A stretch of 63,088 nucleotides of DNA, from the NCBI GenBank assembly GCA_027334165.1, contig DAHWXM010000012.1, forward strand, positions 1 to 63,088, given 5' to 3'. This document shows positions 1-63,088 of the stretch, piece by piece. How positions within the stretch are numbered: position 1 is the first letter of the stretch; every line of letters starts with the position of its first letter. Source of the stretch: Microcaldota archaeon (GTDB taxonomy: Archaea; Micrarchaeota; Micrarchaeia; Micrarchaeales; CABMGC01). The position numbers were made by a program, and so were the translations under genes. Below the pieces are notes generated by a model. The model saw only the letters and a program-made list of their open reading frames with translations. It was not told where the DNA came from and did not search any database.

Positions 1-2312
1 AGCAGCTCTGCGTGCCTGAACACCACTCCCAGCACTGCGTCAGAAAGCGGCGATCCTGCAGATCTGAAATTTTTTAGTCCCGTGCCTCCAGAGTGGATAC
101 CGGAAAGAAGCTGCGCCACAGTGCCGGCATCGAAGTTGTTCTTGTACAAATCGCGCACGGTTTCCTCAAATACGGGGGTGTTTTTGTAGAATTCAACCAG
201 CCGTATTGCGGCCGCCCTGGTAAGTGTCGCCTTCTTATCTATGACGCCGAAGAGTTTGGCAACCTGCACGAATTTGTATCTAAATATGTCAGAAGAAGTT
301 ATTATGTCCCCTGCCCCCTGCAGCGCCGTATGCAGTCTTGCCATAACCGACGTCATGTCCGGGCGCCTAGTGGCATTTCCAAACCACACGGCAACAGCGT
401 ACGTTGACGCCCTCACCTCTATGTCTCTGAACGACTGTGCAAGCACCGCCTTGATCATCAGCGCAAGGAATTCATTTGCGTGTTTTCCTATTCCAGTATA
501 AATTATGGTGTAATCGTCGAGTTCCTCAATCACGACGTTCCCATCTCCCACTGTGAAGTGTGCAAGCTGTTTCTCCCTAAATCCCGTTGCTCTACCTGCG
601 GTCTCTGAATCCATGCTGGTCGTCAGGTTTCTAGGCCCTCCGCCCAAAAATTCAAACACGGCAGAAGCGATGGTCTTTGATACCGGTATGTCCTCTCCCT
701 CCCAGTCTGGAACTGCCGCCCCAATGTCCCCACCATGCTCAACGTATATTACACCTTCCTCAACGTTGACAACCCTCCACGGCATGCCCTTAGTGATGAA
801 CGAACTTCCTTCGTCAAGGTAGTTGTACACGAATCTCTCATCCAGAGACGAGATGGTCCTGTTACTAACCGCCTCCTTCACTAGGAAGCGCTGGCTGTCC
901 GGTATGACGCTTATGTTGCTGAAGAAGTATGACATGCCCCTGCTTCCAAGGCTCAATATTCCGTCCCTTGCATTGAAAAGTCGTAACTCGCTACCCAGCG
1001 CAACCAGTCTATCAACAGCATCGCGCGAAAGGTTTGAGTAAGGAGCCGCGGAGGTTATTATGGAAAACACCTCATCGACGCTCACGCTGCGCCTCTCCAT
1101 AACCATTGCGCACAGTTGGTTCATCGCCACATCTAGTGCTCCCTCCTCCATCCCTTCCGATTCTATCTTCCCTACGAGCGCATCGTCAATTATCGCGGAA
1201 GATTCTAGGGCCTCTACCTCGTCCGAAACTATGACCTGCCCTACAGACACCCTGTTCTCCCCATGCCCCGATCTCCCTATCCGCTGTAGGAACCTCGAGG
1301 TCTGTTTTGGCGATCCGTACTGTATGACAAGATCCACCTTACCTATGTCTATACCTAGTTCAAGAGAGCTCGTGGCTATTATTGCCTTTATCCTGCCCTC
1401 CTTGAATTCGTTCTCTACACGTATCCTCTCGTCTCTGTCCAGGGAGCCATGATGCACGGCGATCCCACCGAATCCGCCCTGCCGGTCCAGGTATAACAAC
1501 CTACTCCCCAGCGCTTCCGCAACCTGTCGCGTGTTCGCAAAAACAATGCACGCCTTCGATTCCTGCACGAGCCCCGCTATCCTCTCAAGCCTTGCCAGCG
1601 CCGCAGAATCAAGGCCGAACGTCTCTGCAAGTTCCCTGTTCCTGGACACCGGCTTCAAAGGGAGTGTGACCATGGCCTCGATGCGCTTTGCGCCTCCACT
1701 CTTAACTACGCGGTGCGCCTCCCCGCCAAAAAGGAATCTTGATGCAAGCCGCTCATCCCCTACCGTTGCGCTTATGCCGATCCGCCTGAAATCACCGGCA
1801 ATGCGTCTGAGCCTCTCAAGCCCTATCGCCAACTGGGCCCCGCGCTTGTTTGGATACAGTTCATGTACCTCATCCACAACAACAAACTTCAGCCCCCTGA
1901 ACGCATTTCTGAATTTTTCTGAAAGCAGTAGTACGTGCACCGTCTCCGGCGTTGTTATGAGCAACCTCGGCGGGTTCTCGGCCTGTTCCTTCCTCTCTTT
2001 CCTTCCGGTGTCTCCGTGTCTCACTCCAACGCTGATTCCGGTTTCCTTGCACAACCATTCGAGTCTCTTGATGAGATCCCTATTAAGCGCCCTTAGCGGG
2101 GTTATGTATAGGGTCTGTATGCGCCCCTCCAATTCCTTGCCACGCAGCATACCGTCCATCACCGGAAGCAAAGCCGCCTCGGTCTTCCCGCTCCCTGTGG
2201 GCGCTATTATCAGGCAGTTGCCGCTGCCTTTGGAGATGGCATCAAAGGCAAGCCGCTGTATCTCTGTAAAAGACCCATACTTCCCAAGAAAAATGTCGTA
2301 CGGGCTTAGCAT
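1..2312 (-). CDS. Lhr-type superfamily 2 helicase, 3' end outside window
   Basis: The reverse strand is open without a stop for 770 codons from an ATG at 2312 to the window edge, so the C-terminus is missing. Visible are Walker A APTGSGKTE (about residues 37-45), a DEVH box (VVVDEVHEL, about 147-150), motif III ISATVG, and the C-terminal helicase motif QRIGRSGHGE. The DEVH box and QRIGRSGH are typical of Lhr helicases, ATP-dependent nucleic-acid translocases linked to DNA repair and RNA metabolism in archaea; the role here is inferred from the family. The segment after the helicase core would correspond to the Lhr winged-helix and core domains. It starts 11 bases after the stop of the preceding minus-strand gene, so it is probably cotranscribed with it. 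No clear ribosome site is seen. Confidence 0.9.
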   Translation of the reverse strand, partial: MLSPYDIFLGKYGSFTEIQRLAFDAISKGSGNCLIIAPTGSGKTEAALLPVMDGMLRGKELEGRIQTLYITPLRALNRDLIKRLEWLCKETGISVGVRHGDTGRKERKEQAENPPRLLITTPETVHVLLLSEKFRNAFRGLKFVVVDEVHELYPNKRGAQLAIGLERLRRIAGDFRRIGISATVGDERLASRFLFGGEAHRVVKSGGAKRIEAMVTLPLKPVSRNRELAETFGLDSAALARLERIAGLVQESKACIVFANTRQVAEALGSRLLYLDRQGGFGGIAVHHGSLDRDERIRVENEFKEGRIKAIIATSSLELGIDIGKVDLVIQYGSPKQTSRFLQRIGRSGHGENRVSVGQVIVSDEVEALESSAIIDDALVGKIESEGMEEGALDVAMNQLCAMVMERRSVSVDEVFSIITSAAPYSNLSRDAVDRLVALGSELRLFNARDGILSLGSRGMSYFFSNISVIPDSQRFLVKEAVSNRTISSLDERFVYNYLDEGSSFITKGMPWRVVNVEEGVIYVEHGGDIGAAVPDWEGEDIPVSKTIASAVFEFLGGGPRNLTTSMDSETAGRATGFREKQLAHFTVGDGNVVIEELDDYTIIYTGIGKHANEFLALMIKAVLAQSFRDIEVRASTYAVAVWFGNATRRPDMTSVMARLHTALQGAGDIITSSDIFRYKFVQVAKLFGVIDKKATLTRAAAIRLVEFYKNTPVFEETVRDLYKNNFDAGTVAQLLSGIHSGGTGLKNFRSAGSPLSDAVLGVVFRHAEL

Positions 2313-2323
2313 GCTACCAATCT

Positions 2324-3964
2324 TTAGCCTATGACATACGCGCTGCCAGAAGAGCCATAGCCAGTTCCATCAGACGTGTAGTTCAGGTTAAGGTTAAACA
2401 GCATACCAGCAGGCATACTCGCAACCCTCTTCCCCGCCTCATAGCAAGGAAGTTCCAAAGTGACGTTCTCTCCAGGAGCAATAGTCTGACCGAGCTTCTC
2501 CGCCACCGCGCTTCCGTACACATCACAGGTGGCATTTACAAAAGACACATTAGAGGCTCCGGCGTTAACAACCGTTATGCGCAGAGCGTTGCCACTGAAG
2601 CTCGCATTCCGGCATCCGAAAGCTGACGAAAACGAGCACACGTTTAGTATGCCCGAAGTGAACCTTACCGATTTACCTGAGATATTGAATGCACCAAGTA
2701 TTCCTACGCTGACCGGTATCTGATCAAGTATTTTTGATGTGTTCACAAGGCTCAGCGCCGTCAGATTGTACCCCGCTATTTCCGCGCGAGTCCTTACCAG
2801 TGCTGTCGCGTTGATTCCTCCGGAAAGAGGAGCCACGTATTCGCTGCAGAAGCTTTCATTTCCAGAGAACTGTATCGTGCCCATGCATATGCTGCTTCCA
2901 GCAGCGCCCCCTGTGGAAACACCTGCATACACCAACGACTCATTGCCCACGAATCCAGTGTATCCCGCCGAAACCGAGTTGCCATCGAATCCACGATACG
3001 TACCAACCGTGTAATTCTGTCCGAATGGGTTTCTGACACTGTAGTTCGGCAACGACATTACCCTGCTCACATTTGACGAAAGCAGTGCGGCACATCCCCT
3101 ACTGCCAGTAGAAGCAAGCATCTTTATCCAGCCGTTCGAGTACCAACTGCACAACGATTCGTTGTATTTTAACTCCACCCGCGTGACGTTCCTCCCTCCA
3201 ATGTCTTCCTGTGTGGAGTTTAATCCCATGCCCTTGGCCCCGACACTTATCGTGCTCGGCTTCAGATACCCCGCGAGCCAGATCGAATACACGCTACTAG
3301 AATTGTAATAATCAGCATGCGCGACGCTTGTGTTCTCCACTGCACTTCCTACAACGGTTAGGAATGGCGTCATGAATGCATCGAGTCCCGGCATCCCCGT
3401 CATGTTGAACTGGCTTATGTTGTAATCCTTGGACAGGTATGAGTAGAACAGGAAACCAAGGGTCTTGAGGTTCTCACTGCCAAATGATCGCATGCCGTTT
3501 GACGGAAGCTCACGGAAGGCTTCGGCCTCCTGCGACTGCATAACATCAAGTCTTACCGACGCCATCGTGCCCTGCCTATCCTTTATGCTGTACAATCCAC
3601 TCGGGTCAGCCACAACCGACAGGTTGTAAACGCCACTTCTATCGGGCGTATAGTTGAAACCGAACGTGGCAATCTTCCCTGGCGGAACGGAAACCCCGTA
3701 GACATATGTCGTGTTGCCATTGACGAGTGTGCCAACCCCCATGTCTGTTATTGGCGTAGTGCCGGTGTTGTTCACGTAAACAGTCAGGTTAACACGCTGG
3801 TATGGATACGCACTGAGATTGCCAGGGACGCTGCCCAAGAAGCCAACGCTAATGCTTATGCTCTGGCTGGGATAATACTTAGAGTATATCAAATACGCGC
3901 TAACAGCAGCCACAGCAACAACAAAAAGTATCCACAGATATGTTTCCTTGTCCACGCTCAACAC
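2324..3964 (-). CDS. Membrane-anchored extracellular protein, Asn-rich, unknown function
   Basis: 546 residues. An N-terminal hydrophobic segment (about residues 9-27, LWILFVVAVAAVSAYLIYS) acts as signal anchor. The rest is a Ser/Asn/Gly-rich ectodomain with many N-x-S/T sequons (NLS, NLT, NTT, NGT), as expected of an archaeal N-glycosylated surface protein. Residues about 38-140 resemble a CARDB/Ig-like beta-sandwich (VNLTVYVNNTGTTPI, then PPGKIATFGF). Three or more cysteine pairs could form disulfides. The start is GTG at 3964, with a GTGAT ribosome site 4 bases upstream. It lies between an HTH gene and the Lhr helicase. I do not recognise a specific family. Confidence 0.75.
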   Translation of the reverse strand: MLSVDKETYLWILFVVAVAAVSAYLIYSKYYPSQSISISVGFLGSVPGNLSAYPYQRVNLTVYVNNTGTTPITDMGVGTLVNGNTTYVYGVSVPPGKIATFGFNYTPDRSGVYNLSVVADPSGLYSIKDRQGTMASVRLDVMQSQEAEAFRELPSNGMRSFGSENLKTLGFLFYSYLSKDYNISQFNMTGMPGLDAFMTPFLTVVGSAVENTSVAHADYYNSSSVYSIWLAGYLKPSTISVGAKGMGLNSTQEDIGGRNVTRVELKYNESLCSWYSNGWIKMLASTGSRGCAALLSSNVSRVMSLPNYSVRNPFGQNYTVGTYRGFDGNSVSAGYTGFVGNESLVYAGVSTGGAAGSSICMGTIQFSGNESFCSEYVAPLSGGINATALVRTRAEIAGYNLTALSLVNTSKILDQIPVSVGILGAFNISGKSVRFTSGILNVCSFSSAFGCRNASFSGNALRITVVNAGASNVSFVNATCDVYGSAVAEKLGQTIAPGENVTLELPCYEAGKRVASMPAGMLFNLNLNYTSDGTGYGSSGSAYVIG

Positions 3965-3978
3965 CTACATCACAACGC

Positions 3979-4449
3979 TCACATCCGCGTCCCAGCCTCC
4001 TTTATCCTGTCTATTACCTCTCCAACCTTGCCTGATATGTCCTTGTAATCCGACTCGAAGAGCCCCCTGGCCCATGCCGATGCATCGAATCTGTCCCCTA
4101 CACTGGGCTTCTTGAAGTAGAACGTGCCTTGCTCATTCTCTATTATGCCCATGCGTTTCATGCGCAGTAGATGATAGCGCAAGGTCTTTTCGTTTATCGG
4201 CTCCCAGTTTGCACCTATGTACTCAACCATCGTCTTGACGTCAGGATCCATGTTCCTTACGAATTGAAAGTGCACAAGAGCATCCAGCACTGCAAGCGAA
4301 CTGAGCCGCGATTCACCGGGATTGATTATGCCCAGCGAGAGCGCGAGCCATCTTATCGAAGCCCGCCTGGTCTCAAGCACCTCGCTCGTCAGTCTCACGT
4401 TCCTGAGCGTTATCTCCTTCTGTATGAGTTCTGATTCGTTGAGTGCCAT
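3979..4449 (-). CDS. Predicted winged-helix protein
   Basis: About 156 residues from the ATG at 4449 (MALNESELIQ). A longer frame from 4509 exists, but its extra residues would extend through the divergent promoter. Residues about 60-125 (LAVLDALVHFQF ... NEKTLRYHLLRMKRMGIIENEQGTFYFKKP) have the helix-turn-helix plus wing pattern of a small transcription regulator: the helix pair ends in RYHLLRMKRMGII, followed by a short beta wing. The gene is divergent from prefoldin beta, with about 75 bases between the starts, and is probably in one transcript with the two genes downstream. The target is unknown. Confidence 0.65.
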   Translation of the reverse strand: MALNESELIQKEITLRNVRLTSEVLETRRASIRWLALSLGIINPGESRLSSLAVLDALVHFQFVRNMDPDVKTMVEYIGANWEPINEKTLRYHLLRMKRMGIIENEQGTFYFKKPSVGDRFDASAWARGLFESDYKDISGKVGEVIDRIKEAGTRM

Positions 4450-4523
4450 CGGGTCCACCACATCGGAAACATTTATTAGTGCCCAAGCATATAATAACCA
4501 CAAAACCAATAAAAAGTGATATC

Positions 4524-4898
4524 ATGTCAGCACAAGCACAAGGTGCCCAACCGGGCCAGGACGTTGAGAAACTGGTGCGCGAATACCAGATGCTTCAGGA
4601 GCAGCTCAGGAATGCCGCGATGCAGCTCGATCAACTACAAGCGGCCAAGGCGGACTATGAACGGGCAAACAAAGAGATAGAATCAGCTGCAGGAAAGGTC
4701 TACCTGTCCATCGGCGGAGTCATGATAGAGACTCCGAAGGACAAGGCGCAGGCGGATCTGAAGGAAAAGCTGGAGATCACCACGATACGCATCCAGTCAG
4801 CCACGAAACAGTACACCGAGCTTAAGGACAAGGAGAAGTCCCTCGGTGACAAGCTGACGCAGCTGTACAAGACCTCGCAGGAATCCGGAGTCGCGTGA
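4524..4898 (+). CDS. pfdB: Prefoldin beta subunit
   Basis: 124 residues, the usual size for archaeal prefoldin beta. Two heptad-rich helices (about residues 14-55 and 75-115) flank a short beta-hairpin region containing GKVYLSIGGVMIETPKDKA, the family signature. Prefoldin is a hexameric cytosolic chaperone holding unfolded proteins for the thermosome. The start at 4524 is set by a GTGAT site 3 bases upstream; an upstream extension of the frame is spurious. The TGA stop overlaps the GTG of the RNase P p30 gene (GTGA), so the two are translationally coupled; this linkage of prefoldin and RNase P genes is common in archaea. Confidence 0.93.
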   Translation: MSAQAQGAQPGQDVEKLVREYQMLQEQLRNAAMQLDQLQAAKADYERANKEIESAAGKVYLSIGGVMIETPKDKAQADLKEKLEITTIRIQSATKQYTELKDKEKSLGDKLTQLYKTSQESGVA

Positions 4899-5431
4899 CA
4901 AGGGCCTCATGGAATGAGCGCATGGCATATTTTGACATAGTGCACGGGGGGGTTGCGGACGAGCCTCTCATGTCAAGGCTCGGATACTCTAGAGCTTACA
5001 CGATCGGAAGCGACACCGTGTTCATGGAAAAACTATCAGGAAACGTTTCACACGCAATCCTTCAAGGCAAGAACCCTGGCGCGTTCATGCGTTCCCTGCA
5101 CGCCCAGGCGGTATCGGCATTCTGCTTCGAGGACTTCGAGGCGATGAACAAGGTGTTGGCAGCAGCCTCAGAGGCAGACAAGCCCATCTTAATACCTATA
5201 TCGTGGCTCTTCATGTCCTCTCCACGCCTTCAGGTGCGCGCCATATCGCGCGCAAGGCGTCTGGTTTCTGTTGCGTCGGAGTACAAGGCAAAGACCATCC
5301 TCGCCACACTCGCATCAAAGAAATCACATCTGGTTTCATCAGTGCAGATGCTCAACATCGGAAGGTTTCTTGGCATGCGCGACGAAGCAGCAAAGCGAGC
5401 AATGTCTGCGGCCGGTGATGTGCTTGATTAG
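4895..5431 (+). CDS. rnp3: Ribonuclease P protein component 3 (p30)
   Basis: Up to 178 residues. The sequence has the RNase P p30 layout, a TIM-barrel-like fold: YFDIVHG near the start, then ILIPISWLF, RAISRARRLVSVASEYKAK, and the typical C-terminal stretch LNIGRFLGMRDEAAKRAMS. p30 pairs with Pop5 to activate the catalytic RNA in 5' processing of pre-tRNA; the Pop5 gene follows directly. The start is GTG at 4895, overlapping the prefoldin stop, or ATG at 4922 (MAYFDIVHG), which better fits the family N-terminus. Identification rests on pattern and on the p30-Pop5 neighbourhood. Confidence 0.82.
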   Translation: MTRASWNERMAYFDIVHGGVADEPLMSRLGYSRAYTIGSDTVFMEKLSGNVSHAILQGKNPGAFMRSLHAQAVSAFCFEDFEAMNKVLAAASEADKPILIPISWLFMSSPRLQVRAISRARRLVSVASEYKAKTILATLASKKSHLVSSVQMLNIGRFLGMRDEAAKRAMSAAGDVLD

Positions 5432-5765
5432 ACGAAGGAAATTCCGTTACATACTCGTGGAGCCGTCTATACTGCTGGATCCTGCAGACAAGTCATTCCA
5501 GGCCGCACTGTCTGACGGTATGCTGCGCTATCTCGGCGAGTTCGGCTACATCGATGCCAGCCCAAAGGTGGTGCGGACCGCACAAAACGGCAACTTCATG
5601 CTTCGCGTCAGCAGGGGCTCGGAAGCAGCAGTCACTCTCGCGCTCGCCTTCGTAAAGGAGCCGGGCGGCGCAGAAGTGGGATTCTACACCATAAAGACCT
5701 CCGGAACGCTGTTGTCACTGCACGGCAAGAAGCCCAGAGCGTCAAACGCTCCACGCACCAATTAA
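5418..5765 (+). CDS. rnp2: Ribonuclease P protein component 2 (Pop5)
   Basis: About 115 residues. Typical Pop5 features are a basic start leading into a beta strand (RRRKFRYILVEP), an amphipathic helix (AALSDGMLRYLGEFGYID), a mid strand (NFMLRVSRGSEAAVTLALAFV), and the terminal TIKTSGTLLSLHGK that matches the family's SGT(I/L) ending. It heterodimerises with p30 in RNase P. The start is ATG at 5418, in the 3' end of the p30 gene (14-base overlap); TTG at 5424 is an alternative. The longer frame from 5271 is a shadow inside p30. After the stop comes an AT-rich promoter region. Confidence 0.82.
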   Translation: MCLIRRRKFRYILVEPSILLDPADKSFQAALSDGMLRYLGEFGYIDASPKVVRTAQNGNFMLRVSRGSEAAVTLALAFVKEPGGAEVGFYTIKTSGTLLSLHGKKPRASNAPRTN

Positions 5766-5805
5766 CCTCGTAATTAATTCCTGCCTCGCCAGCTGCAAAA
5801 TCCGG

Positions 5806-5859
5806 ACAAAGATTAATATATCTATTTATATTAACTCTATTCTTGCTATTTATGGTGAT
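5806..5859 (+). promoter_or_regulatory. TATA box region and ribosome site of the OB-fold gene
   Basis: A run of TATA-like sequence (ATTAATATATCTATTTATA) at about 5812-5830 lies some 35-50 bases before the GTG start at 5864. GGTGAT at 5854-5859 is complementary to the 3' end of archaeal 16S rRNA and fixes the GTG as the start. Confidence 0.6.
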
Positions 5860-5863
5860 TTAA

Positions 5864-6211
5864 GTGAAGATAAGTGAGTTAAAAGCAGGCGCAAGCAGTG
5901 TAGAAATAGAGGCTACGGTAGTGGAAAAGGCAGAGCCTAGGGAAGTCATAACAAAGTACGGAAAGCGGCTCAACGTTGCCCGCGCTACGCTCAAGGATGA
6001 TTCCGGAAGCATAGTCATATCCCTATGGGAGAAGGACATAAATTCGATAGACGTAGGCGATAAGATAAAGATAACCAACGGCTACGTAAGCGAGTACAAG
6101 GGCACCCCACAGCTCTCCACCGGCAAGTATGGAAAAATAGAGGTCCTCGAGAAGGGCAGTGGCAGTGTGGATGCAGACTCAATGCCGCAGGAAGACGAGT
6201 TTGCGGAGTAA
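5864..6211 (+). CDS. OB-fold single-stranded DNA-binding protein (RPA/SOSS-B type)
   Basis: 115 residues. An OB-fold spans about residues 1-95: MKISELKAG, VEIEATVVEK, RLNVARATLKDDSGSIVISLWEKD, DVGDKIKITNGYVSEYKG, QLSTGKYGKIEVL. The DDSGSI...LW pattern is that of one-OB RPA-like or SOSS-B-like proteins that coat ssDNA in replication and repair. The C-terminal tail is acidic (SMPQEDEFAE), as in many SSBs that recruit partners through the tail. The GTG start at 5864 has a strong GGTGAT site 4 bases upstream and its own promoter, so it is probably highly expressed. Confidence 0.82.
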   Translation: MKISELKAGASSVEIEATVVEKAEPREVITKYGKRLNVARATLKDDSGSIVISLWEKDINSIDVGDKIKITNGYVSEYKGTPQLSTGKYGKIEVLEKGSGSVDADSMPQEDEFAE

Positions 6212-6257
6212 AATAACCAGACAATTCTCGGCAGTGCCGCCGCACGGCACCTAATCC

Positions 6258-7505
6258 TCAAAAGTCTAAAGGTATCGATTCCCCTACCTTCGGGGCGTAT
6301 GCCTCGAATCCTTCTAGCCTGAGGTCCTCCGCCATGCTCTCAGCGTTTTGCGCATCGCCGTGCACGCACATGATCGTCTCCGGGCTGCTCGACTTTATGA
6401 AGTCGTGCAGATCGCTTCTCCCCGCATGCGCAGAGAAGTCGTAGAACTCAAATGGCGTCTCTATCTTCACGTGCTTCCCATCTATTACGAGCGGCTTGCC
6501 CTCCATAAGGCGCCTTCCGTTAGTGCCTTCAACCTGATATCCCGTAAGGAATATCATAGAATTCTTGTTAAGCCTCCTTATGTAGTTCAACACGGGACCG
6601 CCATTCAGCATGCCCGCAGTGGTAAGTATTATGTTGCCCTCGGTGAGCACCCTCTTTCTGGCCTCATTGTCCTGCACCCATCCCGCCTTGCCTATCGCGG
6701 CCTCCAACACCCCGCTGTTCTGTATGTATTCCGGATGCCGCATCACTATCTCTGTGGCTTTCTTCGCCATGCCGTCGAGATACGCCGTGTCAGCAAGCCC
6801 GTACTTTTCCAGCATCGCCAGCATCTCCTGCGCCCTCCCGACCGCAAAGACCGGCAGCAGGGCTATGCCTCCAGAGTTCACCACCTCCCTGAGCCTTGAC
6901 ACGAACGTGTGCACTAGGTGATCCCTGTCCGGATGTTCCTTCGTGGCATAAGTGGATTCCGTTATCAATATGTCCGACTTCACCCGCTCCGCGCCTTTCT
7001 GCAGGAACTGCGGAGAAAGCTTGAAGTCTCCAGTGTAAAGCAGTCTGCGGTCATTCCTGTTTTCCAGCAGCGCCATTGCGCTGCCACTTATGTGTCCCGC
7101 ATCATGCAGTGTTATGTCGTAGTCACCAAACTCGATGTCGCTCCCGAACGAATGCGGCCTGTACTTCTGCAGGAAGGATTTGAAGTCCCGCCTCGAGTAT
7201 CTCCGCTTAAGACCCTCCTTCATGCTTATCTTGAGTGCATCCTCTATCAATAAGTTGGTCAGCTCCTGCGTCGGCGCTGTGCCGAAGGCCACCGGAAACT
7301 CGCGCTTGTAAAGTATTGGCGCAGCCCCGCTGTGGTCCAGGTGCGAGTGACTGAGTATGAAAGCGTCCACATGCTCCGGTACCAACGGATACTCTCCGGC
7401 ACCCTCAACCTTTATCCCGTAATCAAAAAGTATGTTCTGCTCTCCCTCGAGAAGTATGCCGGATCTGCCTACCTCTCCCGCGCCGCCCAGAAATCTAACC
7501 TGCAA
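6258..7505 (-). CDS. Beta-CASP metallo-beta-lactamase ribonuclease (aCPSF2/RNase J-like)
   Basis: 415 residues. The zinc-binding motif HSHLDHSG (about 54-61) is followed by further MBL ligands in HDAGHISGSA and YTGDFK. The beta-CASP insert follows (TESTYATKEHP, LLPVFAVGRAQEM, LTTAGMLNGGPV), then the C-terminal SAHAGRSDLHDF and CVHGD. There is no N-terminal KH domain, unlike aCPSF1, so it belongs with aCPSF2 or archaeal RNase J exo/endonucleases acting in RNA decay or 3'-end processing. The start is TTG at 7505, supported by GTGAT on the minus strand 3 bases upstream. It is divergent from the gene at 7572. Confidence 0.9.
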   Translation of the reverse strand: MQVRFLGGAGEVGRSGILLEGEQNILFDYGIKVEGAGEYPLVPEHVDAFILSHSHLDHSGAAPILYKREFPVAFGTAPTQELTNLLIEDALKISMKEGLKRRYSRRDFKSFLQKYRPHSFGSDIEFGDYDITLHDAGHISGSAMALLENRNDRRLLYTGDFKLSPQFLQKGAERVKSDILITESTYATKEHPDRDHLVHTFVSRLREVVNSGGIALLPVFAVGRAQEMLAMLEKYGLADTAYLDGMAKKATEIVMRHPEYIQNSGVLEAAIGKAGWVQDNEARKRVLTEGNIILTTAGMLNGGPVLNYIRRLNKNSMIFLTGYQVEGTNGRRLMEGKPLVIDGKHVKIETPFEFYDFSAHAGRSDLHDFIKSSSPETIMCVHGDAQNAESMAEDLRLEGFEAYAPKVGESIPLDF

Positions 7506-7571
7506 AAAATCACGAATAGAATGGGAGACGAATCTTTTTATTTATTCTTATCTAACAACTAAGCTGATAGC

Positions 7572-8342
7572 ATGTCTGACGAGGTAACGTTTCTTGAGGT
7601 TGCGAGCCTTCTTAAAATAACCCAGAACATGGTTCTAGAGCGCTTCGGCAGCGCGATAAACGCGAGCATATTCGACGCGTCTAACCTCGCGGGCACCCTC
7701 AAGCAGCACGGACTCATAGATTTCACCGCTTACTTTCCCGGACCCAACGAGATGATAGTTACTGAAGCGGGGAAAGCCCTCCTCGCAGAGGCAGAAGCAA
7801 AGGCGGCAGAGCCTTTCGACAAGCTAGACGAGGCCATACTAGCACAGCTCTCCGGGGGCAAGAGAATTCCTGTAGAACTTCAGAACACGCTCAACGTGCG
7901 CCCGAAAGACCTGGCGCTGCGCCTGTACAAACTCAGCAAGCAGGGTTTCATAATCTACGAATTGAAGAGCGGAGGCGTGGATCTTCTGCTTACCGAGTCC
8001 GGTTTTCTTAAGACTAGCCAGTCCGGCGCAGTGCAGTCCACGGCATCAGTGCCAATGCAGCAACACCAACAGATGCCAATGGCGCAGCAAGGAGCGCAGC
8101 AGCAGGCCACGCCGCACGCCCAGACTGCGCCAATGCCGGCCGCTGCTGCACCACAGCAACAAACTGACATACAGACCCCACTTCAGCAACCGCAGGCAAC
8201 GGTGCAGCAATCTATCCCACCGCAGCAGGGCATTGTGTACCAAAAGAAAAGCAACAAACTAAAGTACGTTGTAGTGCTCCTTGCAGTGCTTGCAATCGTC
8301 GTAGTTATGCTCGATATAGTAAAAGGGGCCATCCGCCCGTGA
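7572..8342 (+). CDS. Tail-anchored protein with winged-helix-like N-terminus and Gln-rich linker
   Basis: 256 residues. The N-terminal 75 residues (FLEVASLLKITQNMVLERFG ... LKQHGLIDFTAYF ... MIVTEAGKALLAEAEAKA) and a second segment at about 85-150 (LDEAILAQLSGGKRIPVELQ ... LYKLSKQGFIIYELK) look like two small HTH/winged-helix units. A linker of about 75 residues is rich in Gln, Pro, Ala and Met, and the final 25 residues are one membrane helix (YVVVLLAVLAIVVVMLDIV). This is a cytosolic domain anchored by its C-terminus. Its TGA overlaps the GTG of the acyl-CoA synthetase beta gene, which suggests cotranslation. No family recognised. Confidence 0.7.
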   Translation: MSDEVTFLEVASLLKITQNMVLERFGSAINASIFDASNLAGTLKQHGLIDFTAYFPGPNEMIVTEAGKALLAEAEAKAAEPFDKLDEAILAQLSGGKRIPVELQNTLNVRPKDLALRLYKLSKQGFIIYELKSGGVDLLLTESGFLKTSQSGAVQSTASVPMQQHQQMPMAQQGAQQQATPHAQTAPMPAAAAPQQQTDIQTPLQQPQATVQQSIPPQQGIVYQKKSNKLKYVVVLLAVLAIVVVMLDIVKGAIRP

Positions 8343-8971
8343 ATCGAATGACAACGCAACTCATGGATTACATGGAAGCAAAGGTCATTCTTAACAAGTA
8401 TGGTCTGCGCAGTATAGACAGCAAGTACGTGAACAGCGCTGCCGAAGCGGTAAAGTTCGCTGCAAATGGCAGAATAGTGCTAAAGGTGCTCTCCGGCAAG
8501 GCACTGCACAAATCGAAGTCCGGCCTTGTGAAGCTTGATCTTTCAACAGAAGGCGAGATAACGGGGGCATTCGATTATCTCACAAAGAAGGCTGCCGATC
8601 TTAAGCCTTGCAAGATCATAGCACAGCGCATGTCCCCCGCCGGTGTCGAGATAATAATCGGCGGAAAGACCGACCCACAATTCGGGAAGACCATACTCAT
8701 AGGCCTAGGCGGCATATACGTCGAGGCATTCCGGGACTTTGCGCTCCGCCTTGTCCCTATAACGCGATACGATGCACGCGACATGCTGGCCCAACTGAAA
8801 TCCTCAAAAATCATAACATACGCTGGCGAACGGCAGAAGATGCTGGAGTCGCTGCTGATGAGTGTCTCCAGGATGCTTGAAGAGCACGGGGAGATAGCAG
8901 AACTCGATCTTAATCCTGTAATAGTCACAAAGACGGGATACGAGATAGTCGACATAAGGGTGCTCAGATGA
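8339..8971 (+). CDS. acdB: Acyl/acetyl-CoA synthetase (ADP-forming) beta subunit, ATP-grasp
   Basis: 210 residues; the family beta subunit is about 230. An ATP-grasp fold is visible: VVLKVLSGKALHKSK-type nucleotide loop (KVLSGKALHKSKSGLVKLDL), QRMSPAGVEIIIGGKTDPQFG, ILIGLGGIYVEAFRDFALRLVP, and ELDLNPVIV near the end with the Mg-binding acidic and Asn residues. With the alpha subunit it converts acyl-CoA, ADP and phosphate to acid, CoA and ATP, giving substrate-level phosphorylation in fermenting archaea. The start is GTG at 8339 or, as likely, ATG at 8348. The stop overlaps the alpha start by ATGA. Confidence 0.9.
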   Translation: MNRMTTQLMDYMEAKVILNKYGLRSIDSKYVNSAAEAVKFAANGRIVLKVLSGKALHKSKSGLVKLDLSTEGEITGAFDYLTKKAADLKPCKIIAQRMSPAGVEIIIGGKTDPQFGKTILIGLGGIYVEAFRDFALRLVPITRYDARDMLAQLKSSKIITYAGERQKMLESLLMSVSRMLEEHGEIAELDLNPVIVTKTGYEIVDIRVLR

Positions 8972-10368
8972 GTAACAACAGCGCATACAAGAGGAAGAAC
9001 CTTACTCCGATGCTCAAGCCCCGCAGTGTTGCCATAATCGGTGCGTCACGGGACCCTTCAAAGGTTGGACACGTAATACTTCAGAATTACATAAACTCGG
9101 GCTATGACGGAAAGATTTATCCGGTCAACAAGAGCGGCGATGACATACTCGGACTCAAGACGTACAAGAGCATATCCGCCATCGGCTCAAAGGTGGATCT
9201 TGCAGTTATTGCCATACCTGCACAATTCGTGCCGGAAGTGCTTGATGAATGCGGCCGCGCCGGCGCCCGTACCGCGGTGGTTGTCAGTGGAGGCTTTGCC
9301 GAGGTAGGGAATGTAGACCTGCAGAGGCGATTGACCGCAGTAGCGGAGAAGTACGACATGCCTACCCTAGGACCAAATTGCCTGGGCGTCATGGATCCAC
9401 GCTCCCGCAGCGACACGCTCTTCCTTCCTACATACAAGTTAAGCAAGCCCCAGATAGGCGGCGTCAGTTTCGTGGCGCAGAGCGGCGCGGTGGGCAGCAC
9501 CATACTTGATCTGATAGTCGGAGAAGGCTTCGGACTTTCGAAATTCTTCTCGTACGGAAACGCCGCACATGTAGACGAGGTGGACATAATGGACTACCTT
9601 GTACGCGACGATGAAACAAAGGTCATAGTAATGTACATTGAGGGAGTCAATCGCGGCAGGGATTTCTTCAGGATCGCAAAGGAGGCCGGAAGGAAGAAGC
9701 CCGTAGTAGTGCTTAAGGCCGGAAGGACAGCCGCAGGGCAGGCCGCAGCGCACTCTCATACAGCATCGCTTGCCGGGGACTACGAGACTCACGAAGCCCT
9801 GTTCAGGCAGGCGGGATTCACGATAGCCCATGACATCCGCGAGCTACTGTACTACGCAAAGATATTCGCATCTGAACCTGAACCCAGCGGCCCCAACGTC
9901 GCCATACTGACTAACGGCGGCGGCGCAGGCGTGCTGACTACCGATGCCATAGCCGCAACTTCCGGGCTAAAGCTTGCATCATTCAGCAGGCAGACGTTGG
10001 ATTCGCTCAAGAAGACAATGCCCCCGCTGGTGAATCTCCGCAATCCATTGGACGTTGCCGGAGACGCCGACGACAAAAGGTATGGCGATGCGCTAGACGC
10101 ACTGTCCAAGGATCCCGCGATAGACATGGTCATAGTAATAACCCTGTTTCAAACCCCTGGGGCGGACTCTCGGGTCGCATCAAAGCTGATCGAATTTAAG
10201 GAGAAGAGCGACAAGCCGCTGATCAACATAAGCATAGGCTCCGGATACACAGAAATGCACAAGATAATGATGGAGAGCGCCGGCCTGCCGGTGTACGATT
10301 CGCCAGCGGCAGCCGCAGAATCGCTCTCCGCTCTGCTCAAGTTCTATCAATTCCGGTCAAGAAAGTAA
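8968..10368 (+). CDS. acdA: Acyl/acetyl-CoA synthetase (ADP-forming) alpha subunit
   Basis: 466 residues, normal for the separate alpha subunit. The CoA-binding Rossmann domain comes first (VAIIGASRDPSKVGHVILQN, IYPVNKS), then two succinyl-CoA-ligase-like domains with GPNCLGVMDP and FVAQSGAVGSTILD, and the phosphohistidine region KAGRTAAGQAAAHSHTASLAG (the HSHTASLAG histidine carries phosphate in this family). It starts at ATG 8968, overlapping the beta subunit by 4 bases, and so forms an alpha-beta pair. It ends in a 12-base tail-to-tail overlap with mre11. Confidence 0.93.
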   Translation: MSNNSAYKRKNLTPMLKPRSVAIIGASRDPSKVGHVILQNYINSGYDGKIYPVNKSGDDILGLKTYKSISAIGSKVDLAVIAIPAQFVPEVLDECGRAGARTAVVVSGGFAEVGNVDLQRRLTAVAEKYDMPTLGPNCLGVMDPRSRSDTLFLPTYKLSKPQIGGVSFVAQSGAVGSTILDLIVGEGFGLSKFFSYGNAAHVDEVDIMDYLVRDDETKVIVMYIEGVNRGRDFFRIAKEAGRKKPVVVLKAGRTAAGQAAAHSHTASLAGDYETHEALFRQAGFTIAHDIRELLYYAKIFASEPEPSGPNVAILTNGGGAGVLTTDAIAATSGLKLASFSRQTLDSLKKTMPPLVNLRNPLDVAGDADDKRYGDALDALSKDPAIDMVIVITLFQTPGADSRVASKLIEFKEKSDKPLINISIGSGYTEMHKIMMESAGLPVYDSPAAAAESLSALLKFYQFRSRK

Positions 10369-11550
10369 GTCATCCATTACTCTCTTCACTACCTTTTCTT
10401 TTGTTTCTCCGACACTTAGATCCTCGAACAGTTCAATAGGGCTCTTCTTCAAGTCATAGCCGTTGTTCCTTACCTTCTCCAGGAAGATGCCGAGGCCATA
10501 ATCCTTTATGGACACCCCATCCGCCATCTTTTCCCCCAACCCGCCCTGCGCGCTTGCCTGCCCTGCCTCTATCTTGTCCTTACCTATCTCCACTATCGCC
10601 TTTCCGCTGTTGTGCTTTACTATCTCCGGGGAGTTTATCTCAATGCCCTTGTATCCTGCCTTCAGCTTGCCCACTAGCTCTATCTTCACGATGGGATTTC
10701 CTCCCTTCCCTGCTTCTGCACTGACCACCGATTCTATGTCATCTGTAACTTCTGAGGGCTCCTTGCCCTCTATGCTTACTCTGCGCAGCACGAACCTCCG
10801 CGATCCTATCTCGTTGAACACGTAGCTCTTCGTCAGCGTGTCAAACACGTAGAATCCTTTGGTCTCCTGCTCCCCATCCTTCAACTGGGTCAGTACGGTG
10901 CTCCCGGGTATGAGCAGCGGTTTCCCATGCGAACTGCTCTCTATCCTGCCATGTATGTGACCATCAACGTACAGATCGAACCCGTCAGGCAAATCGTCGA
11001 GCTTTATGAAATCCTGGCTGAATGGCAAAAACTCGTATATCGACTGATGAAAAAAGAAAATGTTGAACATGCCCTCGATGGGCTTCGGATCCTCCCTTTT
11101 CATTATTTCCTTGAAGCGGTCTTCCGCTATTCCTCCAAGTCCGCGTATCGCTACCCTTTCTCCACCCCTTTCCACTATCGCGCACGCGTTTGTAGTATCA
11201 ACAAGGAGGCCAGCAAGCCCAAGCAGGTCGACAGGGTCTTCGATACCCTCCGCACGCCTCTCATGCGTCCCCGGAATCGCCACTATCGGCACATCCGTGA
11301 ACGTTCTTCCCTCTCCCCGAAACTCAGAAACACGCGCATGCCACTCCCTCTTAGATAGGTCCCTGAAAAGATTTATTCCCTCCGCAAGCACGTCCGGGCT
11401 CGGTTCCCTGTTGTCGAATATGTCTCCGGGTATGAGCAGCACGTCCGCCTTATCGGCAGCCGCAGACAGCGCCTCTCCAGCCTGTCTCAGCGCGTCTTCC
11501 CTAAAGCGTTCGTATCCAAGGTGGAAGTCAGAGAGTATAGCAATGCGCAC
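10357..11550 (-). CDS. mre11: Mre11-type DNA double-strand-break nuclease
   Basis: About 397 residues. Phosphoesterase motifs in order: DFHLGY, LIPGDIFDNREPS, IPGTHERR (the usual GNHD position), FFFHQSIYE, DGHIHGRIE. These are the metal-binding motifs of Mre11. A C-terminal capping region follows (FVLRRVSIEG ... IFLEKVRNNGYDLKK) with IELFEDLS near the end. Mre11 with Rad50 processes DNA ends; no rad50 is seen here. The start chosen is GTG at 11550 (VRIAILSDFHLG), with GTGAT 3 bases upstream, because the 13 extra residues of the longer frame run into the adjacent pseudogene. Confidence 0.88.
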   Translation of the reverse strand: MRIAILSDFHLGYERFREDALRQAGEALSAAADKADVLLIPGDIFDNREPSPDVLAEGINLFRDLSKREWHARVSEFRGEGRTFTDVPIVAIPGTHERRAEGIEDPVDLLGLAGLLVDTTNACAIVERGGERVAIRGLGGIAEDRFKEIMKREDPKPIEGMFNIFFFHQSIYEFLPFSQDFIKLDDLPDGFDLYVDGHIHGRIESSSHGKPLLIPGSTVLTQLKDGEQETKGFYVFDTLTKSYVFNEIGSRRFVLRRVSIEGKEPSEVTDDIESVVSAEAGKGGNPIVKIELVGKLKAGYKGIEINSPEIVKHNSGKAIVEIGKDKIEAGQASAQGGLGEKMADGVSIKDYGLGIFLEKVRNNGYDLKKSPIELFEDLSVGETKEKVVKRVMDDLLS

Positions 11551-11561
11551 ACAATCACAAT

Positions 11562-12449
11562 TCACGGCGCAACATATCCGTTCTGCCACGCGCCGGCATA
11601 ACTTACATGTGTCGGCACACCATTATTATTGTTTCCGCTGTAGTCGTTTGCATTGCCGTTCAACGGTCACCACCCAACAAGGTTTTGGATATCTGCAGGC
11701 ACGCCTCCTATACATTCGTCATAAAGTGCCACGACCGCGTTTGTAGAGAAGGATGTGTTGTATAACTGCACGTTTGCTATGTACCCTTAAAATCCTCCCC
11801 TCCCGTAAGAACCCATGCCTAATGGATCTTGAGAGTTTGTTAAATAATCTCCCGTACGCGAATTTACCAAACACAATCAAGATAAAAATACTGGGTCGTG
11901 TTCGTGGTTACCTGTACAGCGTGCATCCCTGCATTTTTGCGATATCGGAGATTTACTTATCTCATCAGTGTATAAGTTGCAATTGCCACCGCCAGTTCCG
12001 ACATATGCCCCAGCAAGGACCGCGTTGTGATAAGGATTGATGTCTATGTAAGTATCTGAAGTGGACGAACATGACGGCCCGACTGAAACCATGTTGAGCC
12101 AATTTTGATTTGTTCCGTTGTCGTTGTAGTACCAAACGGATACCGTCAACGGCAACGACACTTGCATGTTTGCAGTCAGTATTTCCGCACCGCTGTCAAA
12201 TTCACCAACGTATTCTGGCAACTCGTTGTTGCACGTTCCTTCCAGATTAATATCGTACGATGTTCCTGGGCCATTTGGACGAAATACTTGACAAGAAGCG
12301 GGCGATGCCTTCGGCGCGAAGTTCGAGGGGTTGAATATGCCGAGCGAGTACAGCACTCCCCGTACAACCGCGATGACGAGGATGGCCCACCCGTACGCCA
12401 TCAGATACTCAATCGCTGCCTGTGCCTTGTCTCTGCTGTGCATGCGCAT
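11562..12449 (-). pseudogene. Degenerate class III signal peptide (pilin-like) LamG-domain protein
   Basis: The gene starts around ATG 12449 (or 12488) with a class III/pilin signal: SRDKAQAAIEYLMAYGWAIL, where the QxxxE helix is the substrate of an archaeal prepilin peptidase. A concanavalin/LamG-like region follows (MQVSLPLTVSVWYYNDNGTNQNWLNMV). The frame then hits TGA at 11877-11879, TAA at 11787-11789 and TGA at 11667-11669, yet LamG-like sequence continues in exactly the same frame: GDYLTNSQDPLGMG, GYIANVQLYNTSFSTNAVV, DIQNLVGW-stop-PLNGNANDYSGN, ending at TGA 11562-11564. Three in-frame stops without frame loss point to point-mutation decay of an adhesin-like surface protein. The N-terminal 190 residues could still be made. 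Confidence 0.75.
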
Positions 12450-12516
12450 CTTCCAGGAGCTCTCCGCATACCTATAAATACTTTTCAAGCCCAGAAAGCG
12501 TGTGGGTTACGGCAAA

Positions 12517-12535
12517 GCGAAAGATGCTTTTTCGC
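12517..12535. other. Small hairpin upstream of the RNA polymerase operon
   Basis: GCGAAA at 12517-12522 and TTTCGC at 12530-12535 form a 6-bp stem with a 7-base loop in the 190-base gap between the pseudogene start and rpoH. The gap also holds AT-rich TATA-like sequence (TATAAACCTTTTTATAG, about 12572-12588) that probably drives the polymerase operon. Confidence 0.4.
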
Positions 12536-12640
12536 GAAAGGTAGCGGAAGTTACGCACTGTGGAAAAGGTGTTATAAACCTTTTTATAGTAATAGGTTAC
12601 GTGCTATGCGTCCCTGTTAGTCCTCATTTTAGGTGGATTT

Positions 12641-12871
12641 TTGGTAAATAAAAGCGACCACGAGATTGTACCCGTACACGAAATACTCAAGCTCAAGGAA
12701 GTTAACGAGCTCCTCGAGAGCAAGAACCTGCGGCTTGAGAATCTTCCCAAGATATTCGAGAGCGATCCCCAGTGCAAGAAGCTAGGGGCGAAGCCAGGCC
12801 ACGTCATAAAGATACATAGGAATGACAATGGCAACCAGTACCTTTACTACAGGGTTGTGGTAGAAGGTTAA
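12641..12871 (+). CDS. rpoH: DNA-directed RNA polymerase subunit H (Rpb5-like)
   Basis: 76 residues, as archaeal RpoH. The C-terminal Rpb5 fold is visible: HEIVPVHEILKLKEVNELLE, NLRLENLPKIFESDPQCKKLGAKPGHVIKIHRN, QYLYYRVVVEG. It binds the jaw region of RNA polymerase. The start is TTG at 12641, preceded by AGGTGG; no ATG is available. It is first in the operon rpoH-rpoB2-rpoB1-rpoA1-rpoA2, the standard archaeal order. Confidence 0.93.
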   Translation: MVNKSDHEIVPVHEILKLKEVNELLESKNLRLENLPKIFESDPQCKKLGAKPGHVIKIHRNDNGNQYLYYRVVVEG

Positions 12872-12890
12872 GTCCGACACGGTGTGTCTT

Positions 12891-14363
12891 ATGCAATATG
12901 GAATACTAGACTCGTATCTAAACCCGAACACGCTTGTGCAGCATCAGATAGAGAGCTTCAACAGGTTTGTCGACAGCAGCCTGCAGAAGGTTGTAAGCCG
13001 GCAGAACCTGATAGAGCCTAGCGTCGAGGGATTTGCGCTAAAGCTCGGCAACGTGAGGCTCGACAAGGTCTCCATAATAGAATCAGACGGTTCAAGGCGC
13101 AGCATACTTCCAAACGAGGCCCGGCTCAGGAACCTCACGTACGCTACCCCTATTTTCATAGAGGTGGTGCCGATAATACGCGGCATAGAGAAGACCGCGG
13201 CTTACGGCGAGGTCTTTGTGGGAGAGATCCCGATAATGGTTAAGAGCAACCTCTGCAACACTAAGGCGATGGCCAGAAGCCAGCTTATAGAAAACGGCGA
13301 GGACCCTGACGATCCCGGCGGATACTTCATAATCAAGGGCGTTGAGAGAGTCCTGATCGGACTAGAGGACGTTGCCCCAAACAGAATAATAACAACCAAG
13401 GAGAGCGATGGCAAGGAAGTCAAGAGCCGTGTGTTCTCAACAACTCCTGGATTCAGGGCCAGATGCGTTGTCACTAGGAGCCAGAACGGTGTTTTCACCG
13501 TCGACTTTCCAACTACCAGCAAGAGCCTTGATCTTATAATGCTACTGCGCGCGCTTGGACTTCAGATAGACGAGATGCTCAACTACGCAAGCGACCTTCT
13601 CCCGTTCAAGAACGACTTACTGCTCAACATCGAGACCAGCGAGGCCAAGGACCTTATGCCGAAGGATTCGCTGCTCGAACTGGGCAAGATGGCAGCTCCT
13701 GGGCAGGCCGGCAAATATCAGGAGAAGAGGGCGGAGACGCAGTTGGACAACTACCTGCTCCCTCACATAGGAAGCGGAAGCGAGGACAGGCGCGAGAAGG
13801 CAAAGTATCTAATACAGATGGCAAGGAAGGCCACCATAATAGCCAACAAGCTCGCGAGACAGGATGACAAGGACCACTACGCAAACAAGCGCGTCAAGTT
13901 CTCAGGAGAACTCATGGAGGAACTGTTCGCTTATGCATTCAGGTTCTTCGTAAAGGAGGTCAAGTACCAGATAGAACGGACCAGCGCGAGAGGCAGGAAA
14001 CTCAGCATACAGTCAATAATAAACCCAGACACGCTCACGGAAAAGATCGCATACGCCATGGGTACAGGTACGTGGGTTGCCGGCCAGACGGGGGTGTCGC
14101 AGGTTCTCGACCGCACGAATTTCATAAGCTCTTACACTCATCTCAGGAGGGTGAAGTCGCCTCTGGCGAAGAAGCACCCGCACTTCAGGGCCAGGGATGT
14201 TCACGGCACGCAGTGGGGCAAAATATGCCCTTCAGAGACCCCGGAGGGGCAGGAGGTAGGTCTTACCAAGTACCTTGCCATAATGTCAAAGGTGACCGTA
14301 GGCGCAGACGAGGCAATGACCGAACAGAAACTGAAGGAGATCAGGAAGATCGAGCACATCTGA
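12891..14363 (+). CDS. rpoB2: DNA-directed RNA polymerase subunit B'' (N-terminal half of beta)
   Basis: About 490 residues covering protrusion, lobe and fork of the beta subunit: LNPNTLVQHQIESFNRFVD at the start, PGGYFIIKGVERVLIG, NKRVKFSGELMEELFAYAFR, and near the end DRTNFISSYTHLRRVKSPL, ARDVHGTQWGKICPSETPEGQEVGL, which is the highly conserved fork-loop region. The protein then stops shortly after the PEGQ(E)VGL motif, so beta is split as in euryarchaeotes and many DPANN. The start is ATG 12891 with GGTG just upstream; a GTG at 12882 is an alternative. Confidence 0.95.
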   Translation: MQYGILDSYLNPNTLVQHQIESFNRFVDSSLQKVVSRQNLIEPSVEGFALKLGNVRLDKVSIIESDGSRRSILPNEARLRNLTYATPIFIEVVPIIRGIEKTAAYGEVFVGEIPIMVKSNLCNTKAMARSQLIENGEDPDDPGGYFIIKGVERVLIGLEDVAPNRIITTKESDGKEVKSRVFSTTPGFRARCVVTRSQNGVFTVDFPTTSKSLDLIMLLRALGLQIDEMLNYASDLLPFKNDLLLNIETSEAKDLMPKDSLLELGKMAAPGQAGKYQEKRAETQLDNYLLPHIGSGSEDRREKAKYLIQMARKATIIANKLARQDDKDHYANKRVKFSGELMEELFAYAFRFFVKEVKYQIERTSARGRKLSIQSIINPDTLTEKIAYAMGTGTWVAGQTGVSQVLDRTNFISSYTHLRRVKSPLAKKHPHFRARDVHGTQWGKICPSETPEGQEVGLTKYLAIMSKVTVGADEAMTEQKLKEIRKIEHI

Positions 14364-14372
14364 TGTGGTTTT

Positions 14373-16199
14373 ATGGCTAACGAAGAGGAACGCTGTTACG
14401 TGTATCTCAACGGCAGGATAATAGGCTACGTTGACAAACCAGAGGAATACGTTAAGGAGATACGCGAGGCAAGAAGGAAGGGCCAACTCTCAGGAGAGAT
14501 AAACATCGCACACATAAAGTCGCTCAATTCGGTGAACATAAACACCGATAAGGGCCGCATAAGGAAGCCGTACATAATAGTGGACAACAAGAAGTCCAGG
14601 CTCACGGCGGACCTGGTTGAGAAGCTCAAGAGGAAGGAGATAGACTACAATTACCTGCTCCGCAACGGCATAATAGAGTACCTCGACGCCGAGGAAGAGG
14701 AGAACGCGCTCGTCGCTTTCGAACCAGAGGACATCACGGATAACACTACTCACATGGAAGTCGACGTTGCCGCCATATTCGGATTCACGATAAACACGTC
14801 TCCTTTCCCAGAGCACAACAACATAGCGAGGCACGCGATGCTTGCGAATTTCACAAAGCAGGCTGAGGGTCTGTACTCTTCAAACTTCAATCTCAGATTC
14901 GATTCCAGAGGCTACTTGCTCTTCTATCCGCAGAAGCCCATAGCAACGACAGTTGCTTACGACAGGATCAACATAACACACCACCCAAGCGGACAGAATC
15001 TCGTGGTAGCCCTGTCGACTTACTACGGATACAACATGGCTGACGCCATAGTGGTCAACAAGGCAGCCGTGCAGAGGGGGATGGGCAGGAGCGTGTTCTA
15101 CAAGACGTACGTCGATGAGGAGAGGAGGTACCCTGGCGGCCAGAAGGACAAGTTCAAGATACCCCCGGCAACCGCGGAGGGATACATGGGCGAGCACGTT
15201 TATTCAAAGCTTGGAGACGACGGAACCATAGAGCCAGAGATGCACGCCGAGGAAGGCGATGCCTTGATAGGCAAGGTTGCGCCGCCGAGATTCCTCGAAG
15301 AGAACATAGGCGCGGGAGGCCTCGAAGAGAAGATGCGTGATGATTCATCTGTGCTTAAGACTGGTGAATCCGGGGACATAGACAGCGTGGTTTTCACAGA
15401 GTCGACCGGAGCAACAAAGATAGTCAAGGTCAGAGTCAGGAGCCTGCGTGTTCCAGAGAAGGGCGATAAGTTTGCAAGCAGGCACGGTCAGAAGGGCGTA
15501 ATAGCGATGGTTGTACCTGAAGAGGACATGCCGTTCACGAGTGAAGGGATAGTCCCAGACCTGCTGCTCAACCCGCACAGCATACCTACCCGACTAACGT
15601 TCGGTCACCTGCTCGAGGAGCTCGCCGGGAAGGCCGGCGCGGTGGTCGGTAAGACGATAGACGGCACGGCGTTCGCCGAGAAGGGATCCACCCGCATGGA
15701 AGAGTATGCGAGGATGCTCGAGACCCACGGATTTGACAGGAATGGGGAGGAAACGCTCTATGACGGTATAACAGGAATGCCGTTCAAGGCAAAGATATTC
15801 ACAGGAGTAGTATACTACAATAGGCTTTACCACATGGTCAGCAATAAGATACAGGTGAGGAGCAGAGGAAAAGTGCAGATACTCACCCACCAGCCGACCG
15901 AAGGAAAGGCAAGGCAGGGAGCACTCAGGTTCGGAGAAATGGAAAGGGATGCGCTCATAGGGTATGGCGCAAGCCTTCTCCTGAAGGAGAGGCTGCTCGA
16001 CCAGAGCGACAAATCCTCCGTCCTGATATGCAAGGAGTGCGGAGACATAGGGTATTACGACAGGATAAAGAGGACTGCGGTGTGCCCTGTGTGTGGAAAC
16101 AACTCGTTCGCGGAGGTTGAGATCAGCTATGCGTTCAAGATACTCCTTGACGAGATAAAGTCCCTGCACATAATGCCCAGGATAAAGCTGAATGTATGA
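14373..16199 (+). CDS. rpoB1: DNA-directed RNA polymerase subunit B' (C-terminal half of beta)
   Basis: 608 residues. Contains the hybrid-binding and wall region (LVVALSTYYGYNMADAIVVNKAAVQRG), the catalytic-side GDKFASRHGQKGV motif, LLNPHSIPTRLTFGHLLEE, and the clamp region VYYNRLYHMVSNKIQVRSRG, HQPTEGKARQGALRFGEME. A C-terminal zinc ribbon has CKECGD and CPVCGN. It starts 9 bases after rpoB2. Together with B'' it forms half of the polymerase active-site cleft. Confidence 0.96.
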   Translation: MANEEERCYVYLNGRIIGYVDKPEEYVKEIREARRKGQLSGEINIAHIKSLNSVNINTDKGRIRKPYIIVDNKKSRLTADLVEKLKRKEIDYNYLLRNGIIEYLDAEEEENALVAFEPEDITDNTTHMEVDVAAIFGFTINTSPFPEHNNIARHAMLANFTKQAEGLYSSNFNLRFDSRGYLLFYPQKPIATTVAYDRINITHHPSGQNLVVALSTYYGYNMADAIVVNKAAVQRGMGRSVFYKTYVDEERRYPGGQKDKFKIPPATAEGYMGEHVYSKLGDDGTIEPEMHAEEGDALIGKVAPPRFLEENIGAGGLEEKMRDDSSVLKTGESGDIDSVVFTESTGATKIVKVRVRSLRVPEKGDKFASRHGQKGVIAMVVPEEDMPFTSEGIVPDLLLNPHSIPTRLTFGHLLEELAGKAGAVVGKTIDGTAFAEKGSTRMEEYARMLETHGFDRNGEETLYDGITGMPFKAKIFTGVVYYNRLYHMVSNKIQVRSRGKVQILTHQPTEGKARQGALRFGEMERDALIGYGASLLLKERLLDQSDKSSVLICKECGDIGYYDRIKRTAVCPVCGNNSFAEVEISYAFKILLDEIKSLHIMPRIKLNV

Positions 16200-18795
16200 A
16201 GTGTTTACAATGCAGGCCGAAGTAATAGATAACGTAAAGTTTGGTTTGATATCCCCGGAAACGGTGAAGAAGCTCAGCGTTGTCAAGCTGAACGTGCCAG
16301 ACACGTACAACGAGGACGGCTATCCCATAGACGGAGGTCTGCTCGACCAGCGCCTCGGTGTCATAGATCCGGGACTCGTGTGTAAGACCTGCGGCGCACG
16401 GGCGAAGACGTGCCCTGGCCACTTTGGGCACATAGAGCTCGTCAGGCCTGTAATACATTCTGAGTTCTCAAAAATAATATACATGCTGCTGCAGTCAACA
16501 TGCAGCGCGTGTCACAGAATACTTCTCGGAGCCGAGGATGTCCAGAGCCTGAAGGACAAGTCAAAGGGGATAGTTGCGCTGGAGGCTGAGGAGCTCACCA
16601 GTGACGAGATAGTCGAGGCGAACGAGGAGGCCGACGCAAGGAAGCACGCCGGCAGAAGCCTCCTGAAGAAGGTCAGGGGCATAAAGAAGTGCCCGTACTG
16701 CGGTGCGGTTCAGGCAAAGATAAAATTCTCATCACCAACTTACTTCTACATCGGGGACAGGAAGCTAAAGCCGGACGAGATCCGCGATGCGCTAGCTGCG
16801 ATAAGCAACGACGATCTCAGGATACTCGGCATAGATCCAGATACGAGCAGGCCGGAATGGCTAATACTGGATTCTCTGTTGGTGCCTCCTGTAAATGTGC
16901 GACCATCAATAACACTGGAGAGCGGAGAGAGAAGCGAGGACGACCTCACGCACAAGCTCGTGGACATAATGAGGATAAACCAGCGGCTGGCACAGAACAT
17001 AAACGCGGGTGCGCCGCAGATAATAATAGACGACCTCTGGGAGCTGCTTCAATACCACGTCACGGCATACTTCAACAACGAGACCTCCGGGATACCTCCA
17101 GCGAGACACAGGAGCGGAAGGGCCCTCAAGACCATCGCGCAGAGACTAAAGGGTAAAGAAGGCCGATTCAGGTACAACCTCAGCGGAAAGCGTGTCAATT
17201 ACTCCGCAAGAACAGTAATAAGCGTGGATCCGTATCTCGACATAGACGAGGTGGGTGTGCCTTTCGACATCGCGTCAAAGCTTACCGTGCCATTTTACGT
17301 TACAGAATGGAATATCGAGAAGGCTCGCGAGATGCTCACTAGGGCAGAGTACCCGACGATACTCAACCTGACCAGCACCGACGGAAAGCGGAAGCGCGTC
17401 ATCGATACAAACAGGGAGGATCTGCTCAAGGAACTCAAGGCCGGCGACATACTCGAGAGGCAGCTCGTCGACGGCGACATAGTGCTGTTCAACAGACAGC
17501 CATCCCTGCACAGGGTCTCCATCATGGCCCATCGTGTGCGCGTGCTGCCAGGAAAGACATTCAGGATAAACTTCTGCGTAACACCCCCGTACAATGCAGA
17601 CTTTGACGGAGACGAAATGAACCTCCATGTCCCACAAACACTGGAGGCGCAGGCGGAGGCAAAGTATCTTCTCGAGGTCAAGTATCAGGTGTTCTCACCA
17701 AGAGACGGGGAGGCCATAATAACAAACAACGAGGACGGAATAACTGGAATGTACTTCCTCACCCAGGACGATACGCGACTCACGAAGGACGAGGCATCGT
17801 ACATACTCGGAATAGCCGGAATATACGAATTGCCAAATCCTGAAAAGAATGGCACGTACAAGGGCAAGGACGTTTTTTCCATGCTTCTTCCGAAGGGTCT
17901 AAGCCTCGACATCAAGACGTCTACCGGCCCTCTCCGCATAGTGGATGGCAGGCTCGTCGAGGGTGTGGTTGCTAAGGACACTTACGGCAAGGGCAACAAC
18001 AAGCTCCTCCTCAAGATAGGCTTGGAATATGGTCCAGACGTGCTAAAGCAGTTCCTGTTCGCATCATCAAAACTGTCCGATGCGTACGTCACTTTCTCCG
18101 GGATAACTGTCGGAGTGAAGGAGTACATGACGGACAGCGCGATAGAGAAGGCGAGGTCGGAGCTGCTCACAAGCACCTTCGTGCAGGTGGATGACAAGAT
18201 ATCGCAGTACAAGACGCACAAACTCGAGCCTCTAATAGGATACACAAGGCGCGCTTCCCTGGAGAGGATGATAATCGTCGATCTTAACATGGCTAGAGAA
18301 AAGGCCGGAGAAGTGCTGATAAAGCACATATCGCCTTCCAACAGTGCCATGCAGATGGCACGTGCAGGGTCCAGAGGAAGCATATTCCAGTACGAGCAGA
18401 TGTCGATGTTTCTCGGCCAACAGGCAACACTTACTGGAGGCAGGATAAAGAGGGGGTACTACACTAACAGAGTGCTTCCACACATCGCACCAGGAGACGT
18501 TCGCCCATCAGCGCGCGGATTCGTGCAAACCAACTACTACACCGGGCTGTCTCCTATAGACATATTCATGCACGCAGTCGGATCTAGGGGTTCCGAAGTG
18601 TACAAGGCGCTGCTTACTGCAAGAAGCGGTTATCTGTACAGGAGGCTGTCAAATGCACTGCAGGATCTGTATGTGGAGAAGGATCGCAGCGTAAGGGACA
18701 CCGGAAACAACATAATACAGACTATATATGGGGGCGATGCTATCTCTCCTGTGAATACGCAGTTCGTCAAACTGGCAGAAAAGTCGGAGAAGTAA
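16192..18795 (+). CDS. rpoA1: DNA-directed RNA polymerase subunit A'
   Basis: Up to 867 residues. The N-terminal clamp zinc motifs (CKTCGARAKTCPGHFGHIEL, CSACHR, CPYCGA) precede the rudder region (FRYNLSGKRVNYSARTVIS) and the catalytic NADFDGDEMN loop whose three Asp bind the active-site Mg. Later come GSRGSIFQYEQM and the bridge-helix region RGFVQTNYYTGLSPIDIFMHAVGSRG. The start is ATG 16192 (overlapping rpoB1) or ATG 16210 (MQAEVIDNVKFG), which better matches the family N-terminus. Confidence 0.96.
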   Translation: MYEVFTMQAEVIDNVKFGLISPETVKKLSVVKLNVPDTYNEDGYPIDGGLLDQRLGVIDPGLVCKTCGARAKTCPGHFGHIELVRPVIHSEFSKIIYMLLQSTCSACHRILLGAEDVQSLKDKSKGIVALEAEELTSDEIVEANEEADARKHAGRSLLKKVRGIKKCPYCGAVQAKIKFSSPTYFYIGDRKLKPDEIRDALAAISNDDLRILGIDPDTSRPEWLILDSLLVPPVNVRPSITLESGERSEDDLTHKLVDIMRINQRLAQNINAGAPQIIIDDLWELLQYHVTAYFNNETSGIPPARHRSGRALKTIAQRLKGKEGRFRYNLSGKRVNYSARTVISVDPYLDIDEVGVPFDIASKLTVPFYVTEWNIEKAREMLTRAEYPTILNLTSTDGKRKRVIDTNREDLLKELKAGDILERQLVDGDIVLFNRQPSLHRVSIMAHRVRVLPGKTFRINFCVTPPYNADFDGDEMNLHVPQTLEAQAEAKYLLEVKYQVFSPRDGEAIITNNEDGITGMYFLTQDDTRLTKDEASYILGIAGIYELPNPEKNGTYKGKDVFSMLLPKGLSLDIKTSTGPLRIVDGRLVEGVVAKDTYGKGNNKLLLKIGLEYGPDVLKQFLFASSKLSDAYVTFSGITVGVKEYMTDSAIEKARSELLTSTFVQVDDKISQYKTHKLEPLIGYTRRASLERMIIVDLNMAREKAGEVLIKHISPSNSAMQMARAGSRGSIFQYEQMSMFLGQQATLTGGRIKRGYYTNRVLPHIAPGDVRPSARGFVQTNYYTGLSPIDIFMHAVGSRGSEVYKALLTARSGYLYRRLSNALQDLYVEKDRSVRDTGNNIIQTIYGGDAISPVNTQFVKLAEKSEK

Positions 18796-18798
18796 CAA

Positions 18799-19857
18799 GT
18801 GGTGAATATCTTGGCAAAGACGCAAACTAAGGAAAACAATTACGCGGTCGAATACAGCGAACCTGTCGGCATCATAGCGGCGCAGTCCGTGGGCGAGCCC
18901 GGCACGCAGATGATTCTTAGGTCATTCCACTTTGCAGGAATCGAGTCGGCCATAGCAACGTCCGGCCTTCCAAGGATAGTCGAGCTGGTCGATGCAAAGA
19001 AGAAACCCACAACACCGCTATCCACCATCTATCTAGAGGGGCCGGCAAGCAAGGACATAGAGCTTGCGGAGAAAGTGGCAAAGAAGATCAACGAGGTACG
19101 GATGGGCACTCTGATAAGGCGCGTAGTTGAGAACTTCTCCAAGGGAACAATACGCATACTGCTCAGCAAGCAAGAACTAGAGTCTGAGGGACTCACGCCA
19201 GGCCAGGTGGCTGACAAGCTAGGCAAGCTCCTTAAGGTCGACACGTCCGTGGAGAAGCACGCCATAACGGTCAAGATGCACACCAAGAACCTCAAGGAGA
19301 TCCGACAGACGATGGTCAAGATAACCAAATCCGTGATAAACGGCATAGAGGGCGCAGGAAAGGCCGTTGTCCAGACTAATCCAAAGACGGGGGAGATATA
19401 CATCGTTTCCGCGGGCAGCAACATTGAGGGCATAATAACCGTTGATGGGGTTGACAAGTCTCGCGTCTACACAAACGATGTGTTTGCGGTATACAGACAG
19501 TTTGGGGTGGAGGCCGCGAGGAACGCACTCGCGCGCGAGCTCAAGGCCACACTGGACGAGCAAAAGATTTCTGTAGATATAAGGCACCTTCTACTTATAG
19601 CAGACGCAATGACCTCAACAGGGACGATAAAGGGTGTCGGCAGGCACGGCCTTAGCGGAGAGAAGAGCTCCGTGTTTGCACGGGCGGCATATGAAGAAAC
19701 CGTGAAGCACCTGATAAACGCGGCGTCGTTCGGCGAGACAGACCACATGCGTGGCGTTACCGAAAACATTCTTGTTGGCAAGCAGATACCAATAGGCACC
19801 GGGTCTGTAAAACTGGCGATAAAGAAGGAGGACATGTCCAAGATAAAGCCTAAATAG
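18799..19857 (+). CDS. rpoA2: DNA-directed RNA polymerase subunit A''
   Basis: Up to 352 residues. The N-terminus holds the trigger-loop region: VEYSEPVGIIAAQSVGEPGTQMILRSFHFAG. The C-terminal jaw and clamp parts include DIRHLLLIADAMTSTGTIKGVGRHGLSGEKSSVFARAAYEETVKHLINAA. Starts at GTG 18799 or 18802 are possible; TTG 18811 (LAKTQTKENN) has GGTGA 5 bases upstream, the spacing seen elsewhere here, and is the likely start. The A'/A'' split is universal in archaea. Confidence 0.95.
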   Translation: MVNILAKTQTKENNYAVEYSEPVGIIAAQSVGEPGTQMILRSFHFAGIESAIATSGLPRIVELVDAKKKPTTPLSTIYLEGPASKDIELAEKVAKKINEVRMGTLIRRVVENFSKGTIRILLSKQELESEGLTPGQVADKLGKLLKVDTSVEKHAITVKMHTKNLKEIRQTMVKITKSVINGIEGAGKAVVQTNPKTGEIYIVSAGSNIEGIITVDGVDKSRVYTNDVFAVYRQFGVEAARNALARELKATLDEQKISVDIRHLLLIADAMTSTGTIKGVGRHGLSGEKSSVFARAAYEETVKHLINAASFGETDHMRGVTENILVGKQIPIGTGSVKLAIKKEDMSKIKPK

Positions 19858-19895
19858 CTTTGTATTCAATCCATATTACCTACTTAGTGATTTTA

Positions 19896-20123
19896 ATGGC
19901 AACACAGGAGAGACCCTTCGATCTGCTGAACAAGTCGCTTGGCCAGCAGGTGCTAGTCAGGCTGAAGAACGGCACCGACATACGTGGCAAGGTGACATCA
20001 TTCGACGCGCACATGAACATAGTCATAGACAGCGCGGAGGAGATCGAGGACGGAAATCTCAAGGCAAAACTCGGTACAATACTCCTCAGGGGAGGAAACA
20101 TACTCTTCATCTCCCCGGCCTGA
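19896..20123 (+). CDS. LSm/Sm-like archaeal RNA-binding protein
   Basis: 75 residues. The Sm1 motif (KSLGQQVLVRLKNGTDIRGKVTSFDAHMNIVIDSA) with the D-x-H-M-N RNA-binding loop and the Sm2 motif (LGTILLRGGNILFISP) define an archaeal LSm. Seven subunits form a ring binding U-rich RNA, with roles in RNA stability and tRNA processing. The start at 19896 is fixed by AGTGAT 4 bases upstream. It sits 38 bases after rpoA2 and just before tRNA-Ala. Confidence 0.95.
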   Translation: MATQERPFDLLNKSLGQQVLVRLKNGTDIRGKVTSFDAHMNIVIDSAEEIEDGNLKAKLGTILLRGGNILFISPA

Positions 20124-20139
20124 CGCATTTACGCTTAAT

Positions 20140-20246
20140 GGGCTCCTAGCGCAACGGTAGCGCGCCTGCATGGCATGCAGGAGGTTGCGGGTTCAAACTC
20201 TTCCGCCGCGCGTTCCGCGACGGGGATGGAAATCCCGCGGAGTCCA
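20140..20246 (+). tRNA. tRNA-Ala(GGC) with an intron in the T-loop
   Basis: The acceptor stem GGGCTCC (20140-20146) pairs with GGAGTCC (20239-20245), including a G3-U70 wobble, the alanine identity element; discriminator A at 20246, no encoded CCA. The anticodon arm is CCTGC-ATGGCAT-GCAGG, anticodon GGC. The T-stem GCGGG (20187-20191) is followed by TTCAAA, but its partner CCCGC lies at 20234-20238, leaving about 35 extra bases. Removing 20198-20232 gives a normal 72-nt tRNA with T-loop TTCAAAT. The mature length and all stems then fit. Confidence 0.92.
20198..20232 (+). other. T-loop intron of tRNA-Ala(GGC), about 35 nt
   Basis: This is the insertion between tRNA positions 59 and 60; ends are uncertain by a base or two. 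It is GC-rich (contains CGCG-TTC-CGCG, able to pair) and could be cut only by a splicing endonuclease with relaxed specificity, such as the one encoded at 50465. Confidence 0.75.
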
Positions 20247-20355
20247 TTATACCTCTCACCATCACGCCGCGCGTTGCATCTTACGCGGGTACAACCATTT
20301 GAAATGTGTTTCAGCACTTTCATGCGTCAGCTTTTTTAATTCACAAGCAGAGCAT

Positions 20356-21159
20356 ATGCCGATAGACATGATGCGTGCACGGCTATACCTGATCGCGATG
20401 CTGGTTCTCGTTCTCGCAGTGCCTTCATTAACATACGCAGCGAGCGGCACATCAAAGATACTACTCAATAGCACATCCATATCGATACAGCAAGGGTCGT
20501 CAGGACAGGTGCCCTACTCTGTAAGCATCATTTCTGGAACAACATGGGGGACAACCCTTGTAATAGAGAATCAGGCACAGCTTCAGTCTGAGGGAATATC
20601 CGTATCGGCAAGCAATCCTTCGGGAGATCCCACTTTTTCAGGAACGCTGCACATATCCGTTGCGCAATCCACTACCCCGGGCAACTATTACATAGTTTTG
20701 GCAGCTACTGGCGATGTGCCTTCAGTGAACAACGCCACAATCTCTGTTGATGTGACTGGGCAATACGTGCAGCCCTCAACATCTGCGGCCGCTTCCAACA
20801 CGCCGCAGGCACAGACAACGACGCCACAGCAGACAACAACCGCAGTTTCCGTATCCAAAGGCATCAATCCCGGAGGCGCTGTTACCAACCCCGTGGCAAC
20901 AGGCGCAACATCATCCCTGCCATTAGCAGTCGTTATAATACTTATACTAGCAGGTGGTTTATTGACATCGATGAAAATCCGCACCACGTACTCAAAATTC
21001 GTTATTGTCGGAGTGGTACTGATACTCCTTGGCACGGCAGTATGGCTATACGGAGACTACAGCGGAGGCAACTTCACCCTCGCATGGCTGGGAGTTATTG
21101 CGATCCTTCTCGGCATCGCGGTATGGTTGTTTGGGGACCACAAGGCAAGTGTCATTTGA
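20356..21159 (+). CDS. Secreted/membrane protein with signal peptide and C-terminal membrane helices
   Basis: About 267 residues from ATG 20356 (or 20368/20371). A signal peptide (LYLIAMLVLVLAVPSLTYA, cleavage after AYA/TYA) is followed by a beta-rich ectodomain of about 130 residues (SGTSKILLNSTSISIQQGSS ... TPGNYYIVLAATGD ... ATISVDVTG) resembling an Ig/NEAT-like adhesion fold, a Thr/Gln/Ser-rich linker (TPQAQTTTPQQTTTAVS), and three hydrophobic segments at the C-terminus. The upstream extension of the frame overlaps tRNA-Ala and is not coding. Family unknown; extracellular display inferred. Confidence 0.7.
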   Translation: MPIDMMRARLYLIAMLVLVLAVPSLTYAASGTSKILLNSTSISIQQGSSGQVPYSVSIISGTTWGTTLVIENQAQLQSEGISVSASNPSGDPTFSGTLHISVAQSTTPGNYYIVLAATGDVPSVNNATISVDVTGQYVQPSTSAAASNTPQAQTTTPQQTTTAVSVSKGINPGGAVTNPVATGATSSLPLAVVIILILAGGLLTSMKIRTTYSKFVIVGVVLILLGTAVWLYGDYSGGNFTLAWLGVIAILLGIAVWLFGDHKASVI

Positions 21160-22036
21160 CCGCTATCTCCATAAGCCATGCCATCACGCTGCGCACAGTC
21201 TCCCTCTCCTCCCCCCTGAAGGAGTGTGTGGCGCCATCTATCAGCACTGCGCGGAAGGCCCTGGAAGATGTGGCGTGTTTCAGCATGTCCAAATACTCGT
21301 GCACCGGCTTCACCGCTCCCTCGTCAGCGGTACCAAACGCCGCTAGCATAGGGATCCTCACGGATGAGAAGTCTTTCAACGCCCCCTCATAGTTGAACAG
21401 CCTTGCCTCTATCCTGTTGGGATCGGCAACCGAGAGAAATCTCCTGGGTGAGAACGGCAGTCTCTCCGCGTATGTCCATCCCTTTCCATTGACAATCATT
21501 CTCCTTGCCATGGAAACCGTGCCAGCAAACCGCCTTCCCAACATTTTTCTGTTCAAGTTGTAATCGTCATCCGGAGCAAGGAACACAAGGGCCTTAACGA
21601 ACCTGCTCTTCCTGCTGCGCTGGTAGTATAGTATCTTCTGGCATCCCGTGCTGTGACCTACAAGCACGATCTTACTAAATCCACAGCCTCTCGCGAACTT
21701 CACAGCGCCATCTATGTCGTATTTACTATCTTCGAATCTCTCAAACCGCGTGCCCATCCTGATGGGCTTTCTTCCGCCTCCTTCGAATCCCCCCCTGCTC
21801 TCACCATCGTGTCCTCTGGTGTTAATCGAGAGGAATCCAAATCCCTCCCGCAGACACCCCTGTTCAAGGCTCCCCACCAGTCTGCCCGAGTAAAAATTGC
21901 CTCCCATGCCGTGCACGTACAGCACGCACGTGTTTGACCCTTTTGTCCCAGCCATGAAGCCGTGTAGGACAAGCCCGTCAGAGGCATCAAACCTAACAAG
22001 CTCCCCGCGGATAAGCGTACGTTCATCATTTACCAT
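21152..22036 (-). CDS. Alpha/beta hydrolase
   Basis: About 294 residues. The fold is shown by VLYVHGMGGN (oxyanion loop HGMGG), the nucleophile elbow GHSTG (Ser), MLAAFGTADE near the acid position, and the catalytic His in DGATHSFRGEE. It resembles esterases/acylglycerol lipase-like serine hydrolases; the substrate is not predictable. The start is ATG 22036 (MVNDERT), overlapping the 3' end of the upstream gene by 11 bases; an upstream ATG at 22063 is less likely. Convergent with the secreted protein at 20356, overlapping 8 bases. Confidence 0.85.
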   Translation of the reverse strand: MVNDERTLIRGELVRFDASDGLVLHGFMAGTKGSNTCVLYVHGMGGNFYSGRLVGSLEQGCLREGFGFLSINTRGHDGESRGGFEGGGRKPIRMGTRFERFEDSKYDIDGAVKFARGCGFSKIVLVGHSTGCQKILYYQRSRKSRFVKALVFLAPDDDYNLNRKMLGRRFAGTVSMARRMIVNGKGWTYAERLPFSPRRFLSVADPNRIEARLFNYEGALKDFSSVRIPMLAAFGTADEGAVKPVHEYLDMLKHATSSRAFRAVLIDGATHSFRGEERETVRSVMAWLMEIAVK

Positions 22037-23558
22037 TCGAATCGCCACTAAACGATAATTCAAAAGTCCCCAGCATCCCTGTCTTCATGTCGAATTTTCT
22101 TATCAGGTGATTGTTTGTATCCGCAATGTAAAGCACATCACCAAGTTTTTTAACATCGTTGGGTTCGTACAGCCCAAGCACGTCGCAGCCTTCGCTTCCG
22201 AATCTGCACACTCCTGGGTTTTCCTTAGAACCTACGACAGTGCTCACCATCCTGTCATCCAACCCGACCCTCCTGACCGCGCTATTGTACGTATCAGCAA
22301 CGTATACGGCATTCTCATCCACGCACAACCCTATGGGGTGTTGAAAACGCGCCCCGCGGGCCCCCCCATCGCGGTATCCGAATTCGAATAGGCCTTCACC
22401 CACCAGCGTTTCCACCCTTTTGGTGCTTATCTCCACCCTGCGTATCGCCGAGGCTTCGCTGTCTGCAAAATAGAGCATGCCGCTGCTGTATGCAAGCCCG
22501 CTGGGCTGTGCAAGCAGGCATCCCATTCCTTTTCCATCCTCTATCCCTTCATAACCGCTGCCCGCCAATGGCGTTATCTTACCCGTGCCAAGGACATAGC
22601 TCCAGAGCTGGTTCGTGCCAGCCATGGCTATGTGCAATGCATTTGTATCCTTGTCGTACGCTACGTCCCACGGCGAATTCAATCCTACCCGTGCGGCATC
22701 ACCTCCAAGGGCAAGCCAGTGGGACTTCTTTCCCGTGCCAGCTATCGTTTTTACGCTCCCGTATCTGAGATCAACCTCGCGGATTGCGTGGTTTTCGGTG
22801 TCTGCGATAAAGACGGTATTGTCGTCCTTCCACACGATGCCCTGCTGCGTGTCGAACGCCGCTGTTTCTAGGCTGCCGTCCAAGAAGCCCTTCTTGCCGC
22901 CGACAACCTTCTCCACTACCCCCGTGTCGAGCGCGGCCAATATTATTCTGCAGTTGTTAGAGTCGCTTATCGCAATCCTCTTCGAATCCGGCGATATGGC
23001 TATCTTGCCCGGAAACGAGAGGACGCCATGCTTCTGCCCCGTGCCATGGCGCGAGAGGCTCACTCTGCTTCCTAGGGTCCCGTTACGTCTGTGCAAGTCT
23101 AGCAATCCATCCACCGCCGCGGCTATGAACTCCTGCTGCCCCTCCCCACTCCTGCGGTAAACCACGTTGCCTTCTGGGTCTATTATGACTATGGTCGGCC
23201 AGCCATCAGCGCCGTAGCTCCTCCAAATCCGCATCCCTTCATCCACTATCACCGGATGCGTTATTCCGTACCTATCAACCGCAGCTAGTATGTTATTCGT
23301 CCGCGCCTCGTTCGTAAATTTTGCCGAGTGCACGCCTATGACCACGACGGGTTCACGTTCGTATCTCTTCTCGATAGCATCTAGCTCGCGGAGCATGTGC
23401 ATGCAGTTGATGCAGCAGTACGTCCAAAAATCCAGTATTACAACCTGCCCCCTAAGCGAGGCGAGCGTTATCTTCGAGTCCGTGTTAAGCCACGTCGAGT
23501 TCGGATGAAATTCCTTCGCCTTCTCATGTCCTTTTTGCAGCATATTCCCAAGGTGCAT
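22026..23558 (-). CDS. Thioredoxin-like plus NHL-repeat protein (NHLRC2-like)
   Basis: 510 residues. Residues about 25-150 are a thioredoxin/TlpA-like domain: VVILDFWTYCCINCMHML with a CxxC active site (CINC), then DGWPTIVIIDPEGNVV with the cis-Pro. The rest is a beta-propeller of NHL repeats (FPGKIAISPDSKRIAISDSNN, VFIADTENHAIREVD, LYFADSEASAIRRVE, VYVADTYNSAVRRVG, LYIADTNNHLIRKFD). The architecture matches NHLRC2-type proteins of bacteria and animals. There is no signal peptide, so it is probably cytosolic. A disulfide-related role is inferred from CxxC only. Operon with the hydrolase. Confidence 0.85.
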   Translation of the reverse strand: MHLGNMLQKGHEKAKEFHPNSTWLNTDSKITLASLRGQVVILDFWTYCCINCMHMLRELDAIEKRYEREPVVVIGVHSAKFTNEARTNNILAAVDRYGITHPVIVDEGMRIWRSYGADGWPTIVIIDPEGNVVYRRSGEGQQEFIAAAVDGLLDLHRRNGTLGSRVSLSRHGTGQKHGVLSFPGKIAISPDSKRIAISDSNNCRIILAALDTGVVEKVVGGKKGFLDGSLETAAFDTQQGIVWKDDNTVFIADTENHAIREVDLRYGSVKTIAGTGKKSHWLALGGDAARVGLNSPWDVAYDKDTNALHIAMAGTNQLWSYVLGTGKITPLAGSGYEGIEDGKGMGCLLAQPSGLAYSSGMLYFADSEASAIRRVEISTKRVETLVGEGLFEFGYRDGGARGARFQHPIGLCVDENAVYVADTYNSAVRRVGLDDRMVSTVVGSKENPGVCRFGSEGCDVLGLYEPNDVKKLGDVLYIADTNNHLIRKFDMKTGMLGTFELSFSGDSNGK

Positions 23559-23650
23559 CCTACATCAGCAGTAGATAAGTGCTGCAAAAGTAATTTAACC
23601 CCGCCAGGCACTCTCCGGCACGCGGATATCTGTGCGGCCAGCATCCAACA

Positions 23651-23707
23651 TTAAGATATAATATTACAACTTTTCATTGAAAAAAAGCAAATATTTATAT
23701 ATCTTAA
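23651..23707. promoter_or_regulatory. Inverted repeat and TATA box of the Hsp70 operon
   Basis: TTAAGATATA (23651-23660) and its exact complement TATATCTTAA (23698-23707) flank the promoter. TATA-like TTTATATA lies at 23694-23701, about 25 bases before the ATG at 23726, so the mRNA is leaderless or nearly so. The palindrome TTAATTAATTAA (23704-23715) overlaps the expected transcript start. This is a likely operator for the HTH protein encoded first in the operon. Confidence 0.55.
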
Positions 23708-23725
23708 TTAATTAAATTCTGAAAC

Positions 23726-24157
23726 ATGGTAGTCGAGGAAAGAATAGTTATAAGATCTGTGGGCAAGCCCACCAAACAGAATCTCGACTCAATGGTGGTG
23801 TGGTTCTGCCAATCCCTGGATCTTGCAGGTAGCAGGGAAGCCGTAGAAACGGAGATACTCAAGGAGATAATAGGGAGCAGTGCGTCAGGTGATGGAGTCA
23901 CCAGCAAGGAACTCAACAACAAACTGGAAACCCCCAGAACCACAGTAATATATCATCTTAATCGGTTCATCAGTTCCGGGCTGATAGTTCGGAAAGGCAG
24001 GAAGTACTACCTGCGCTCCGAGGACATGGTCGGCACGCTCGAGGAATTACAGGCGGACATGGAGCGCGAGTTCCAGCGACTCGTACAGGTGGCCGCAGAG
24101 ATGGACCAGATACTGGAAGGAGGTTTGCATGGCAGAAAAAAGACCAGACGAAGATGA
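23726..24157 (+). CDS. Winged-helix regulator at the head of the Hsp70 operon
   Basis: 143 residues. A winged helix spans about residues 45-95: ILKEIIGSSASGDGVTSKELNNKLETPRTTVIYHLNRFISSGLIVRKGRKYYLR, with a clear recognition helix (RTTVIYHLNRFISSG) and wing. A coiled-coil tail follows (LEELQADMEREFQRLVQVAAEMDQIL), probably for dimerisation. Because it is first in an operon with grpE, dnaK and dnaJ, and its promoter carries an inverted repeat, it is probably an autoregulating heat-shock repressor, by analogy with bacterial HrcA and archaeal Phr; this is inference. The 3' end overlaps grpE by 29 bases. Confidence 0.8.
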   Translation: MVVEERIVIRSVGKPTKQNLDSMVVWFCQSLDLAGSREAVETEILKEIIGSSASGDGVTSKELNNKLETPRTTVIYHLNRFISSGLIVRKGRKYYLRSEDMVGTLEELQADMEREFQRLVQVAAEMDQILEGGLHGRKKTRRR

Positions 24158-24680
24158 AACGGCCTCGGTTGCCGTCGAGCCCGAAAAAGCGCCCGATGCC
24201 CAAAAGTCCGAGCAGAAGCAGGAAGTCGAAGCGCGCGAACGCCTCATGCGCCTCGCCGCCGAATTCGACAATTACAAGAAGCGGGTAGCGAAGGACATTG
24301 ACGGTTCGAAGTCTGTCGGCAAGGCCGAGATCGTATCAAAGATACTGCCTTCGATAGACGAGTTCGAGCTCGCACTGTCGAGCTCCGGAAAGACCGAAAG
24401 CATGAAGGGGATGGCCCTAATATTCTCAAATCTGATGGGCGCACTCAAGAGTGCTGGTCTCAAAGAGATCCCCGTTGACGGGTCGCTTGATCCTTATCGG
24501 CACGAGGTGCTCCTTGTGAAAGACAGCGATGTGAAGGAGGGCACAATCCTTGAAGTTGTAAGGAAAGGCTACATGCTGAATGACATAATGATAAGGCCTG
24601 CGTCGGTAATAGTCTCCAACGGCAGACTGGACGGGGGAGAAATCTCCCATACCGACGAAGGAGAAGAAGGAAACGACTAG
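24129..24680 (+). CDS. grpE: GrpE nucleotide-exchange factor
   Basis: 183 residues. A charged N-terminal tail and long helix ([24 protein letters not shown], the dimerisation helix), then the four-helix part and the beta-wing ([43 protein letters not shown]), which match GrpE closely. It releases ADP from DnaK. ATG 24129 lies inside the 3' end of the regulator gene with GGAGG just upstream. The order grpE-dnaK-dnaJ is bacterial in style, consistent with the known transfer of Hsp70 systems into archaea. Confidence 0.93.
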
Positions 24681-24694
24681 AAGAGGCGAAACAA

Positions 24695-26542
24695 ATGAAA
24701 ATAATTGGAATAGACCTAGGCACATCCAACAGCGCAGCGGCAGTCCTCGAAGGCGGCCGCCCGGTTCTCATACCGAGTTCTGAGGGAACATCCCTGTACG
24801 GAAAATCATTTCCTAGCTATGTCGCGTTCACTAAGGACGGGCAGAAGCTGGTAGGCGAACCAGCAAGGCGCCAGGCAGTGGCCAACCCTGACGGCACAAT
24901 AAACGCATTCAAGAGGAAAATGGGGACAAATTTCAAGTACTCCCTACAGGGCAAGGAGTACACGCCACAGGAACTTTCGGCAATGCTTCTGCAGAAGATA
25001 AAGAAGGACGCGGAGGCCTTCCTGGGAGAGGAGGTAAAGAAGGCAGTGATAACGGTCCCGGCATACTTTAACGACAATCAAAGGCAAGCAACCAAGGATG
25101 CAGGAGAGATAGCCGGACTGGAGGTTGTGCGTCTGGTCAACGAACCCACCGCGGCGTCGCTCGCGTTCGGCCTGGACAAAGCAAACAAGGACATGAAGAT
25201 CCTTGTGTACGACCTCGGCGGTGGCACACTCGACGTTACGATAATGGAGTTCGGCAGCGGGGTCTTCGAAGTTAAGTCCACAAATGGAGACACGCAGCTC
25301 GGAGGCACGGACATGGACAACGCCGTCGTCTCGTTCCTTTCTGACGAAGTGAGGAAGCAGACGGGGATCGATATCACAAATGACAAGCAGGCGATGCAGA
25401 GACTCAGGGAGAGCGGCGAGAGGGCGAAGATAGAGCTCTCAACAACACTGGCCTCAGAAATAAATCTGCCATTCCTTGCGATGGGCCCCGGCAACTCCCC
25501 CATCCACTTTACATACTCACTAACCCGGGCAAAGCTTGAGGACATAGTGCTTCCAATTGTCGAGAAGACTACCAAGCCGGTGATGCAGGCGCTAAAGGAC
25601 GCAAAACTAGACCCCAATGACATAGAGAAGGTCATATTGGTGGGCGGTCCGACCCGCATGCCTATTGTCCAGAGGTACGTGGAACAACTTCTTGGAAAGA
25701 AGATAGAGCGCGGGGTGGATCCGATGGAGGCAGTGGCATTCGGCGCCGCCATACAGGCAGGAGTGCTCACAGGCGAAGTAAAGGACATTGTACTCCTTGA
25801 CGTGACGCCTTTGTCTCTGGGGCTTGAGACGCAGGGCGGTGTTCTCACCAAGATAATAGAGAAGAACACAACAATACCAATAAAGAAATCACAGATCTTC
25901 ACCACCGCCGAAGACAACCAACCGGCCGTGGAGATAAACATACTGCAGGGAGAGCGCACCCTCGCAAAGGACAACGTGCAGCTCGGCAGGTTCCAATTGA
26001 CTGGCATACCACCTGCCGCTAGGGGAGTGCCGCAAGTCGAAGTTACCTTCGACATCGATTCGAATGGCATCCTCCATGTGACTGCAAAGGACAAGGCCAC
26101 AAACAAGGAGCAGAGCATGCAGGTCGTGGCACCAAACAAAATGTCCCGGGAGGACATAGAGCGTAAGGTGCAGGAGGCCGAGCAGAACGCAGAGCAGGAC
26201 AAGCAGGCGCTGGAGGCCGTGCAGACGAAGAACGAAGCTGAGGCCGCGATATATTCCACAGAGCACACACTGAAGCAGTTCAAGGATAAGATATCCCCCG
26301 AGCTGGCCGACAAGATTGGGAAGGCGAAGGACAGCCTGCAGGAGGCGCTGACCAAAGATGACATTGGGGATATAAAGTCGCGCTCTTCGGAATTGCAGGA
26401 ACTGTTGCGCGAGATCGGCTCAAGCATGTACGGCCAAGGCGCCGCAGGCGCCGGCCCCGATCAACCCGGTCCGGGTCCGCAGGGTGGATCGCAGCCGAAT
26501 GCCGACGGTTCAGTCGATGCCGACTTCAAGGTAGAGAAGTAA
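24695..26542 (+). CDS. dnaK: Hsp70 chaperone DnaK
   Basis: 615 residues. [21 protein letters not shown] (phosphate 1), [33 protein letters not shown] (phosphate 2) and [14 protein letters not shown] (adenosine) define the ATPase. The substrate domain contains [16 protein letters not shown], and the tail is Gly/Pro/Gln-rich. ATP-driven folding chaperone with GrpE and DnaJ, both in the operon. Standard length for an archaeal/Gram-positive type DnaK. Confidence 0.97.
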
Positions 26543-26546
26543 TAGC

Positions 26547-27653
26547 ATGGCCAAAGACTACTACGACACCTTGGGGGTCCAGAAGGACGCGTCGCCAGAA
26601 CAGATAAAGAAGGCGTACCGTGAGCTCGCGCTGAAGTACCACCCTGACAGAAATGCCAGCAAGGAAGCCGAGGCCAAGTTCAAGGAGATAAATGAGGCGT
26701 ATGCGGTGCTGAGCGATGCGCAGAAGCGCCAGCAGTACGACACGTACGGCCCATCCGGCTTCGGCCAGCGCTTCAGCGAAGAGGAAATATTCCGCAACTT
26801 CAATTTCAACGACATTTTCAGAGAGATGGGCGCCAACTTCGGGTTTGGCGGAGAAATGTTCGGGGGCATGTTCGGCCAGGGTGCTGTTCGCGAGGACGTC
26901 GGACAGAGCATCCTGTACCGCATGCCGCTAACCTTGGAGGAACTAGCCCACGGTACCGTAAAGGAGATATCCGTACGTCATCAGAAGGCCTGCCAGCGGT
27001 GTTCCGGAAACGGGGCGGAGCCCGGTTCCAAGGTGCGCAAGTGCCCCGAATGCAATGGCACCGGGCAAGTGGTCACCGTAAGAAACACGTTCCTAGGCAG
27101 CATGCAAACAATAACGGTGTGCGGGAGGTGCGGGGGCCGTGGGAAATCTTACGAAAAAAGGTGCAGGGAGTGCGGGGGCCGTGGCACTACTCTCCAGAAC
27201 GAGAAGATTAACGTGACCGTGCCTGCTGGCGTGTTCAACGGGGCGAGGCTGCGCCTCGAGGGCATGGGGGACTACGGCCAGGGAGGCGCGGGGGATCTTT
27301 ATGTAGAGATAGAGGAGCTCAAGCACAAGATCTTCACGCGCGAGGGGGACAATGTGATGGCGGACGTGAAGGTGCCTTTCTACACCGCAATCCTGGGCGG
27401 TAGCATAACGATACCGACCCTCAATGGCAACCGTGACGTAACCCTCGAAGCCGGGGCACAGCAGGGACGCAGGATGGTACTGAAGGGCGATGGCATAAAG
27501 CGAATGCGCGGTCCCGGATCCGGAGACGAGATAGTAACGATACACATCGATCTTCCACACAGCATGTCCCCAGAGGAGCGTTCCCTTATAGAGCGCTTCA
27601 GGCAGCTGCGCGATGGCAAGACGGTGGATTCAAAACACTTTGGGTTATTCTGA
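26547..27653 (+). CDS. dnaJ: Hsp40 co-chaperone DnaJ
   Basis: 368 residues. J domain with the YHPDRN (HPD) motif, then a Gly/Phe region ([15 protein letters not shown]), four zinc-finger repeats ([32 protein letters not shown]) and the C-terminal substrate domains. This is a full class I DnaJ. It stimulates the DnaK ATPase. It starts 4 bases after dnaK and closes the operon. Confidence 0.97.
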
Positions 27654-27763
27654 CCCTTTATGGCTGAAGGCCAAAGACCGGCACCAAAAAAGGTATTAAG
27701 CAGAATATCCCACTACAACCGATGCAGTTCAAGATTCCGCCAACGCGCGAGAGTGGTGACATA

Positions 27764-28531
27764 ATGTCGCAGGTCATGCAGCAGGTCCGAAGGACCACAT
27801 ACTTGCAGGATGAGATACACATATCTGATGCCCACTGCCATCTGGATCTATTCGAAGACCCAAAACGCGCTATAGCCGATGCGATAAGCGCAGGGGTGAA
27901 TCTCATGATCACCAGCGGCGGGAGCAGGAAAGGAAACGCCGCTACAACGGCGATTGCAAACAACGGTAACGTGTTCGGCGTGGTAGGCATAGATCCGTCT
28001 TCCCTGCCTACGGATTCTGCCGCGATAGACGAAATCGTTGCACTGATCAAGGGCAACCAGAACCTAGTCGGAATAGGGGAGATCGGGCTAGACGCAAAGG
28101 AATTCCCGCACACGCCGTTGGACAAACAGGCAGAGGCGTTCGTCAGGCAGATATCGATAGCCAATGATCTCGACGTGCCAATAGTCGTGCACTCACGCGG
28201 TGCGATAAACGAGGCCATGGCCATTGTAGAAAAACACTGCCTCACACGCGCAATGTTCCACTTCTTCGAGGGCACAGAGGACGACGCACTGAGGATGGCG
28301 AAGCTCGGCAACGTAATCTCGATACCGCCGAGGGAATCCTCTCGCAGGAAAAGAGTTATAAACGCAATTGACATAACTAATATAGTAACGGAAACCGACG
28401 CGCCGGTTGCTGGAAAGACCCCTTCGGATGTGAAGGGCGTAATAGAGTTTGTGGCCTCCACTAAGAAGATGGAGTTCGGAGAGGTCGCCGAGCGCGTATC
28501 TGAAAATATAAGAAGCTTCTTCCACATATGA
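27764..28531 (+). CDS. TatD-family metal-dependent hydrolase
   Basis: About 255 residues. The metal motif DAHCHLDLFED near the N-terminus, GVVGIDPSSL, IGLDAKEFP (the usual GEIGLD), DVPIVVHSRGA and TETDAPVAGKTP are TatD signatures. TatD proteins are 3'-5' exonuclease/DNases or related phosphoesterases. The start is ATG 27764, since GGTGAC lies 3 bases upstream; an ATG at 27722 in the same frame has no ribosome site. The spacing is 110 bases after dnaJ. Confidence 0.85.
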   Translation: MSQVMQQVRRTTYLQDEIHISDAHCHLDLFEDPKRAIADAISAGVNLMITSGGSRKGNAATTAIANNGNVFGVVGIDPSSLPTDSAAIDEIVALIKGNQNLVGIGEIGLDAKEFPHTPLDKQAEAFVRQISIANDLDVPIVVHSRGAINEAMAIVEKHCLTRAMFHFFEGTEDDALRMAKLGNVISIPPRESSRRKRVINAIDITNIVTETDAPVAGKTPSDVKGVIEFVASTKKMEFGEVAERVSENIRSFFHI

Positions 28532-28541
28532 ATATAGAAGC

Positions 28542-28653
28542 GGGCCCGTAGCTCAGCTTGGATAGAGCAGCAGCCTTCTAAGCTGACGGTCGCGGGTTCA
28601 AAGTGGACTTCTTGAGAGGCTTCAAGCGGCTCATGAAATTCCCGCCGGGCCCG
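28542..28653 (+). tRNA. tRNA-Arg(TCT) with an intron in the T-loop
   Basis: Acceptor GGGCCCG (28542-28548) pairs with CGGGCCC (28646-28652), discriminator G at 28653, no encoded CCA. D-stem GCTC/GAGC. Anticodon arm GCAGC-CTTCTAA-GCTGA (one terminal G-A mismatch) gives anticodon TCT. T-stem GCGGG (28592-28596) is followed by TTCAAA; the partner CCCGC is at 28641-28645. The interruption of about 37 bases (28603-28639) falls in the T-loop. Excision leaves a normal tRNA. Confidence 0.9.
28603..28639 (+). other. T-loop intron of tRNA-Arg(TCT), about 37 nt
   Basis: A bulge-helix-bulge-like fold can be drawn: loop bases TTC (28597-28599) pair with GAA (28635-28637), AAA (28600-28602) and ATT (28638-28640) form opposite 3-nt bulges, and GTG (28603-28605) pairs with CAT (28632-28634) beyond. 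The central helix is 3 rather than 4 bp, so the motif is relaxed. Exact ends uncertain by one or two bases. Confidence 0.72.
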
Positions 28654-28679
28654 TTGCAATAATACAGGAGGTTGATCGC

Positions 28680-28946
28680 ATGGCAGGCAACAAGAAATTT
28701 GACGAAACACTAGCACAGGTGGCGCAACAGATAGACATCCTGTTAAATGATAACAGCGTGCCGAGAAATGTGAAGACCGCACTTGAGGAGGCAAAGAAGG
28801 CTCTCAGTGAAAACACAGAGTACTCGGTAAGATCCTCGGCTGCAACATACAAGATAGACGAGATAAGCAACGACATCAATCTGCCGCCTTACGCCCGCAC
28901 TGTGGTGTGGAACATACTAAGCATGCTTGAATCCGTAAAGGAGTGA
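28680..28946 (+). CDS. UPF0147 family protein
   Basis: 88 residues, all-helical. The archaeal UPF0147 pattern is clear: LNDNSVPRNVKTALEEAKKAL, YSVRSSAATYKIDEISNDINLPPYARTVVWNILSMLE. Function unknown; it is small, acidic and conserved in archaea. Flanked by tRNA-Arg and tRNA-Leu, with AGGAGG about 10 bases before the ATG. Confidence 0.88.
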   Translation: MAGNKKFDETLAQVAQQIDILLNDNSVPRNVKTALEEAKKALSENTEYSVRSSAATYKIDEISNDINLPPYARTVVWNILSMLESVKE

Positions 28947-29001
28947 CGAAGCTCCGGCCTCGGGAACCTTTTTGAATTGACAAGCATCATATACTCCATG
29001 T

Positions 29002-29087
29002 GCAGGGGTGGCAGAGCTTGGTCAAACGCGGCAGGTTCAGGGCTTGTTTCCTTATCGGATGCGTGAGTTCAAATCTCACCCCCTGCA
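29002..29087 (+). tRNA. tRNA-Leu(CAG)
   Basis: Acceptor GCAGGGG (29002-29008) pairs with CCCCTGC (29080-29086), discriminator A. Anticodon arm GCAGG-TTCAGGG-CTTGT gives anticodon CAG. A long variable arm (around TCC...GGA) marks a class II tRNA. The T-arm GTGAG-TTCAAAT-CTCAC is continuous, so this tRNA has no T-loop intron, unlike its neighbours. Length 86 nt. Confidence 0.93.
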
Positions 29088-29118
29088 TTCAATACAATCC
29101 TCTAGCTGTGGTGTCCAA

Positions 29119-30297
29119 ATGCTCATAGGTCTTATAGGCGCTCCGAACAAGGGCAAGAGCACCATATTTTCTGCCCTGACATCCGTGAAGGCCGATATCG
29201 CTGACTATCCCTTCACCACCATAAATCCAAATCTTGGCGTTGCGTACGCATCGAAACCATGTCCCGAGCGCGAGCTTGGAGTGAAGTGTCAGCCGCGAAA
29301 CTCCCTGTGCAGCAATGGCATCCGTCTCATACCGGTAAATGTGCTGGACGTTGCCGGCCTTGTTCCAGACGCGCACATGGGCAAGGGCATGGGAAACCAA
29401 TTCCTGAACGACCTGTCTGCGGCGGATGCGCTGATACAGGTCGTTGACATAAGCGGTACAACCGATCTGGAAGGCAGGCCATGCAGCGGCTTCGATCCGT
29501 CCGACGAGGTCAAAGCCGTAATGGACGAGCTAATCGAATGGATGTCCGGAATAATAGCGCGCCACATGCCCACTGTGTCAAAGCGCACGGACGGTGCGAA
29601 GGCCCTATCCGAGATACTCACCGGATTCCACGCAACACAGGAAACGGTCTCAAAGGCCGCAGAAGAGAATTTTCTCACCACGTCGTCAATCTCCTGGTCT
29701 GCGGAATCCATCCGGAGATTCGCCACATCGCTTCTGCGCATCACCAAACCTCTGATAGTTGCGGCGAACAAGCTGGACAAGTCCGACAACACGGCGTTGG
29801 AAAAGCTGCGCAAGGCGCTTCCGGGGGTCCGGGTCGTGGGAACATCCGGCGCCATCGAGCTCGCGCTCAGGAGGGCGAGCGATTCCGGCATAATACGCTA
29901 CACTGGAGGTTCGGGTTCGTTCGAGCTACTGGGAAATCCTGATCAGCAGCAGAATGCTGCCCTTGACTACATGTCCTCATATCTTGGGAAGAATGGCGGC
30001 ACTGGGGTGCAAACCCTGCTCAACACAACGGTATTCGAACTGTTGCACAAGATCGTCGCGTATCCGGTTGAGGACGAGAACAAGTATACGGACCACTTCG
30101 GTAACGTCCTTCCTGATGCCATGCTTCTAACTGACGGATCCACGGCCCTCGACCTGGCCGCATCAATTCACACGGACCTCGCGCGTGGCATGCTGTACGC
30201 GATAGACGCCAGGAAAAAGCTGCGCCTCGCAAAGGATTACAAATTAAAAGACAACGATGTAATAAAGGTTGTGAGCGTTAGTAAGGGGAGGGCATAA
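29119..30297 (+). CDS. OBG/YchF-type GTPase
   Basis: 392 residues from ATG 29119; the longer frame from 29008 runs through tRNA-Leu. G1 motif GAPNKGKST, switch region YPFTTINPNLG, G3 DVAGLVPDAHMGKGMGNQFL, G4 NKLD (VAANKLDKSD), and a C-terminal TGS-like domain (AVDARKKLRLAKDYKLKDNDVIKVVS region). It matches archaeal YchF-like GTPases that bind ribosomes. GGTG lies about 7 bases upstream. The carbamoyltransferase start follows after one base. Confidence 0.9.
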   Translation: MLIGLIGAPNKGKSTIFSALTSVKADIADYPFTTINPNLGVAYASKPCPERELGVKCQPRNSLCSNGIRLIPVNVLDVAGLVPDAHMGKGMGNQFLNDLSAADALIQVVDISGTTDLEGRPCSGFDPSDEVKAVMDELIEWMSGIIARHMPTVSKRTDGAKALSEILTGFHATQETVSKAAEENFLTTSSISWSAESIRRFATSLLRITKPLIVAANKLDKSDNTALEKLRKALPGVRVVGTSGAIELALRRASDSGIIRYTGGSGSFELLGNPDQQQNAALDYMSSYLGKNGGTGVQTLLNTTVFELLHKIVAYPVEDENKYTDHFGNVLPDAMLLTDGSTALDLAASIHTDLARGMLYAIDARKKLRLAKDYKLKDNDVIKVVSVSKGRA

Positions 30298-30298
30298 C

Positions 30299-31999
30299 AT
30301 GTACGTACTGGGGATATGGGACGGGCACGACTCAGGAGCGGCACTTGTCGATGACGACAAGGTGATATTCGCCGCAAACGAAGAGCGATACACAAAGCGC
30401 AAGCTGGAAGTTAAATTCCCGACGAACTCTATAGGGCACGCGCTCGAATTCGCAGGGCTGAAACCGAAGGACATAGAAGTAGTATCATTTCCAACCACAG
30501 AGTTCACAAAGACTCTCTCGCGCATAATACCGCAGCAGAAAGAATCATACTACGCCTTCAGGAGGCGCAAGTGCCCCCGTCCCATGTTTGAGAGTGCCAT
30601 GCACTACACCAAGTATGCGATGACTTCAGTAAACCGGGCTCCGTTCTGCGATGCGATAAGCAAGACCCTAGTGCGCAAAGAACTGGAACACATGGGCTTC
30701 AGGGACTTTAAGCTATACTCCACCGAGCATCACGCGGCCCATGCGGCCACCGCGGCATTCACGTCGGGCATGAACGACGCGCTCGTTGTCACTCTCGATG
30801 GGCTGGGGGATGGACTCAGCGGCTCGATAAACGCGTTTGAGAAGGGCGAACTGCGCCGGGTGCACTCAATAAGCGCAAGGAATTCACTTGGCATATTTTT
30901 CGAGCAGGTGACCAATCTAGTCGGCATGCGCGAGCTAGAGGACGAAGGTAAGGTGATGGCGATGGCAGATTACTCCTTCCCGTTCGACTTCTCCAAGAAC
31001 AAGCTCCGCGACTTCTTCAGGGTGGAAGGGACTGAGATAATTGCTAAGTATGGCCCCATAACGCAGTACAGGATGCTCAGGAGCATTGCGTGGCAGACTC
31101 CCCGTGAGCAGTTCTCCTACATGGCACAGCAGTTGCTGGAGAGGATCCTGGAGAAGTTCTTTGCCAACATAATAGAGGATTACGGCAAGAGTTCCGTTGC
31201 GATGTCCGGCGGCCTGATGTCTAACGTAAAGGCCAACATGCGCATTCGGGAACTCCCCGGACTAAGGAAGTGGTACATATTCCCGCACATGGGGGATGGC
31301 GGAATCGCATTGGGTTCGGCCATGCACACAAACTATGCGCTCAACAACATATCAAAGTACCGGTTCAACGATGCATACCTTGGGGACGAGTATGGGGACT
31401 CCGCCACAGTGTCAAGCTTGAAGGGCGTGAAAGGCATCACGTACGAAAGAGATCCGGACCCCGGCGCCCACGCCGCGGAGCTCATCGACAAGCACGAATA
31501 CGTGTTCTGGTTCAACGGCAGGATGGAGTACGGCCCCCGCGCCCTAGGAAATAGGAGCATCGTTGCAAAGGCAGACTCCGATAGTGTGAAGGACCGCCTA
31601 AATCTCTTCGTCAAGCAGCGCGAATGGTACCAACCGTTCGCCCCCAGCATGCTGGCGGAGGATGCGGGCAAGCTTCTATACTCCAGCAAGGGGTCGAGCA
31701 GCTTCATGACCATGGCATACTCCGTTCGCGAGGAAGCCAAGGACCTTATGAAATCCGTCATGCATGTGGACATGACTGCACGCCCGCAGATGCTCCAGAA
31801 GGAGAACCCTCGATACCGCAGGCTCATGGAATCCGTTAGAAAGAGCATCGGCGCGGGCGTGGTGCTGAACACGAGTTTCAACATACACGGTCTTCCAATA
31901 GTGTCCGACCCACATGACGCTCTAGAAACCATGCTCAATACGAAGACCCGCTTCATGTTCATCGGAAATTACTTCGTAGAGAACAAGCGTGGTAAATGA
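30299..31999 (+). CDS. NodU/CmcH-type carbamoyltransferase
   Basis: 566 residues, normal for the family. The N-terminal Kae1/YrdC-associated type ATPase fold carries GIWDGHDSGAALV and STEHHAAHAATAAF (metal-binding His residues), VVTLDGLGDG, and VAMSGGLMSNVKAN; the C-terminal domain has FNGRMEYGPRALGNRSI and NTSFNIHGLPIV. The reaction transfers a carbamoyl group from carbamoyl phosphate, through carbamoyl-AMP, to a sugar or other hydroxyl. Its start overlaps the GTPase end, and two glycosyltransferase genes follow with 4-base overlaps, so the target is probably a surface glycan (inference). Confidence 0.92.
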   Translation: MYVLGIWDGHDSGAALVDDDKVIFAANEERYTKRKLEVKFPTNSIGHALEFAGLKPKDIEVVSFPTTEFTKTLSRIIPQQKESYYAFRRRKCPRPMFESAMHYTKYAMTSVNRAPFCDAISKTLVRKELEHMGFRDFKLYSTEHHAAHAATAAFTSGMNDALVVTLDGLGDGLSGSINAFEKGELRRVHSISARNSLGIFFEQVTNLVGMRELEDEGKVMAMADYSFPFDFSKNKLRDFFRVEGTEIIAKYGPITQYRMLRSIAWQTPREQFSYMAQQLLERILEKFFANIIEDYGKSSVAMSGGLMSNVKANMRIRELPGLRKWYIFPHMGDGGIALGSAMHTNYALNNISKYRFNDAYLGDEYGDSATVSSLKGVKGITYERDPDPGAHAAELIDKHEYVFWFNGRMEYGPRALGNRSIVAKADSDSVKDRLNLFVKQREWYQPFAPSMLAEDAGKLLYSSKGSSSFMTMAYSVREEAKDLMKSVMHVDMTARPQMLQKENPRYRRLMESVRKSIGAGVVLNTSFNIHGLPIVSDPHDALETMLNTKTRFMFIGNYFVENKRGK

Positions 32000-33783
32000 T
32001 GACCTTGATGGGCTCCGATGTCATAGGGTATCTCTTCACCGCAGCGATGGCCATATCCTTCGCAGGATTCGTCATTTCGGCATTTCTGTCCAAACGCGAC
32101 ATACTCGCGGCACTGGGTAAGTCCATCGGCCCCCGCGCACTGATTGCGCTGTTTGCTACAATCGCATTTTTCGTAATTTTCTCGCTGTTCTTCGTGCATC
32201 CAGCCGAACAGCTATACTTCGACGAGAACATATACCAGGGAATAGCGATAAACGTGCTGCAGCATGGAAATGCCGAATGGTGCAATTACGGCACCGGTTA
32301 CCTCCGCACGTGCCTCTCATCAGTCATATACCATGATCCTGTGGGATGGACATTCTTCATGGCGATTGCGTTCGCCGCCTTTGGGATCGGTACCGCCACC
32401 GCATACGGCCTGCAGCTTTTGATAGGGGCAGTTTCGATCGCACTGGTGTTCCTGTTCTCTCTGATACTACTTCGCAGCAGGGCGGCCGCGGTGCTCGCCG
32501 CGGTGTTCGCGGCTACCAGCCCGCCGCTCTTTGTGTGGTCAAGGACAGAGGCCGTAGTAAACCTGCCATTCATGGCGTTCACCCTACTCTCCTTCCTCAT
32601 GTTCTATGCGTTCGTGAAGACTGGCACCCGCCGCGCGTTTGCGGCGTTTCTCATGTCCCTGGTGATGACGCTTTACATGCGCGTTGAAGCAGCACTGCTG
32701 GTCCCCCTCTTCGCCTTCCTGTACCTGTTCGCCGCTGGTTCCGGAATATCGGACTCGGTACTCTCCATCCCAAAGCGTGTGAGGTCCATAATGTCCTCTA
32801 AGACTGCGCTGCTGCTGCTCGTGGCATTTGCGCTGCTGACATTGCCAGAGCTTTCCTTCCTGATGCAGCAGAGCCAAACTGGGAATTATGGCCAGACAAG
32901 TTCCGGGCTCTTCTCACTATCGGCATTCAAGTCGAACATAGTGCCCAACGTCACGTTCTTCCTTGGCATGCTCAATCAGATATCTAGCTACCCCGCCGTT
33001 TTCCCGCTGGAGACCACGGTCATAGCGATACTCGGGGCGATAGCGCTCGCCGTAGACACCCGCGTCAAGGACCGCTACGCCATACTCCTGGCTCTAGGCC
33101 TGTGGGTAATGACTTTCCACCTGTTCTATGACTTCTTCTACGCGGGGTCCGTGCTCTACGGTGTCGACTCCCGCTTCATGCTCGAGATACTGCCGCCCCT
33201 CTTTGTACTTGCGGGATTTGGAGTGTATTCGCTTTCGGAAGCCCCGTTCCGAATCCACGCTGCTTTCAAGGCGGCGATGCATCCAAAAAGAAGGAAACCC
33301 GCGCGCCAAAGTAGCACCAATCCATTGGCGTACGCTCTCGCGTTTGCACTCTCAGTCGTGCTTATCGCGTATCCGTTCATTGCGCTCATGCCGAATTTCA
33401 CTCTAGAACCGGGACACATGCCGCAGCAGTCCGTCGTTCTGAGGATGGTAAACTTCATATACGGCAACTACGCCTCTGTGCCATCGAACTGCCTAGTGTT
33501 CTCGTTCACTCCCGACGTGTGGTACGAACTCAATCGCAGCGCAGCGCAGATCGGATACTTCAACACGCAAGGCCCAAGCTTCGTAAAATTCGAGAAGCAA
33601 TTCTCGTGCTTCGTGTTCGACCACGGCTACTGGTGCAACACCGAACCGTTCTCCACGAAGACTTGCGGGTACTACGACAGTACTTACAACACCACCGCGC
33701 TCGCATCCTCGCTTAATTCATCCGGATTCGGACCGGCAATCTATCAGTTGCTGAACTACACCCCTGGCAAAGTGGTTACATGA
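31996..33783 (+). CDS. GT-C fold glycosyltransferase (PMT/ArnT-like membrane protein)
   Basis: 595 residues with about 11-12 membrane helices. The first extracellular loop has the GT-C acidic motif in LYFDENIYQG, the catalytic Asp/Glu pair of lipid-phosphate-sugar dependent glycosyltransferases such as PMT and ArnT. The C-terminal soluble part (about 480-595) has four Cys. It probably moves a sugar from a polyprenyl carrier to an acceptor on the outer face. ATGA overlap with the carbamoyltransferase and with the GT4 gene after it shows a tight operon. Confidence 0.85.
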   Translation: MMTLMGSDVIGYLFTAAMAISFAGFVISAFLSKRDILAALGKSIGPRALIALFATIAFFVIFSLFFVHPAEQLYFDENIYQGIAINVLQHGNAEWCNYGTGYLRTCLSSVIYHDPVGWTFFMAIAFAAFGIGTATAYGLQLLIGAVSIALVFLFSLILLRSRAAAVLAAVFAATSPPLFVWSRTEAVVNLPFMAFTLLSFLMFYAFVKTGTRRAFAAFLMSLVMTLYMRVEAALLVPLFAFLYLFAAGSGISDSVLSIPKRVRSIMSSKTALLLLVAFALLTLPELSFLMQQSQTGNYGQTSSGLFSLSAFKSNIVPNVTFFLGMLNQISSYPAVFPLETTVIAILGAIALAVDTRVKDRYAILLALGLWVMTFHLFYDFFYAGSVLYGVDSRFMLEILPPLFVLAGFGVYSLSEAPFRIHAAFKAAMHPKRRKPARQSSTNPLAYALAFALSVVLIAYPFIALMPNFTLEPGHMPQQSVVLRMVNFIYGNYASVPSNCLVFSFTPDVWYELNRSAAQIGYFNTQGPSFVKFEKQFSCFVFDHGYWCNTEPFSTKTCGYYDSTYNTTALASSLNSSGFGPAIYQLLNYTPGKVVT

Positions 33784-34937
33784 ATTCTAGCAGGAAACTC
33801 AGAATCGCGTTCATCTACGATGCCGCATACCCGTGGCACATTGGGGGGGCCGAGGCCATACACCACAACGAGGCATCCGAGCTGGCGAAAGCCCATGAGG
33901 TACACTTCTTTTCGATGCGGTGGCCCGGGATGCCTGCCCGGCTCAAAAAGGGCGGAATAACGTACCACTCCGTATTCAGGGCATCGCACGCGTCGCTGTA
34001 CCGCAGGGGGCGAAGGTCCATTTCGGAGGCACTGCTGTTCTCCGCAGGACTTTTCGAACTATTCAAGTACCGATTCGATGTCGTGATAACAAACCAATTC
34101 CCCGTGCTGCATCTGCCCGTGGTAAAGCTTTACTGCAAACTCCGTGGCTCAAGGCTCGTACTCCATGTGGATGAGGTATGGGATAAGGCATACTGGCACT
34201 CATATCTCGGAAAACTTCCAGGCAACACTGCATACGCGCTCAATTCGTGGCTCATACGCGGCGCTGACCATTACGTGTCAAATTCCAGTACCACTGCATC
34301 GTTGCTTGCCAAAGCCGGAATCCCAGAAACAAAGGTGTCAACTTTCAGTCCGGTCATAAACCTGCGCGAGATGTCCCGATTCAAGCACAACGGCCAGGTT
34401 GGCAACACCGTTCTCTTCGCCGGTAGGCTGATAAAGGAGAAGCGGCTGGATCTGTGGCTCTCCGTGATAAAGCGCATCAACGAGATATCGCGCATGGGCG
34501 TCAGGGGACTCATCGTGGGCGATGGACCGGAAGCGGATCGGATAAACGACATGGTATACGCAATGGGGTTGGCCGATTGTGTCTCCATGCGGGGCTTCTA
34601 CGAGACCCGGGACCAGCTCTACTCGTGCATAAGGGGCGCAGCAGCCGTGCTCAACATGTCCGAGCGGGAGGGCCTGAGCGTTCTCACTCTAGAAAGCCTC
34701 TCGCTAGGCACCCCTGTTTTTCTTCCAACCAAAACGCCCATACCGAAAGAGATAGCCGACATGTGCAACAGAGGAAGCGTGGAAAGCATCTCGGAGGGCG
34801 TGTCCCGGCTCATCGCGGTTGGAAACAAGTCCGAGTACATACACAGGCGCAAGAACCTGCGCCAATTCCTTGTCTCTGGCACTTTGCGCTTCTATTCCGG
34901 CGTGTTCTCCAAACTGGGTGTCACGAAAGACCGTTAG
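33780..34937 (+). CDS. GT4-family glycosyltransferase
   Basis: 385 residues. GT-B layout: the N-terminal domain begins RIAFIYDAAYPWHIGGAEAIHHNEAS, the typical GG-A-E loop. The C-terminal nucleotide-sugar domain has VLFAGRLIKEKRLD, GLIVGDGPEADRI, and the E-x7-E motif MSEREGLSVLTLESLSLGTPV. It likely adds a sugar to a lipid-linked glycan on the cytosolic side. Last gene of the operon, running tail-to-tail with the aminopeptidase (17-base overlap). Confidence 0.92.
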   Translation: MNSSRKLRIAFIYDAAYPWHIGGAEAIHHNEASELAKAHEVHFFSMRWPGMPARLKKGGITYHSVFRASHASLYRRGRRSISEALLFSAGLFELFKYRFDVVITNQFPVLHLPVVKLYCKLRGSRLVLHVDEVWDKAYWHSYLGKLPGNTAYALNSWLIRGADHYVSNSSTTASLLAKAGIPETKVSTFSPVINLREMSRFKHNGQVGNTVLFAGRLIKEKRLDLWLSVIKRINEISRMGVRGLIVGDGPEADRINDMVYAMGLADCVSMRGFYETRDQLYSCIRGAAAVLNMSEREGLSVLTLESLSLGTPVFLPTKTPIPKEIADMCNRGSVESISEGVSRLIAVGNKSEYIHRRKNLRQFLVSGTLRFYSGVFSKLGVTKDR

Positions 34938-37455
34938 CCTTCATGAAGTTGATGTTCGCCCGCATCCTCTCCAGCGCCTGCTTTGTCCTTAGCCGTATGT
35001 CGTCCCGCATGTTTTCCTCCTTTCCGAAGAACGCTTTCACATCCTTCATATCCTGCTCAGTGCGCAGGGATGACAGGTTAGTGACGAACCTCTCCAACAT
35101 GTGCGTACCACTTTCGTACTTGCCCATAATCAGTTTCCAATTGCTTCTTGTCCAGTCCCACACCAGTTCATAGCCCGAAGGATTGGATGACATTATGGCG
35201 GGCAGTACGTACGAATCCTGAAGGCGTACGTGCTTTGAAAATGCAAACTCCAACGTGCCTGCCAGTAGCTTCTCATCCCTGAAGAGTGCAAGAGTCTGTA
35301 GAAGCCTGCGTTTGTCGTCTGGAGATTGCTCTTTCTTGTACCGTGCAACCACTCTGTCGTATTCCTTCCTGCCCCCGTTCCATGCGGCTATGCCGTACAC
35401 CGCACCCTTAAGGTCCGGATCCCCGCCTCTCCCTTCCATGTAACCGTTGAACGTCTCCATGGCTGTCTTTATCACCGTCCCATCGCCGAGATGGCCCAGC
35501 CCAGAGATAGCGATCCCCCTGAGCATTGTACTCGTGCTATCCTCTCCCCTCTTCTTTTCCCACCCGAGCTTTCCGAATACTTTCGAGTAGTAATCCTTGC
35601 TTACGCTATCAGCCATGCCCTCTCTATTCGTCTTGTCCAGCATCATCCTGACCCACGAAAGATGCGAGGCGAGGTTGAAGCTTAGTGGGTAGTCCGGTTC
35701 CATGCAGTAATCGCCAACAAAACCCAGGTACTCGACGAGCCTGACCTTTCCGGAACGCGCCAGCACGAACAGGTCGTTCTCAACTCCCCAAGCGTCAGTG
35801 CCCGTTATGCTTCCGTCTGCTATTGCCTTACCCAGCCCGTCCAGCATATCCTTCGGATAGCGCACCCTGTACAGGTAGTGCTGCCCGTAATTGAGTTTCA
35901 TCCAATCGCTTCCGTCAAGACTTATCTGACCGGACTTTTTGGTAAGAATCGTATCATCAACGTCCTTCGTGCCCAACCCCTGCTTTAGCGGGATCGGCCA
36001 CCTCTCTGTCTCACCGGCACTGCCAACCATTAGAAATCTTTTCTGCGTGACCGTTGCCTTTCTTCCCCGCTTAATCACGTCAAGGATAGGATATCCGGGA
36101 TTGTTTATCCACGCACTGGCAAAGTCCTCTATGTCCCGAGGGTTCCCCTTCTTCGATGCCCTGCCCACCGCACCCCACAGATCGTATTTTGTTGCATTGC
36201 CATAGGCATGTGCCTTGAGGTAATCATGAAGCCCTTTCCTGAAAGTGTCTTTACCGGCAAAGTTCTCGAGCATGTGAAGCACCGTGCCGCCCTTCTCGTA
36301 GCTTATGCTGTCAAATATCTGATCTATCTCCTTCGGCGTGCTCACGTGCACGCTTATGGGGTGCGTGGCTTTGAGCGCATCAGCAGTGAACGCAGTCGCT
36401 ATGACCTCATCGAAGTATTGCTTGTCAACATTCCACTCGGGAAACACCGCGGCCATGGCCTTGTAGCTCATGAACGTGGCGAAACTCTCGTTGAGCCACA
36501 GGTCGTCCCACCATTTCATGGTGACAAGATCGCCGAACCACTGGTGCGCGAGTTCATGCGCTATCGTCTCGGCTATGCTCTGTCTGACCGCGATCGGAGT
36601 CTGCTTATCGTCTCCGAGTATCGCTATCTCCCTGAACGTTATGGCTCCCCAATTCTCCATCGCGCCAGCGCTGAAGTCGGGTATGGCCAGCAAGTCCAGC
36701 TTCGGCATAGGGTACTTTATCCCGAAGTAATCGTTGAAGAACGATACAAATTTCTTTGCGTACTCAAGTCCGAGTCTTCCCAGTTTCCTCTTCCCTGGGA
36801 CAGTTGCCACGCGGATCGGCATCCCGTCCAGTTTTCCCACTACGTAATCATACTTGCCCACTCCGAGATACACGAGGTAAGGAGACATTCTTGGCGTCCT
36901 TGAGAATGCGACCCGTTTCCTGCCCTTACCTAACTTTTTCACGCTCTCTATCGGCATGTTCGAGATCGCATCAAGATCCTCATCGACCTCGATCGATATG
37001 CCAAACGTGGCCTTGAATCCGGGTTCGTCAAAGCATGGAAATGCGGCTCTCGCATCCGCGGCTTCGAACTGCGAGGTTAGTATGTAGCCCTCCTTCCCGT
37101 CTGTCTCGTACCTGCTCCTGTAGAATCCATACATCTTGTCATTGTTTTCTCCACTGAAATTTATCGTAACCGCTGCGTCGCCGTGTATCTCCCTGGCAAA
37201 TGACAGGTTTATCTCTTCCCTTTTGGCGTCGTAACCGACCCTCGCCTTCTGAGACACCCCTCCACATCGCACCTCCGCGTCTAGCACGCTCAACTCCCTC
37301 GCGTTCATGCGCACGTTCCTGCACGGCTCGCGCACGGAAAGCGCCACTGTCTCGGTGCCATAGTACTTGAAAGTCTTCATGTTCGTCTTCAGCACAATGT
37401 CATAGCTTTTGGGAACGGCGTTGTCCCCCAACGTTTGGTATTTGTACTCGCTCAC
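34921..37455 (-). CDS. M1-family zinc aminopeptidase (tricorn-factor/APN type)
   Basis: 844 residues. GAMENWG exopeptidase motif (about 264-270), HELAHQWFGD zinc motif (His 300, His 304) and the third ligand Glu in LNESFATFM (about 323). An N-terminal beta-saddle and a long helical C-terminal domain complete an M1 enzyme. It trims peptides from the proteasome or tricorn in the cytosol; no signal peptide. Divergent from the epimerase across 74 bases holding TTATAAAATAAAAAGG. Confidence 0.95.
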   Translation of the reverse strand: MSEYKYQTLGDNAVPKSYDIVLKTNMKTFKYYGTETVALSVREPCRNVRMNARELSVLDAEVRCGGVSQKARVGYDAKREEINLSFAREIHGDAAVTINFSGENNDKMYGFYRSRYETDGKEGYILTSQFEAADARAAFPCFDEPGFKATFGISIEVDEDLDAISNMPIESVKKLGKGRKRVAFSRTPRMSPYLVYLGVGKYDYVVGKLDGMPIRVATVPGKRKLGRLGLEYAKKFVSFFNDYFGIKYPMPKLDLLAIPDFSAGAMENWGAITFREIAILGDDKQTPIAVRQSIAETIAHELAHQWFGDLVTMKWWDDLWLNESFATFMSYKAMAAVFPEWNVDKQYFDEVIATAFTADALKATHPISVHVSTPKEIDQIFDSISYEKGGTVLHMLENFAGKDTFRKGLHDYLKAHAYGNATKYDLWGAVGRASKKGNPRDIEDFASAWINNPGYPILDVIKRGRKATVTQKRFLMVGSAGETERWPIPLKQGLGTKDVDDTILTKKSGQISLDGSDWMKLNYGQHYLYRVRYPKDMLDGLGKAIADGSITGTDAWGVENDLFVLARSGKVRLVEYLGFVGDYCMEPDYPLSFNLASHLSWVRMMLDKTNREGMADSVSKDYYSKVFGKLGWEKKRGEDSTSTMLRGIAISGLGHLGDGTVIKTAMETFNGYMEGRGGDPDLKGAVYGIAAWNGGRKEYDRVVARYKKEQSPDDKRRLLQTLALFRDEKLLAGTLEFAFSKHVRLQDSYVLPAIMSSNPSGYELVWDWTRSNWKLIMGKYESGTHMLERFVTNLSSLRTEQDMKDVKAFFGKEENMRDDIRLRTKQALERMRANINFMKANGLS

Positions 37456-37529
37456 ATCAGCACCATATCCTTATAAAATAAAAAGGGTTAATAACTATTC
37501 ATCGACAAATGTAGTACGAGAGTGAGCGA

Positions 37530-38462
37530 ATGGAAATAAAGAACAAGAGAATAATCGTGACCGGGGGAGCAGGATTCATAGGAAGCAACATAGCGCGCAC
37601 CCTCGCCCCTGACAACGACGTAACGGTCCTTGACAGCATGCACACCGGCAGCGTGGACAATATCCGGGACATAATGTCGCAGCACAACGTGAAACTCGTA
37701 CAGGACACAAGCGGCAATGCCGAAAAGGCCGACAAGGATGCAGACATCATATTCCATCTAGGAATGTATTCATCCACTCCCATGTACAGGGAGAACAACC
37801 AGCGCGTAAGCGAGGTCATACGCGACGCGATAGATCTATTCAAGTTCGCTTCAGGCGCCGGAATCCCCGTGGTCTTCGCTTCGTCCTCATCCGTTTACAA
37901 TGGCCTCAACCCGCCACACACAGAGGACCTGAGCCTGAAGGTCACGGATTTCTACACTGAGGCCAGGATCGGGGTGGAGCGCCTCGCCGAGCTATACAAC
38001 AAGTTCAATGGGCTTGACGCTACAGCTCTGAGGCTCTTTTCCGTTTACGGTAGGCACGAGGAAAACAAGAAGGAGTTTGCCAATCTTGTGACGCAGTTTC
38101 TTTTGGCGATAAAGTCCGACCAGCAGCCGGTGATATATGGGGACGGAACGCAGACGCGTGACTTCACCTTCGTCGAGGATGTAGTGTCGGCTTTCATCAA
38201 GGGTGCCGACAAGAAGGGCTTCAATATATACAACGTAGGCACAGGCACAAATTACACGCTCAACCAGCTTGTGGAGAAACTTTCGGAGCACGTGGGCAGG
38301 AACGTGATCCCAAAGTACATACCGCAGCCGCTGAAGAACTACGTCATGCACACTCTTGCGAGTACGAAGAAGGCCGAAACCGAACTGGGCTTCAAGGCGA
38401 GGTACACGCTCGACATGGGTATAGATGACCTGATGGAGTACTACGGCATTAAAAAGCAGTAA
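37530..38462 (+). CDS. NAD-dependent sugar epimerase/dehydratase
   Basis: 310 residues. The Rossmann motif TGGAGFIGSNIA, the extended SDR features ASSSSVYNG and YTEARIGVERL (the catalytic Tyr sits in the position written FYTEARIGVE, where YxxxK is replaced by YTEAR), LRLFSVYGRHEENK, and DFTFVEDVVSAFI are those of UDP-glucose 4-epimerase-like enzymes. The missing Lys of YxxxK is unusual and may mean altered or lost catalysis. Likely supplies nucleotide sugars for the glycan genes nearby. No close neighbour on the same strand. Confidence 0.85.
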   Translation: MEIKNKRIIVTGGAGFIGSNIARTLAPDNDVTVLDSMHTGSVDNIRDIMSQHNVKLVQDTSGNAEKADKDADIIFHLGMYSSTPMYRENNQRVSEVIRDAIDLFKFASGAGIPVVFASSSSVYNGLNPPHTEDLSLKVTDFYTEARIGVERLAELYNKFNGLDATALRLFSVYGRHEENKKEFANLVTQFLLAIKSDQQPVIYGDGTQTRDFTFVEDVVSAFIKGADKKGFNIYNVGTGTNYTLNQLVEKLSEHVGRNVIPKYIPQPLKNYVMHTLASTKKAETELGFKARYTLDMGIDDLMEYYGIKKQ

Positions 38463-38470
38463 CTCCAGAT

Positions 38471-38526
38471 GCCGATCTTCACATTTTACCAATTTATTGC
38501 ATTTTTTGTGATAAATTGGCATCGGC
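38471..38526. repeat. Nested inverted repeats after the epimerase gene
   Basis: CCAATTTAT (38489-38497) and ATAAATTGG (38511-38519) form a 9-bp stem with a 13-base T-rich loop. An outer pair GCCGAT (38471-38476) and ATCGGC (38521-38526) flanks it. It lies 8 bases after the epimerase stop and about 60 bases before the next start, so it may be a terminator or an operator. Confidence 0.55.
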
Positions 38527-38583
38527 CAGCACGTGACGTCAGAGCGGGATTAACATTAAAAATATTGTTATGCAAATAATAGC

Positions 38584-39069
38584 ATGCATAATCTTTTTCC
38601 TTCGGTCTCCGAAACCTCGAAAATTAGGGGAATACTAGAGATAATAAAACAGAACAACGATGTCATAGAGCTATCGAAGCTGGCCGATGAGGCAGAGATA
38701 GACATCGACTTCCTAATGCCTCTCGTGGAGGCGTGCAAGATGCTAGGATTCGCAACAATAGACGAATCAGAAATAAAGCTCACCGCTACCGGAAGAAAAG
38801 TGACCCCCGGAAACATGTCCAAGCTGTTGCGCGAGCGCCTTCCGAAGCTGGAACCGTTCAGAAGCGCTATTTCAATACTCCGGCGCTCATCGCTGACCAC
38901 AGAGGAATTATTCCGGAAGCTCTCCGAGCAGGGCGTAACGCTGGACGGAGATGTCGACACCAATTTTGTACAGATGAAGAAGATGCTGCTGCGCTTCGGG
39001 GTCAGAACGAAGCTGCTCGAGTACGATTCGGACACAGACACGTGGAGCACATTCCATGCTCACAGGTGA
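38584..39069 (+). CDS. Stand-alone AAA-associated C-terminal domain protein
   Basis: 161 residues. HTH-like N-terminus (ILEIIKQNNDVIELSKLADEAEIDIDFLMPLVEACKMLGFATIDESEIKLTATGRKV) and a C-terminal alpha/beta part (LLRERLPKLEPFRSAISIL, LTTEELFRKLSEQG). It resembles the AAA-associated domain usually fused to the C-terminus of NitT/TauT-type ABC ATPases. Here it is a separate gene, convergent with such an ABC operon, 29 bases apart. A role in controlling that transporter is inferred. TATA-like AT-rich sequence lies at 38555-38575. Confidence 0.75.
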   Translation: MHNLFPSVSETSKIRGILEIIKQNNDVIELSKLADEAEIDIDFLMPLVEACKMLGFATIDESEIKLTATGRKVTPGNMSKLLRERLPKLEPFRSAISILRRSSLTTEELFRKLSEQGVTLDGDVDTNFVQMKKMLLRFGVRTKLLEYDSDTDTWSTFHAHR

Positions 39070-39098
39070 GCGTGAGAGCAAGCAAAAGAGCGATGTGC

Positions 39099-39845
39099 CT
39101 ATTTGGCTATAGCCGCGTAGACCTCGTCCACTATCTTGATGAAATCCTCGCTTCTCTTGTTCCTGGGCCTTCCTATCTTCACAACCTTGACCTCCTTCAC
39201 GTGTGATGGTTTCTCAGAAAGCACAATTATCTTGTTGGCCAGTTCCACCGCTTCCTCCACGTTGTGCGTCACCATTATTACCGAGTTAACAGATATGCTC
39301 TTGCTTTCGAGCATGTAGGTTATATCTGACCTGAGCGTGTTTGCCGTGAGTTCGTCTAGCGAGCTGAACGGCTCGTCCATGAGCAGCACCTTTGGTTCGG
39401 ACGCAACTGCCCTGGCTATGCCGACCCTCTGTTTCATGCCTCCACTAAGCACGTTGGGATAATAGTCCTCGAATCCGCTCAGTCCGAATCTCTCCACGAG
39501 CTCCTTTGCCCGCGCGTCTTTCTCCTCATCGCTTATGTCCAGGAGCGAGAGCCCTATCTTAATGTTCTCAAGGTTCGTGAGCCATGGGAGCAGGGCGAAG
39601 TCCTGGAACACGAAAGACATGCCAAGTATCGGTCCCGTTACCGTCCTGTTCATGTAGGTGACCTTGCCTCCTGAAGGCTTTATCAGCCCCGCTATTATCC
39701 TGAGCAGCGTACTCTTGCCGCAGCCAGAAGGCCCCATTATGCATATGAATTCGCCCTTCTCCGCCTTGAATGACACATTTTTGATTATCTCAAGCCCGCT
39801 GTTCTCATAATTGAAAGATATCTTATCCACGCTTACTATGCTCAA
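39099..39845 (-). CDS. ABC transporter ATP-binding protein, NitT/TauT type
   Basis: About 248 residues from TTG 39845. Walker A MGPSGCGKSTLL, Q-loop FVFQDFALLPW, signature LSGGMKQRVGIARA, Walker B VLLMDEPFSSLDE and the switch His in VMVTHNVEEA-like VIMVTHNVEEAVELA. The FALLPWLT pattern is typical of the SsuB/TauB/NrtD group. The TTG start has a perfect GGTGAT 3 bases upstream and lies 9 bases after the permease stop; the longer frame (from 39896) would overlap the permease. It energises the permease encoded just upstream. Confidence 0.93.
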   Translation of the reverse strand: MSIVSVDKISFNYENSGLEIIKNVSFKAEKGEFICIMGPSGCGKSTLLRIIAGLIKPSGGKVTYMNRTVTGPILGMSFVFQDFALLPWLTNLENIKIGLSLLDISDEEKDARAKELVERFGLSGFEDYYPNVLSGGMKQRVGIARAVASEPKVLLMDEPFSSLDELTANTLRSDITYMLESKSISVNSVIMVTHNVEEAVELANKIIVLSEKPSHVKEVKVVKIGRPRNKRSEDFIKIVDEVYAAIAK

Positions 39846-39853
39846 GCCATCAC

Positions 39854-41488
39854 CTACCTGTATACCGCGGAAATCCTGTTGTACAGCCTTTTCCACACGA
39901 ACGTGTTAATCAGCAATATTAACACTATAAGGTTTAAAAGTGCGATAACCATCAGCGTGAGGTTCCCTGAGTTTAGCGTCGAATCCAGCAGAACCCCGAT
40001 GCCTGTGTGCACGCTGCTTATTATGTTGCCCCCACTGAGCCCGTTAGTAGTGAAGCTTTCCGCCACTATGCTCGCGTTCCATTCTGCGGCTATCCCTGTC
40101 AACGCACCGGTTAGGAACCCCGGAATCAGGGCCTTCAGGTAGATGCTCTTCCATGCCTTGATTCCGTCGAGCCTGAACAGTCTCTTGACCTCCATTATGT
40201 TCGGAGCTATTGTCCTGCTGCTGGCTATGATGCTGAATATCAGGTACCATATACCGCTCAGCACGAATACGAAGAAGGCTATGATTTCCCCTCTCATAGG
40301 AACTCCGGCGAAGAGTATCGCTATTCCCGGCAACATTATGGTGGCAGGTACGGATGCGAGTATCTGGAACAGCAGCAGGTACTTCGAGCTGTGCTTAGAT
40401 ACGAATACAAGATACACGCAGAGCGGGAAAGCTATCGCGGTTATGAGCCCAAACGCGAGCCATATGCGAGCGAATGAAAAAGCGAGCGATGAGAGCGACA
40501 GGTATTCGTACCCTATAACGCTCCTGTTGACAAAAACCGCGTACACCACGGTGACTATGATGGCCGCACCGATCAGCGCGTAAGCGACGGTTCTGGCGTA
40601 TGCACCACGCCGCACCTGCCTGCGGTGGCCGCGCCGACTCTCCGCAATCACTCTCTTGGGCACCCTGGCAGCTACCACCCTGCGCTGCAGACCCGTTGCC
40701 GCTCCCGCGCTGAGCAGAGGTCGCGCCGACACGATTCTTCTAGAGAACCAGCTCACGAAAGCGCCAGTTATCGCCTGCTGCGGCTTGTTCTCCTGCTGTT
40801 TGCTCGACTGCCTCGTGTATCTCACTGCATAATCCTCGAGAGGTTTGAAGAACAGCAGTCTCGTCGCGACTACGAACACAATGAACACTCCTATCCCGAG
40901 AAGATACGCACCAACACTGCCCCCCGCATTCCCGGGGGCCAATTCGACAAGCGCCGCGCCTATCCCGTGCTCCACCCTGCAGCAATTCGATGCATTCCCG
41001 TAAGAGAATATCTCGCTGGTGACCAGATAGAACAGACCTATCGACCATGAGAGTATGGACTGACTGACTATCCTCGGCAGGCTGGCCGGCAGAAAGATCT
41101 TCCTGAACCTCTCCACCATTCCCATCCTGTAAAGGGATGCCACCTCAAGGAATTCAACCGGCAGCATCTTCACCGTCTCGTAGACTCCGAAGATTATGTT
41201 CCACACCATGCTGGTTATTATAAGGAATATCACAGCAGCGTTTATACCGACGTATCCCGGAAGGAAGTATACGAACACCACAAGGGCGAAAGGGAAGAAC
41301 GCGAGTATCGGCACGGTCTGCAGTATGTCCACTATTGGTATTATCACCTTCTCGGCCTTCGGAGAAACAGCGGCGTATATGCCAACGGCAAGGCTTATCG
41401 CTATGGACAGGCCAAGGGCTATGAACATTCTCGTCCACGAGAAGATGGCATCTATAACGAGCGTAAGCACGGTGCTGTCGAGGGACAT
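39854..41488 (-). CDS. Fused double ABC permease, NitT/TauT type
   Basis: 544 residues. Two binding-protein-dependent permease units in one chain, each about 200 residues with 5-6 helices. The first (about 15-215) has the EAA-like loop LPVEFLEVASLYRMGMVERFRKIFLPASLP; the second (about 310-540) has IMEVKRLFRLDGIKAWKSIYLKALIPGF. A basic linker of about 70 residues joins them (RRVVAARVPKRVIAESRRGHRR). Both halves of the pore are thus encoded by one gene. No substrate-binding protein is nearby, so the substrate (anion or organic) cannot be named. Confidence 0.9.
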   Translation of the reverse strand: MSLDSTVLTLVIDAIFSWTRMFIALGLSIAISLAVGIYAAVSPKAEKVIIPIVDILQTVPILAFFPFALVVFVYFLPGYVGINAAVIFLIITSMVWNIIFGVYETVKMLPVEFLEVASLYRMGMVERFRKIFLPASLPRIVSQSILSWSIGLFYLVTSEIFSYGNASNCCRVEHGIGAALVELAPGNAGGSVGAYLLGIGVFIVFVVATRLLFFKPLEDYAVRYTRQSSKQQENKPQQAITGAFVSWFSRRIVSARPLLSAGAATGLQRRVVAARVPKRVIAESRRGHRRQVRRGAYARTVAYALIGAAIIVTVVYAVFVNRSVIGYEYLSLSSLAFSFARIWLAFGLITAIAFPLCVYLVFVSKHSSKYLLLFQILASVPATIMLPGIAILFAGVPMRGEIIAFFVFVLSGIWYLIFSIIASSRTIAPNIMEVKRLFRLDGIKAWKSIYLKALIPGFLTGALTGIAAEWNASIVAESFTTNGLSGGNIISSVHTGIGVLLDSTLNSGNLTLMVIALLNLIVLILLINTFVWKRLYNRISAVYR

Positions 41489-41615
41489 GAATTACTCAAC
41501 CATACAACTAATATAGTCTTTTCTGTGCGCAGTTAGCAGAAAAAAGTTTTACCGGCGTTTTCCCTCTGTCACCGCACGTATAAATAATTATCTGAAGATA
41601 TGTTGTTAGACCAGT

Positions 41616-42653
41616 ATGCCAGTGCGTTGGGGAACGCGTAACCGCACCGGTGCAAAGAGGCAGCATCGTGGGGTGCTCGGCCAGAAGCGGGCCATGAAGA
41701 AAAGGAAGGTCTCTGCTAGCTCCGCTGCGAAGTCACGGCGCACAACTGCTCCACGCTTGCCGCAATCACAGGATTTCGAAGAGATACTCATTAACAGCCT
41801 TCTGCACCGCGGAGGCGCTGCATCCGATACAACCCCCGGAAACATACTTTTCGGAAGCACCGACGCAGCAAGGCGCTTAGGGTACAAGTTCGGATTTTAT
41901 GTGGGCAAGGGCATACACGCCCAGGGCGGCGGCATAGACTCGCTCTTCCTCGCACTCGAAAACCTTGGCTTTGGCAAGGTGCTCTACTATCCATCCGGCC
42001 GCAACGTAGTGATAACATCTGGCATGTCCGCGCTGCCGCGCTCCCCTCTGGGGAACAGGATGCACATACTCGAGTCCGGGATAATGGCGGGATACCTCTC
42101 CGGGCACACCGGAACCCTTGTAGACGTATTCGAGTCATCTTGCGCACACGAGGGCAACGGGCACTGCCAGTTCATAGCGAGTCCTTCGGACAGCTCCCGT
42201 CCGATCCACAGGGACCGCAACGTGCGCGACCCGGTTGGCGAGATAGCGCGCAACGTTCTCTCACAATCGTCGCACGAAGACGCCGAAGGAGAACAGATGC
42301 ATTTGATGCTCCAGTACCTCCCTCTATCAAAGAATCCTGTTGTAGGAGCTGTGTCACTGATACTCTCCAAGGCGGGAACAAGGCTTGCAGGGGAGTGCCA
42401 CGGGGACTACGCGGCCGCAATAAACGGCATTAGGCGGTGCTTCGATCTTGCGTCAGTGGAGACAATCAATCGCAGCAGCAAAAGGGTTATAAGGCTTAAA
42501 TATAAACAGTATAACTCGATGGAAGGCCTAGTGAACCTGTCCGGTTCCATGGCCCTCGGATTTGCAAGGGCCTTCTACAGGTCCAAGCCCGAGATCCGTA
42601 CCGGCCTGAATAAGGACGGCACGTACTTCCTGGACATAAAGATGAAAAAATAA
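41616..42653 (+). CDS. V4R-domain protein with basic N-terminal tail
   Basis: 345 residues. The first 50 residues are very basic (KRAMKKRKVSASSAAKSRRTT), perhaps for nucleic-acid binding. Residues about 75-190 match the V4R (4-vinyl reductase) small-molecule-binding fold: RLGYKFGFYVGKG, ILESGIMAGYLSGHTGTLVDVFESSCAHEGNGHCQF, with the conserved Cys and G-x-x-x-C-x-F ending. The rest is unassigned. A TATA box (TATAAATA, about 41580-41587) precedes it, divergent from the ABC operon. SecY follows after 16 bases. Confidence 0.75.
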   Translation: MPVRWGTRNRTGAKRQHRGVLGQKRAMKKRKVSASSAAKSRRTTAPRLPQSQDFEEILINSLLHRGGAASDTTPGNILFGSTDAARRLGYKFGFYVGKGIHAQGGGIDSLFLALENLGFGKVLYYPSGRNVVITSGMSALPRSPLGNRMHILESGIMAGYLSGHTGTLVDVFESSCAHEGNGHCQFIASPSDSSRPIHRDRNVRDPVGEIARNVLSQSSHEDAEGEQMHLMLQYLPLSKNPVVGAVSLILSKAGTRLAGECHGDYAAAINGIRRCFDLASVETINRSSKRVIRLKYKQYNSMEGLVNLSGSMALGFARAFYRSKPEIRTGLNKDGTYFLDIKMKK

Positions 42654-42669
42654 CGGATCCGGTGCAAAA

Positions 42670-44172
42670 ATGCCCTTGGAATTCCTAGACCCTATACTAA
42701 AGCTTATCCCCGGAATCAGGAAACCGGCGATGCCGCTCACGTTCAAGGAGAAGCTCAAGTGGACCGCAATAATAATGGTGGCCTACTTCGCACTCTTCAG
42801 TACACCGGCATTCGGAGTGCAGAACGCATCGGCGCAACAGGTCTTCCAGCTCATAAACGTGATCTTTGCAGCCAAGATAGGCACGCTCATAACCGTTGGC
42901 ATAACCCCGATAGTGCTCTCTAGCATAGTGTTGCAGCTGCTTCAGGGATCCGGTGTGATCAACGCCGACCTCAACGATCCGCAGCAGAAGGGCAGGTTCC
43001 AGAGCATACAGAAGCTAATAGCAATAATAGTGGCGATAGTGGAATCCTTCTTCTTCTCGTACACGTTCCTGAACTCCAACCTTCTCGTGCCTGGCTTCTT
43101 CGGCCTGGTCGTCCTGCAGCTGATAATAGGCGCAGTCATAATCATATTCCTGGATGAGATGATGGTCAAGTACGGGCTCACGTCCGGCATCAACCTGTTC
43201 ATAGCGGGAGGTGTTGCGTACTCGATAATCGCCGGCACCGCCACCATCCTTCTCCCTAATGCGATGCAGCAGCTTGCAACACCCGGTGCCACCGCGCTAC
43301 CTCTTGCCATAGAAGCGTTCGGCCCGCTATTCGTTGCGATAATCGTGATGCTGGTCAGCATATACGCGTATGACATGAAGATCGAACTTCCCATGGTGTT
43401 CAGCCAGTTCCGCGGAGTTGGCGGCCGCCTCCCGATCTCCCTGCTCTACGCCAGCGTCATGCCAGTGATATTCGCCACGTCGCTCGAGATTGCGATAACC
43501 TCGCTTATGGGCGGAGTGCTGCCGCACTTTGCGACATCTAACCTCGCGGGCTTCCTAGGCTACTACGTGAACCAGCCTTCCGCCACCTCGGGCAACACCT
43601 CCGCACTCACCGGCGGCCTTCTTTACCTACTTTCGATAAACAGTTTCACACAGAGCCCACTAATATCAGGATACGGCGCATACTTCAGTTACCTAGCCAC
43701 CGGAACGAGCCCGCTGCTCATACCCTGGGGGCACAGCCCTTCCGGAGTAAACCTGGCCTTCTCATGCACCCTTGCGAATTCATGCATAGCCATACCAGAA
43801 TGGGTGCATGTGCTCCTGTCCACGCTGCTGTTGGTAGTGCTCTGCGTCATATTCGGGAAGTTCTACATAGAGATGACTGGGCAGAATCCGAAGAACGTCG
43901 CGGAGCAACTGCAGACCATAGGCTGGCAGATACCCGGGTTCAGGCGCGACCCAAGGATAATAGAGCAGATACTGGAGAAGTACATACCTACAATCACCGT
44001 CATAGGAAGCATATTCGTGGGACTGCTTGCGGCTTTCGCAAACCTCACCGGAGCCCTTGGTAGCGGAATGGGCGTACTGCTTACCGTAGGAATAATGTAC
44101 GCACTGTACCAGCAGCTGGAGAACGACAACACTCTCGCAGGATATCCTGCGCTTGACAAGATGCTCTCCTGA
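42670..44172 (+). CDS. secY: Preprotein translocase subunit SecY (Sec61 alpha)
   Basis: 500 residues with ten membrane helices. The archaeal SecY start (LEFLDPILKLIPGIRKPAMPLTFKEKLKWT), plug region, the loop KGRFQSIQKLIAI, and the cytosolic loop with SQFRGVGGRLPISLLYASVMPVIF are all visible, as is the C-terminal loop GQNPKNVAEQLQTIGWQIPGFRRD. It forms the protein-conducting channel. SecY is usually in a ribosomal-protein operon; here it follows the V4R gene, so gene order is rearranged. Confidence 0.96.
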   Translation: MPLEFLDPILKLIPGIRKPAMPLTFKEKLKWTAIIMVAYFALFSTPAFGVQNASAQQVFQLINVIFAAKIGTLITVGITPIVLSSIVLQLLQGSGVINADLNDPQQKGRFQSIQKLIAIIVAIVESFFFSYTFLNSNLLVPGFFGLVVLQLIIGAVIIIFLDEMMVKYGLTSGINLFIAGGVAYSIIAGTATILLPNAMQQLATPGATALPLAIEAFGPLFVAIIVMLVSIYAYDMKIELPMVFSQFRGVGGRLPISLLYASVMPVIFATSLEIAITSLMGGVLPHFATSNLAGFLGYYVNQPSATSGNTSALTGGLLYLLSINSFTQSPLISGYGAYFSYLATGTSPLLIPWGHSPSGVNLAFSCTLANSCIAIPEWVHVLLSTLLLVVLCVIFGKFYIEMTGQNPKNVAEQLQTIGWQIPGFRRDPRIIEQILEKYIPTITVIGSIFVGLLAAFANLTGALGSGMGVLLTVGIMYALYQQLENDNTLAGYPALDKMLS

Positions 44173-44250
44173 TCCCGCCGCGATAGGGACCAAACAAAAC
44201 GCACATAAATGTTAAGTTACAATCTGCTTTCAATCCATTGGTGGGATGGA

Positions 44251-44898
44251 ATGCCGGCATACAAGGAAGATCATTCGCACAAATTCATGCAGTCGGGCGC
44301 AAGGCGTGCGCTCCAGGACATCAGCGTGGCCAGTTCCCAGATGGTATCCGCGATGCTCGCCATGTCACGTCGCTTCGCGCCCTTCCTTGACGAATTCGAT
44401 GTCAAACGGGCCGAGCTCGCGCACCGAAAATGGGACGAAATGGAGGATAATGCCATCGCATCTCTGCTGAACGAAAGGCGCGGCGCCACCGTAGAACTTC
44501 CCGAGAAGGGCCGGGTTCTAGACTACACCGAGCGCGTCCTGATCAATTCCGGCAAGGGGGCAAACGAGCTAATCGCATCATACATGCGGGTATTTGAGAC
44601 GCTGTCGAACCGCCTGGCGCCAGAGGACGCCGACGCGGTTTCGGCCGCAGGCAAGGCGCTCGAGTTCGTTTACAAGGAGGGCGCGGTCTCGATAAAGATA
44701 GCAACCGCGAGGATACTGACAGCGGAGAGCGGTGCGGAACTTATTGATGCCACAGAAAAAGCATTTAAGGAATTTGCAAGCACGCTGAACTCCGTGCGCG
44801 GAATAGTGTCCATGTGCAACGGAATAACTGGCAGGGACGTGCTCGCTTTTGTGGAGTTGCTGCGCGAGAATTATTCCGCTCCGAATGAAAGCGAGTGA
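44251..44898 (+). CDS. Unrecognised helical protein, first of a tandem paralogue pair
   Basis: About 215 residues from ATG 44251 (MPAYKEDHSH), which has GGTGGG upstream; the longer frame from 44209 is less likely. Mostly alpha-helical, no signal or membrane segment. The segment RFAPFLDEFDVKRAEL ... WDEMEDNAIASLLNERRGATVELPEKGRVLDYTERVLINSGKGANELIASYMRVFETL aligns with the next gene. The second half differs (AVSIKIATARILTAESGAELI). Function unknown; the neighbours are SecY and the paralogue. Confidence 0.75.
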   Translation: MPAYKEDHSHKFMQSGARRALQDISVASSQMVSAMLAMSRRFAPFLDEFDVKRAELAHRKWDEMEDNAIASLLNERRGATVELPEKGRVLDYTERVLINSGKGANELIASYMRVFETLSNRLAPEDADAVSAAGKALEFVYKEGAVSIKIATARILTAESGAELIDATEKAFKEFASTLNSVRGIVSMCNGITGRDVLAFVELLRENYSAPNESE

Positions 44899-44984
44899 TG
44901 CGTTTCGGAGTCGCCCGCCACCAGCGCACCAGGCGCAAGTTATTAATCGTTTGGCATTGCCTTTTTAGCATTGGTGGAAATTAA

Positions 44985-45620
44985 ATGGCGGGAAGAAACG
45001 TGCACACTAGGGAATTCGGCAAGGCAGACGCTGACAGTGCCCTGTACGGATACCTAGATGGGCAGAACAGGTCGCTGAACCTCGTACTTAAGGGCGCGGT
45101 ACGCTTTGCACCATTCATCGCAGACCTTTATGCCAAGGAGCTTGAAGGACTGAAGACGGCACGTGATGAGCTTGAGAACAGGGCGATAGGGAAACTTCTC
45201 CGGGGAGACGCTGAAGTTTCGATACCCGTCCCGGGCAACATCGTCCCGCTGGATTTTGCCGAGACCGTGATCCACAGGTCCGCGAAGCAGACCGCGGAGC
45301 TCATAGAGTACCACACCGCAATCTTCAGTCATCTCCACGAATCTCTGCAGACCGAAGGCGGCGTTGTTGCCCTGTCATTGACAAGCAGTCTTCTTTCCGC
45401 TCTTTATCGCAGAGAGCGCATAATGCACCATCACGCCAGGCGAGACCTGTCCGCGGCAACTACTGGGGACGGATTTGTAAGCATAGCGTGGTTCATGTTC
45501 CAAAACAACCGGCTGTTGGGGCCCCTACGCGACATGCTCCAGGCGAGTGTAGAGCTGACTCCAAAGGGCATGATGGCGTTCATAATGCTTCAACTGGACT
45601 CCTATCTTGATCCTGGATGA
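44985..45620 (+). CDS. Unrecognised helical protein, second of a tandem paralogue pair
   Basis: 211 residues, mostly helical, soluble. It aligns with the preceding gene through RFAPFIADLYAKELE, DELENRAIGKLLRGDAEVS, IPVPGNIVPLDFAETVIH, AELIEYHTAIFSHL. Shared spacing of the RFAPF, E-(L/M)-E-(N/D)-(N/R)-A-I and L-D-(F/Y)-(A/T)-E blocks shows a gene duplication. Its C-terminal half (HHHARRDLSAATTGDGFVSI, TPKGMMAFIMLQLDSYL) has diverged. It has its own GGTGG ribosome site 8 bases upstream. No family recognised. Confidence 0.75.
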   Translation: MAGRNVHTREFGKADADSALYGYLDGQNRSLNLVLKGAVRFAPFIADLYAKELEGLKTARDELENRAIGKLLRGDAEVSIPVPGNIVPLDFAETVIHRSAKQTAELIEYHTAIFSHLHESLQTEGGVVALSLTSSLLSALYRRERIMHHHARRDLSAATTGDGFVSIAWFMFQNNRLLGPLRDMLQASVELTPKGMMAFIMLQLDSYLDPG

Positions 45621-45624
45621 AATG

Positions 45625-46296
45625 TCATGCCAGCAGCACTGCGATGATTGCACCGACCACAGCGCAAGCCGCATTCGAGGTGTACTTGTTTCCAATGCCC
45701 TTCTCTTCGAAGTAACCGAACGCGGAATCCGCAAGGTTCCCTACAAACCCTGCCGCAAGGACGACCAGGAACAGTCGGCCTGTTTGGTGCAGTCCCGGCA
45801 GTGCAAATACCGATGCTGCAATGAGTGTGGATCCGAGGAGCGATGCGCCGAGCCCCAACGCGGTCACGCCGCCGGACATGCCCCTTTTGGTTCTCCTGAG
45901 TGTTAGCAGCATGATGGGCTCTCCACCGAGCACCCCTATCTCGCTTGCAAACTTGTCAGCGGTTATCGCAGCGACGCTTGCCACATAGCTCGCTATCAGC
46001 GCACCCTGCGGCACGAAGGCATACGTGGCATTGGCAAAGAAGAAGAGCACCATCATTAGCGGCACCCCTCCGTTTGCCGCGACATTCCTCCATCCTCTAC
46101 TGGTTTCATAGAGCCCGAGCCTCTTCTTCCTCCCCTTGCCGGTCCATGTGACCATCGCGGAGAGCACAAGGAAGTACAGCATCACGGCAAGGAAGCCCAA
46201 CCCGAGCTCTCCCCCTAGCAGTATAAGGGCAAGTCCGAGCACCAGTGCCGAGATCAAACCCGGCAGATCGAGCGTCAAAAGGGTGTCCATGCACAT
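45625..46296 (-). CDS. DUF92/TMEM19-family membrane protein
   Basis: 223 residues, about six membrane helices. The DUF92 features are TWTGKGRKKRLGLYETSRGWRNVAANGGVPLMM, ASVAAITADKFASEIGVLGGEPIMLLT, KRGMSGGVTALGLGASLLGS and AAGFVGNLADSAFGYFEEKG. In plants a homologue (VTE6) acts as a phytyl-phosphate kinase/CTP-dependent enzyme; in archaea an isoprenoid-phosphate role is suggested but not shown. Convergent with the paralogue pair; 4 bases between stops. Confidence 0.85.
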   Translation of the reverse strand: MCMDTLLTLDLPGLISALVLGLALILLGGELGLGFLAVMLYFLVLSAMVTWTGKGRKKRLGLYETSRGWRNVAANGGVPLMMVLFFFANATYAFVPQGALIASYVASVAAITADKFASEIGVLGGEPIMLLTLRRTKRGMSGGVTALGLGASLLGSTLIAASVFALPGLHQTGRLFLVVLAAGFVGNLADSAFGYFEEKGIGNKYTSNAACAVVGAIIAVLLA

Positions 46297-46378
46297 TCCA
46301 TTTTTATGAAATATTCCACTATTAAGAAAGGTTTTTAAGCTTGAGTTTCCATACCTTATTTACGAATTCTGTATTGTA

Positions 46379-46436
46379 GGAAGAGAAAACTGGTCGCCTT
46401 GCCAGCGCGTGCGTTTGCACTGCGTTGGCCTCTTCC
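46379..46436. ncRNA. Possible small structured RNA upstream of radA
   Basis: In the 266-base gap between the DUF92 gene and radA, GGAAGAG (46379-46385) pairs with CTCTTCC (46430-46436). Inside, after a 15-base one-sided bulge, 46401-46429 forms a long imperfect hairpin: GCCA/TGGC, CGC/GCG, TGC/GCA. It is GC-rich in an AT-rich gap. A single hairpin with a one-sided pocket recalls an archaeal H/ACA-like guide or a regulatory RNA, but no box is certain. The strand is unknown. The rest of the gap holds TATA-like sequence before radA (GGTTTATATG, about 46494-46503). Confidence 0.4.
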
Positions 46437-46562
46437 TATATAACGATCTTCAGCGGCAGCCTTGCCACTTTAATGCGGTAGTCGAATCCAATAAGGTTTA
46501 TATGTTTTCGTAACCCTATTTAAATGCTACTTATCGCGTCTTTTACAACAGGGGTTTTAACG

Positions 46563-47513
46563 ATGGCAAAGGAGAAAGGCATAAAAGAGATCGAGGACCT
46601 TCCCGGAATAGGCCCGACAACAGCGGAGAAACTACGCGCGGCAGGCTTCGATACGCTCGACAGGATAGCCACCGCGGTGCCAGCGGACCTATCCGAACTG
46701 AGTGGCATGAGCCTAGAGGCGGCAAAGAAGGCTGTCGATGCGGCCAAACAGGCCACCACCCTCGAATTCTCTACGGCAAGCGAGATATACGAGCAGCGCA
46801 AGGCGCTGGGCAAGATAAGCACAGGAGCATCGAGCCTGAACGAGATACTCGGCGGCGGCGTAGAAACGAACGGCATAACAGAAGTGTATGGAAAGTTCGC
46901 CTCCGGAAAGACGCAGCTGGGATTCCAGTTGACCGTCAATGCACAGCTCCCGGTGAATAAGGGTGGACTGGGCGGTTCGGTACTGTTCATAGACACCGAA
47001 GGGACATTCAGGCCTGAGAGGATAGAGGCCATAGCATCCGCAGCCGGAATGGATCCCAAGGCAGCCCTAGACAACGTGCTCGTCATACGCGCAGCCAACT
47101 CCGACCAGCAGATACTCGCCGTCGAGCGCGCAGACAAGACGATAAAGGAAAGGAACATCAAGCTCATAGTGGTCGATTCGCTCATGTCCCTTTTCAGGGC
47201 AGAGTATCCGGGCCGCGGTGCGCTCGGGGAGAGACAGCAGAAGCTAAATGCTCACATCCACAAGCTGCAGAGCCTAGCCGACGTGCACGGCCTTGCGGTG
47301 TACATAACCAACCAGGTGATGGACAACCCCGCGATACTCTTTGGCGATCCAACTACCCCTGTCGGAGGAAACATAGTGGCCCACGCGGCAACAACGCGGC
47401 TCTACATGAGAAAGAGCAAGGAGGAGAAAAGGATCGTGCGCCTCGTGGATTCTCCGAGCATGCCTGAAGCAGAGGCAGTGATAAAGATAACCCCAAACGG
47501 CATAAGGGATTGA
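46563..47513 (+). CDS. radA: DNA repair and recombination protein RadA
   Basis: 316 residues. Helix-hairpin-helix N-terminal domain (EIEDLPGIGPTTAEKLRAAGFDTLDRIATA), the polymerisation motif region (EFSTASEIYEQRKALGKI), Walker A YGKFASGKTQ, VLFIDTEGTFRPERI, Walker B LIVVDSLMSLFR, and DNA-binding loops RGALGERQQKL and FGDPTTPVGGNIV. The archaeal Rad51/RecA recombinase. The start is ATG 46563; the extra N-terminal residues of the longer frame lie in the promoter. Confidence 0.97.
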   Translation: MAKEKGIKEIEDLPGIGPTTAEKLRAAGFDTLDRIATAVPADLSELSGMSLEAAKKAVDAAKQATTLEFSTASEIYEQRKALGKISTGASSLNEILGGGVETNGITEVYGKFASGKTQLGFQLTVNAQLPVNKGGLGGSVLFIDTEGTFRPERIEAIASAAGMDPKAALDNVLVIRAANSDQQILAVERADKTIKERNIKLIVVDSLMSLFRAEYPGRGALGERQQKLNAHIHKLQSLADVHGLAVYITNQVMDNPAILFGDPTTPVGGNIVAHAATTRLYMRKSKEEKRIVRLVDSPSMPEAEAVIKITPNGIRD

Positions 47514-48284
47514 ATGCTGCTCCTTATCGGTCTTGGGATCGGGCCCAAGGAGATTTCCGTAAGGGCGCTGGATGCCCTCAAGTCCTGCGATGCGATACTT
47601 GTCGAGAGCTACACCACTCCGATCCCAACGGAGTACTTGGACTTCATCCGCAACGAGGCACAAAAAGAGCCCGTTCGGATAGGGCGTTCCTCTATGGAAG
47701 AGGACATGTCCAAGACCCTGCTCCCCGCGAAATCCTTAAAACTTGCGATACTAGTGCCCGGAGATCCGCTCATAGCGACAACGCACCATAAGGTGCTCGA
47801 CAGGGCCCGGGAACTGGGAATAGGCGTCAGCGTGTTTCATTCTTCGTCAGTGCTCTCGGCAGCGATAGGCGAGAGCGGCCTCGACGCGTACAAGTTCGGA
47901 CCCACCGCCACCGTCCCTTTCTGGAGCAAGAATTACCATCCCGTTTCATTCATAGACACGATACAGCGAAATCTATCCAACAAGCAGCACACCCTCGTGC
48001 TACTCGATCTCAAAGCGGCCACAGGCACTCCGATGTCCCTCAGGGACGCCATCTCCCTGCTCTCCTCCGCAGACAGTGAGCGCGGTTGCGGGATCATGTC
48101 CAAAAGCAGGAAGCTCCTCGTGCTAGGAAACTTGGGGAGGGAAGGGCAGTTGTCACTGTACGCCAGCGTAGAACAGATAAGCAGCCGCGCCGGCGAGTTT
48201 GACGGAAAGGTGCTGTGCATCGTCGTACCGGCAGAGCCCAGCTTCGCCGAGGAAGAGTCGATATCCTGCCACTCGCCAAGATAA
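47514..48284 (+). CDS. dphB: Diphthine synthase
   Basis: 256 residues. MLLLIGLGIGPKEISVRALDAL and ILVPGDPLIATTHHKVLDRARE are the family's SAM-binding signatures, with VFHSSSVLSAAIGESGLDAYKFG and FWSKNYHPVSFIDTI following. It methylates the modified histidine of translation factor aEF2 on the way to diphthamide. Starts one base after the radA stop. C-terminal Ser/Glu-rich tail with Cys. Confidence 0.95.
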   Translation: MLLLIGLGIGPKEISVRALDALKSCDAILVESYTTPIPTEYLDFIRNEAQKEPVRIGRSSMEEDMSKTLLPAKSLKLAILVPGDPLIATTHHKVLDRARELGIGVSVFHSSSVLSAAIGESGLDAYKFGPTATVPFWSKNYHPVSFIDTIQRNLSNKQHTLVLLDLKAATGTPMSLRDAISLLSSADSERGCGIMSKSRKLLVLGNLGREGQLSLYASVEQISSRAGEFDGKVLCIVVPAEPSFAEEESISCHSPR

Positions 48285-48289
48285 CCGAA

Positions 48290-49363
48290 TCAGCCGCCGC
48301 GCTTCCAGTACCTCATGGTGTACAGGAGTGCAGACATTCCGAATCCTTCAACGAACCACACGCTCGCTATCCTGAAAAATATGGTTATCAGCGACGCAAG
48401 CCCTATGTCTATGAGGTTCGGAAAGAAGAGCGTTAGATATCCCACGAGTGCGGCATCGGTAATTCCGAGCGTCGCGGGAAGGCCTGATATCATGCCCAGT
48501 ATGAGCGACGACGTGAAGATGAACAGCACGGTCGGAAGGAAAGATATGGGCATGGGGACTCCGAAACTGAGTATCACCAGGTACAGTGCCAGCCCGTTCA
48601 TGAACATCGCAGGCACGGTGTACACCATCGAGTACGCGTACGCGTTGCGGCTCAGCAGCTTGTGGTACTCGAAGTACAGCTTTCCCGTATCGAATATGCC
48701 CTTCAGCCTTCTTATGTGCCCGAACTTTCTCTTTATGAACTCAAAGGGCCTCCTGACGTATATGAAGAAGAATGGCACCAGCAACAGTATCGTTATGACC
48801 GTTGAGATGAGTACGAACCGGTGTACCAGGAGGGTGGACACAGCAAGTATCACCGCAAACCCTAGGAAATCCGTGAATATGTCTGCCACTATCGCAGGAA
48901 ATGTCCTAGCGAACTTCACCCCGGCCCGGCGATTTATGGTGTATGCGACCACCGCCCTGCCCCATCTTCCGGGTGTCATGTCCATAGAGTACATGGACAG
49001 GTATATCATGAAATTCTCCTTCCTCGGTATGCTTACCTTCAGGCGCTTCAGGTAGTACTCCCACTTCGGGAAGCGCATCACGTACCCCATGAAGATCACG
49101 GCAAGCGCTGCGGCGAAGTAGTAGAGGTTTATCGATTCAAGGCCCTGTACGAACTTCGCCATCCCGTCGCGCTGTATAGCGAACGCTGCGATGACCAAGA
49201 ACACGGCAAAACTCGCCAGCAGTATCGAGGCTATGATTATCTCTATCTTGCGTATCCTTCTGCTGTACGCCTCTTTTCGTTTCAGCTCCTCTATCCCGCT
49301 TAGGCTGAAAATCCCTTCGCCATCATCTTTTTTCACACCGCTCTTCATGCTCTCATTTGTCAA
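48290..49363 (-). CDS. Flippase-like (LPG synthase TM/UPF0104) membrane protein
   Basis: 357 residues, about eight membrane helices after a charged N-terminal tail. The pattern resembles the lysylphosphatidylglycerol synthase TM/AglD group: YFAAALAVIFMGYVMRFPKWEYYLK, SMDMTPGRWGRAVVAYTINRRAG, and SGLPATLGITDAALVGYLTLF (the GGLGVxE-like loop). In archaea such proteins are thought to move polyprenyl-linked sugars or phospholipids. The start overlaps the taw1 3' end by 11 bases. Confidence 0.85.
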   Translation of the reverse strand: MTNESMKSGVKKDDGEGIFSLSGIEELKRKEAYSRRIRKIEIIIASILLASFAVFLVIAAFAIQRDGMAKFVQGLESINLYYFAAALAVIFMGYVMRFPKWEYYLKRLKVSIPRKENFMIYLSMYSMDMTPGRWGRAVVAYTINRRAGVKFARTFPAIVADIFTDFLGFAVILAVSTLLVHRFVLISTVITILLLVPFFFIYVRRPFEFIKRKFGHIRRLKGIFDTGKLYFEYHKLLSRNAYAYSMVYTVPAMFMNGLALYLVILSFGVPMPISFLPTVLFIFTSSLILGMISGLPATLGITDAALVGYLTLFFPNLIDIGLASLITIFFRIASVWFVEGFGMSALLYTMRYWKRGG

Positions 49364-50366
49364 ACTTAATCAGCCTGCCCTTCTCCGCGTCCTCGTCCAC
49401 AGCCAGCAGCACGACATTGCTGCTGTCGTGGTAATCCACAACTTTGTATCCTGAGGCTCTCGCGATCCTCTCCGCGAATTCCTTTATCTCGTCTCCGCTC
49501 GGCATCTGTCCGTAAGAAAGCCCGCGCTCTTCCCTCCTCGCCCCTCCAACAAATACAAACCCCTTCACTTCTACATAGTGTGGCCTGCCCTTCCTTATCA
49601 GTGCTGCGTATCCCGCCTCGTCCACCATGTTCTCTCCCCTTATCAGCGTGAGTCTGAAGACGCGCCGCGTTGCCTTCATCGCGAATGCATCCAGAAACTT
49701 CTGGAAGTTGTCCCACGCACCCGTTGTCTTAGGGCGCGTTATCCTCTCGTACAATTCCCTGTTCGGAGCCTGTATCGAAACGTACAGTTGCGTCGGTAGC
49801 ACGGTCAGCTTCTCAAGCGCGTGCACCATGGTGCCATTGGTGACCAGGAATGTGCTTATGCCCCTTCGATGGAACTCGGCTACCAACTCGTTCATCTTAG
49901 GGTAGAAGAGCGGCTCTCCGGTCAGGCTGAGTGCCACGTGCGCAGGATCATTGGCCTCGGTCCATCTCTTCAGGTCGACGTTCTCCTTTCCCTTGTATCC
50001 GCTTATTATCTTCCTGTGCTCTTCCACGAGTCCGTCAACAATCCTTACGGGGTCGTCCCACCTGCTCATGGCGTTGATCTCGTTCCACTTGAAGCCCTCC
50101 TCCTCCGGTATTATCCTCCAGCAGAATGTGCATGCAAGGTTGCAGCCTATCGCGGGCGTTGCCTGGATGCATCTGTGGCTCCCTATACCGTAGAATCTGT
50201 TCTTGTAGCACCCACCACCTCCCTTCTCAAGGCTGCTCGCCGTGTAGCCGCATATCTTAGTGGCCGAGTGCCTGCCAACGAAGTGATATCCCTGTTTCTT
50301 CATCTTTGCTGCAAGCTCTTCGGGCATGTGCGGTTTCTCTTCAGTCATTTGTACTTCGCCTGCCAT
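49353..50366 (-). CDS. taw1: tRNA 4-demethylwyosine synthase (TYW1/Taw1)
   Basis: 337 residues. Radical-SAM motif in CNLACTFCWR (CxxxCxxC) preceded by HRCIQATPAIG, an extra cluster Cys near GGGGCYKNRFYG, and ALSLTGEPLFYPKMNELV. These fit archaeal Taw1, which condenses N1-methylguanosine-37 of tRNA-Phe with pyruvate to make 4-demethylwyosine. There is no flavodoxin domain, as expected in archaea. Start ATG 50366; two further Met exist at 50348 and 50327. Confidence 0.94.
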   Translation of the reverse strand: MAGEVQMTEEKPHMPEELAAKMKKQGYHFVGRHSATKICGYTASSLEKGGGGCYKNRFYGIGSHRCIQATPAIGCNLACTFCWRIIPEEEGFKWNEINAMSRWDDPVRIVDGLVEEHRKIISGYKGKENVDLKRWTEANDPAHVALSLTGEPLFYPKMNELVAEFHRRGISTFLVTNGTMVHALEKLTVLPTQLYVSIQAPNRELYERITRPKTTGAWDNFQKFLDAFAMKATRRVFRLTLIRGENMVDEAGYAALIRKGRPHYVEVKGFVFVGGARREERGLSYGQMPSGDEIKEFAERIARASGYKVVDYHDSSNVVLLAVDEDAEKGRLIKFDK

Positions 50367-50464
50367 GTTCTGACCCTCTTTGTGTTAACACAAACAAAGC
50401 TCGAAATAAATATAAAAAGCAAGGCATATAACCATGCAGATTCAACTATTAATGCGTGTAGCAA

Positions 50465-51619
50465 ATGCTAAAGATACTCCTGTCTTCAGGCAAATTCTTC
50501 GCTGCTGACCAATCCACGGCCGACATCCTAAAGAATGGATACATAGGCACCGACGAGGACGGGAAGTTGCGGCTTTCTCCGGAGGAGGCGCTCTATCTTG
50601 TCGATATGCGCAACGCCGAATGTACGTCGGGAGGTAAGGCCATGACATTCAACGCGATAGCCTCGAGGTTCTGGAAGGGCAGGAAGTTCATAGCGCGATA
50701 CTTCACCTACAAGGACTGGCGCGAGAGAGGCCTCATAATAAAGGACGCAGAGACAAAGTTCCAGCGCGCCGAGCTCACCCCGGCGAAGGAGTATCCGTCA
50801 TCTTCGATATCTCTTCCTGGGTACAGGGTGCGAGGCCTTTTTTTCAAGGACGATCTGATAACCATAATAGACGATAACGCAAAAGGGCGCGATCTGTACG
50901 AAAAATTCTGGCTAGGCCAGTTCGGCGCATACAAGGCGGCGGACAGGGGCCAGCTCAATAAGCTCGACATCTATGAGACCCTGTTCCTGCTGGACAAGCG
51001 GGTGCTCATCATCGAGAATGCCAAGCGCCCAGAGCTCATTCGCCATGCCATCTTGATGAGGAAGGACTTCCAGAAGATGTACGATGTGTACAGGGACTGG
51101 CGCGAGAAGGGCTACGTGATAAAGACCGGGTTCAAGTTCGGCACCCACTTCCGCGTCTACTTCCCGGGGGCGAGCCCTGTCCGTGACACGAAGGGCGAAT
51201 GGATACACTCCAAGCACGTCATACAGGTGTTTCCAAAGGACTCACGACTCCTCACCTCAGAATGGGCCCGCGCCATCAGGGTGGCCCACTCCGTGAGGAA
51301 GACCTTCATACTCGCTGTGCCCGGTTCGCGGGACGACAAGCGCGTAAGGCTGGATTACATACTTTATCACCGCCAGTCCGGGACACCGGAGAATCCCGAC
51401 ACTGGCCATCCGCGCTCCGCGATGCTGTCATTGAGCGAGGACGAGTACATCGGCGGAAGGGAATTTGCGGGTGCCATACGCGAAGCGCGCGCAAGGCGTC
51501 TGGAGCTCATAATCGCGATAGCCGACAGGGAAACGTCAGTTACGTACTACCGCGTCAGGCAGATACGGATCCCCGGCAGCAGGCACGAATACTACGAGAT
51601 AGACTGGATGCAGCCGTAA
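50465..51619 (+). CDS. endA: tRNA-splicing endonuclease, three-unit epsilon-2 type
   Basis: 384 residues, far longer than the usual 170-180 (alpha4) or about 340 (alpha-prime2). Three EndA-like units are visible: 1-110 (ALYLVDMRNAEC, YFTYKDWRERGLIIKDAET), about 115-285 with the active site (DWREKGYVIKTGFKFGTHFRVY: Tyr 217 and His 228, followed by HSKHVIQVFP and HSVRKTFILAV), and a C-terminal unit (about 290-384) ending YYEIDWMQP. This is the layout reported for ARMAN archaea, whose enzyme cuts relaxed bulge-helix-bulge motifs. It accounts for the T-loop introns of the two tRNAs in this window. Confidence 0.93.
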   Translation: MLKILLSSGKFFAADQSTADILKNGYIGTDEDGKLRLSPEEALYLVDMRNAECTSGGKAMTFNAIASRFWKGRKFIARYFTYKDWRERGLIIKDAETKFQRAELTPAKEYPSSSISLPGYRVRGLFFKDDLITIIDDNAKGRDLYEKFWLGQFGAYKAADRGQLNKLDIYETLFLLDKRVLIIENAKRPELIRHAILMRKDFQKMYDVYRDWREKGYVIKTGFKFGTHFRVYFPGASPVRDTKGEWIHSKHVIQVFPKDSRLLTSEWARAIRVAHSVRKTFILAVPGSRDDKRVRLDYILYHRQSGTPENPDTGHPRSAMLSLSEDEYIGGREFAGAIREARARRLELIIAIADRETSVTYYRVRQIRIPGSRHEYYEIDWMQP

Positions 51620-51647
51620 TTGCGGCATTCCTCGTCATTTCAATAAG

Positions 51648-51656
51648 CTTTATATA
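51648..51656 (+). promoter_or_regulatory. TATA box of the PRC-barrel gene
   Basis: TTTATATAG at 51648-51656 lies about 32-40 bases before the ATG at 51688, the expected distance for a short leader. Confidence 0.5.
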
Positions 51657-51687
51657 GACCGCACATTCAATATGTTCAGGGATCAGT

Positions 51688-51966
51688 ATGAAGATTTCAG
51701 AGATTTACCGAATGGATATATATAGCGATGGCGGTCAGTATCTCGGCGAGGTCCAAGACGTCATAGTGGATCTTGAACGCGGCGAGGTGAGCAGGTTGCT
51801 CATGATACCTTGGAAGAATGCCAAGGGCGACGCGAAGGGCATACTGAAGCAGAAGAGCATACTCTACAAGAACGTCAAGAACGTCGGAGACGTGGTTCTA
51901 GTTTCCGCACCTTCACCCGCAGGCGCAGAGGCAGGGAAGGAGGAAGTTGACGACCTCTCAAGATAA
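51688..51966 (+). CDS. PRC-barrel domain protein
   Basis: 92 residues. The PRC-barrel fold is seen in MKISEIYRMDIYSDGGQYLGEVQDVIVDLERGEVSRLLMIPW and ILYKNVKNVGDVVLVS. Archaeal stand-alone PRC-barrels have been linked to cell division (CdpB-like) and RNA metabolism; the role here is not determined. It ends with a flexible Ala/Glu tail. After the stop a weak hairpin (CGGC/GCCG, 51974-51986) and a T-rich run (TTTATTTCTTTTT, about 51996-52008) probably terminate transcription. A run of nine G at 52066-52074 lies in the gap before dcd. Confidence 0.85.
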   Translation: MKISEIYRMDIYSDGGQYLGEVQDVIVDLERGEVSRLLMIPWKNAKGDAKGILKQKSILYKNVKNVGDVVLVSAPSPAGAEAGKEEVDDLSR

Positions 51967-52081
51967 ATACGGACGGCCCTGTGCCGCCCTTATCCTTTAT
52001 TTCTTTTTACATGATGCAGCCCAGCACTTGCCACGCAATGATGCGCCTGCATAAGAGCATTTAAAGGGGGGGGGCCCACGC

Positions 52082-52621
52082 TCACTTAAGCAGTTTCGGG
52101 AGCTTGATGCCCCTCTGGTTGAAGTAAGATCCACTGTAAGCCTGGCTAACCTTGTTAAGGGTAGATGCGAATATTATGTGCGCAAACCTGGATCCCGGCT
52201 TGAGCAGCATGGCATACGGTGCATTGTTTATTACCTCTAACGTTATGGTGCCCGCAAATCCTGCATCTATTATCGTAGGCGGCATGCTGAGTCCGTGCCT
52301 TGCCCACGTGCTCCTAAGCTCCACGAATGCCATGACATTGTCCGGAAGGCTGATGTACTCCTTTGTGGACAGCAGCACCTGGTCATGGGAGGGCACTATC
52401 ATGCGCCCAAGCCCCTTCCGGATAATGTACTCGTTCTTCACGTGTTCCGGATTCATCGCATCAAAGACCGTGTCCTTGCCAAGTTTTGGATTTCTGACAG
52501 CTATTTCATCCGCCAGCCTGAGATCCAGCCCGTTCTCGCGAACGGCATCCTTCTTGAATGGCCTAACGATGAGCCTCTTCGTCCTTATCGCACTCTCCAG
52601 ATCGTAGTCAGACAGTATCAT
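52082..52621 (-). CDS. dcd: dCTP deaminase
   Basis: 179 residues. Family features are ENGLDLRLADEIA, VELRSTWARHGLSMPPTIIDAGFAGTITLEVIN (the R-S-(S/T)-x-A-R-x-G loop and catalytic Glu in TLEV) and the C-terminal SQAYSGSYFNQRGIKLPKL with the uridine-binding and gating residues. It deaminates dCTP to dUTP, or in the bifunctional form gives dUMP directly; the type is not settled. Next to tmk, so the two act in dTMP/dTTP supply. Confidence 0.93.
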   Translation of the reverse strand: MILSDYDLESAIRTKRLIVRPFKKDAVRENGLDLRLADEIAVRNPKLGKDTVFDAMNPEHVKNEYIIRKGLGRMIVPSHDQVLLSTKEYISLPDNVMAFVELRSTWARHGLSMPPTIIDAGFAGTITLEVINNAPYAMLLKPGSRFAHIIFASTLNKVSQAYSGSYFNQRGIKLPKLLK

Positions 52622-52673
52622 AGCATCGCCGCATACGCGTAAGCTTCAGTACCAGATATGAACAGACAATTAA

Positions 52674-53294
52674 TTATACCTGCGCCTTGTCTAGCGCCAT
52701 CATTCCGAGCACTTTCTCGTGTATGCCTTCCGGTCTCTCCGTTGCATCTATCCTGGTCCACACCGCCCCTGAATACTTCTCCGAATACAGCCTGTCGTAC
52801 ATCTCCTTCACCTTTGACAGGTACTGCTTGTTCTGCTCGAAGCGGTCCGCATGCCCCTTCTGCCTGAGCTTCCTCTCCAGCGACACGTCAACAGACACGT
52901 CAAGGTAAACGATGAGTGACGGCACCGGTAGACGCATGACCTCCTCAATCTTCCTCGCATCGCCGTAGTCGAAGCCCCCGGCGCACTGGTATGCTATCGT
53001 GGTTATGAAGTACCTGTCCATAACCACTATGTCGCCCCGCGAAAGTTCCTCATTTATCTCCCTCTTGTCCTTCACCATGTCGAGAAGGTACAGCAGGAAG
53101 AGCTCATTGACATCCAGGTTTATCTTTCCGTCAAGAAATTCGCGTATTATCTTTCCGTATCTGGATCCATAGTCTGGGTAAGAATGGAGCGAAACCCTCC
53201 TCCCCCTCTCCTGCATTTTCTTAACTAGAAGAGTGGACTGGGTATTCTTCCCAGCACCGTCAATGCCCTCAAAACAGACAAGCGCCCCGGCCAT
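52674..53294 (-). CDS. tmk: Thymidylate kinase
   Basis: About 206 residues. P-loop FEGIDGAGKNTQ, the DR(Y/F) motif VVMDRYFITTIAYQ, and the lid LRQKGHADRFEQNKQYLSKV are those of dTMP kinase. It phosphorylates dTMP to dTDP. Start ATG 53294 (MAGALVCFEG) or 53300. Separated from dcd by 52 bases on the same strand. Confidence 0.94.
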   Translation of the reverse strand: MAGALVCFEGIDGAGKNTQSTLLVKKMQERGRRVSLHSYPDYGSRYGKIIREFLDGKINLDVNELFLLYLLDMVKDKREINEELSRGDIVVMDRYFITTIAYQCAGGFDYGDARKIEEVMRLPVPSLIVYLDVSVDVSLERKLRQKGHADRFEQNKQYLSKVKEMYDRLYSEKYSGAVWTRIDATERPEGIHEKVLGMMALDKAQV

Positions 53295-53372
53295 AAGCAT
53301 TTACCCGAAAGATTAAAGCGCGATAACTTTAATAATTACCTCAAATAAGTTATGTCATTGGATACATCAGCT

Positions 53373-53447
53373 GCTCCTATCGTCTAGTCCGGCCAAGGAC
53401 GTGGGGCTTTCAACCCCGCAACTCGGGTTCAAATCCCGATGGGAGCA
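53373..53447 (+). tRNA. tRNA-Glu(TTC), attachment site of the integrated element
   Basis: Acceptor GCTCCTA (53373-53379) pairs with TGGGAGC (53440-53446), discriminator A at 53447. Anticodon arm TGGGG-CTTTCAA-CCCCG gives anticodon TTC. T-arm CTCGGG-TTCAAAT-CCCGA region is continuous. The 3' part from 53386 is repeated at 60109-60170, and the integrase reading frame begins inside this gene at 53439. Confidence 0.95.
53386..53447 (+). repeat. Left attachment repeat (62 bp, within tRNA-Glu)
   Basis: These 62 bases match 60109-60170 with two differences. They start in the D-arm (AGTCCGGCCAAGGACG) and end exactly with the tRNA discriminator base. The repeat spacing is 6723 bp, which would be the size of the excised circle. 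Confidence 0.93.
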
Positions 53448-54335
53448 ATCGAAATTTACGACGACAAGCTAGGGTTCAAATCTCTAGCCAATGACAAGAA
53501 ATTAAGCAACACACGGTTCGGTTCCATCACGGAGACCGAACCCGAAAAGTTAAAGAAGCACATCAAAGAGGTGCTTCCGAATCTAACCTTCCACGAGATT
53601 AAGGCTGTCTTGTCCTTAATCTACCAAATCAAGAAAAGACGTTACAGAAGCAATGCGCCTCCAAAGTACGGAAGCCTGAACAAAGGCTTCTCTGAACAGG
53701 AGGTGCAGGCGTTCTTCAAGGTAATAGAAAACGACAAGTTTCGCCTATTGTTTGGGTATCAAGCGCAGCTTGGACTCAGGATAGGCGAAGCTGTCAAGGT
53801 AAACGTGAAGGACATCAAGTTCGAGACACGTGAGCTAACCGTGAAAACAGAAAAGGCTCACGTTATAGACACCATGCTTATACCAGTACCATTATTCAAG
53901 CAGACCTTAGAGTTCATAAACCGGAACGAGAAGTCTATAATGCAAGCTGGCGGGTACGTGTTCTTCGCAGAAAAGGGGCATAGCCTTAGGGGCGAGCCCT
54001 ACCTAGAGAAGAACTACGTCCGCAAGGTGTTCAGAGAGTACGTCCAAGCCGCCAAGCTGGACGAGGTCTACGATCAAAGCGAGGAGACCTACGGCAGAAC
54101 ACCCAGAAGGCTGCATAGGCTGACCACGCACAGCCTTAGGCACTATGCAATAACCAGCTTCGCTAGGCAGAATAATGGGAATGTGGTGCTTTCAAGCAGG
54201 TTCGCAAGGCACAGCGATCCAAGCACCACCATGACCTACATAAACACAAGGAAAGACGAGCTTTATAGGGCAGTGGATGAGACCTTCTCGCTAGAGAGGG
54301 CATCCAGCCTCAAAGCCAAGCTTTCCATGCCATAA
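53439..54335 (+). CDS. int: Tyrosine recombinase, C-terminal part Int(C) of an SSV-type split integrase
   Basis: 298 codons from an ATG inside the tRNA 3' end. Catalytic residues: Arg in LGLRIGEAV (about 114), HSLRH (His 231, Arg 234), His 258 in RFARHSDPS, Tyr 267 in MTYIN. In the integrated state, upstream in frame there is TAG at 53385 in the tRNA, so only this part can be made here. The true N-terminus (28 codons) is at 60087-60170; joining the att copies restores one frame of 323 codons. Excision with element circularisation would rebuild the gene with its promoter. Base composition is host-like, unlike the AT-rich genes to the right. Confidence 0.92.
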   Translation: MGAIEIYDDKLGFKSLANDKKLSNTRFGSITETEPEKLKKHIKEVLPNLTFHEIKAVLSLIYQIKKRRYRSNAPPKYGSLNKGFSEQEVQAFFKVIENDKFRLLFGYQAQLGLRIGEAVKVNVKDIKFETRELTVKTEKAHVIDTMLIPVPLFKQTLEFINRNEKSIMQAGGYVFFAEKGHSLRGEPYLEKNYVRKVFREYVQAAKLDEVYDQSEETYGRTPRRLHRLTTHSLRHYAITSFARQNNGNVVLSSRFARHSDPSTTMTYINTRKDELYRAVDETFSLERASSLKAKLSMP

Positions 54336-54343
54336 ATCTAGCA

Positions 54344-54493
54344 TTTCTCTACATGACTTAGGTTTCTCTACATGCCTAAGTCAATCCATGTAGAGAAAAT
54401 CTCCCTCGTAAGCCCTCAAAATAGTGCTGTTTTCTCTCTACACTACTGCACATCAATATTAGAGCCGTCCATGTAGAGTTTCATGTAGAGAAA
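54344..54493. repeat. Array of TTTCTCTACATG repeats in both orientations
   Basis: Exact TTTCTCTACATG at 54344-54355 and 54363-54374; exact complement CATGTAGAGAAA at 54387-54398 and 54482-54493; imperfect copies at about 54431-54443 and 54470-54481. GACTTAGG (54355-54362) and CCTAAGTC (54375-54382) form an inverted repeat around the second copy. It follows the int stop by a few bases. Candidates are integrase arm-type sites, replication iterons, or an operator. Confidence 0.8.
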
Positions 54494-54499
54494 CTCACG

Positions 54500-54740
54500 C
54501 CTACGCAGCCTACGCCCGCCCCTAAGACACCTTCGGTGTCGCTCAGGCGGGCTACGGCTGCTACGGCGGCTGCTTGCAGGACATGGCGGCTCAGGAACTA
54601 CGTCTCTTGTCCAACAAGAGACGCCGATTTTGGGCGGGGGCAAAATCGGCCTTCGGTAGTTCCGTTGCTGGTGGCAGTTTGCAGTCCGTTGGGACGCTAG
54701 CCCACGTGAATCCGAAGGATGAACGTGCTGGCGTAGCTTA
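54500..54740 (+). ncRNA. Strongly folded GC-rich region, candidate non-coding RNA
   Basis: About 240 bases without a credible gene. Stems: CAGCC/GGCTG (54506-54510, 54556-54560) and GCCCGCC/GGCGGGC (54514-54520, 54546-54552) enclosing GACACC/GGTGTC (54526-54531, 54535-54540); GGAACTAC/GTAGTTCC (54594-54601, 54656-54663) enclosing two abutting hairpins, 9 bp (54602-54610 with 54614-54622) and 10 bp (54623-54632 with 54641-54650); GTCC/GGAC (54684-54687, 54692-54695); and a final arm of GCTA-GCC/GGC-TAGC, CACGT/ACGTG and ATCC/GGAT. The last arm has a symmetric GA/GA internal loop, a stable tandem sheared pair only in the plus-strand RNA, so I assign the plus strand. No known RNA class recognised. 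Confidence 0.6.
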
Positions 54741-54796
54741 AGGATTATAGGTCTCCTTACCATAAAACTGATAATTCTTCGCTGCGATATACTACT

Positions 54797-55195
54797 ATGG
54801 CTAGGCGCAAATCCGGAAGCGGGAACGAGATTATAGACCTAATCGGGGCTATAATCGTCTTGCTAGTCATGCTTTGGGTATTCTGGATACTCTTCCATAC
54901 CCAGATAATAGCCTTCTTCACCAACCTGTTGATCGGACTCGTCGAGCTTATCGTACTCGCCCTCATAGTCTTGGCAGGTGGCTATGTGGCATGGGAGCTG
55001 GAAGAAAACAACAACATAACCGCCGGATGGGGGATAGTTGTCGGAATCGCAATATTCATAATACTCTCGGCGCTACGGCTTGGCACGATAGGTGCAGTCA
55101 TAGTGCTTCTGGACATAGGAGCTTTGCTTGCCTTCGCATGGAAGTTTATTGACCAAAACCAGTACGGTATTGACGGTGGATTTTTAGGCCGATAG
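54797..55195 (+). CDS. Small four-helix membrane protein of the element
   Basis: 132 residues. After a basic start (MARRKSGSGNE) there are four hydrophobic helices (IIDLIGAIIVLLVMLWVFWI, IIAFFTNLLIGLVELIVLAL, ITAGWGIVVGIAIFIILSAL, GTIGAVIVLLDIGALLAFAW). No family recognised. It is host-like in composition and lies between the folded RNA region and the defence operon. A membrane partner or effector of the adjoining system is possible but only suggested by position. ATG at 54797 has no strong ribosome site. Confidence 0.7.
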   Translation: MARRKSGSGNEIIDLIGAIIVLLVMLWVFWILFHTQIIAFFTNLLIGLVELIVLALIVLAGGYVAWELEENNNITAGWGIVVGIAIFIILSALRLGTIGAVIVLLDIGALLAFAWKFIDQNQYGIDGGFLGR

Positions 55196-55219
55196 AAAGC
55201 AATATTATCTTGCTGATGA

Positions 55220-55232
55220 ATAATATATAAAG
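55220..55232 (+). promoter_or_regulatory. Promoter of the OLD/type IIG operon
   Basis: ATAATATATAAAG at about 55220-55232 is a good TATA box some 30-40 bases before the ATG at 55262; GGTG lies 8 bases before the start codon. Confidence 0.5.
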
Positions 55233-55261
55233 AAAATACAATAAACTGTAACGGTGCTGTA

Positions 55262-56869
55262 ATGAAGATAAAACGCGTTAATATCACTAATTATAGAAGT
55301 TTGAAAGATATATCAATAGGCGATTTCAACTCCATAAACATTTTAGCAGGAAGGAATGGTTCTGGTAAATCTAATTTACTTGAAGCGTTAGACACCTTTT
55401 TTAGAGAATTTGATCCACCATTGGAAAAACCAGCAGCAGTGCCAGACCATTTATGGTTTAATGAGAATACTAACTTAGAGATAGGGATTGGACTTACGCT
55501 TGCGCTAAATAAAGATGAATTTACTTCTACAAGCACAGAAAACCTTCGTAAGATTATTCCAGATTCGACAGAATATGATGTCTCTATAAAAAGAACTATA
55601 TCAAATCAAGGAAAAAGAGTGTGGAGAACAAATGACCTGTCAGTAAACGAAATGAAAATAATTGATGATAATAAAGTTGCGGCAGACTTCGATACAAAAA
55701 TAAAAGCCATAGATGCAAACCTGAAGCCCGATAATGAAATTTCACAATTCTTAGGTTCTTTAACTACAAGGACAAAAAATAATTTTAGGTTAATAGCACC
55801 TACGAGGGATCAATCAAACCAGTCTGTTACGGCCATAGGTGAACGGAACGCCTTTTTAGATACTGAAACACAGAATTCCATAAGAAATCTTAGCCAGAGC
55901 ACTGCATCAGGTGAAAAAAGAACATGGCGAGAGATAAAAACTAGCTTGCAACAGGTCTTGGATGGTAAAGACCTGGAGGTTTCAAGTAACCAGATATTTC
56001 TAGCTGAGGGCAGCGCAAAATTACCTATTTATCTACATGGCGGTGGGCAACAAGAAGTAGTTGCAATAGTAAGGTATATTGAAGAGCTATCAAGCAAAGG
56101 TGTAACTATATTCGCCATAGAAGAACCAGAAATGCATCTTCATCCACATGCACAAAGACAGTTAATCGAATACTTAAAAAAGAAAGCTAATAACTTTCAA
56201 TTCTTCATTTCTACACACTCGACTACATTCATAAATAAACAAGGAGGGACATATTTAGTTCAAAAGGAAGATACTGAGTCAAGAATATCACAAATTAAAG
56301 ATAAAGACGATCTCAAGAAAGTCATAGTTGAACTAGGTGCGAGACCAAGTGATCTGCTTCTGGCAGATAAAGTTGTCTTCGTTGAAGGAGCTTCGGATAA
56401 GATATTCGTTAGTCGCTGCGCTGAGTTACTGAGTTTGGACTTTGACGAACGTATATCAATAATACCAATGCAGGGCGTAAATAAAGCAAGACATAACTTA
56501 GATTTCTGGATCGAGCTATCTAAGGGTGCGGATATACCTGTTTATGTCATAGCTGACTCTGGAAAACAAACTGATGCTGAGATTAAGGCATTGCTGGACA
56601 AGGGTACCATATCTAAAAACAGCTTCTATAAGCTTGAAAAAGAAGCCATAGAGGAATATTATCCAGCAGAACTAATCAATGAATTTTTGGTATCAATAGG
56701 TGAAACTACAAAAATTAAAGATAGTTTTACTGTAAATGACATAAAATCTAAAGGTGATAAACTACCGAAAATGTGGAAAGTACTACTGGCAGATTATGTT
56801 ACAGAAAGAATCAAAGCAGAACAGGTTCCAGATGAGATAAAGAATATACTATCTGAAATAGTGAAATAA
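55262..56869 (+). CDS. OLD-family ATP-dependent nuclease (AAA ATPase plus TOPRIM)
   Basis: 535 residues. ABC-like ATPase domain: N-terminal MKIKRVNITNYRSLKDISIG, Walker A GRNGSGKSN (about 30-38), Walker B FAIEEPEMHLHP (about 285-296) and FFISTHSTTFINK. The TOPRIM domain follows with VVFVEGASDKIF (about 374-385) and VYVIADSGKQTD. This is the OLD/GajA architecture found in phage-defence nucleases such as P2 Old and Gabija GajA. Here the partner is not a UvrD-like helicase but the restriction-modification enzyme starting one base later. Codon use is strongly AT-rich relative to host genes, a sign of transfer. Confidence 0.9.
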   Translation: MKIKRVNITNYRSLKDISIGDFNSINILAGRNGSGKSNLLEALDTFFREFDPPLEKPAAVPDHLWFNENTNLEIGIGLTLALNKDEFTSTSTENLRKIIPDSTEYDVSIKRTISNQGKRVWRTNDLSVNEMKIIDDNKVAADFDTKIKAIDANLKPDNEISQFLGSLTTRTKNNFRLIAPTRDQSNQSVTAIGERNAFLDTETQNSIRNLSQSTASGEKRTWREIKTSLQQVLDGKDLEVSSNQIFLAEGSAKLPIYLHGGGQQEVVAIVRYIEELSSKGVTIFAIEEPEMHLHPHAQRQLIEYLKKKANNFQFFISTHSTTFINKQGGTYLVQKEDTESRISQIKDKDDLKKVIVELGARPSDLLLADKVVFVEGASDKIFVSRCAELLSLDFDERISIIPMQGVNKARHNLDFWIELSKGADIPVYVIADSGKQTDAEIKALLDKGTISKNSFYKLEKEAIEEYYPAELINEFLVSIGETTKIKDSFTVNDIKSKGDKLPKMWKVLLADYVTERIKAEQVPDEIKNILSEIVK

Positions 56870-59800
56870 TTGGTAATCAATGTGGCTACTAAATCGAATG
56901 TTAGTTTCGTAGACAAAGTCTTACTCGCTTTTAAGAAGATAAATAGCGAAATAACAATAGACTCGCTTGAACATGACTTTAGCCCTAGACTGGCCAAATA
57001 TCTAATAGAGGGAGTTTTGGGATACAGTGGTTCAGATTATACATTTGAGCGGGGCAGAACTGACATAACTTTATTTGATGAGAATAAGAACAGAGTCGTG
57101 GTAATAGAAACAAAGAGGCCAAAGGAGAATTTGGACGCAGAGGAATGGCGCAAACAAGCTGGAAAGTACGCAGATTCAACAACACATTTTATTGGACTCA
57201 CTAATGGTTATAGATTTATCTTGTGGGAAATCAAAGCCGATGAGAAAACTTTAAAATCTGACATAGATTTTAGCGGTCTAATTAATTCAAAGAAAATTAC
57301 AGAGACCAAGCTCTCTACAACAGAGGTCGAACAAATTCTTTTCTTGAACAACATAACAAAAGAGCAAATATGGAGCGAGTCAAAATACGCTATTTTTGAT
57401 CCGTATTACGCTAAAATAGACGTAGCGGAAGATGACGGATTCGGTAAGCTTATTGCACAACTCAATTACATTTCGGATGATATATTACGCCAATATACTT
57501 ATTCTGCGTTTGATGATTATTATGCTAATTATGCCGAATATAAACAATCAAAAAATGAGATAGAAGAGATTAAAAAACACAATGGGGATGATAGAAAGCA
57601 AGCTTCCAAAGTAGCCACATATGAAATGAAGATAGAGGGCAAATATAAAAAGTACTCAACATTCTTAGGTTATTATATATGGAAGGCACTTTCAAACAGG
57701 CCAGACGATAAAGAAGAAGAAAATAAACAAGTTTTCTGTAAGGAATCAATCTACGTACTTATTAACAGACTTCTTTTCATAAGGATATGTGAAGATAAAG
57801 GACTTATTGGTAAGAGAATAATATCAAATGGTGGAGTAGAAAAACTGCGTGATTTACTACATGATGAAGCATTTCCAGATCCAGACCTTGGAGTTTTCAA
57901 GCAAATAGTTTTCAATTTTTCATATGATAGGGGAAATCATCTATACAATCATTTCTATGAAAAGAATAATCCATTAGATTGGTATGAGAGCGGAGACGGA
58001 GAACTTGATAGAGTTCTGAATCGCATTTTGTGGATTCTTAATCAATTTAACTTTTCCAAAGTCGATAGGGACATATTAGGCAAAATTTATGAAAAATATC
58101 TTCCAAAAGAGGAAAGAAAAAGGCTTGGAGAATTTTATACGCCTGATGAAATTATTGACTACATATTAGACGCTGTTGAATACTTACCAAATAAAGCAAT
58201 TGAAAATAAAGATCTGATAGATCCTGCATGCGGATCTGGTGGATTTCTTGTAAGGTCATCAAGGAGACTCATAGCTAGATATGCCGTAAAATTTGATAAG
58301 GCCACACCAAAAGAAGCACTTGATAATAAAAAGTGGAAAGATGTTCTAGAACGACTTACACCGAAAGAATGCGAAGAGATAGTAAATGCTGTTGCGCTTC
58401 ATATACATGGATTTGATATAAATCCGTTTGCAGTTAATATTACTGAAATGAACCTACTTTTTCAGGTAGTAGATCTTTATTTCAAAGCAAATAAGGCAAA
58501 TAGAACCTTTATTGTGCCTAGATTTCAAATATATGGCACAGATTCACTTGAAGTTCCGAATGAACAAGCTAAGATGACACAATTCTATGATGGTTCTGGA
58601 AAGAATATGGCTAAAGATTTAGTTACTATAGAAGAGCTGAAAAAGAAGAAATATGATTTTGTGGTAGGAAACCCACCATATGTCAAAGTCCAAAATCTTG
58701 TGTCAATACAAAAGGATTTGCTAGAAAAATCATTCAAAACTGCAAAAGGCTTGTACGATTTATACACACTGTTTGTTGAGCTAGGCATAAATATGCTTGG
58801 CGATACGGGAAAGTTCGGATATATAATATCTGATAAATTCATACAGCGAGGATATGGAGAACCGTTAAAGGAGATCATAGCAAAAGAAACTTCTATAAAA
58901 GAAATCATTGATTTTGGTGACACTCCTGTTTTTGAAGATGTTACAAATTATCCATTAATCTTGGTACTTTCTAAGCCCAACGATAACACTACAGAAGCAA
59001 AAATAATCAAAATTAAGCAGGCTAAATCAGATATGCTTAAAGAAATATCAAATATAGGTAAGATAACAGAAAACCGATACATAACAGCAAAATTTATCAA
59101 ACACGAAGAATTTGTAAAGGACTGGTCTTTTTCTAATGAAAGACTAAGGAAGATACTGAACGGTCTAGATGGACTGAAAAAGCTTAGTGAATTATGTGAA
59201 TCTATTCAGGTAGGAATTCAAACTGGGAACGATGAATTACTGATATTCAATCAAGAATTTGTTAAAAATGAAATAGACTCCAAATTCCTAAAACCTTATG
59301 TAAAAGGCAGAGATGTTAAAAGGTATTCGACCCCAGAACCTAAAAATTTGGTTTTGTATCCATATATTTTAGATGGAGAAAAGCAAAGACTTATTACGGA
59401 ATCAGAATTAAAACTAAATCCCAAAGTATACAACTATCTAATCGCCCATAAACCAGAACTTCAGAATAGATGGGGCGTAAAGACGTTCTATGATTTGCCT
59501 ACTACTAGGTCTATTGAATGGTTTGAAAAAAGAAAGATACTGACGCCGGATGTATCTGCTCAGCCAAACTTTACTATAATAGATGGTGGAAAATATTTCT
59601 CAAAAGGAAGTTGCTATGGTATAGTCCTAAAACAGAATAAACTTTACGAATTTGTTTTAGGGATACTAAATTCAAAACTTACCTTTGCTATAATTAAAGA
59701 AACTAGTGCACTTTTTTCAGGAGGATACTACCGTTTTACAACGGATTTTATGGAGCCACTACCAATTAAACTACCAATTAACAAAAAAGAGGAAACCATA

Positions 59801-59965
59801 GCAGAAAAAATAACAACATTAGTTAAAGAGATTCTAAAAATGAAAAAGAAAGACGCAAATGCTGATACTAAAAAGCTTGAAGATGATATAGATGGCTTGG
59901 TTTTTGACTTGTATGGCCTGAGCACTGAAGAACGAAAGCTCATAGAGCAAGCTGTAGCTACCTAA
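56870..59965 (+). CDS. Type IIG restriction-modification enzyme (Eco57I-like)
   Basis: Up to 1031 residues. An N-terminal PD-(D/E)xK nuclease is suggested by RTDITLFDENKNRVVVIETKRP (Asp, then E-x-K at about 79-81). The helical middle part is followed by N6-adenine methylase motifs: DPACGSGGFLV (about 450-460), FDINPFAVNITEMNLL, and NPPYVKVQ (about 600). A C-terminal target-recognition region includes KPYVKGRDVKRYSTPEPKN. Cutting, methylation and recognition are thus in one chain. Start TTG 56870, directly after the OLD stop, or GTG 56882 with GGTAAT upstream. AT-rich like its partner. Alternative: a BREX-like methylase, less likely given the nuclease motif. Confidence 0.88.
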   Translation: MVINVATKSNVSFVDKVLLAFKKINSEITIDSLEHDFSPRLAKYLIEGVLGYSGSDYTFERGRTDITLFDENKNRVVVIETKRPKENLDAEEWRKQAGKYADSTTHFIGLTNGYRFILWEIKADEKTLKSDIDFSGLINSKKITETKLSTTEVEQILFLNNITKEQIWSESKYAIFDPYYAKIDVAEDDGFGKLIAQLNYISDDILRQYTYSAFDDYYANYAEYKQSKNEIEEIKKHNGDDRKQASKVATYEMKIEGKYKKYSTFLGYYIWKALSNRPDDKEEENKQVFCKESIYVLINRLLFIRICEDKGLIGKRIISNGGVEKLRDLLHDEAFPDPDLGVFKQIVFNFSYDRGNHLYNHFYEKNNPLDWYESGDGELDRVLNRILWILNQFNFSKVDRDILGKIYEKYLPKEERKRLGEFYTPDEIIDYILDAVEYLPNKAIENKDLIDPACGSGGFLVRSSRRLIARYAVKFDKATPKEALDNKKWKDVLERLTPKECEEIVNAVALHIHGFDINPFAVNITEMNLLFQVVDLYFKANKANRTFIVPRFQIYGTDSLEVPNEQAKMTQFYDGSGKNMAKDLVTIEELKKKKYDFVVGNPPYVKVQNLVSIQKDLLEKSFKTAKGLYDLYTLFVELGINMLGDTGKFGYIISDKFIQRGYGEPLKEIIAKETSIKEIIDFGDTPVFEDVTNYPLILVLSKPNDNTTEAKIIKIKQAKSDMLKEISNIGKITENRYITAKFIKHEEFVKDWSFSNERLRKILNGLDGLKKLSELCESIQVGIQTGNDELLIFNQEFVKNEIDSKFLKPYVKGRDVKRYSTPEPKNLVLYPYILDGEKQRLITESELKLNPKVYNYLIAHKPELQNRWGVKTFYDLPTTRSIEWFEKRKILTPDVSAQPNFTIIDGGKYFSKGSCYGIVLKQNKLYEFVLGILNSKLTFAIIKETSALFSGGYYRFTTDFMEPLPIKLPINKKEETIAEKITTLVKEILKMKKKDANADTKKLEDDIDGLVFDLYGLSTEERKLIEQAVAT

Positions 59966-59970
59966 TTTTA

Positions 59971-59997
59971 GGTTCAGATATTCTGTGAATCTGAACC
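59971..59997 (+). terminator. Stem-loop after the type IIG gene
   Basis: GGTTCAGAT (59971-59979) and ATCTGAACC (59989-59997) form a perfect 9-bp stem with a 9-base loop, 6 bases after the stop codon; likely ends the defence operon or protects its 3' end. Confidence 0.55.
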
Positions 59998-60005
59998 GTG
60001 CCTGC

Positions 60006-60081
60006 TTATATAGCTTGCTTGGGAAATGCTACTGTTCAGAAAGCTTGGAATGTTTGGGTTGGTTTTGTTTGTGTGTAGGTG
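60006..60081 (+). promoter_or_regulatory. Promoter and ribosome site of the split integrase
   Basis: TTATATAG (60006-60013) is a TATA box about 75 bases before the ATG at 60087, and GGTG (60078-60081) is a ribosome site 5 bases before it. In the integrated state this drives only the N-terminal fragment. Confidence 0.5.
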
Positions 60082-60086
60082 CTAGA

Positions 60087-60194
60087 ATGGAGCTAGAAAA
60101 CGACGCTAAGTCCGGCCAAGGACGCGGGGCTTTCAACCCTGCAACTCGGGTTCAAATCCCGATGGGAGCACTCTATCTCTGGGGTTATATATAA
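60087..60194 (+). pseudogene. int: Integrase N-terminal fragment Int(N), split by integration
   Basis: From ATG 60087 the frame reads MELENDAKSGQGRGAFN and continues through the att copy to ATG-GGA-GCA (60162-60170), the same codons that open Int(C) at 53439. Past the junction it runs on for only eight codons to TAA at 60192. Joining 60170 to 53448 gives one continuous integrase. Both base differences between the att copies fall at third positions here (CGT to CGC, CCC to CCT), so the copy has evolved as coding sequence. Not a gene in its own right. Confidence 0.88.
60109..60170 (+). repeat. Right attachment repeat (62 bp copy of tRNA-Glu 3' part)
   Basis: Matches 53386-53447 with two substitutions. 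It lacks the 5' acceptor strand and part of the D-arm, so it is not a tRNA gene. Marks the right end of the element. Confidence 0.93.
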
Positions 60195-60255
60195 CTCGTT
60201 CAAATGTCCCCCCTTCTCTAACATAGTTTTAGCAGATATGGCTAGTACGCTATTT

Positions 60256-61140
60256 TTAGCCTTTTAGTTTATTTATCTTCCACATTATGAATATAATTGA
60301 AATCAACAAACTAAATAATAAAGATAATGAAAGAGTCAATGATCCTAAAAAGGTAAATTGTAGTAGTGACAATTTATTTAAATCAAAAACAGTCCTAGAG
60401 GGTATTTCATTATTAAGTAAATATGCCAAGAGTAATAATGTTATTGAAAGAACACCAAAAGTTTCAGTAAGCGCAAACTGATTAATTATTTCTTTGGCTA
60501 TAACTCTATCGCCTTTAAAAATATTATATATAAAATTGAAAAGTACTGGTACTAAGGCCACAAAAATACCTTCAAATTGTATAAGGAATCCAAATTCAGA
60601 ACTTAAATTATTATTTTTTATAAACAGAACTGCTAAAGCAAGACCTAATATTGCAATTAAAAGCAGCTTTTTATTGCCTACAAGAATTCTTCTAAAGAAA
60701 TTATAAATGAAATAAAGAACTATGGCATAAAACAAATAGAGAGCTAATAGAACTGTTAGTACCGTTGCAGAAATGTAATAATTTAGATGAAAATAAGGTA
60801 ATACATACTCAAAGACAAAGAATGGGAATAATTGCAGGAGCCATATAATGGCAAATAAAAGTATTCTCAAAGCAAAATTTTGCCACTTTTCATTATAAAA
60901 AGAATATAAGTTCTCTCTATATTTTATTATATATGCAATAAATGGGAGGAATACCAAAACAGCATAGCCGTAATATGAGTAATTTCCAAAAATAAGAATC
61001 TCGTTACTTAATAAATACCCAAAAACGAAAAGTAATACAAACTCAACCCCTAATACACCCAAATAGATTAGAAATAATTTCTTAAGACCTTTTAATTTTT
61101 TACCGTCTTTCTCTGTTGCACTCATGTTTTCTTCTTTCAT
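60256..61140 (-). CDS. AT-rich multi-pass membrane protein, unknown
   Basis: 294 residues with seven or eight hydrophobic helices (LFLIYLGVLGVEFVLLFVFG, AVLVFLPFIAYII, FALRILLFAIIWLLQLFPFF, TVLTVLLALYLFYAIVLYFI, LLLIAILGLALAVLFI, ending LSLLFSLLISIIFIMWKI). Charged cytosolic start. No motif recognised. Codon use is very AT-rich compared with the host genes, pointing to foreign origin. Just outside the right att repeat; followed on the same strand by two more AT-rich genes upstream in transcription order (61149, 61402). Confidence 0.65.
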   Translation of the reverse strand: MKEENMSATEKDGKKLKGLKKLFLIYLGVLGVEFVLLFVFGYLLSNEILIFGNYSYYGYAVLVFLPFIAYIIKYRENLYSFYNEKWQNFALRILLFAIIWLLQLFPFFVFEYVLPYFHLNYYISATVLTVLLALYLFYAIVLYFIYNFFRRILVGNKKLLLIAILGLALAVLFIKNNNLSSEFGFLIQFEGIFVALVPVLFNFIYNIFKGDRVIAKEIINQFALTETFGVLSITLLLLAYLLNNEIPSRTVFDLNKLSLLQFTFLGSLTLSLSLLFSLLISIIFIMWKINKLKG

Positions 61141-61148
61141 CTTATCAC

Positions 61149-61409
61149 TTATGAATAAAACCTTTTTCCCCTTTCAGCCATCCATTTAGCCCCTCTAGGC
61201 CACAGCCAAATCAGCCCTAACGCAAAGAACACCGCACCTACTATTACGCCCACAAGAAACCAAAATATGCCTGAGAACAAGAAACCAAAGTCAGAAACGT
61301 TTGAAACTGCTTTATGATAGCTGTTAAGGTAAGTTATGTAAGATAAGATAAAAAGTACTAGAGCTATTATTATGAAAACTGAACCGATAATTTGTTTTGG
61401 TTTAGGCAT
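61149..61409 (-). CDS. Small two-helix membrane protein, unknown
   Basis: 86 residues, two hydrophobic helices (IIGSVFIIIALVLFILSYI and IFWFLVGVIVGAVFFALGLIWLW) with a positively charged C-terminal end (RGAKWMAERGKRF). Its start overlaps the end of the gene at 61402 by 8 bases, and it precedes the larger membrane protein by 8 bases, so the three form an operon. No family recognised. Confidence 0.6.
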   Translation of the reverse strand: MPKPKQIIGSVFIIIALVLFILSYITYLNSYHKAVSNVSDFGFLFSGIFWFLVGVIVGAVFFALGLIWLWPRGAKWMAERGKRFYS

Positions 61410-62226
61410 TAAATCGCATTGTATACTTTAGCTTATTTATGGTTTTCTTCTTTAATACTATCCCCTTTCCTTGCTTTACCTTCTTTTTCAGCCTGAATAA
61501 GTGCCTTTTCGATAATCCAATGTGTCTAGCGTCTTTCGTTGTCATACTCTTGATAACATCCGCTATCTTTTGCTCGGTTTTGTTATCATAAACAACGTAA
61601 TCATTATCTGAAACACCGATAACTTCGCTCTCTTCAAGATTGTTAGATTCTTTGCCTATGTGTTCTATGTCGTTGATAACAACTTGTTTCCTTTTCAACT
61701 CTCCAAGCTTGCCGTCGTACTTGCCGTCGTTATGATCCGCATAAGCAAACAAGAACTCTGCTAGCTGTTTCCAGTAGAACTTTGTGTTATCTGTATATTC
61801 TTTGCCCGTTTTGTAATCAGTAAATCGAGTAAATGGCACAATATCTGTATCTTTGGTATAAGCAAGGAGAGGAATTATCGGTTCTTTGGTCGATGGGTCT
61901 ATCTTATGTCCTATGCCGACGATAACAAAGTTGAATGGCTTTAGCTGTTTATCCTTATTTGTACGCCTAAAACGTTGCATGATAAAAGGCGAGGTTAAAG
62001 CGAGCTTGCCCATCACGAACTTGTTTGCGTACCTATGTTCTATCGCCTCTTTCGATAACGTGCCGTAATGATAGCTGAGAAAATCGTGCCAAATCTGTGT
62101 TATCTCGTCCTCGCTTATTCCAATCAAACCGCCCAACCCATGAGAAGAGTGCTTGAGGATGTTGATTTTGTTATCCACCATGCGATACAAACAGTACCTT
62201 TTTTCAGATCTTCCATAAAATTGCAC
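61402..62226 (-). CDS. Unrecognised AT-rich protein with C-terminal HTH-like segment
   Basis: 274 residues from GTG 62226, or about 259 from ATG 62181 (MVDNKINILK). The C-terminal part (IADVIKSMTTKDARHIGLSKRHLFRLKKKVKQGK ... KKKTINKL) looks like a helix-turn-helix followed by a basic helix, so DNA binding is possible. The middle (FNFVIVGIGHKIDPSTKEPIIPLLAYTKDTDIVPFTRFTDY) is not recognised. First gene of the AT-rich operon. It may be a regulator or replication protein of a mobile element; this is a guess from context. Confidence 0.6.
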   Translation of the reverse strand: MQFYGRSEKRYCLYRMVDNKINILKHSSHGLGGLIGISEDEITQIWHDFLSYHYGTLSKEAIEHRYANKFVMGKLALTSPFIMQRFRRTNKDKQLKPFNFVIVGIGHKIDPSTKEPIIPLLAYTKDTDIVPFTRFTDYKTGKEYTDNTKFYWKQLAEFLFAYADHNDGKYDGKLGELKRKQVVINDIEHIGKESNNLEESEVIGVSDNDYVVYDNKTEQKIADVIKSMTTKDARHIGLSKRHLFRLKKKVKQGKGIVLKKKTINKLKYTMRFNA

Positions 62227-62248
62227 TCGATAAGTCGTAGCTCTGATA

Positions 62249-62272
62249 ACTTATTTACGGTTTTCTTCTTTT
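62249..62272 (-). repeat. Second copy of the 3' end of the gene at 61402
   Basis: CTTATTTACGGTTTTCTTCTTT near 62250-62271 repeats 61431-61452 (CTTATTTATGGTTTTCTTCTTT) with one difference. On the minus strand both read K-K-K-T-(I/V)-N-K-L. The upstream copy looks like the truncated tail of a related gene and marks the edge of the AT-rich block. The remaining 140 bases to 62415 hold nothing I can name. Confidence 0.5.
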
Positions 62273-62415
62273 AGGTTTTCTTCAATTCAAGCGCAATTAG
62301 ATGACCACAACTAAATCTTGGTGCCCTGTTCGCCCAACAATCTGGAAAGCGACGCATCATCTGGAGAAACAATAGGTATAAACCTTTGCGTGCACAAACG
62401 TAATCGGTACGTGGC

Positions 62416-63088
62416 ATGGGCATAACAAACGTTTTTGGCAAGACCTTTGGGATACTACGGAATAATCCGAAGATACTGGTTCCTAACCTGATATTCACCG
62501 TGATCCTGGGCACCGCCGCCCTGTACATCGTATTTTCCATACTCGGCGGAGTTTATGGCGCGGGCATATACGGTTCCGCTGCCGTGCAGCCACGCACGCA
62601 TGGCGCCGGCACCCTCTCCATGATACTTTCATTCCTGCACGCATTGCTTTTGCCGCTGGTTCTCCTGTACGTGATATCCCTTTTCATAGAGCCGCTGCTG
62701 TACGGCATGTACATTAACATCGCTCATCAAGGGTACGGAAAGAGCAAGGTATCTCTGCGCACCGCACTTCGTGCGGCAAAGGCAAGCTACGGAAAACTGC
62801 TTGGCACAGAGGCACTAACCATAGCGATATGGATAATAGCCGCGGCAATCCTTGCCGCAGTATTCGTACTGCCCATCGTGGTCCTCGGTACCGGTGTGTT
62901 CCAACTTCTCTGGCTCGGGCTCGGCATCTTCATTGCAATATTTGCAGCGGTGCTTTTGGGCATATGCCTTTACGAGGCGTACGCAGTTGTGATGATAGAG
63001 CGGCTCGGCCCTGCGGCTGCGATAAAGAGGAGCGTGTCGCTAGGCAGACAAAACACCATGTCGGTCTTCAAAATATTCCTTGTAACCA
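62416..63088 (+). CDS. Multi-pass membrane protein, 3' end outside window
   Basis: The frame is open from ATG 62416 to the window edge (224 codons). Sequence MGITNVFGKTFGILRNNPKI leads into a helix (LVPNLIFTVILGTAALYIVF), then ILSFLHALLLPLVLLYVISL, and after a loop AIWIIAAAILAAVFVLPIVV and WLGLGIFIAIFAAVLLGICL, followed by VMIERLGPAAAIKRSVSLGR. The P-x-x-A-I-K-R-S pattern before another helix resembles DUF7544/glycerophosphodiester-phosphodiesterase-associated membrane domains of archaea. Host-like composition. Function unknown. Confidence 0.75.
   Translation, partial: MGITNVFGKTFGILRNNPKILVPNLIFTVILGTAALYIVFSILGGVYGAGIYGSAAVQPRTHGAGTLSMILSFLHALLLPLVLLYVISLFIEPLLYGMYINIAHQGYGKSKVSLRTALRAAKASYGKLLGTEALTIAIWIIAAAILAAVFVLPIVVLGTGVFQLLWLGLGIFIAIFAAVLLGICLYEAYAVVMIERLGPAAAIKRSVSLGRQNTMSVFKIFLVT

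Follow-up and report, generated by a model that had tools for sequence, protein, structure and literature searches.

Suicidal (type I) integrases, whose genes are split when the element integrates, have been described for SSV, pTN3 and pT26-2; they are considered to have a single origin and carry domain PF16795, and the catalytic motif of the SSV1 integrase is KxxR (2021 review, PMC8371274). The annotated att of SSV1 lies about 63 codons downstream of the start of the gene, and a folded N-terminal domain precedes it. Cryptic integrated elements of Thaumarchaeota (median 17 kb) carry diverse replication genes and integrases of several families, one of these elements having a split SSV1-like integrase (PMC6563490).

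The locus described here lies in a window of 63,088 nt (the whole stretch of DNA that was analysed) from a Micrarchaeota genome of 816 kb and 83% completeness; coordinates are those of the window, and features are on the plus strand unless otherwise indicated. We read the locus as an integrative element of modular build that carries cargo and, on integrating, shuts down its own integrase. It is very probably a mobile element, small and circular when free, in its integrated state, with an integrase gene split by that integration, and comes from a family with modular cargo that includes anti-virus genes.

The element and its divided integrase gene

The element (6723 bp) is integrated in tRNA-Glu(TTC) (53372..53448; predicted with ARAGORN), between the 3' part of this gene (attL, 53386-53447) and a 62-bp copy of it at 60109-60170. 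In the repeat comparison, the direct repeats 53386-53450 and 60109-60173 (the latter attR) are 6723 bp apart from start to start and 95% identical over 65 nt, or 96.8% over 62 nt; attL and attR differ at 2 of 62 positions. A sequence-only reading had described an integrative element in tRNA-Glu bounded by a 62-bp repeat at this spacing, and the tRNA prediction and repeat comparison confirm it. Two further integrase copies are present in the same genome, both at contig ends.

Int(C), the core-binding and catalytic part of a tyrosine recombinase (298 aa, 53439..54335), is assigned by its match to the Pfam family Phage_integrase (PF00589; E 6.8e-13, residues 85-272), by integrase alignment A1, and by an AF2 model searched with Foldseek. 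The catalytic R, HxxR (an invariant HSLR) and Y are invariant in A1. The ATG of Int(C) is located within the T-arm/acceptor of the tRNA, and its counterpart in the far repeat is 60162; this correspondence, and the opening of the frame inside the tRNA, had been recognised in the sequence-only reading. Int(N) (60087..60161), identified from the joined frame and from relatives, comprises the integrase ATG and first 25 codons, 8 of them unique and the following ones encoded by att. Joined, 60087-60161 and 53439-54332 form a single open frame of 323 codons running through att; the att site is inside the integrase coding sequence, and Int(N) and Int(C) are at opposite ends of the element. That the missing codons lie at the far end in the same frame had been proposed earlier and holds for the frame, the number of codons being 25 and not 28; that the integrase was split by its own integration is upheld by the joined frame and by the frame test in relatives given below. 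The expected improvement of the integrase match by the joined frame did not occur, the Pfam match being wholly in Int(C) and not lengthened.

The integrase promoter, Shine-Dalgarno sequence, ATG and first 25 codons occupy 60005-60161, far from the catalytic ORF. A TATA box (CTTATATA, 60005..60012) is predicted, conserved in 16 aligned elements, and followed by a Shine-Dalgarno-like GGTG (60078..60081), of which GTG is invariant and the complete motif is found in 14 of the 16; a TATA box and ribosome site at this end had been read from the sequence before, and their conservation in relatives supports them. Upstream of the promoter, an inverted repeat without assigned strand (GGTTCAGAT...ATCTGAACC, 59971..59997) is conserved in alignment A2, and in Val and Gln elements its two arms have changed in a matching way; its general form across elements is GGTTCRGAT..ATCYGAACC, and a third half-site, GTTCAGA (60034-60040), is located between the TATA box and GGTG.

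In the AF2 model, residues 1-30 of Int(C), partly encoded by att, are disordered, and the protein is folded from residue 34. A related locus (L078) has this tRNA-Glu att too, but translates it in a different frame; together with the disorder of residues 1-30 in the model, this indicates that the att-encoded stretch behaves as a linker. The Int(C) of the window keeps an in-frame ATG and, as modelled, nearly all folded parts, so that its inactivation may be incomplete.

A family of elements in Micrarchaeota

Of 295 genomes sampled from the phylum, 103 have the integrase; they belong to two families of the window's order (f1, f2) and two others of its class (f7, f17). Its relatives are encoded at 167 loci; among the best 80 of these 167, nearly all names are Micrarchaeota MAGs and a few are Marsarchaeota or bacterium, in agreement with the host proposed from the sequence. 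At most loci the integrase overlaps a same-strand tRNA gene (Glu, Gln, Leu, Val, Ala, Lys, Pro, Arg); where the tRNA was called as Ser, Tyr or Asn, the matches, about 104-113 nt long, are intron-like and of uncertain isotype. Some integrase copies overlap no recognised tRNA. The tRNA target follows the integrase clades (20 changes; mean of shuffled assignments, 54).

In twenty-three complete relatives, located in tRNA-Glu, Gln, Leu, Val, Ala, Lys, Pro and other tRNA genes, the 3' part of the tRNA recurs 1.8-9.1 kb downstream, and the split gene, att repeats and overall architecture are found in these 23 elements; contigs of MAGs end inside several elements. The far att copy is preceded by an in-frame, ATG-led Int(N) in 22 of the 23 at any distance and in 20 within 35 codons upstream, compared with 2 and 0 of 23 for ATG-led stretches in the other two frames, counts which come from elements of shared ancestry and are not independent trials. 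The Int(N) peptide begins M(E/K)LE.. in Glu, Gln, Val and Pro elements and MARNIGVKQL.. in Leu elements; the DNA just after the ATG, GCTAGRA, is identical in both types, though read in different frames. A complete joined integrase gene was found neither in relatives nor in IMG/VR, INPHARED or PLSDB. In L065 and L067, short remnants of the joined junction (Int(N), att and the start of Int(C)) are present after the far att, as a tandem insertion would leave them.

An empty site is present in a genome of the same genus, G002 (locus L138), in which the dTMP kinase gene, conserved to the left of tRNA-Glu, and the tRNA gene are directly followed by GGGGTTATATATA...CATAGTTTTAGCA, i.e., the window's sequence after attR, with no element in between (right flank 87% identical, though over only 55 nt, E 1.5e-12; kinase only 55% identical). 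A related genome with an unoccupied tRNA-Glu, the check proposed by the sequence-only reading, is thereby at hand. In G005, G007 and G010, too, nothing is inserted in the tRNA-Glu next to the kinase, and the site is free at L137, L140 and L141; it is occupied in G001 and G003, and G012 and G022 have broken integrases there. The right-flank sequence of the window also follows attR at tRNA-Glu(CTC) in G005, as well as in L059, and is therefore itself likely the end of another type of element using tRNA-Glu. In the genus of G038 and G052, where empty sites were sought by synteny, the flanking genes are at other loci.

The integrase is under purifying selection and has spread horizontally. Among eight close copies its dN/dS is 0.06-0.10; a joined gene that functions between integrations would be expected to give such values. 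Int(C) of the window and of L054 are 94% identical, although the two genomes belong to different families and their dTMP kinases share only 27% identity. Int(C) is often broken (L065, interrupted by an IS110-like transposase gene; G022; G012; G030), which fits a gene without function after integration.

No relative was found in IMG/VR (searched with the integrase, alignment A4 and the conserved box of the non-coding block described below), INPHARED or PLSDB, and no free or viral form is therefore known. No paper on such elements in Micrarchaeota or DPANN was found in the open-access literature; the family is large and apparently undescribed so far.

Shared non-coding block and exchanged cargo

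Behind Int(C) lies a non-coding block of about 410 bp (54340..54760), conserved in elements of other tRNA targets: Glu, Leu, Val and Ala elements have it in common, with a mean column identity of 70%, traces of it occur in Gln and Pro elements, and in other genomes most of its matches are near integrase or Int(N) matches. It consists of iterons TCTCTACATG (plus strand, 54346 and 54365; minus strand, 54387, 54470 and 54482), a conserved AT-rich box ACTGCACATCAATATTA, and hairpins from about 54490. The number of iterons exceeds that in all 100 shuffles. The predicted fold has z -5.3 on one strand and z -5.6 on the other; in the block alignment, 11 pairs are changed on both sides (z -24 for the column-shuffled control). 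Seven elements have a G-rich loop in one of the hairpins, where six others have a C-rich one. For the block, GT and AC mismatches are similar on both strands. An Rfam search of the block gave no match beyond a chance miRNA below threshold. The block is a candidate for a role as DNA (origin, transfer site) or as RNA, a function that can be tested experimentally.

Three cargo genes follow in the window: a 132-aa hydrophobic protein (54797..55195; no match in Pfam, PHROG or PADLOC), an OLD-like nuclease of 535 aa with AAA_15 and OLD-type TOPRIM domains (55262..56869; PF13175, 3e-31; PF20469, 1e-9; AriA/GajA/Old models), and an Eco57I-like type IIG restriction enzyme-methyltransferase of 1031 aa (56870..59965; PF07669, 1e-32; REase_MTase_IIG, 6e-61). 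A 92% identical copy of the nuclease is located beside a related integrase in L060, and a 69% identical copy of the type IIG enzyme beside one in L056. The nuclease/methylase pair suggested from the sequence is recovered by Pfam and the defence models; the suggested lack of virus structural genes is likewise matched, no virion gene being present among the larger ORFs of the window element (assigned or without PHROG match) or in the annotated cargo of relatives.

Cargo turns over between the gene halves while the integrase and non-coding block are kept. In an all-against-all comparison of the ORFs of 23 elements, the integrase formed the sole widespread cluster, present in nearly all; other clusters had at most three members, and no replication or partition gene was shared, nor was any replication gene recognised in the cargo. 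Cargo of relatives includes restriction-modification genes (BsuBI/PstI, DpnI, DpnII or Eco57I-type), Abi-like AIPR/AbiU, Schlafen-group-3 helicase, cation (metal) efflux, hydrolase, oxidoreductase and LemA genes, and, in L054, a gene for a ParA-like ATPase.

Relation to known systems, alternatives and meaning

As in the suicidal integrases (PMC8371274), attP of the Micrarchaeota family lies in the integrase gene, the 3' half of a tRNA gene is the target and the gene is split; also alike, att is translated into protein and related enzymes use many tRNAs. The label 'SSV-type' given by the sequence-only reading holds for this behaviour, including restoration of the targeted tRNA 3' part, as judged from the empty allele L138, and does not hold for the protein family. 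In the integrase family PF16795 gave no match even at E 10 (above cut-off in 0 of 60 genomes); the SSV1 integrase, used as sequence control, scores 207 bits with PF16795 and has no match with PF00589, the reverse of the Micrarchaeota enzyme, and pTN3 and pT26-2 are set apart by PF16795 and their description in the review. Instead of the R...KxxR...Y signature of SSV1 type (PMC8371274), HSLR is invariant in A1, and profile comparison with the SSV1 integrase (hhalign) gave nothing (probability 0.2%). In the Micrarchaeota family att lies 8 codons from the start, and promoter and start codon are detached, whereas in SSV1 the folded domain is detached; the elements are 1.8-9 kb, have no virus genes, and were found here only in the Micrarchaeota class. 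Membership of the protein in the SSV family is largely refuted by the absence of PF16795, the HxxR motif and the hhalign result. The cryptic elements of Thaumarchaeota (PMC6563490) similarly have the integrase as common gene and varied cargo including restriction-modification; they differ in being larger, with diverse replication genes and integrases of several families.

The nearest structures to the AF2 model are archaeal XerA, integron IntI and XerH (nearest solved structures in fold and sequence, 5hxy and 4a8e). Archaeal XerA/Xer share PF00589, HxxR and the XerA-like fold with the Micrarchaeota integrase; Xer, however, is encoded by an intact gene and resolves chromosome dimers at dif, whereas the Micrarchaeota integrase targets tRNA genes and its own gene carries the site. 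Its split gene at a tRNA, variable presence and horizontal spread are not those of a housekeeping Xer. Tycheposons and other bacterial tRNA-targeting cargo elements likewise combine a tyrosine recombinase with variable cargo at tRNA genes; neither a split integrase gene nor a comparable non-coding block is known to us in them.

In the proposed mechanism, the circular form would carry, in this order, promoter, start codon, 8 codons, attP, catalytic integrase, iteron/hairpin block and cargo; attP would duplicate the 3' half of tRNA-Glu and form a translated portion of the integrase. The integrase would recombine attP with tRNA-Glu, the element restoring the 3' end of the tRNA, and promoter, Shine-Dalgarno sequence and start codon would land beyond the cargo, with 6.7 kb between them and the catalytic ORF. 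Normal expression of the integrase would be lost, with nearly all of the folded protein remaining in one piece; excision may depend on integrase from another copy, on a tandem copy or on read-through from the tRNA. Functions for replication or transfer would presumably come from elsewhere.

That the element belongs to the suicidal-integrase family of SSV, pTN3 and pT26-2, as a satellite of an SSV-like virus, is highly improbable: the logic is the same, with attP in the gene's 5' part, the 3' half of a tRNA as target and the gene split, but domain, catalytic motif, profile comparison and the position of att (8 codons, against about 63 and a folded N-terminal domain) all disagree, and no SSV-like gene is present. 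A promoter swap, in which the tRNA-Glu promoter would drive transcription of Int(C) and the ATG at 53439 would start its translation, making self-excision possible, has a precedent in the proposal that pTN3 Int(C) is expressed from a tRNA promoter, and would be compatible with the in-frame ATG of the window copy and the folded parts modelled in Int(C); we consider it unlikely, as several Int(C) copies are broken and the codon matching the ATG is M, K, V or I in relatives. For the same lack of conservation, the Int(C) start codon was rejected as a general sign of re-expression.

Whether the element is moreover a replicating plasmid, with the iteron/hairpin block as origin and a Rep protein supplied by the host or another element, bears on the block. 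The direct and inverted iterons, the AT-rich conserved box beside inverted repeats and the ParA-like gene of L054 make this a real possibility, to which we incline somewhat less than to its contrary, no Rep or partition gene being shared by the 23 elements and the block also folding strongly as RNA, with pair types that do not separate DNA from RNA. That the window copy is a stranded relic, no longer mobile, is rather doubtful; the two differences between its att copies and the many relatives with broken Int(C) would fit, but Int(C), promoter and Int(N) are intact, and close copies are under purifying selection and recently spread.

An integrated mobile element with a self-split integrase gene, outside the SSV family, is the reading we retain. 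It suggests a second origin of self-splitting integrases in archaea: since the Micrarchaeota integrase is not of the SSV virus family, self-splitting probably arose more than once. On balance we favour the joint proposal of at least two archaeal origins, in which a XerA-like PF00589 lineage independently moved att to the extreme 5' end of its gene, detaching promoter and start codon, and founded cargo elements free of replication genes, held together by the integrase and an iteron/hairpin block that, as origin or as RNA, is acted on in trans. The position of att 8 codons from the start, with the folded protein in Int(C), points to control of expression rather than breakage of the enzyme as what the split achieves. 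The single-origin conclusion of PMC8371274 does not fit the Micrarchaeota family, and two lineages can therefore be compared for the same trick. The genome-reduced Micrarchaeota, for their part, would gain a common vehicle for the exchange of restriction-modification and other accessory genes.

Sequence to the right of attR

To the right of attR, the far att copy of the element, lies an AT-rich stretch (60171-62226 of the window) with three ORFs on the reverse strand, of 294, 86, and 274 aa. Its first ~55-70 nt are found again behind tRNA-Glu or attR at three loci, L043, L059, and L138 (the last a same-genus tRNA-Glu without the element), and L043 also carries a fragment of the 274-aa ORF (83%). 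Because of this recurrence and the ORF fragment, the stretch probably forms one end of another type of element that uses the same tRNA.

Non-coding block, a variant Glu element, and junction remnants

A non-coding block with iterons and hairpins (54340-54760 of the window), located behind Int(C), the catalytic integrase ORF, is common to elements at different tRNAs and had no match in Rfam; the loop of one hairpin is G-rich or C-rich depending on the relative. In the smallest Glu element (1.8 kb; L078:3058-4889), the reading frame through the tRNA-Glu att differs from that of other Glu elements. Remnants of joined Int(N)-att-Int(C) junctions are present behind the far att at L065:8204-8360 and L067:13373-13490, as would be expected from tandem insertion.

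Integrases at possibly unusual sites

At L056:9980-10060, an integrase has an att core running from the anticodon loop onward, with the upstream tRNA 5' half absent; off-target integration or rearrangement is possible. The integrase at L070:9845-10100 adjoins an apparent degenerate copy of tRNA-Gln, and another tRNA-Gln match is located elsewhere in that genome. In a related integrase clade (L085, L094, L096, L099, L118), the upstream sequence is conserved and a tRNA is recognised in none; these enzymes may have another target or be conventional integrases.

Follow-up and report, generated by a model that had tools for sequence, protein, structure and literature searches.

A strongly folded stretch at positions 54500-54740 of a 63,088-nucleotide contig of a Micrarchaeota archaeon (the window, meaning this DNA at its full length) lies between an integrase gene and genes of defence type. 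This raises the question whether it encodes an RNA and, if so, whether such an RNA serves the defence genes or the DNA that carries both. A first-pass annotation had proposed a probably new, plus-strand non-coding RNA belonging to an element and possibly acting in its replication or in toxin/defence control, and had suggested energy folding against shuffled sequence and covariation in homologues as checks.

A Highly Structured Region without a Conserved Reading Frame

The plus strand of 54500-54740 (241 nt) folds with -121.4 kcal/mol, compared with -93.8 ± 4.5 kcal/mol for 200 dinucleotide-shuffled sequences, none of which equalled the native value (z = -6.09), and the minus strand gave a z of -5.96. 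The stems of 8, 9 and 10 bp described in the first-pass annotation were all found in their places: GGAACTAC (54594-54601) pairs with GTAGTTCC (54656-54663) to close around a 9-bp hairpin (54602-54610/54614-54622) and a 10-bp hairpin (54623-54632/54641-54650). Upstream of these, 6, 7 and 6 bp form a stacked hairpin (54505-54561), and the last hairpin, P6, contains a GA/GA internal loop (54708-54709/54721-54722). The conserved unit is slightly larger than the segment initially delimited, with a covariance-model match at 54505-54737 and flanking hairpins at 54475-54495 and 54739-54759. The features of the locus are collected in Table 1.

No conserved coding frame was found in the region. A 106-aa ORF on the minus strand and a 52-aa ORF on the plus strand (from about 54584) are not retained in the homologues, in line with the initial impression that no credible protein is encoded, and the lengths of the model-matched homologues spread over all three residues modulo 3. 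A search of Rfam 15 over 54330-54800 yielded no match above the gathering threshold, which agrees with the suspected novelty of the putative RNA; the best E-value (2.7) was that of an unrelated family, whose match lies on the opposite strand and outside the RNA core.

Table 1. Coordinates of the integrated element, the repeat array and the structured RNA in the window.
Feature	Position	Strand	Basis or remark
tRNA-Glu(TTC) gene, integration target	53372..53448	+	ARAGORN, Rfam
attL, 3' part of tRNA-Glu	53386-53450	+	direct repeat
Tyrosine recombinase (integrase), gene body	53439..54335	+	Pfam PF00589, E 6.8e-13
Repeat array, six CTCTACA/TGTAGAG copies (54347, 54366, 54389, 54436, 54472, 54484) around AT-rich box TGCACATCAATATTAGAG	54346..54494	+	
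P0 hairpin GAGTTTC/GAAACTC, between the last two array repeats	54475..54495	+	covarying; 93.6% paired; two pairs with double changes
Structured RNA core	54505..54737	+	covariance model R1, 140.5 bits, 5.9e-41
P1 stacked hairpin GCAGCC / TAC-TAC internal loop / GCCCGCC / GACACC, UNCG-type loop	54505..54561	+	
P2 mini-hairpin CTGC/GCAG	54570..54579	+	
P3, 8-bp closing stem enclosing 9-bp and 10-bp hairpins	54594..54663	+	
P4 hairpin CTG-GTGG-CAG; loop GUUG or GUGG in most homologues	54668..54677	+	
P5 GTCC-GTTG-GGAC; stem covaries, loop kept	54684..54695	+	
P6 long hairpin with tandem GA/GA internal loop	54696..54737	+	
P7 short hairpin TAAGGA/TCCTTA, end of conserved region	54739..54759	+	sequence comparison
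132-aa membrane protein, first cargo gene	54797..55195	+	same cargo start beside the RNA in L118
Cargo: OLD-like AAA ATPase with TOPRIM domain (AriA/GajA/Old models)	55262..56869	+	
Cargo: type IIG restriction-modification enzyme	56870..59965	+	
Integrase start codon and first codons, right end of element	60087..60108	+	in frame with 53386 onward once the ends are joined
attR, second copy of tRNA-Glu 3' end	60109..60173	+	direct repeat, 95% identical

Conservation, Covariation and Strand

A search of 60 relatives revealed similar DNA in 22 genomes. A covariance model built from nine short homologues (R1; 197 positions, 56 pairs) matched 63 of 164 genomes in the order of Micrarchaeota to which the window belongs, up to 12 times per genome, but not one of 137 genomes from elsewhere in the phylum; within the order the RNA is kept across two families. 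In a pattern scan, eleven matches were obtained among GTDB contigs, ten of them titled Micrarchaeota and one Marsarchaeota. The latter title is probably a misnomer, the same RNA being present in genome G083, a member of the window's own family.

The covariation sought at the outset was found in an alignment of 41 homologues (A5), in which 95.9% of the cells are paired and 44 of the 56 pairs have changed on both sides, where shuffles gave 22.0 ± 2.5 and controls with slid partners no more than 17. A5 was fitted to the structure; compensatory changes are also present in two smaller, unfitted MAFFT alignments (A1 and A3). While the stems vary, the P1 loop reads UUCG, UUUG or UACG in 31 of the 41 homologues and the P5 loop GUUG in 33; overall, GUUG or GUGG is retained in the loops of both P4 and P5. 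Folding of the homologues gave a mean z of -4.4, with 39 of 41 below -2. Two architectures can be distinguished: a long one, to which the window belongs and in which P3 consists of two hairpins in a closing stem, and a short one with a single P3 hairpin. At two loci (L072, L028) a branched multi-hairpin structure stands in place of P1, and at two others (L068, L069) what looks like a repetition of the 3' domain follows directly on the RNA.

The loop of the 10-bp hairpin in P3 (54633-54640) is G-rich in the window and C-rich in most homologues (10 G-rich, 31 C-rich overall), and the clear cases, such as L020 versus L022, are inversions. The tip of P1 is likewise inverted in L035/L053. DNA hairpins are sites where such small inversions happen; they are tolerated here, with the run of C or G kept.

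Wobble pairs and folding energies favour a plus-strand fold, the strand already preferred in the first-pass annotation. G.U cells outnumber A.C cells in all three alignments (94:45 in A5, 21:11 in A3, 17:9 in A1), an excess that becomes modest in A5 once the two basal P6 pairs are left out (59:43), and the plus strand is the more stable one in 35 of 41 homologues, where shuffled sequences give 65%. This strand bias alone does not discriminate RNA from single-stranded DNA.

The Putative RNA Belongs to a Family of tRNA-Integrated Elements

The supposition that the RNA is part of an element was borne out by an att-flanked integrated element of 6.7 kb around it, which runs from attL to attR in the order integrase, array, RNA, membrane protein, OLD-like ATPase and type IIG enzyme. 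It has the features of a cryptic integrated element, namely att repeats from a tRNA gene, an integrase and no genes for viral or conjugative functions, as judged from a listing of the ORFs and a Pfam scan of part of them. Related elements measure 1.4-9 kb and are integrated in tRNA-Leu, Ala, Gln, Pro and Glu genes, with att repeats of 26-79 bp where both ends are present; further copies of the RNA lie behind tRNA-Val and tRNA-Lys genes. For 53 of the 77 mapped RNA copies, a related integrase is encoded within 6 kb upstream on the same strand. Of the other 24, several lie at contig ends, five follow a tRNA gene on the same strand and a few stand alone; one of these solo copies, L118, is accompanied by the same first cargo gene as in the window. 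Since the structure is kept in some copies without an integrase (L118, L126, L062), an integrase-linked role is not obligatory. A 1.4-kb att-flanked element (L052:16730-18194, G052:C20) consists of the RNA and a nucleotidyltransferase gene pair, with no integrase. Short RNA-bearing contigs were considered as free circular copies and rejected, their ends not overlapping.

The cargo is unrelated from one element to another and elsewhere comprises a mercuric-reductase-like oxidoreductase, a heavy-metal ATPase, ParA and unknown proteins. The window's defence genes are therefore the cargo of one element. A link of the RNA to defence, as first proposed, finds no support, because homologous elements carry the same RNA beside other, unrelated cargo, the integrase being the constant partner. 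Toxin-antitoxin-type genes (AbiEii, nucleotidyltransferase, DUF2283) are often located between integrase and array. What the elements have in common is the RNA, the integrase, the layout of the array and the element ends. Their gene content, according to the ORF listing, includes no shared replication gene, and no Rep or relaxase gene was seen among the part of the ORFs scanned in the examined elements, though such a gene could come from a helper. To our knowledge, little is known about mobile elements of Micrarchaeota, and literature searches on integrative or mobile elements and non-coding RNA of this phylum returned no description of such elements.

Integration Interrupts the Integrase Gene

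The attP site lies inside the integrase gene, whose start codon, together with about 25 codons, is found at the element's right end. Integration therefore detaches the rest of the gene from this start and probably also from the promoter. When the ends were joined, 11 of 16 elements showed an open frame across the att core, encoding 315-347 aa in ten of them and a shorter product in L048, where the integrase gene is interrupted. In the latter (L048:16676-18877), it is split by a 338-aa ORF whose N-terminus, MEQYYIGLDLGTKWTYATMI, is transposase-like by look. In the 200 nt before attR, the right ends of the elements contain a conserved hairpin, GGTTCAGAT...ATCTGAACC, and a TATA-like box, which probably represent the promoter region of the integrase on the circle.

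The same principle is found in the suicidal archaeal integrases of SSV, pTN3 and pT26-2, in which attP also lies in the integrase gene and integration breaks it (PMC8371274). Those integrases are assigned to Pfam PF16795 (PMC8371274), whereas only PF00589 was detected here (E cut-off 0.001), and unlike them the integrase of the window loses only its start and the first ~25 codons. It is possibly another type of self-interrupting archaeal integrase, built on PF00589.

An Exchangeable Repeat Array Precedes the Putative RNA

Directly upstream of the RNA lies an array of about 160 bp with repeats in both orientations, the length of which is nearly fixed in 27 elements. The layout is constant, while the repeat type differs (TGTAGAG, AAAGACC, GTTCCAA, AGATAAAG and others). 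Integrases that are 90-91% identical occur with different repeats and integrases of about 50% identity with the same repeats; sequence comparison thus indicates that elements exchange repeat types irrespective of the integrase they carry. The AT-rich box, with its peak 42-49 nt ahead of P1, is a weak promoter match. In the order, exact TGTAGAG-type arrays were found only before an RNA or, in one case, before an RNA remnant; the latter array (L174/G142), which had no model match, proved to belong to a decayed element. The possibility that the array provides arm sites for the integrase was rejected, as the repeat type is independent of the integrase and the distance to the att core is variable, often with toxin-antitoxin-type genes in between. 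Arrays of two types stand upstream of one RNA at eight loci (L050, L055, L122, L129, L133, L137, L138, L154), with given pairings of types seen in more than one element.

Relation to Known Systems

The observed structure is real, new to Rfam, widely kept in one order and the best-kept non-coding part of its element family; besides the integrase, nothing in the elements is kept as well. The covariance model thereby marks a widespread family of carriers of defence and metal-resistance cargo in ultra-small archaea. Like the GOLLD and ROOL RNAs of phages, which are structured, borne by mobile elements, often located near tRNA genes and of unknown function (PMC12286853; PMC7567579), it has no known protein partner, but GOLLD and ROOL measure 600-800 nt, whereas the RNA described here has about 200-300 nt, is archaeal and is tied to an integrase instead of tRNA islands. 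Neither of the two was among the Rfam 15 matches of the region, their models being assumed to be present in the library. If the RNA acts in trans, it would join GOLLD and ROOL as an element RNA whose role is open.

The elements resemble the cryptic elements of Thaumarchaeota, which are small, integrated in tRNA genes and share an integrase, many of them having no evident replication gene (PMC6563490); those elements have no discernible signature genes, whereas the Micrarchaeota family is marked by a structured RNA and a repeat array. The phage satellites PLE and P4 also encode RNAs, for which control through complementarity has been proposed (PMC7567579), a likeness by description to the putative RNA of the present elements. 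Compared with geminivirus DNA satellites (PMC12193555), our elements differ in that no helper was found, in their integration into tRNA genes and in their unrelated hosts.

Possible Functions of the Conserved Structure

We favour, at about an even chance, a structured non-coding RNA gene of about 235-300 nt on the plus strand, a hallmark of the tRNA-integrated elements that would serve the element's own cycle and not a cargo function. Because the RNA is common to elements that share little else than the integrase, it probably runs some step of their spread. The array and the AT-rich box would constitute a control region, either a promoter with operators or a replication origin, whose specificity would be swapped between elements. 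Transcribed from the array region, the RNA might act in replication, in transfer to a new cell or in immunity against a second copy. As no replication or transfer protein is common to the elements, they most likely rely on a host or helper factor that reads the array/RNA region. The occurrence of the P3 loop in both orientations is odd for a sequence-specific RNA loop, however, and both the weak promoter match of the AT-rich box, some 45 nt before P1, and the modest G.U excess outside the two basal P6 pairs count against an RNA gene. Moreover, most of the observed traces would also be expected if the functional molecule were plus-strand DNA in folded form.

A more speculative reading, to which we give perhaps one chance in a handful, regards the elements as minimal archaeal satellites that would transmit nothing as a core but a self-interrupting integrase and an RNA behind interchangeable specificity modules. 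Every module type would have its own helper, a virus or plasmid of Micrarchaeota that reads it, or would else mark a group of RNA-based immunity; two modules would make an element bispecific. If the repeat modules do correspond to helper specificities, they could be used to find the missing viruses and plasmids of these hosts.

The main rival, less likely than the RNA gene, is a cis-acting DNA site, in which the array would be the origin or transfer start used by a helper replicon and the structure a fold of single-stranded DNA, such as a single-strand origin, a lagging-strand start or a packaging signal. The rigid spacing of the array over about 160 bp would suit such a site, as would the finding that the repeat copies within an element change together with no element protein tracking them. 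Some elements have tandem arrays of two types, which could use two helpers, and no replication gene is common to the family. The inversions of the P1 and P3 loops and the 3-nt GAA/GTA loops of P6 fit DNA hairpins, and the 1.4-kb element retains the structure without an integrase. On the other hand, the UNCG-type loops are a hallmark of RNA, the exact arrays all precede an RNA or its remnant, and no relaxase or Rep gene was seen among the scanned ORFs of the examined elements. Neither the RNA nor the array (searched in IMG/VR and in phage and plasmid collections) nor the integrase (viral, phage and plasmid collections) gave a match to a helper virus or plasmid, which is weak evidence because viruses of these hosts are poorly sampled.

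Less probable still is RNA-based immunity or copy control comparable to that by the antisense RNAs of satellite phage P4, where repeats would pair between transcripts and the repeat type would determine which elements can coexist. The copies of a repeat are mutually complementary and present in both orientations, their types are exchangeable without a matching protein, and a single genome can contain up to 12 model matches with several repeat types. However, a single genome can contain one and the same repeat type twice (L139 and L140 in G052; L044 and L015 in G038), and in the first array hairpin pairing of the inner stem reaches only 51%.

That the RNA is a 5' leader of the first cargo gene, like a riboswitch or attenuator, is unlikely, and we assign it only a slight chance. 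The gene often begins within about 100 nt of the RNA end on the same strand, but the cargo genes of different elements are unrelated, often have a TATA-like box to themselves 3' of the RNA (L015, L048, L050, L053) and are directed towards the RNA in L126/L060, as are the next genes in L051. Least credible is a neutral inverted-repeat sequence or functionless dispersed repeat, which would account for the loop inversions as hairpins rearranging as DNA but is already contradicted by covariation well beyond the controls (44 of 56 pairs compensated), by the kept loops and by a fixed place and orientation across two families of the order.
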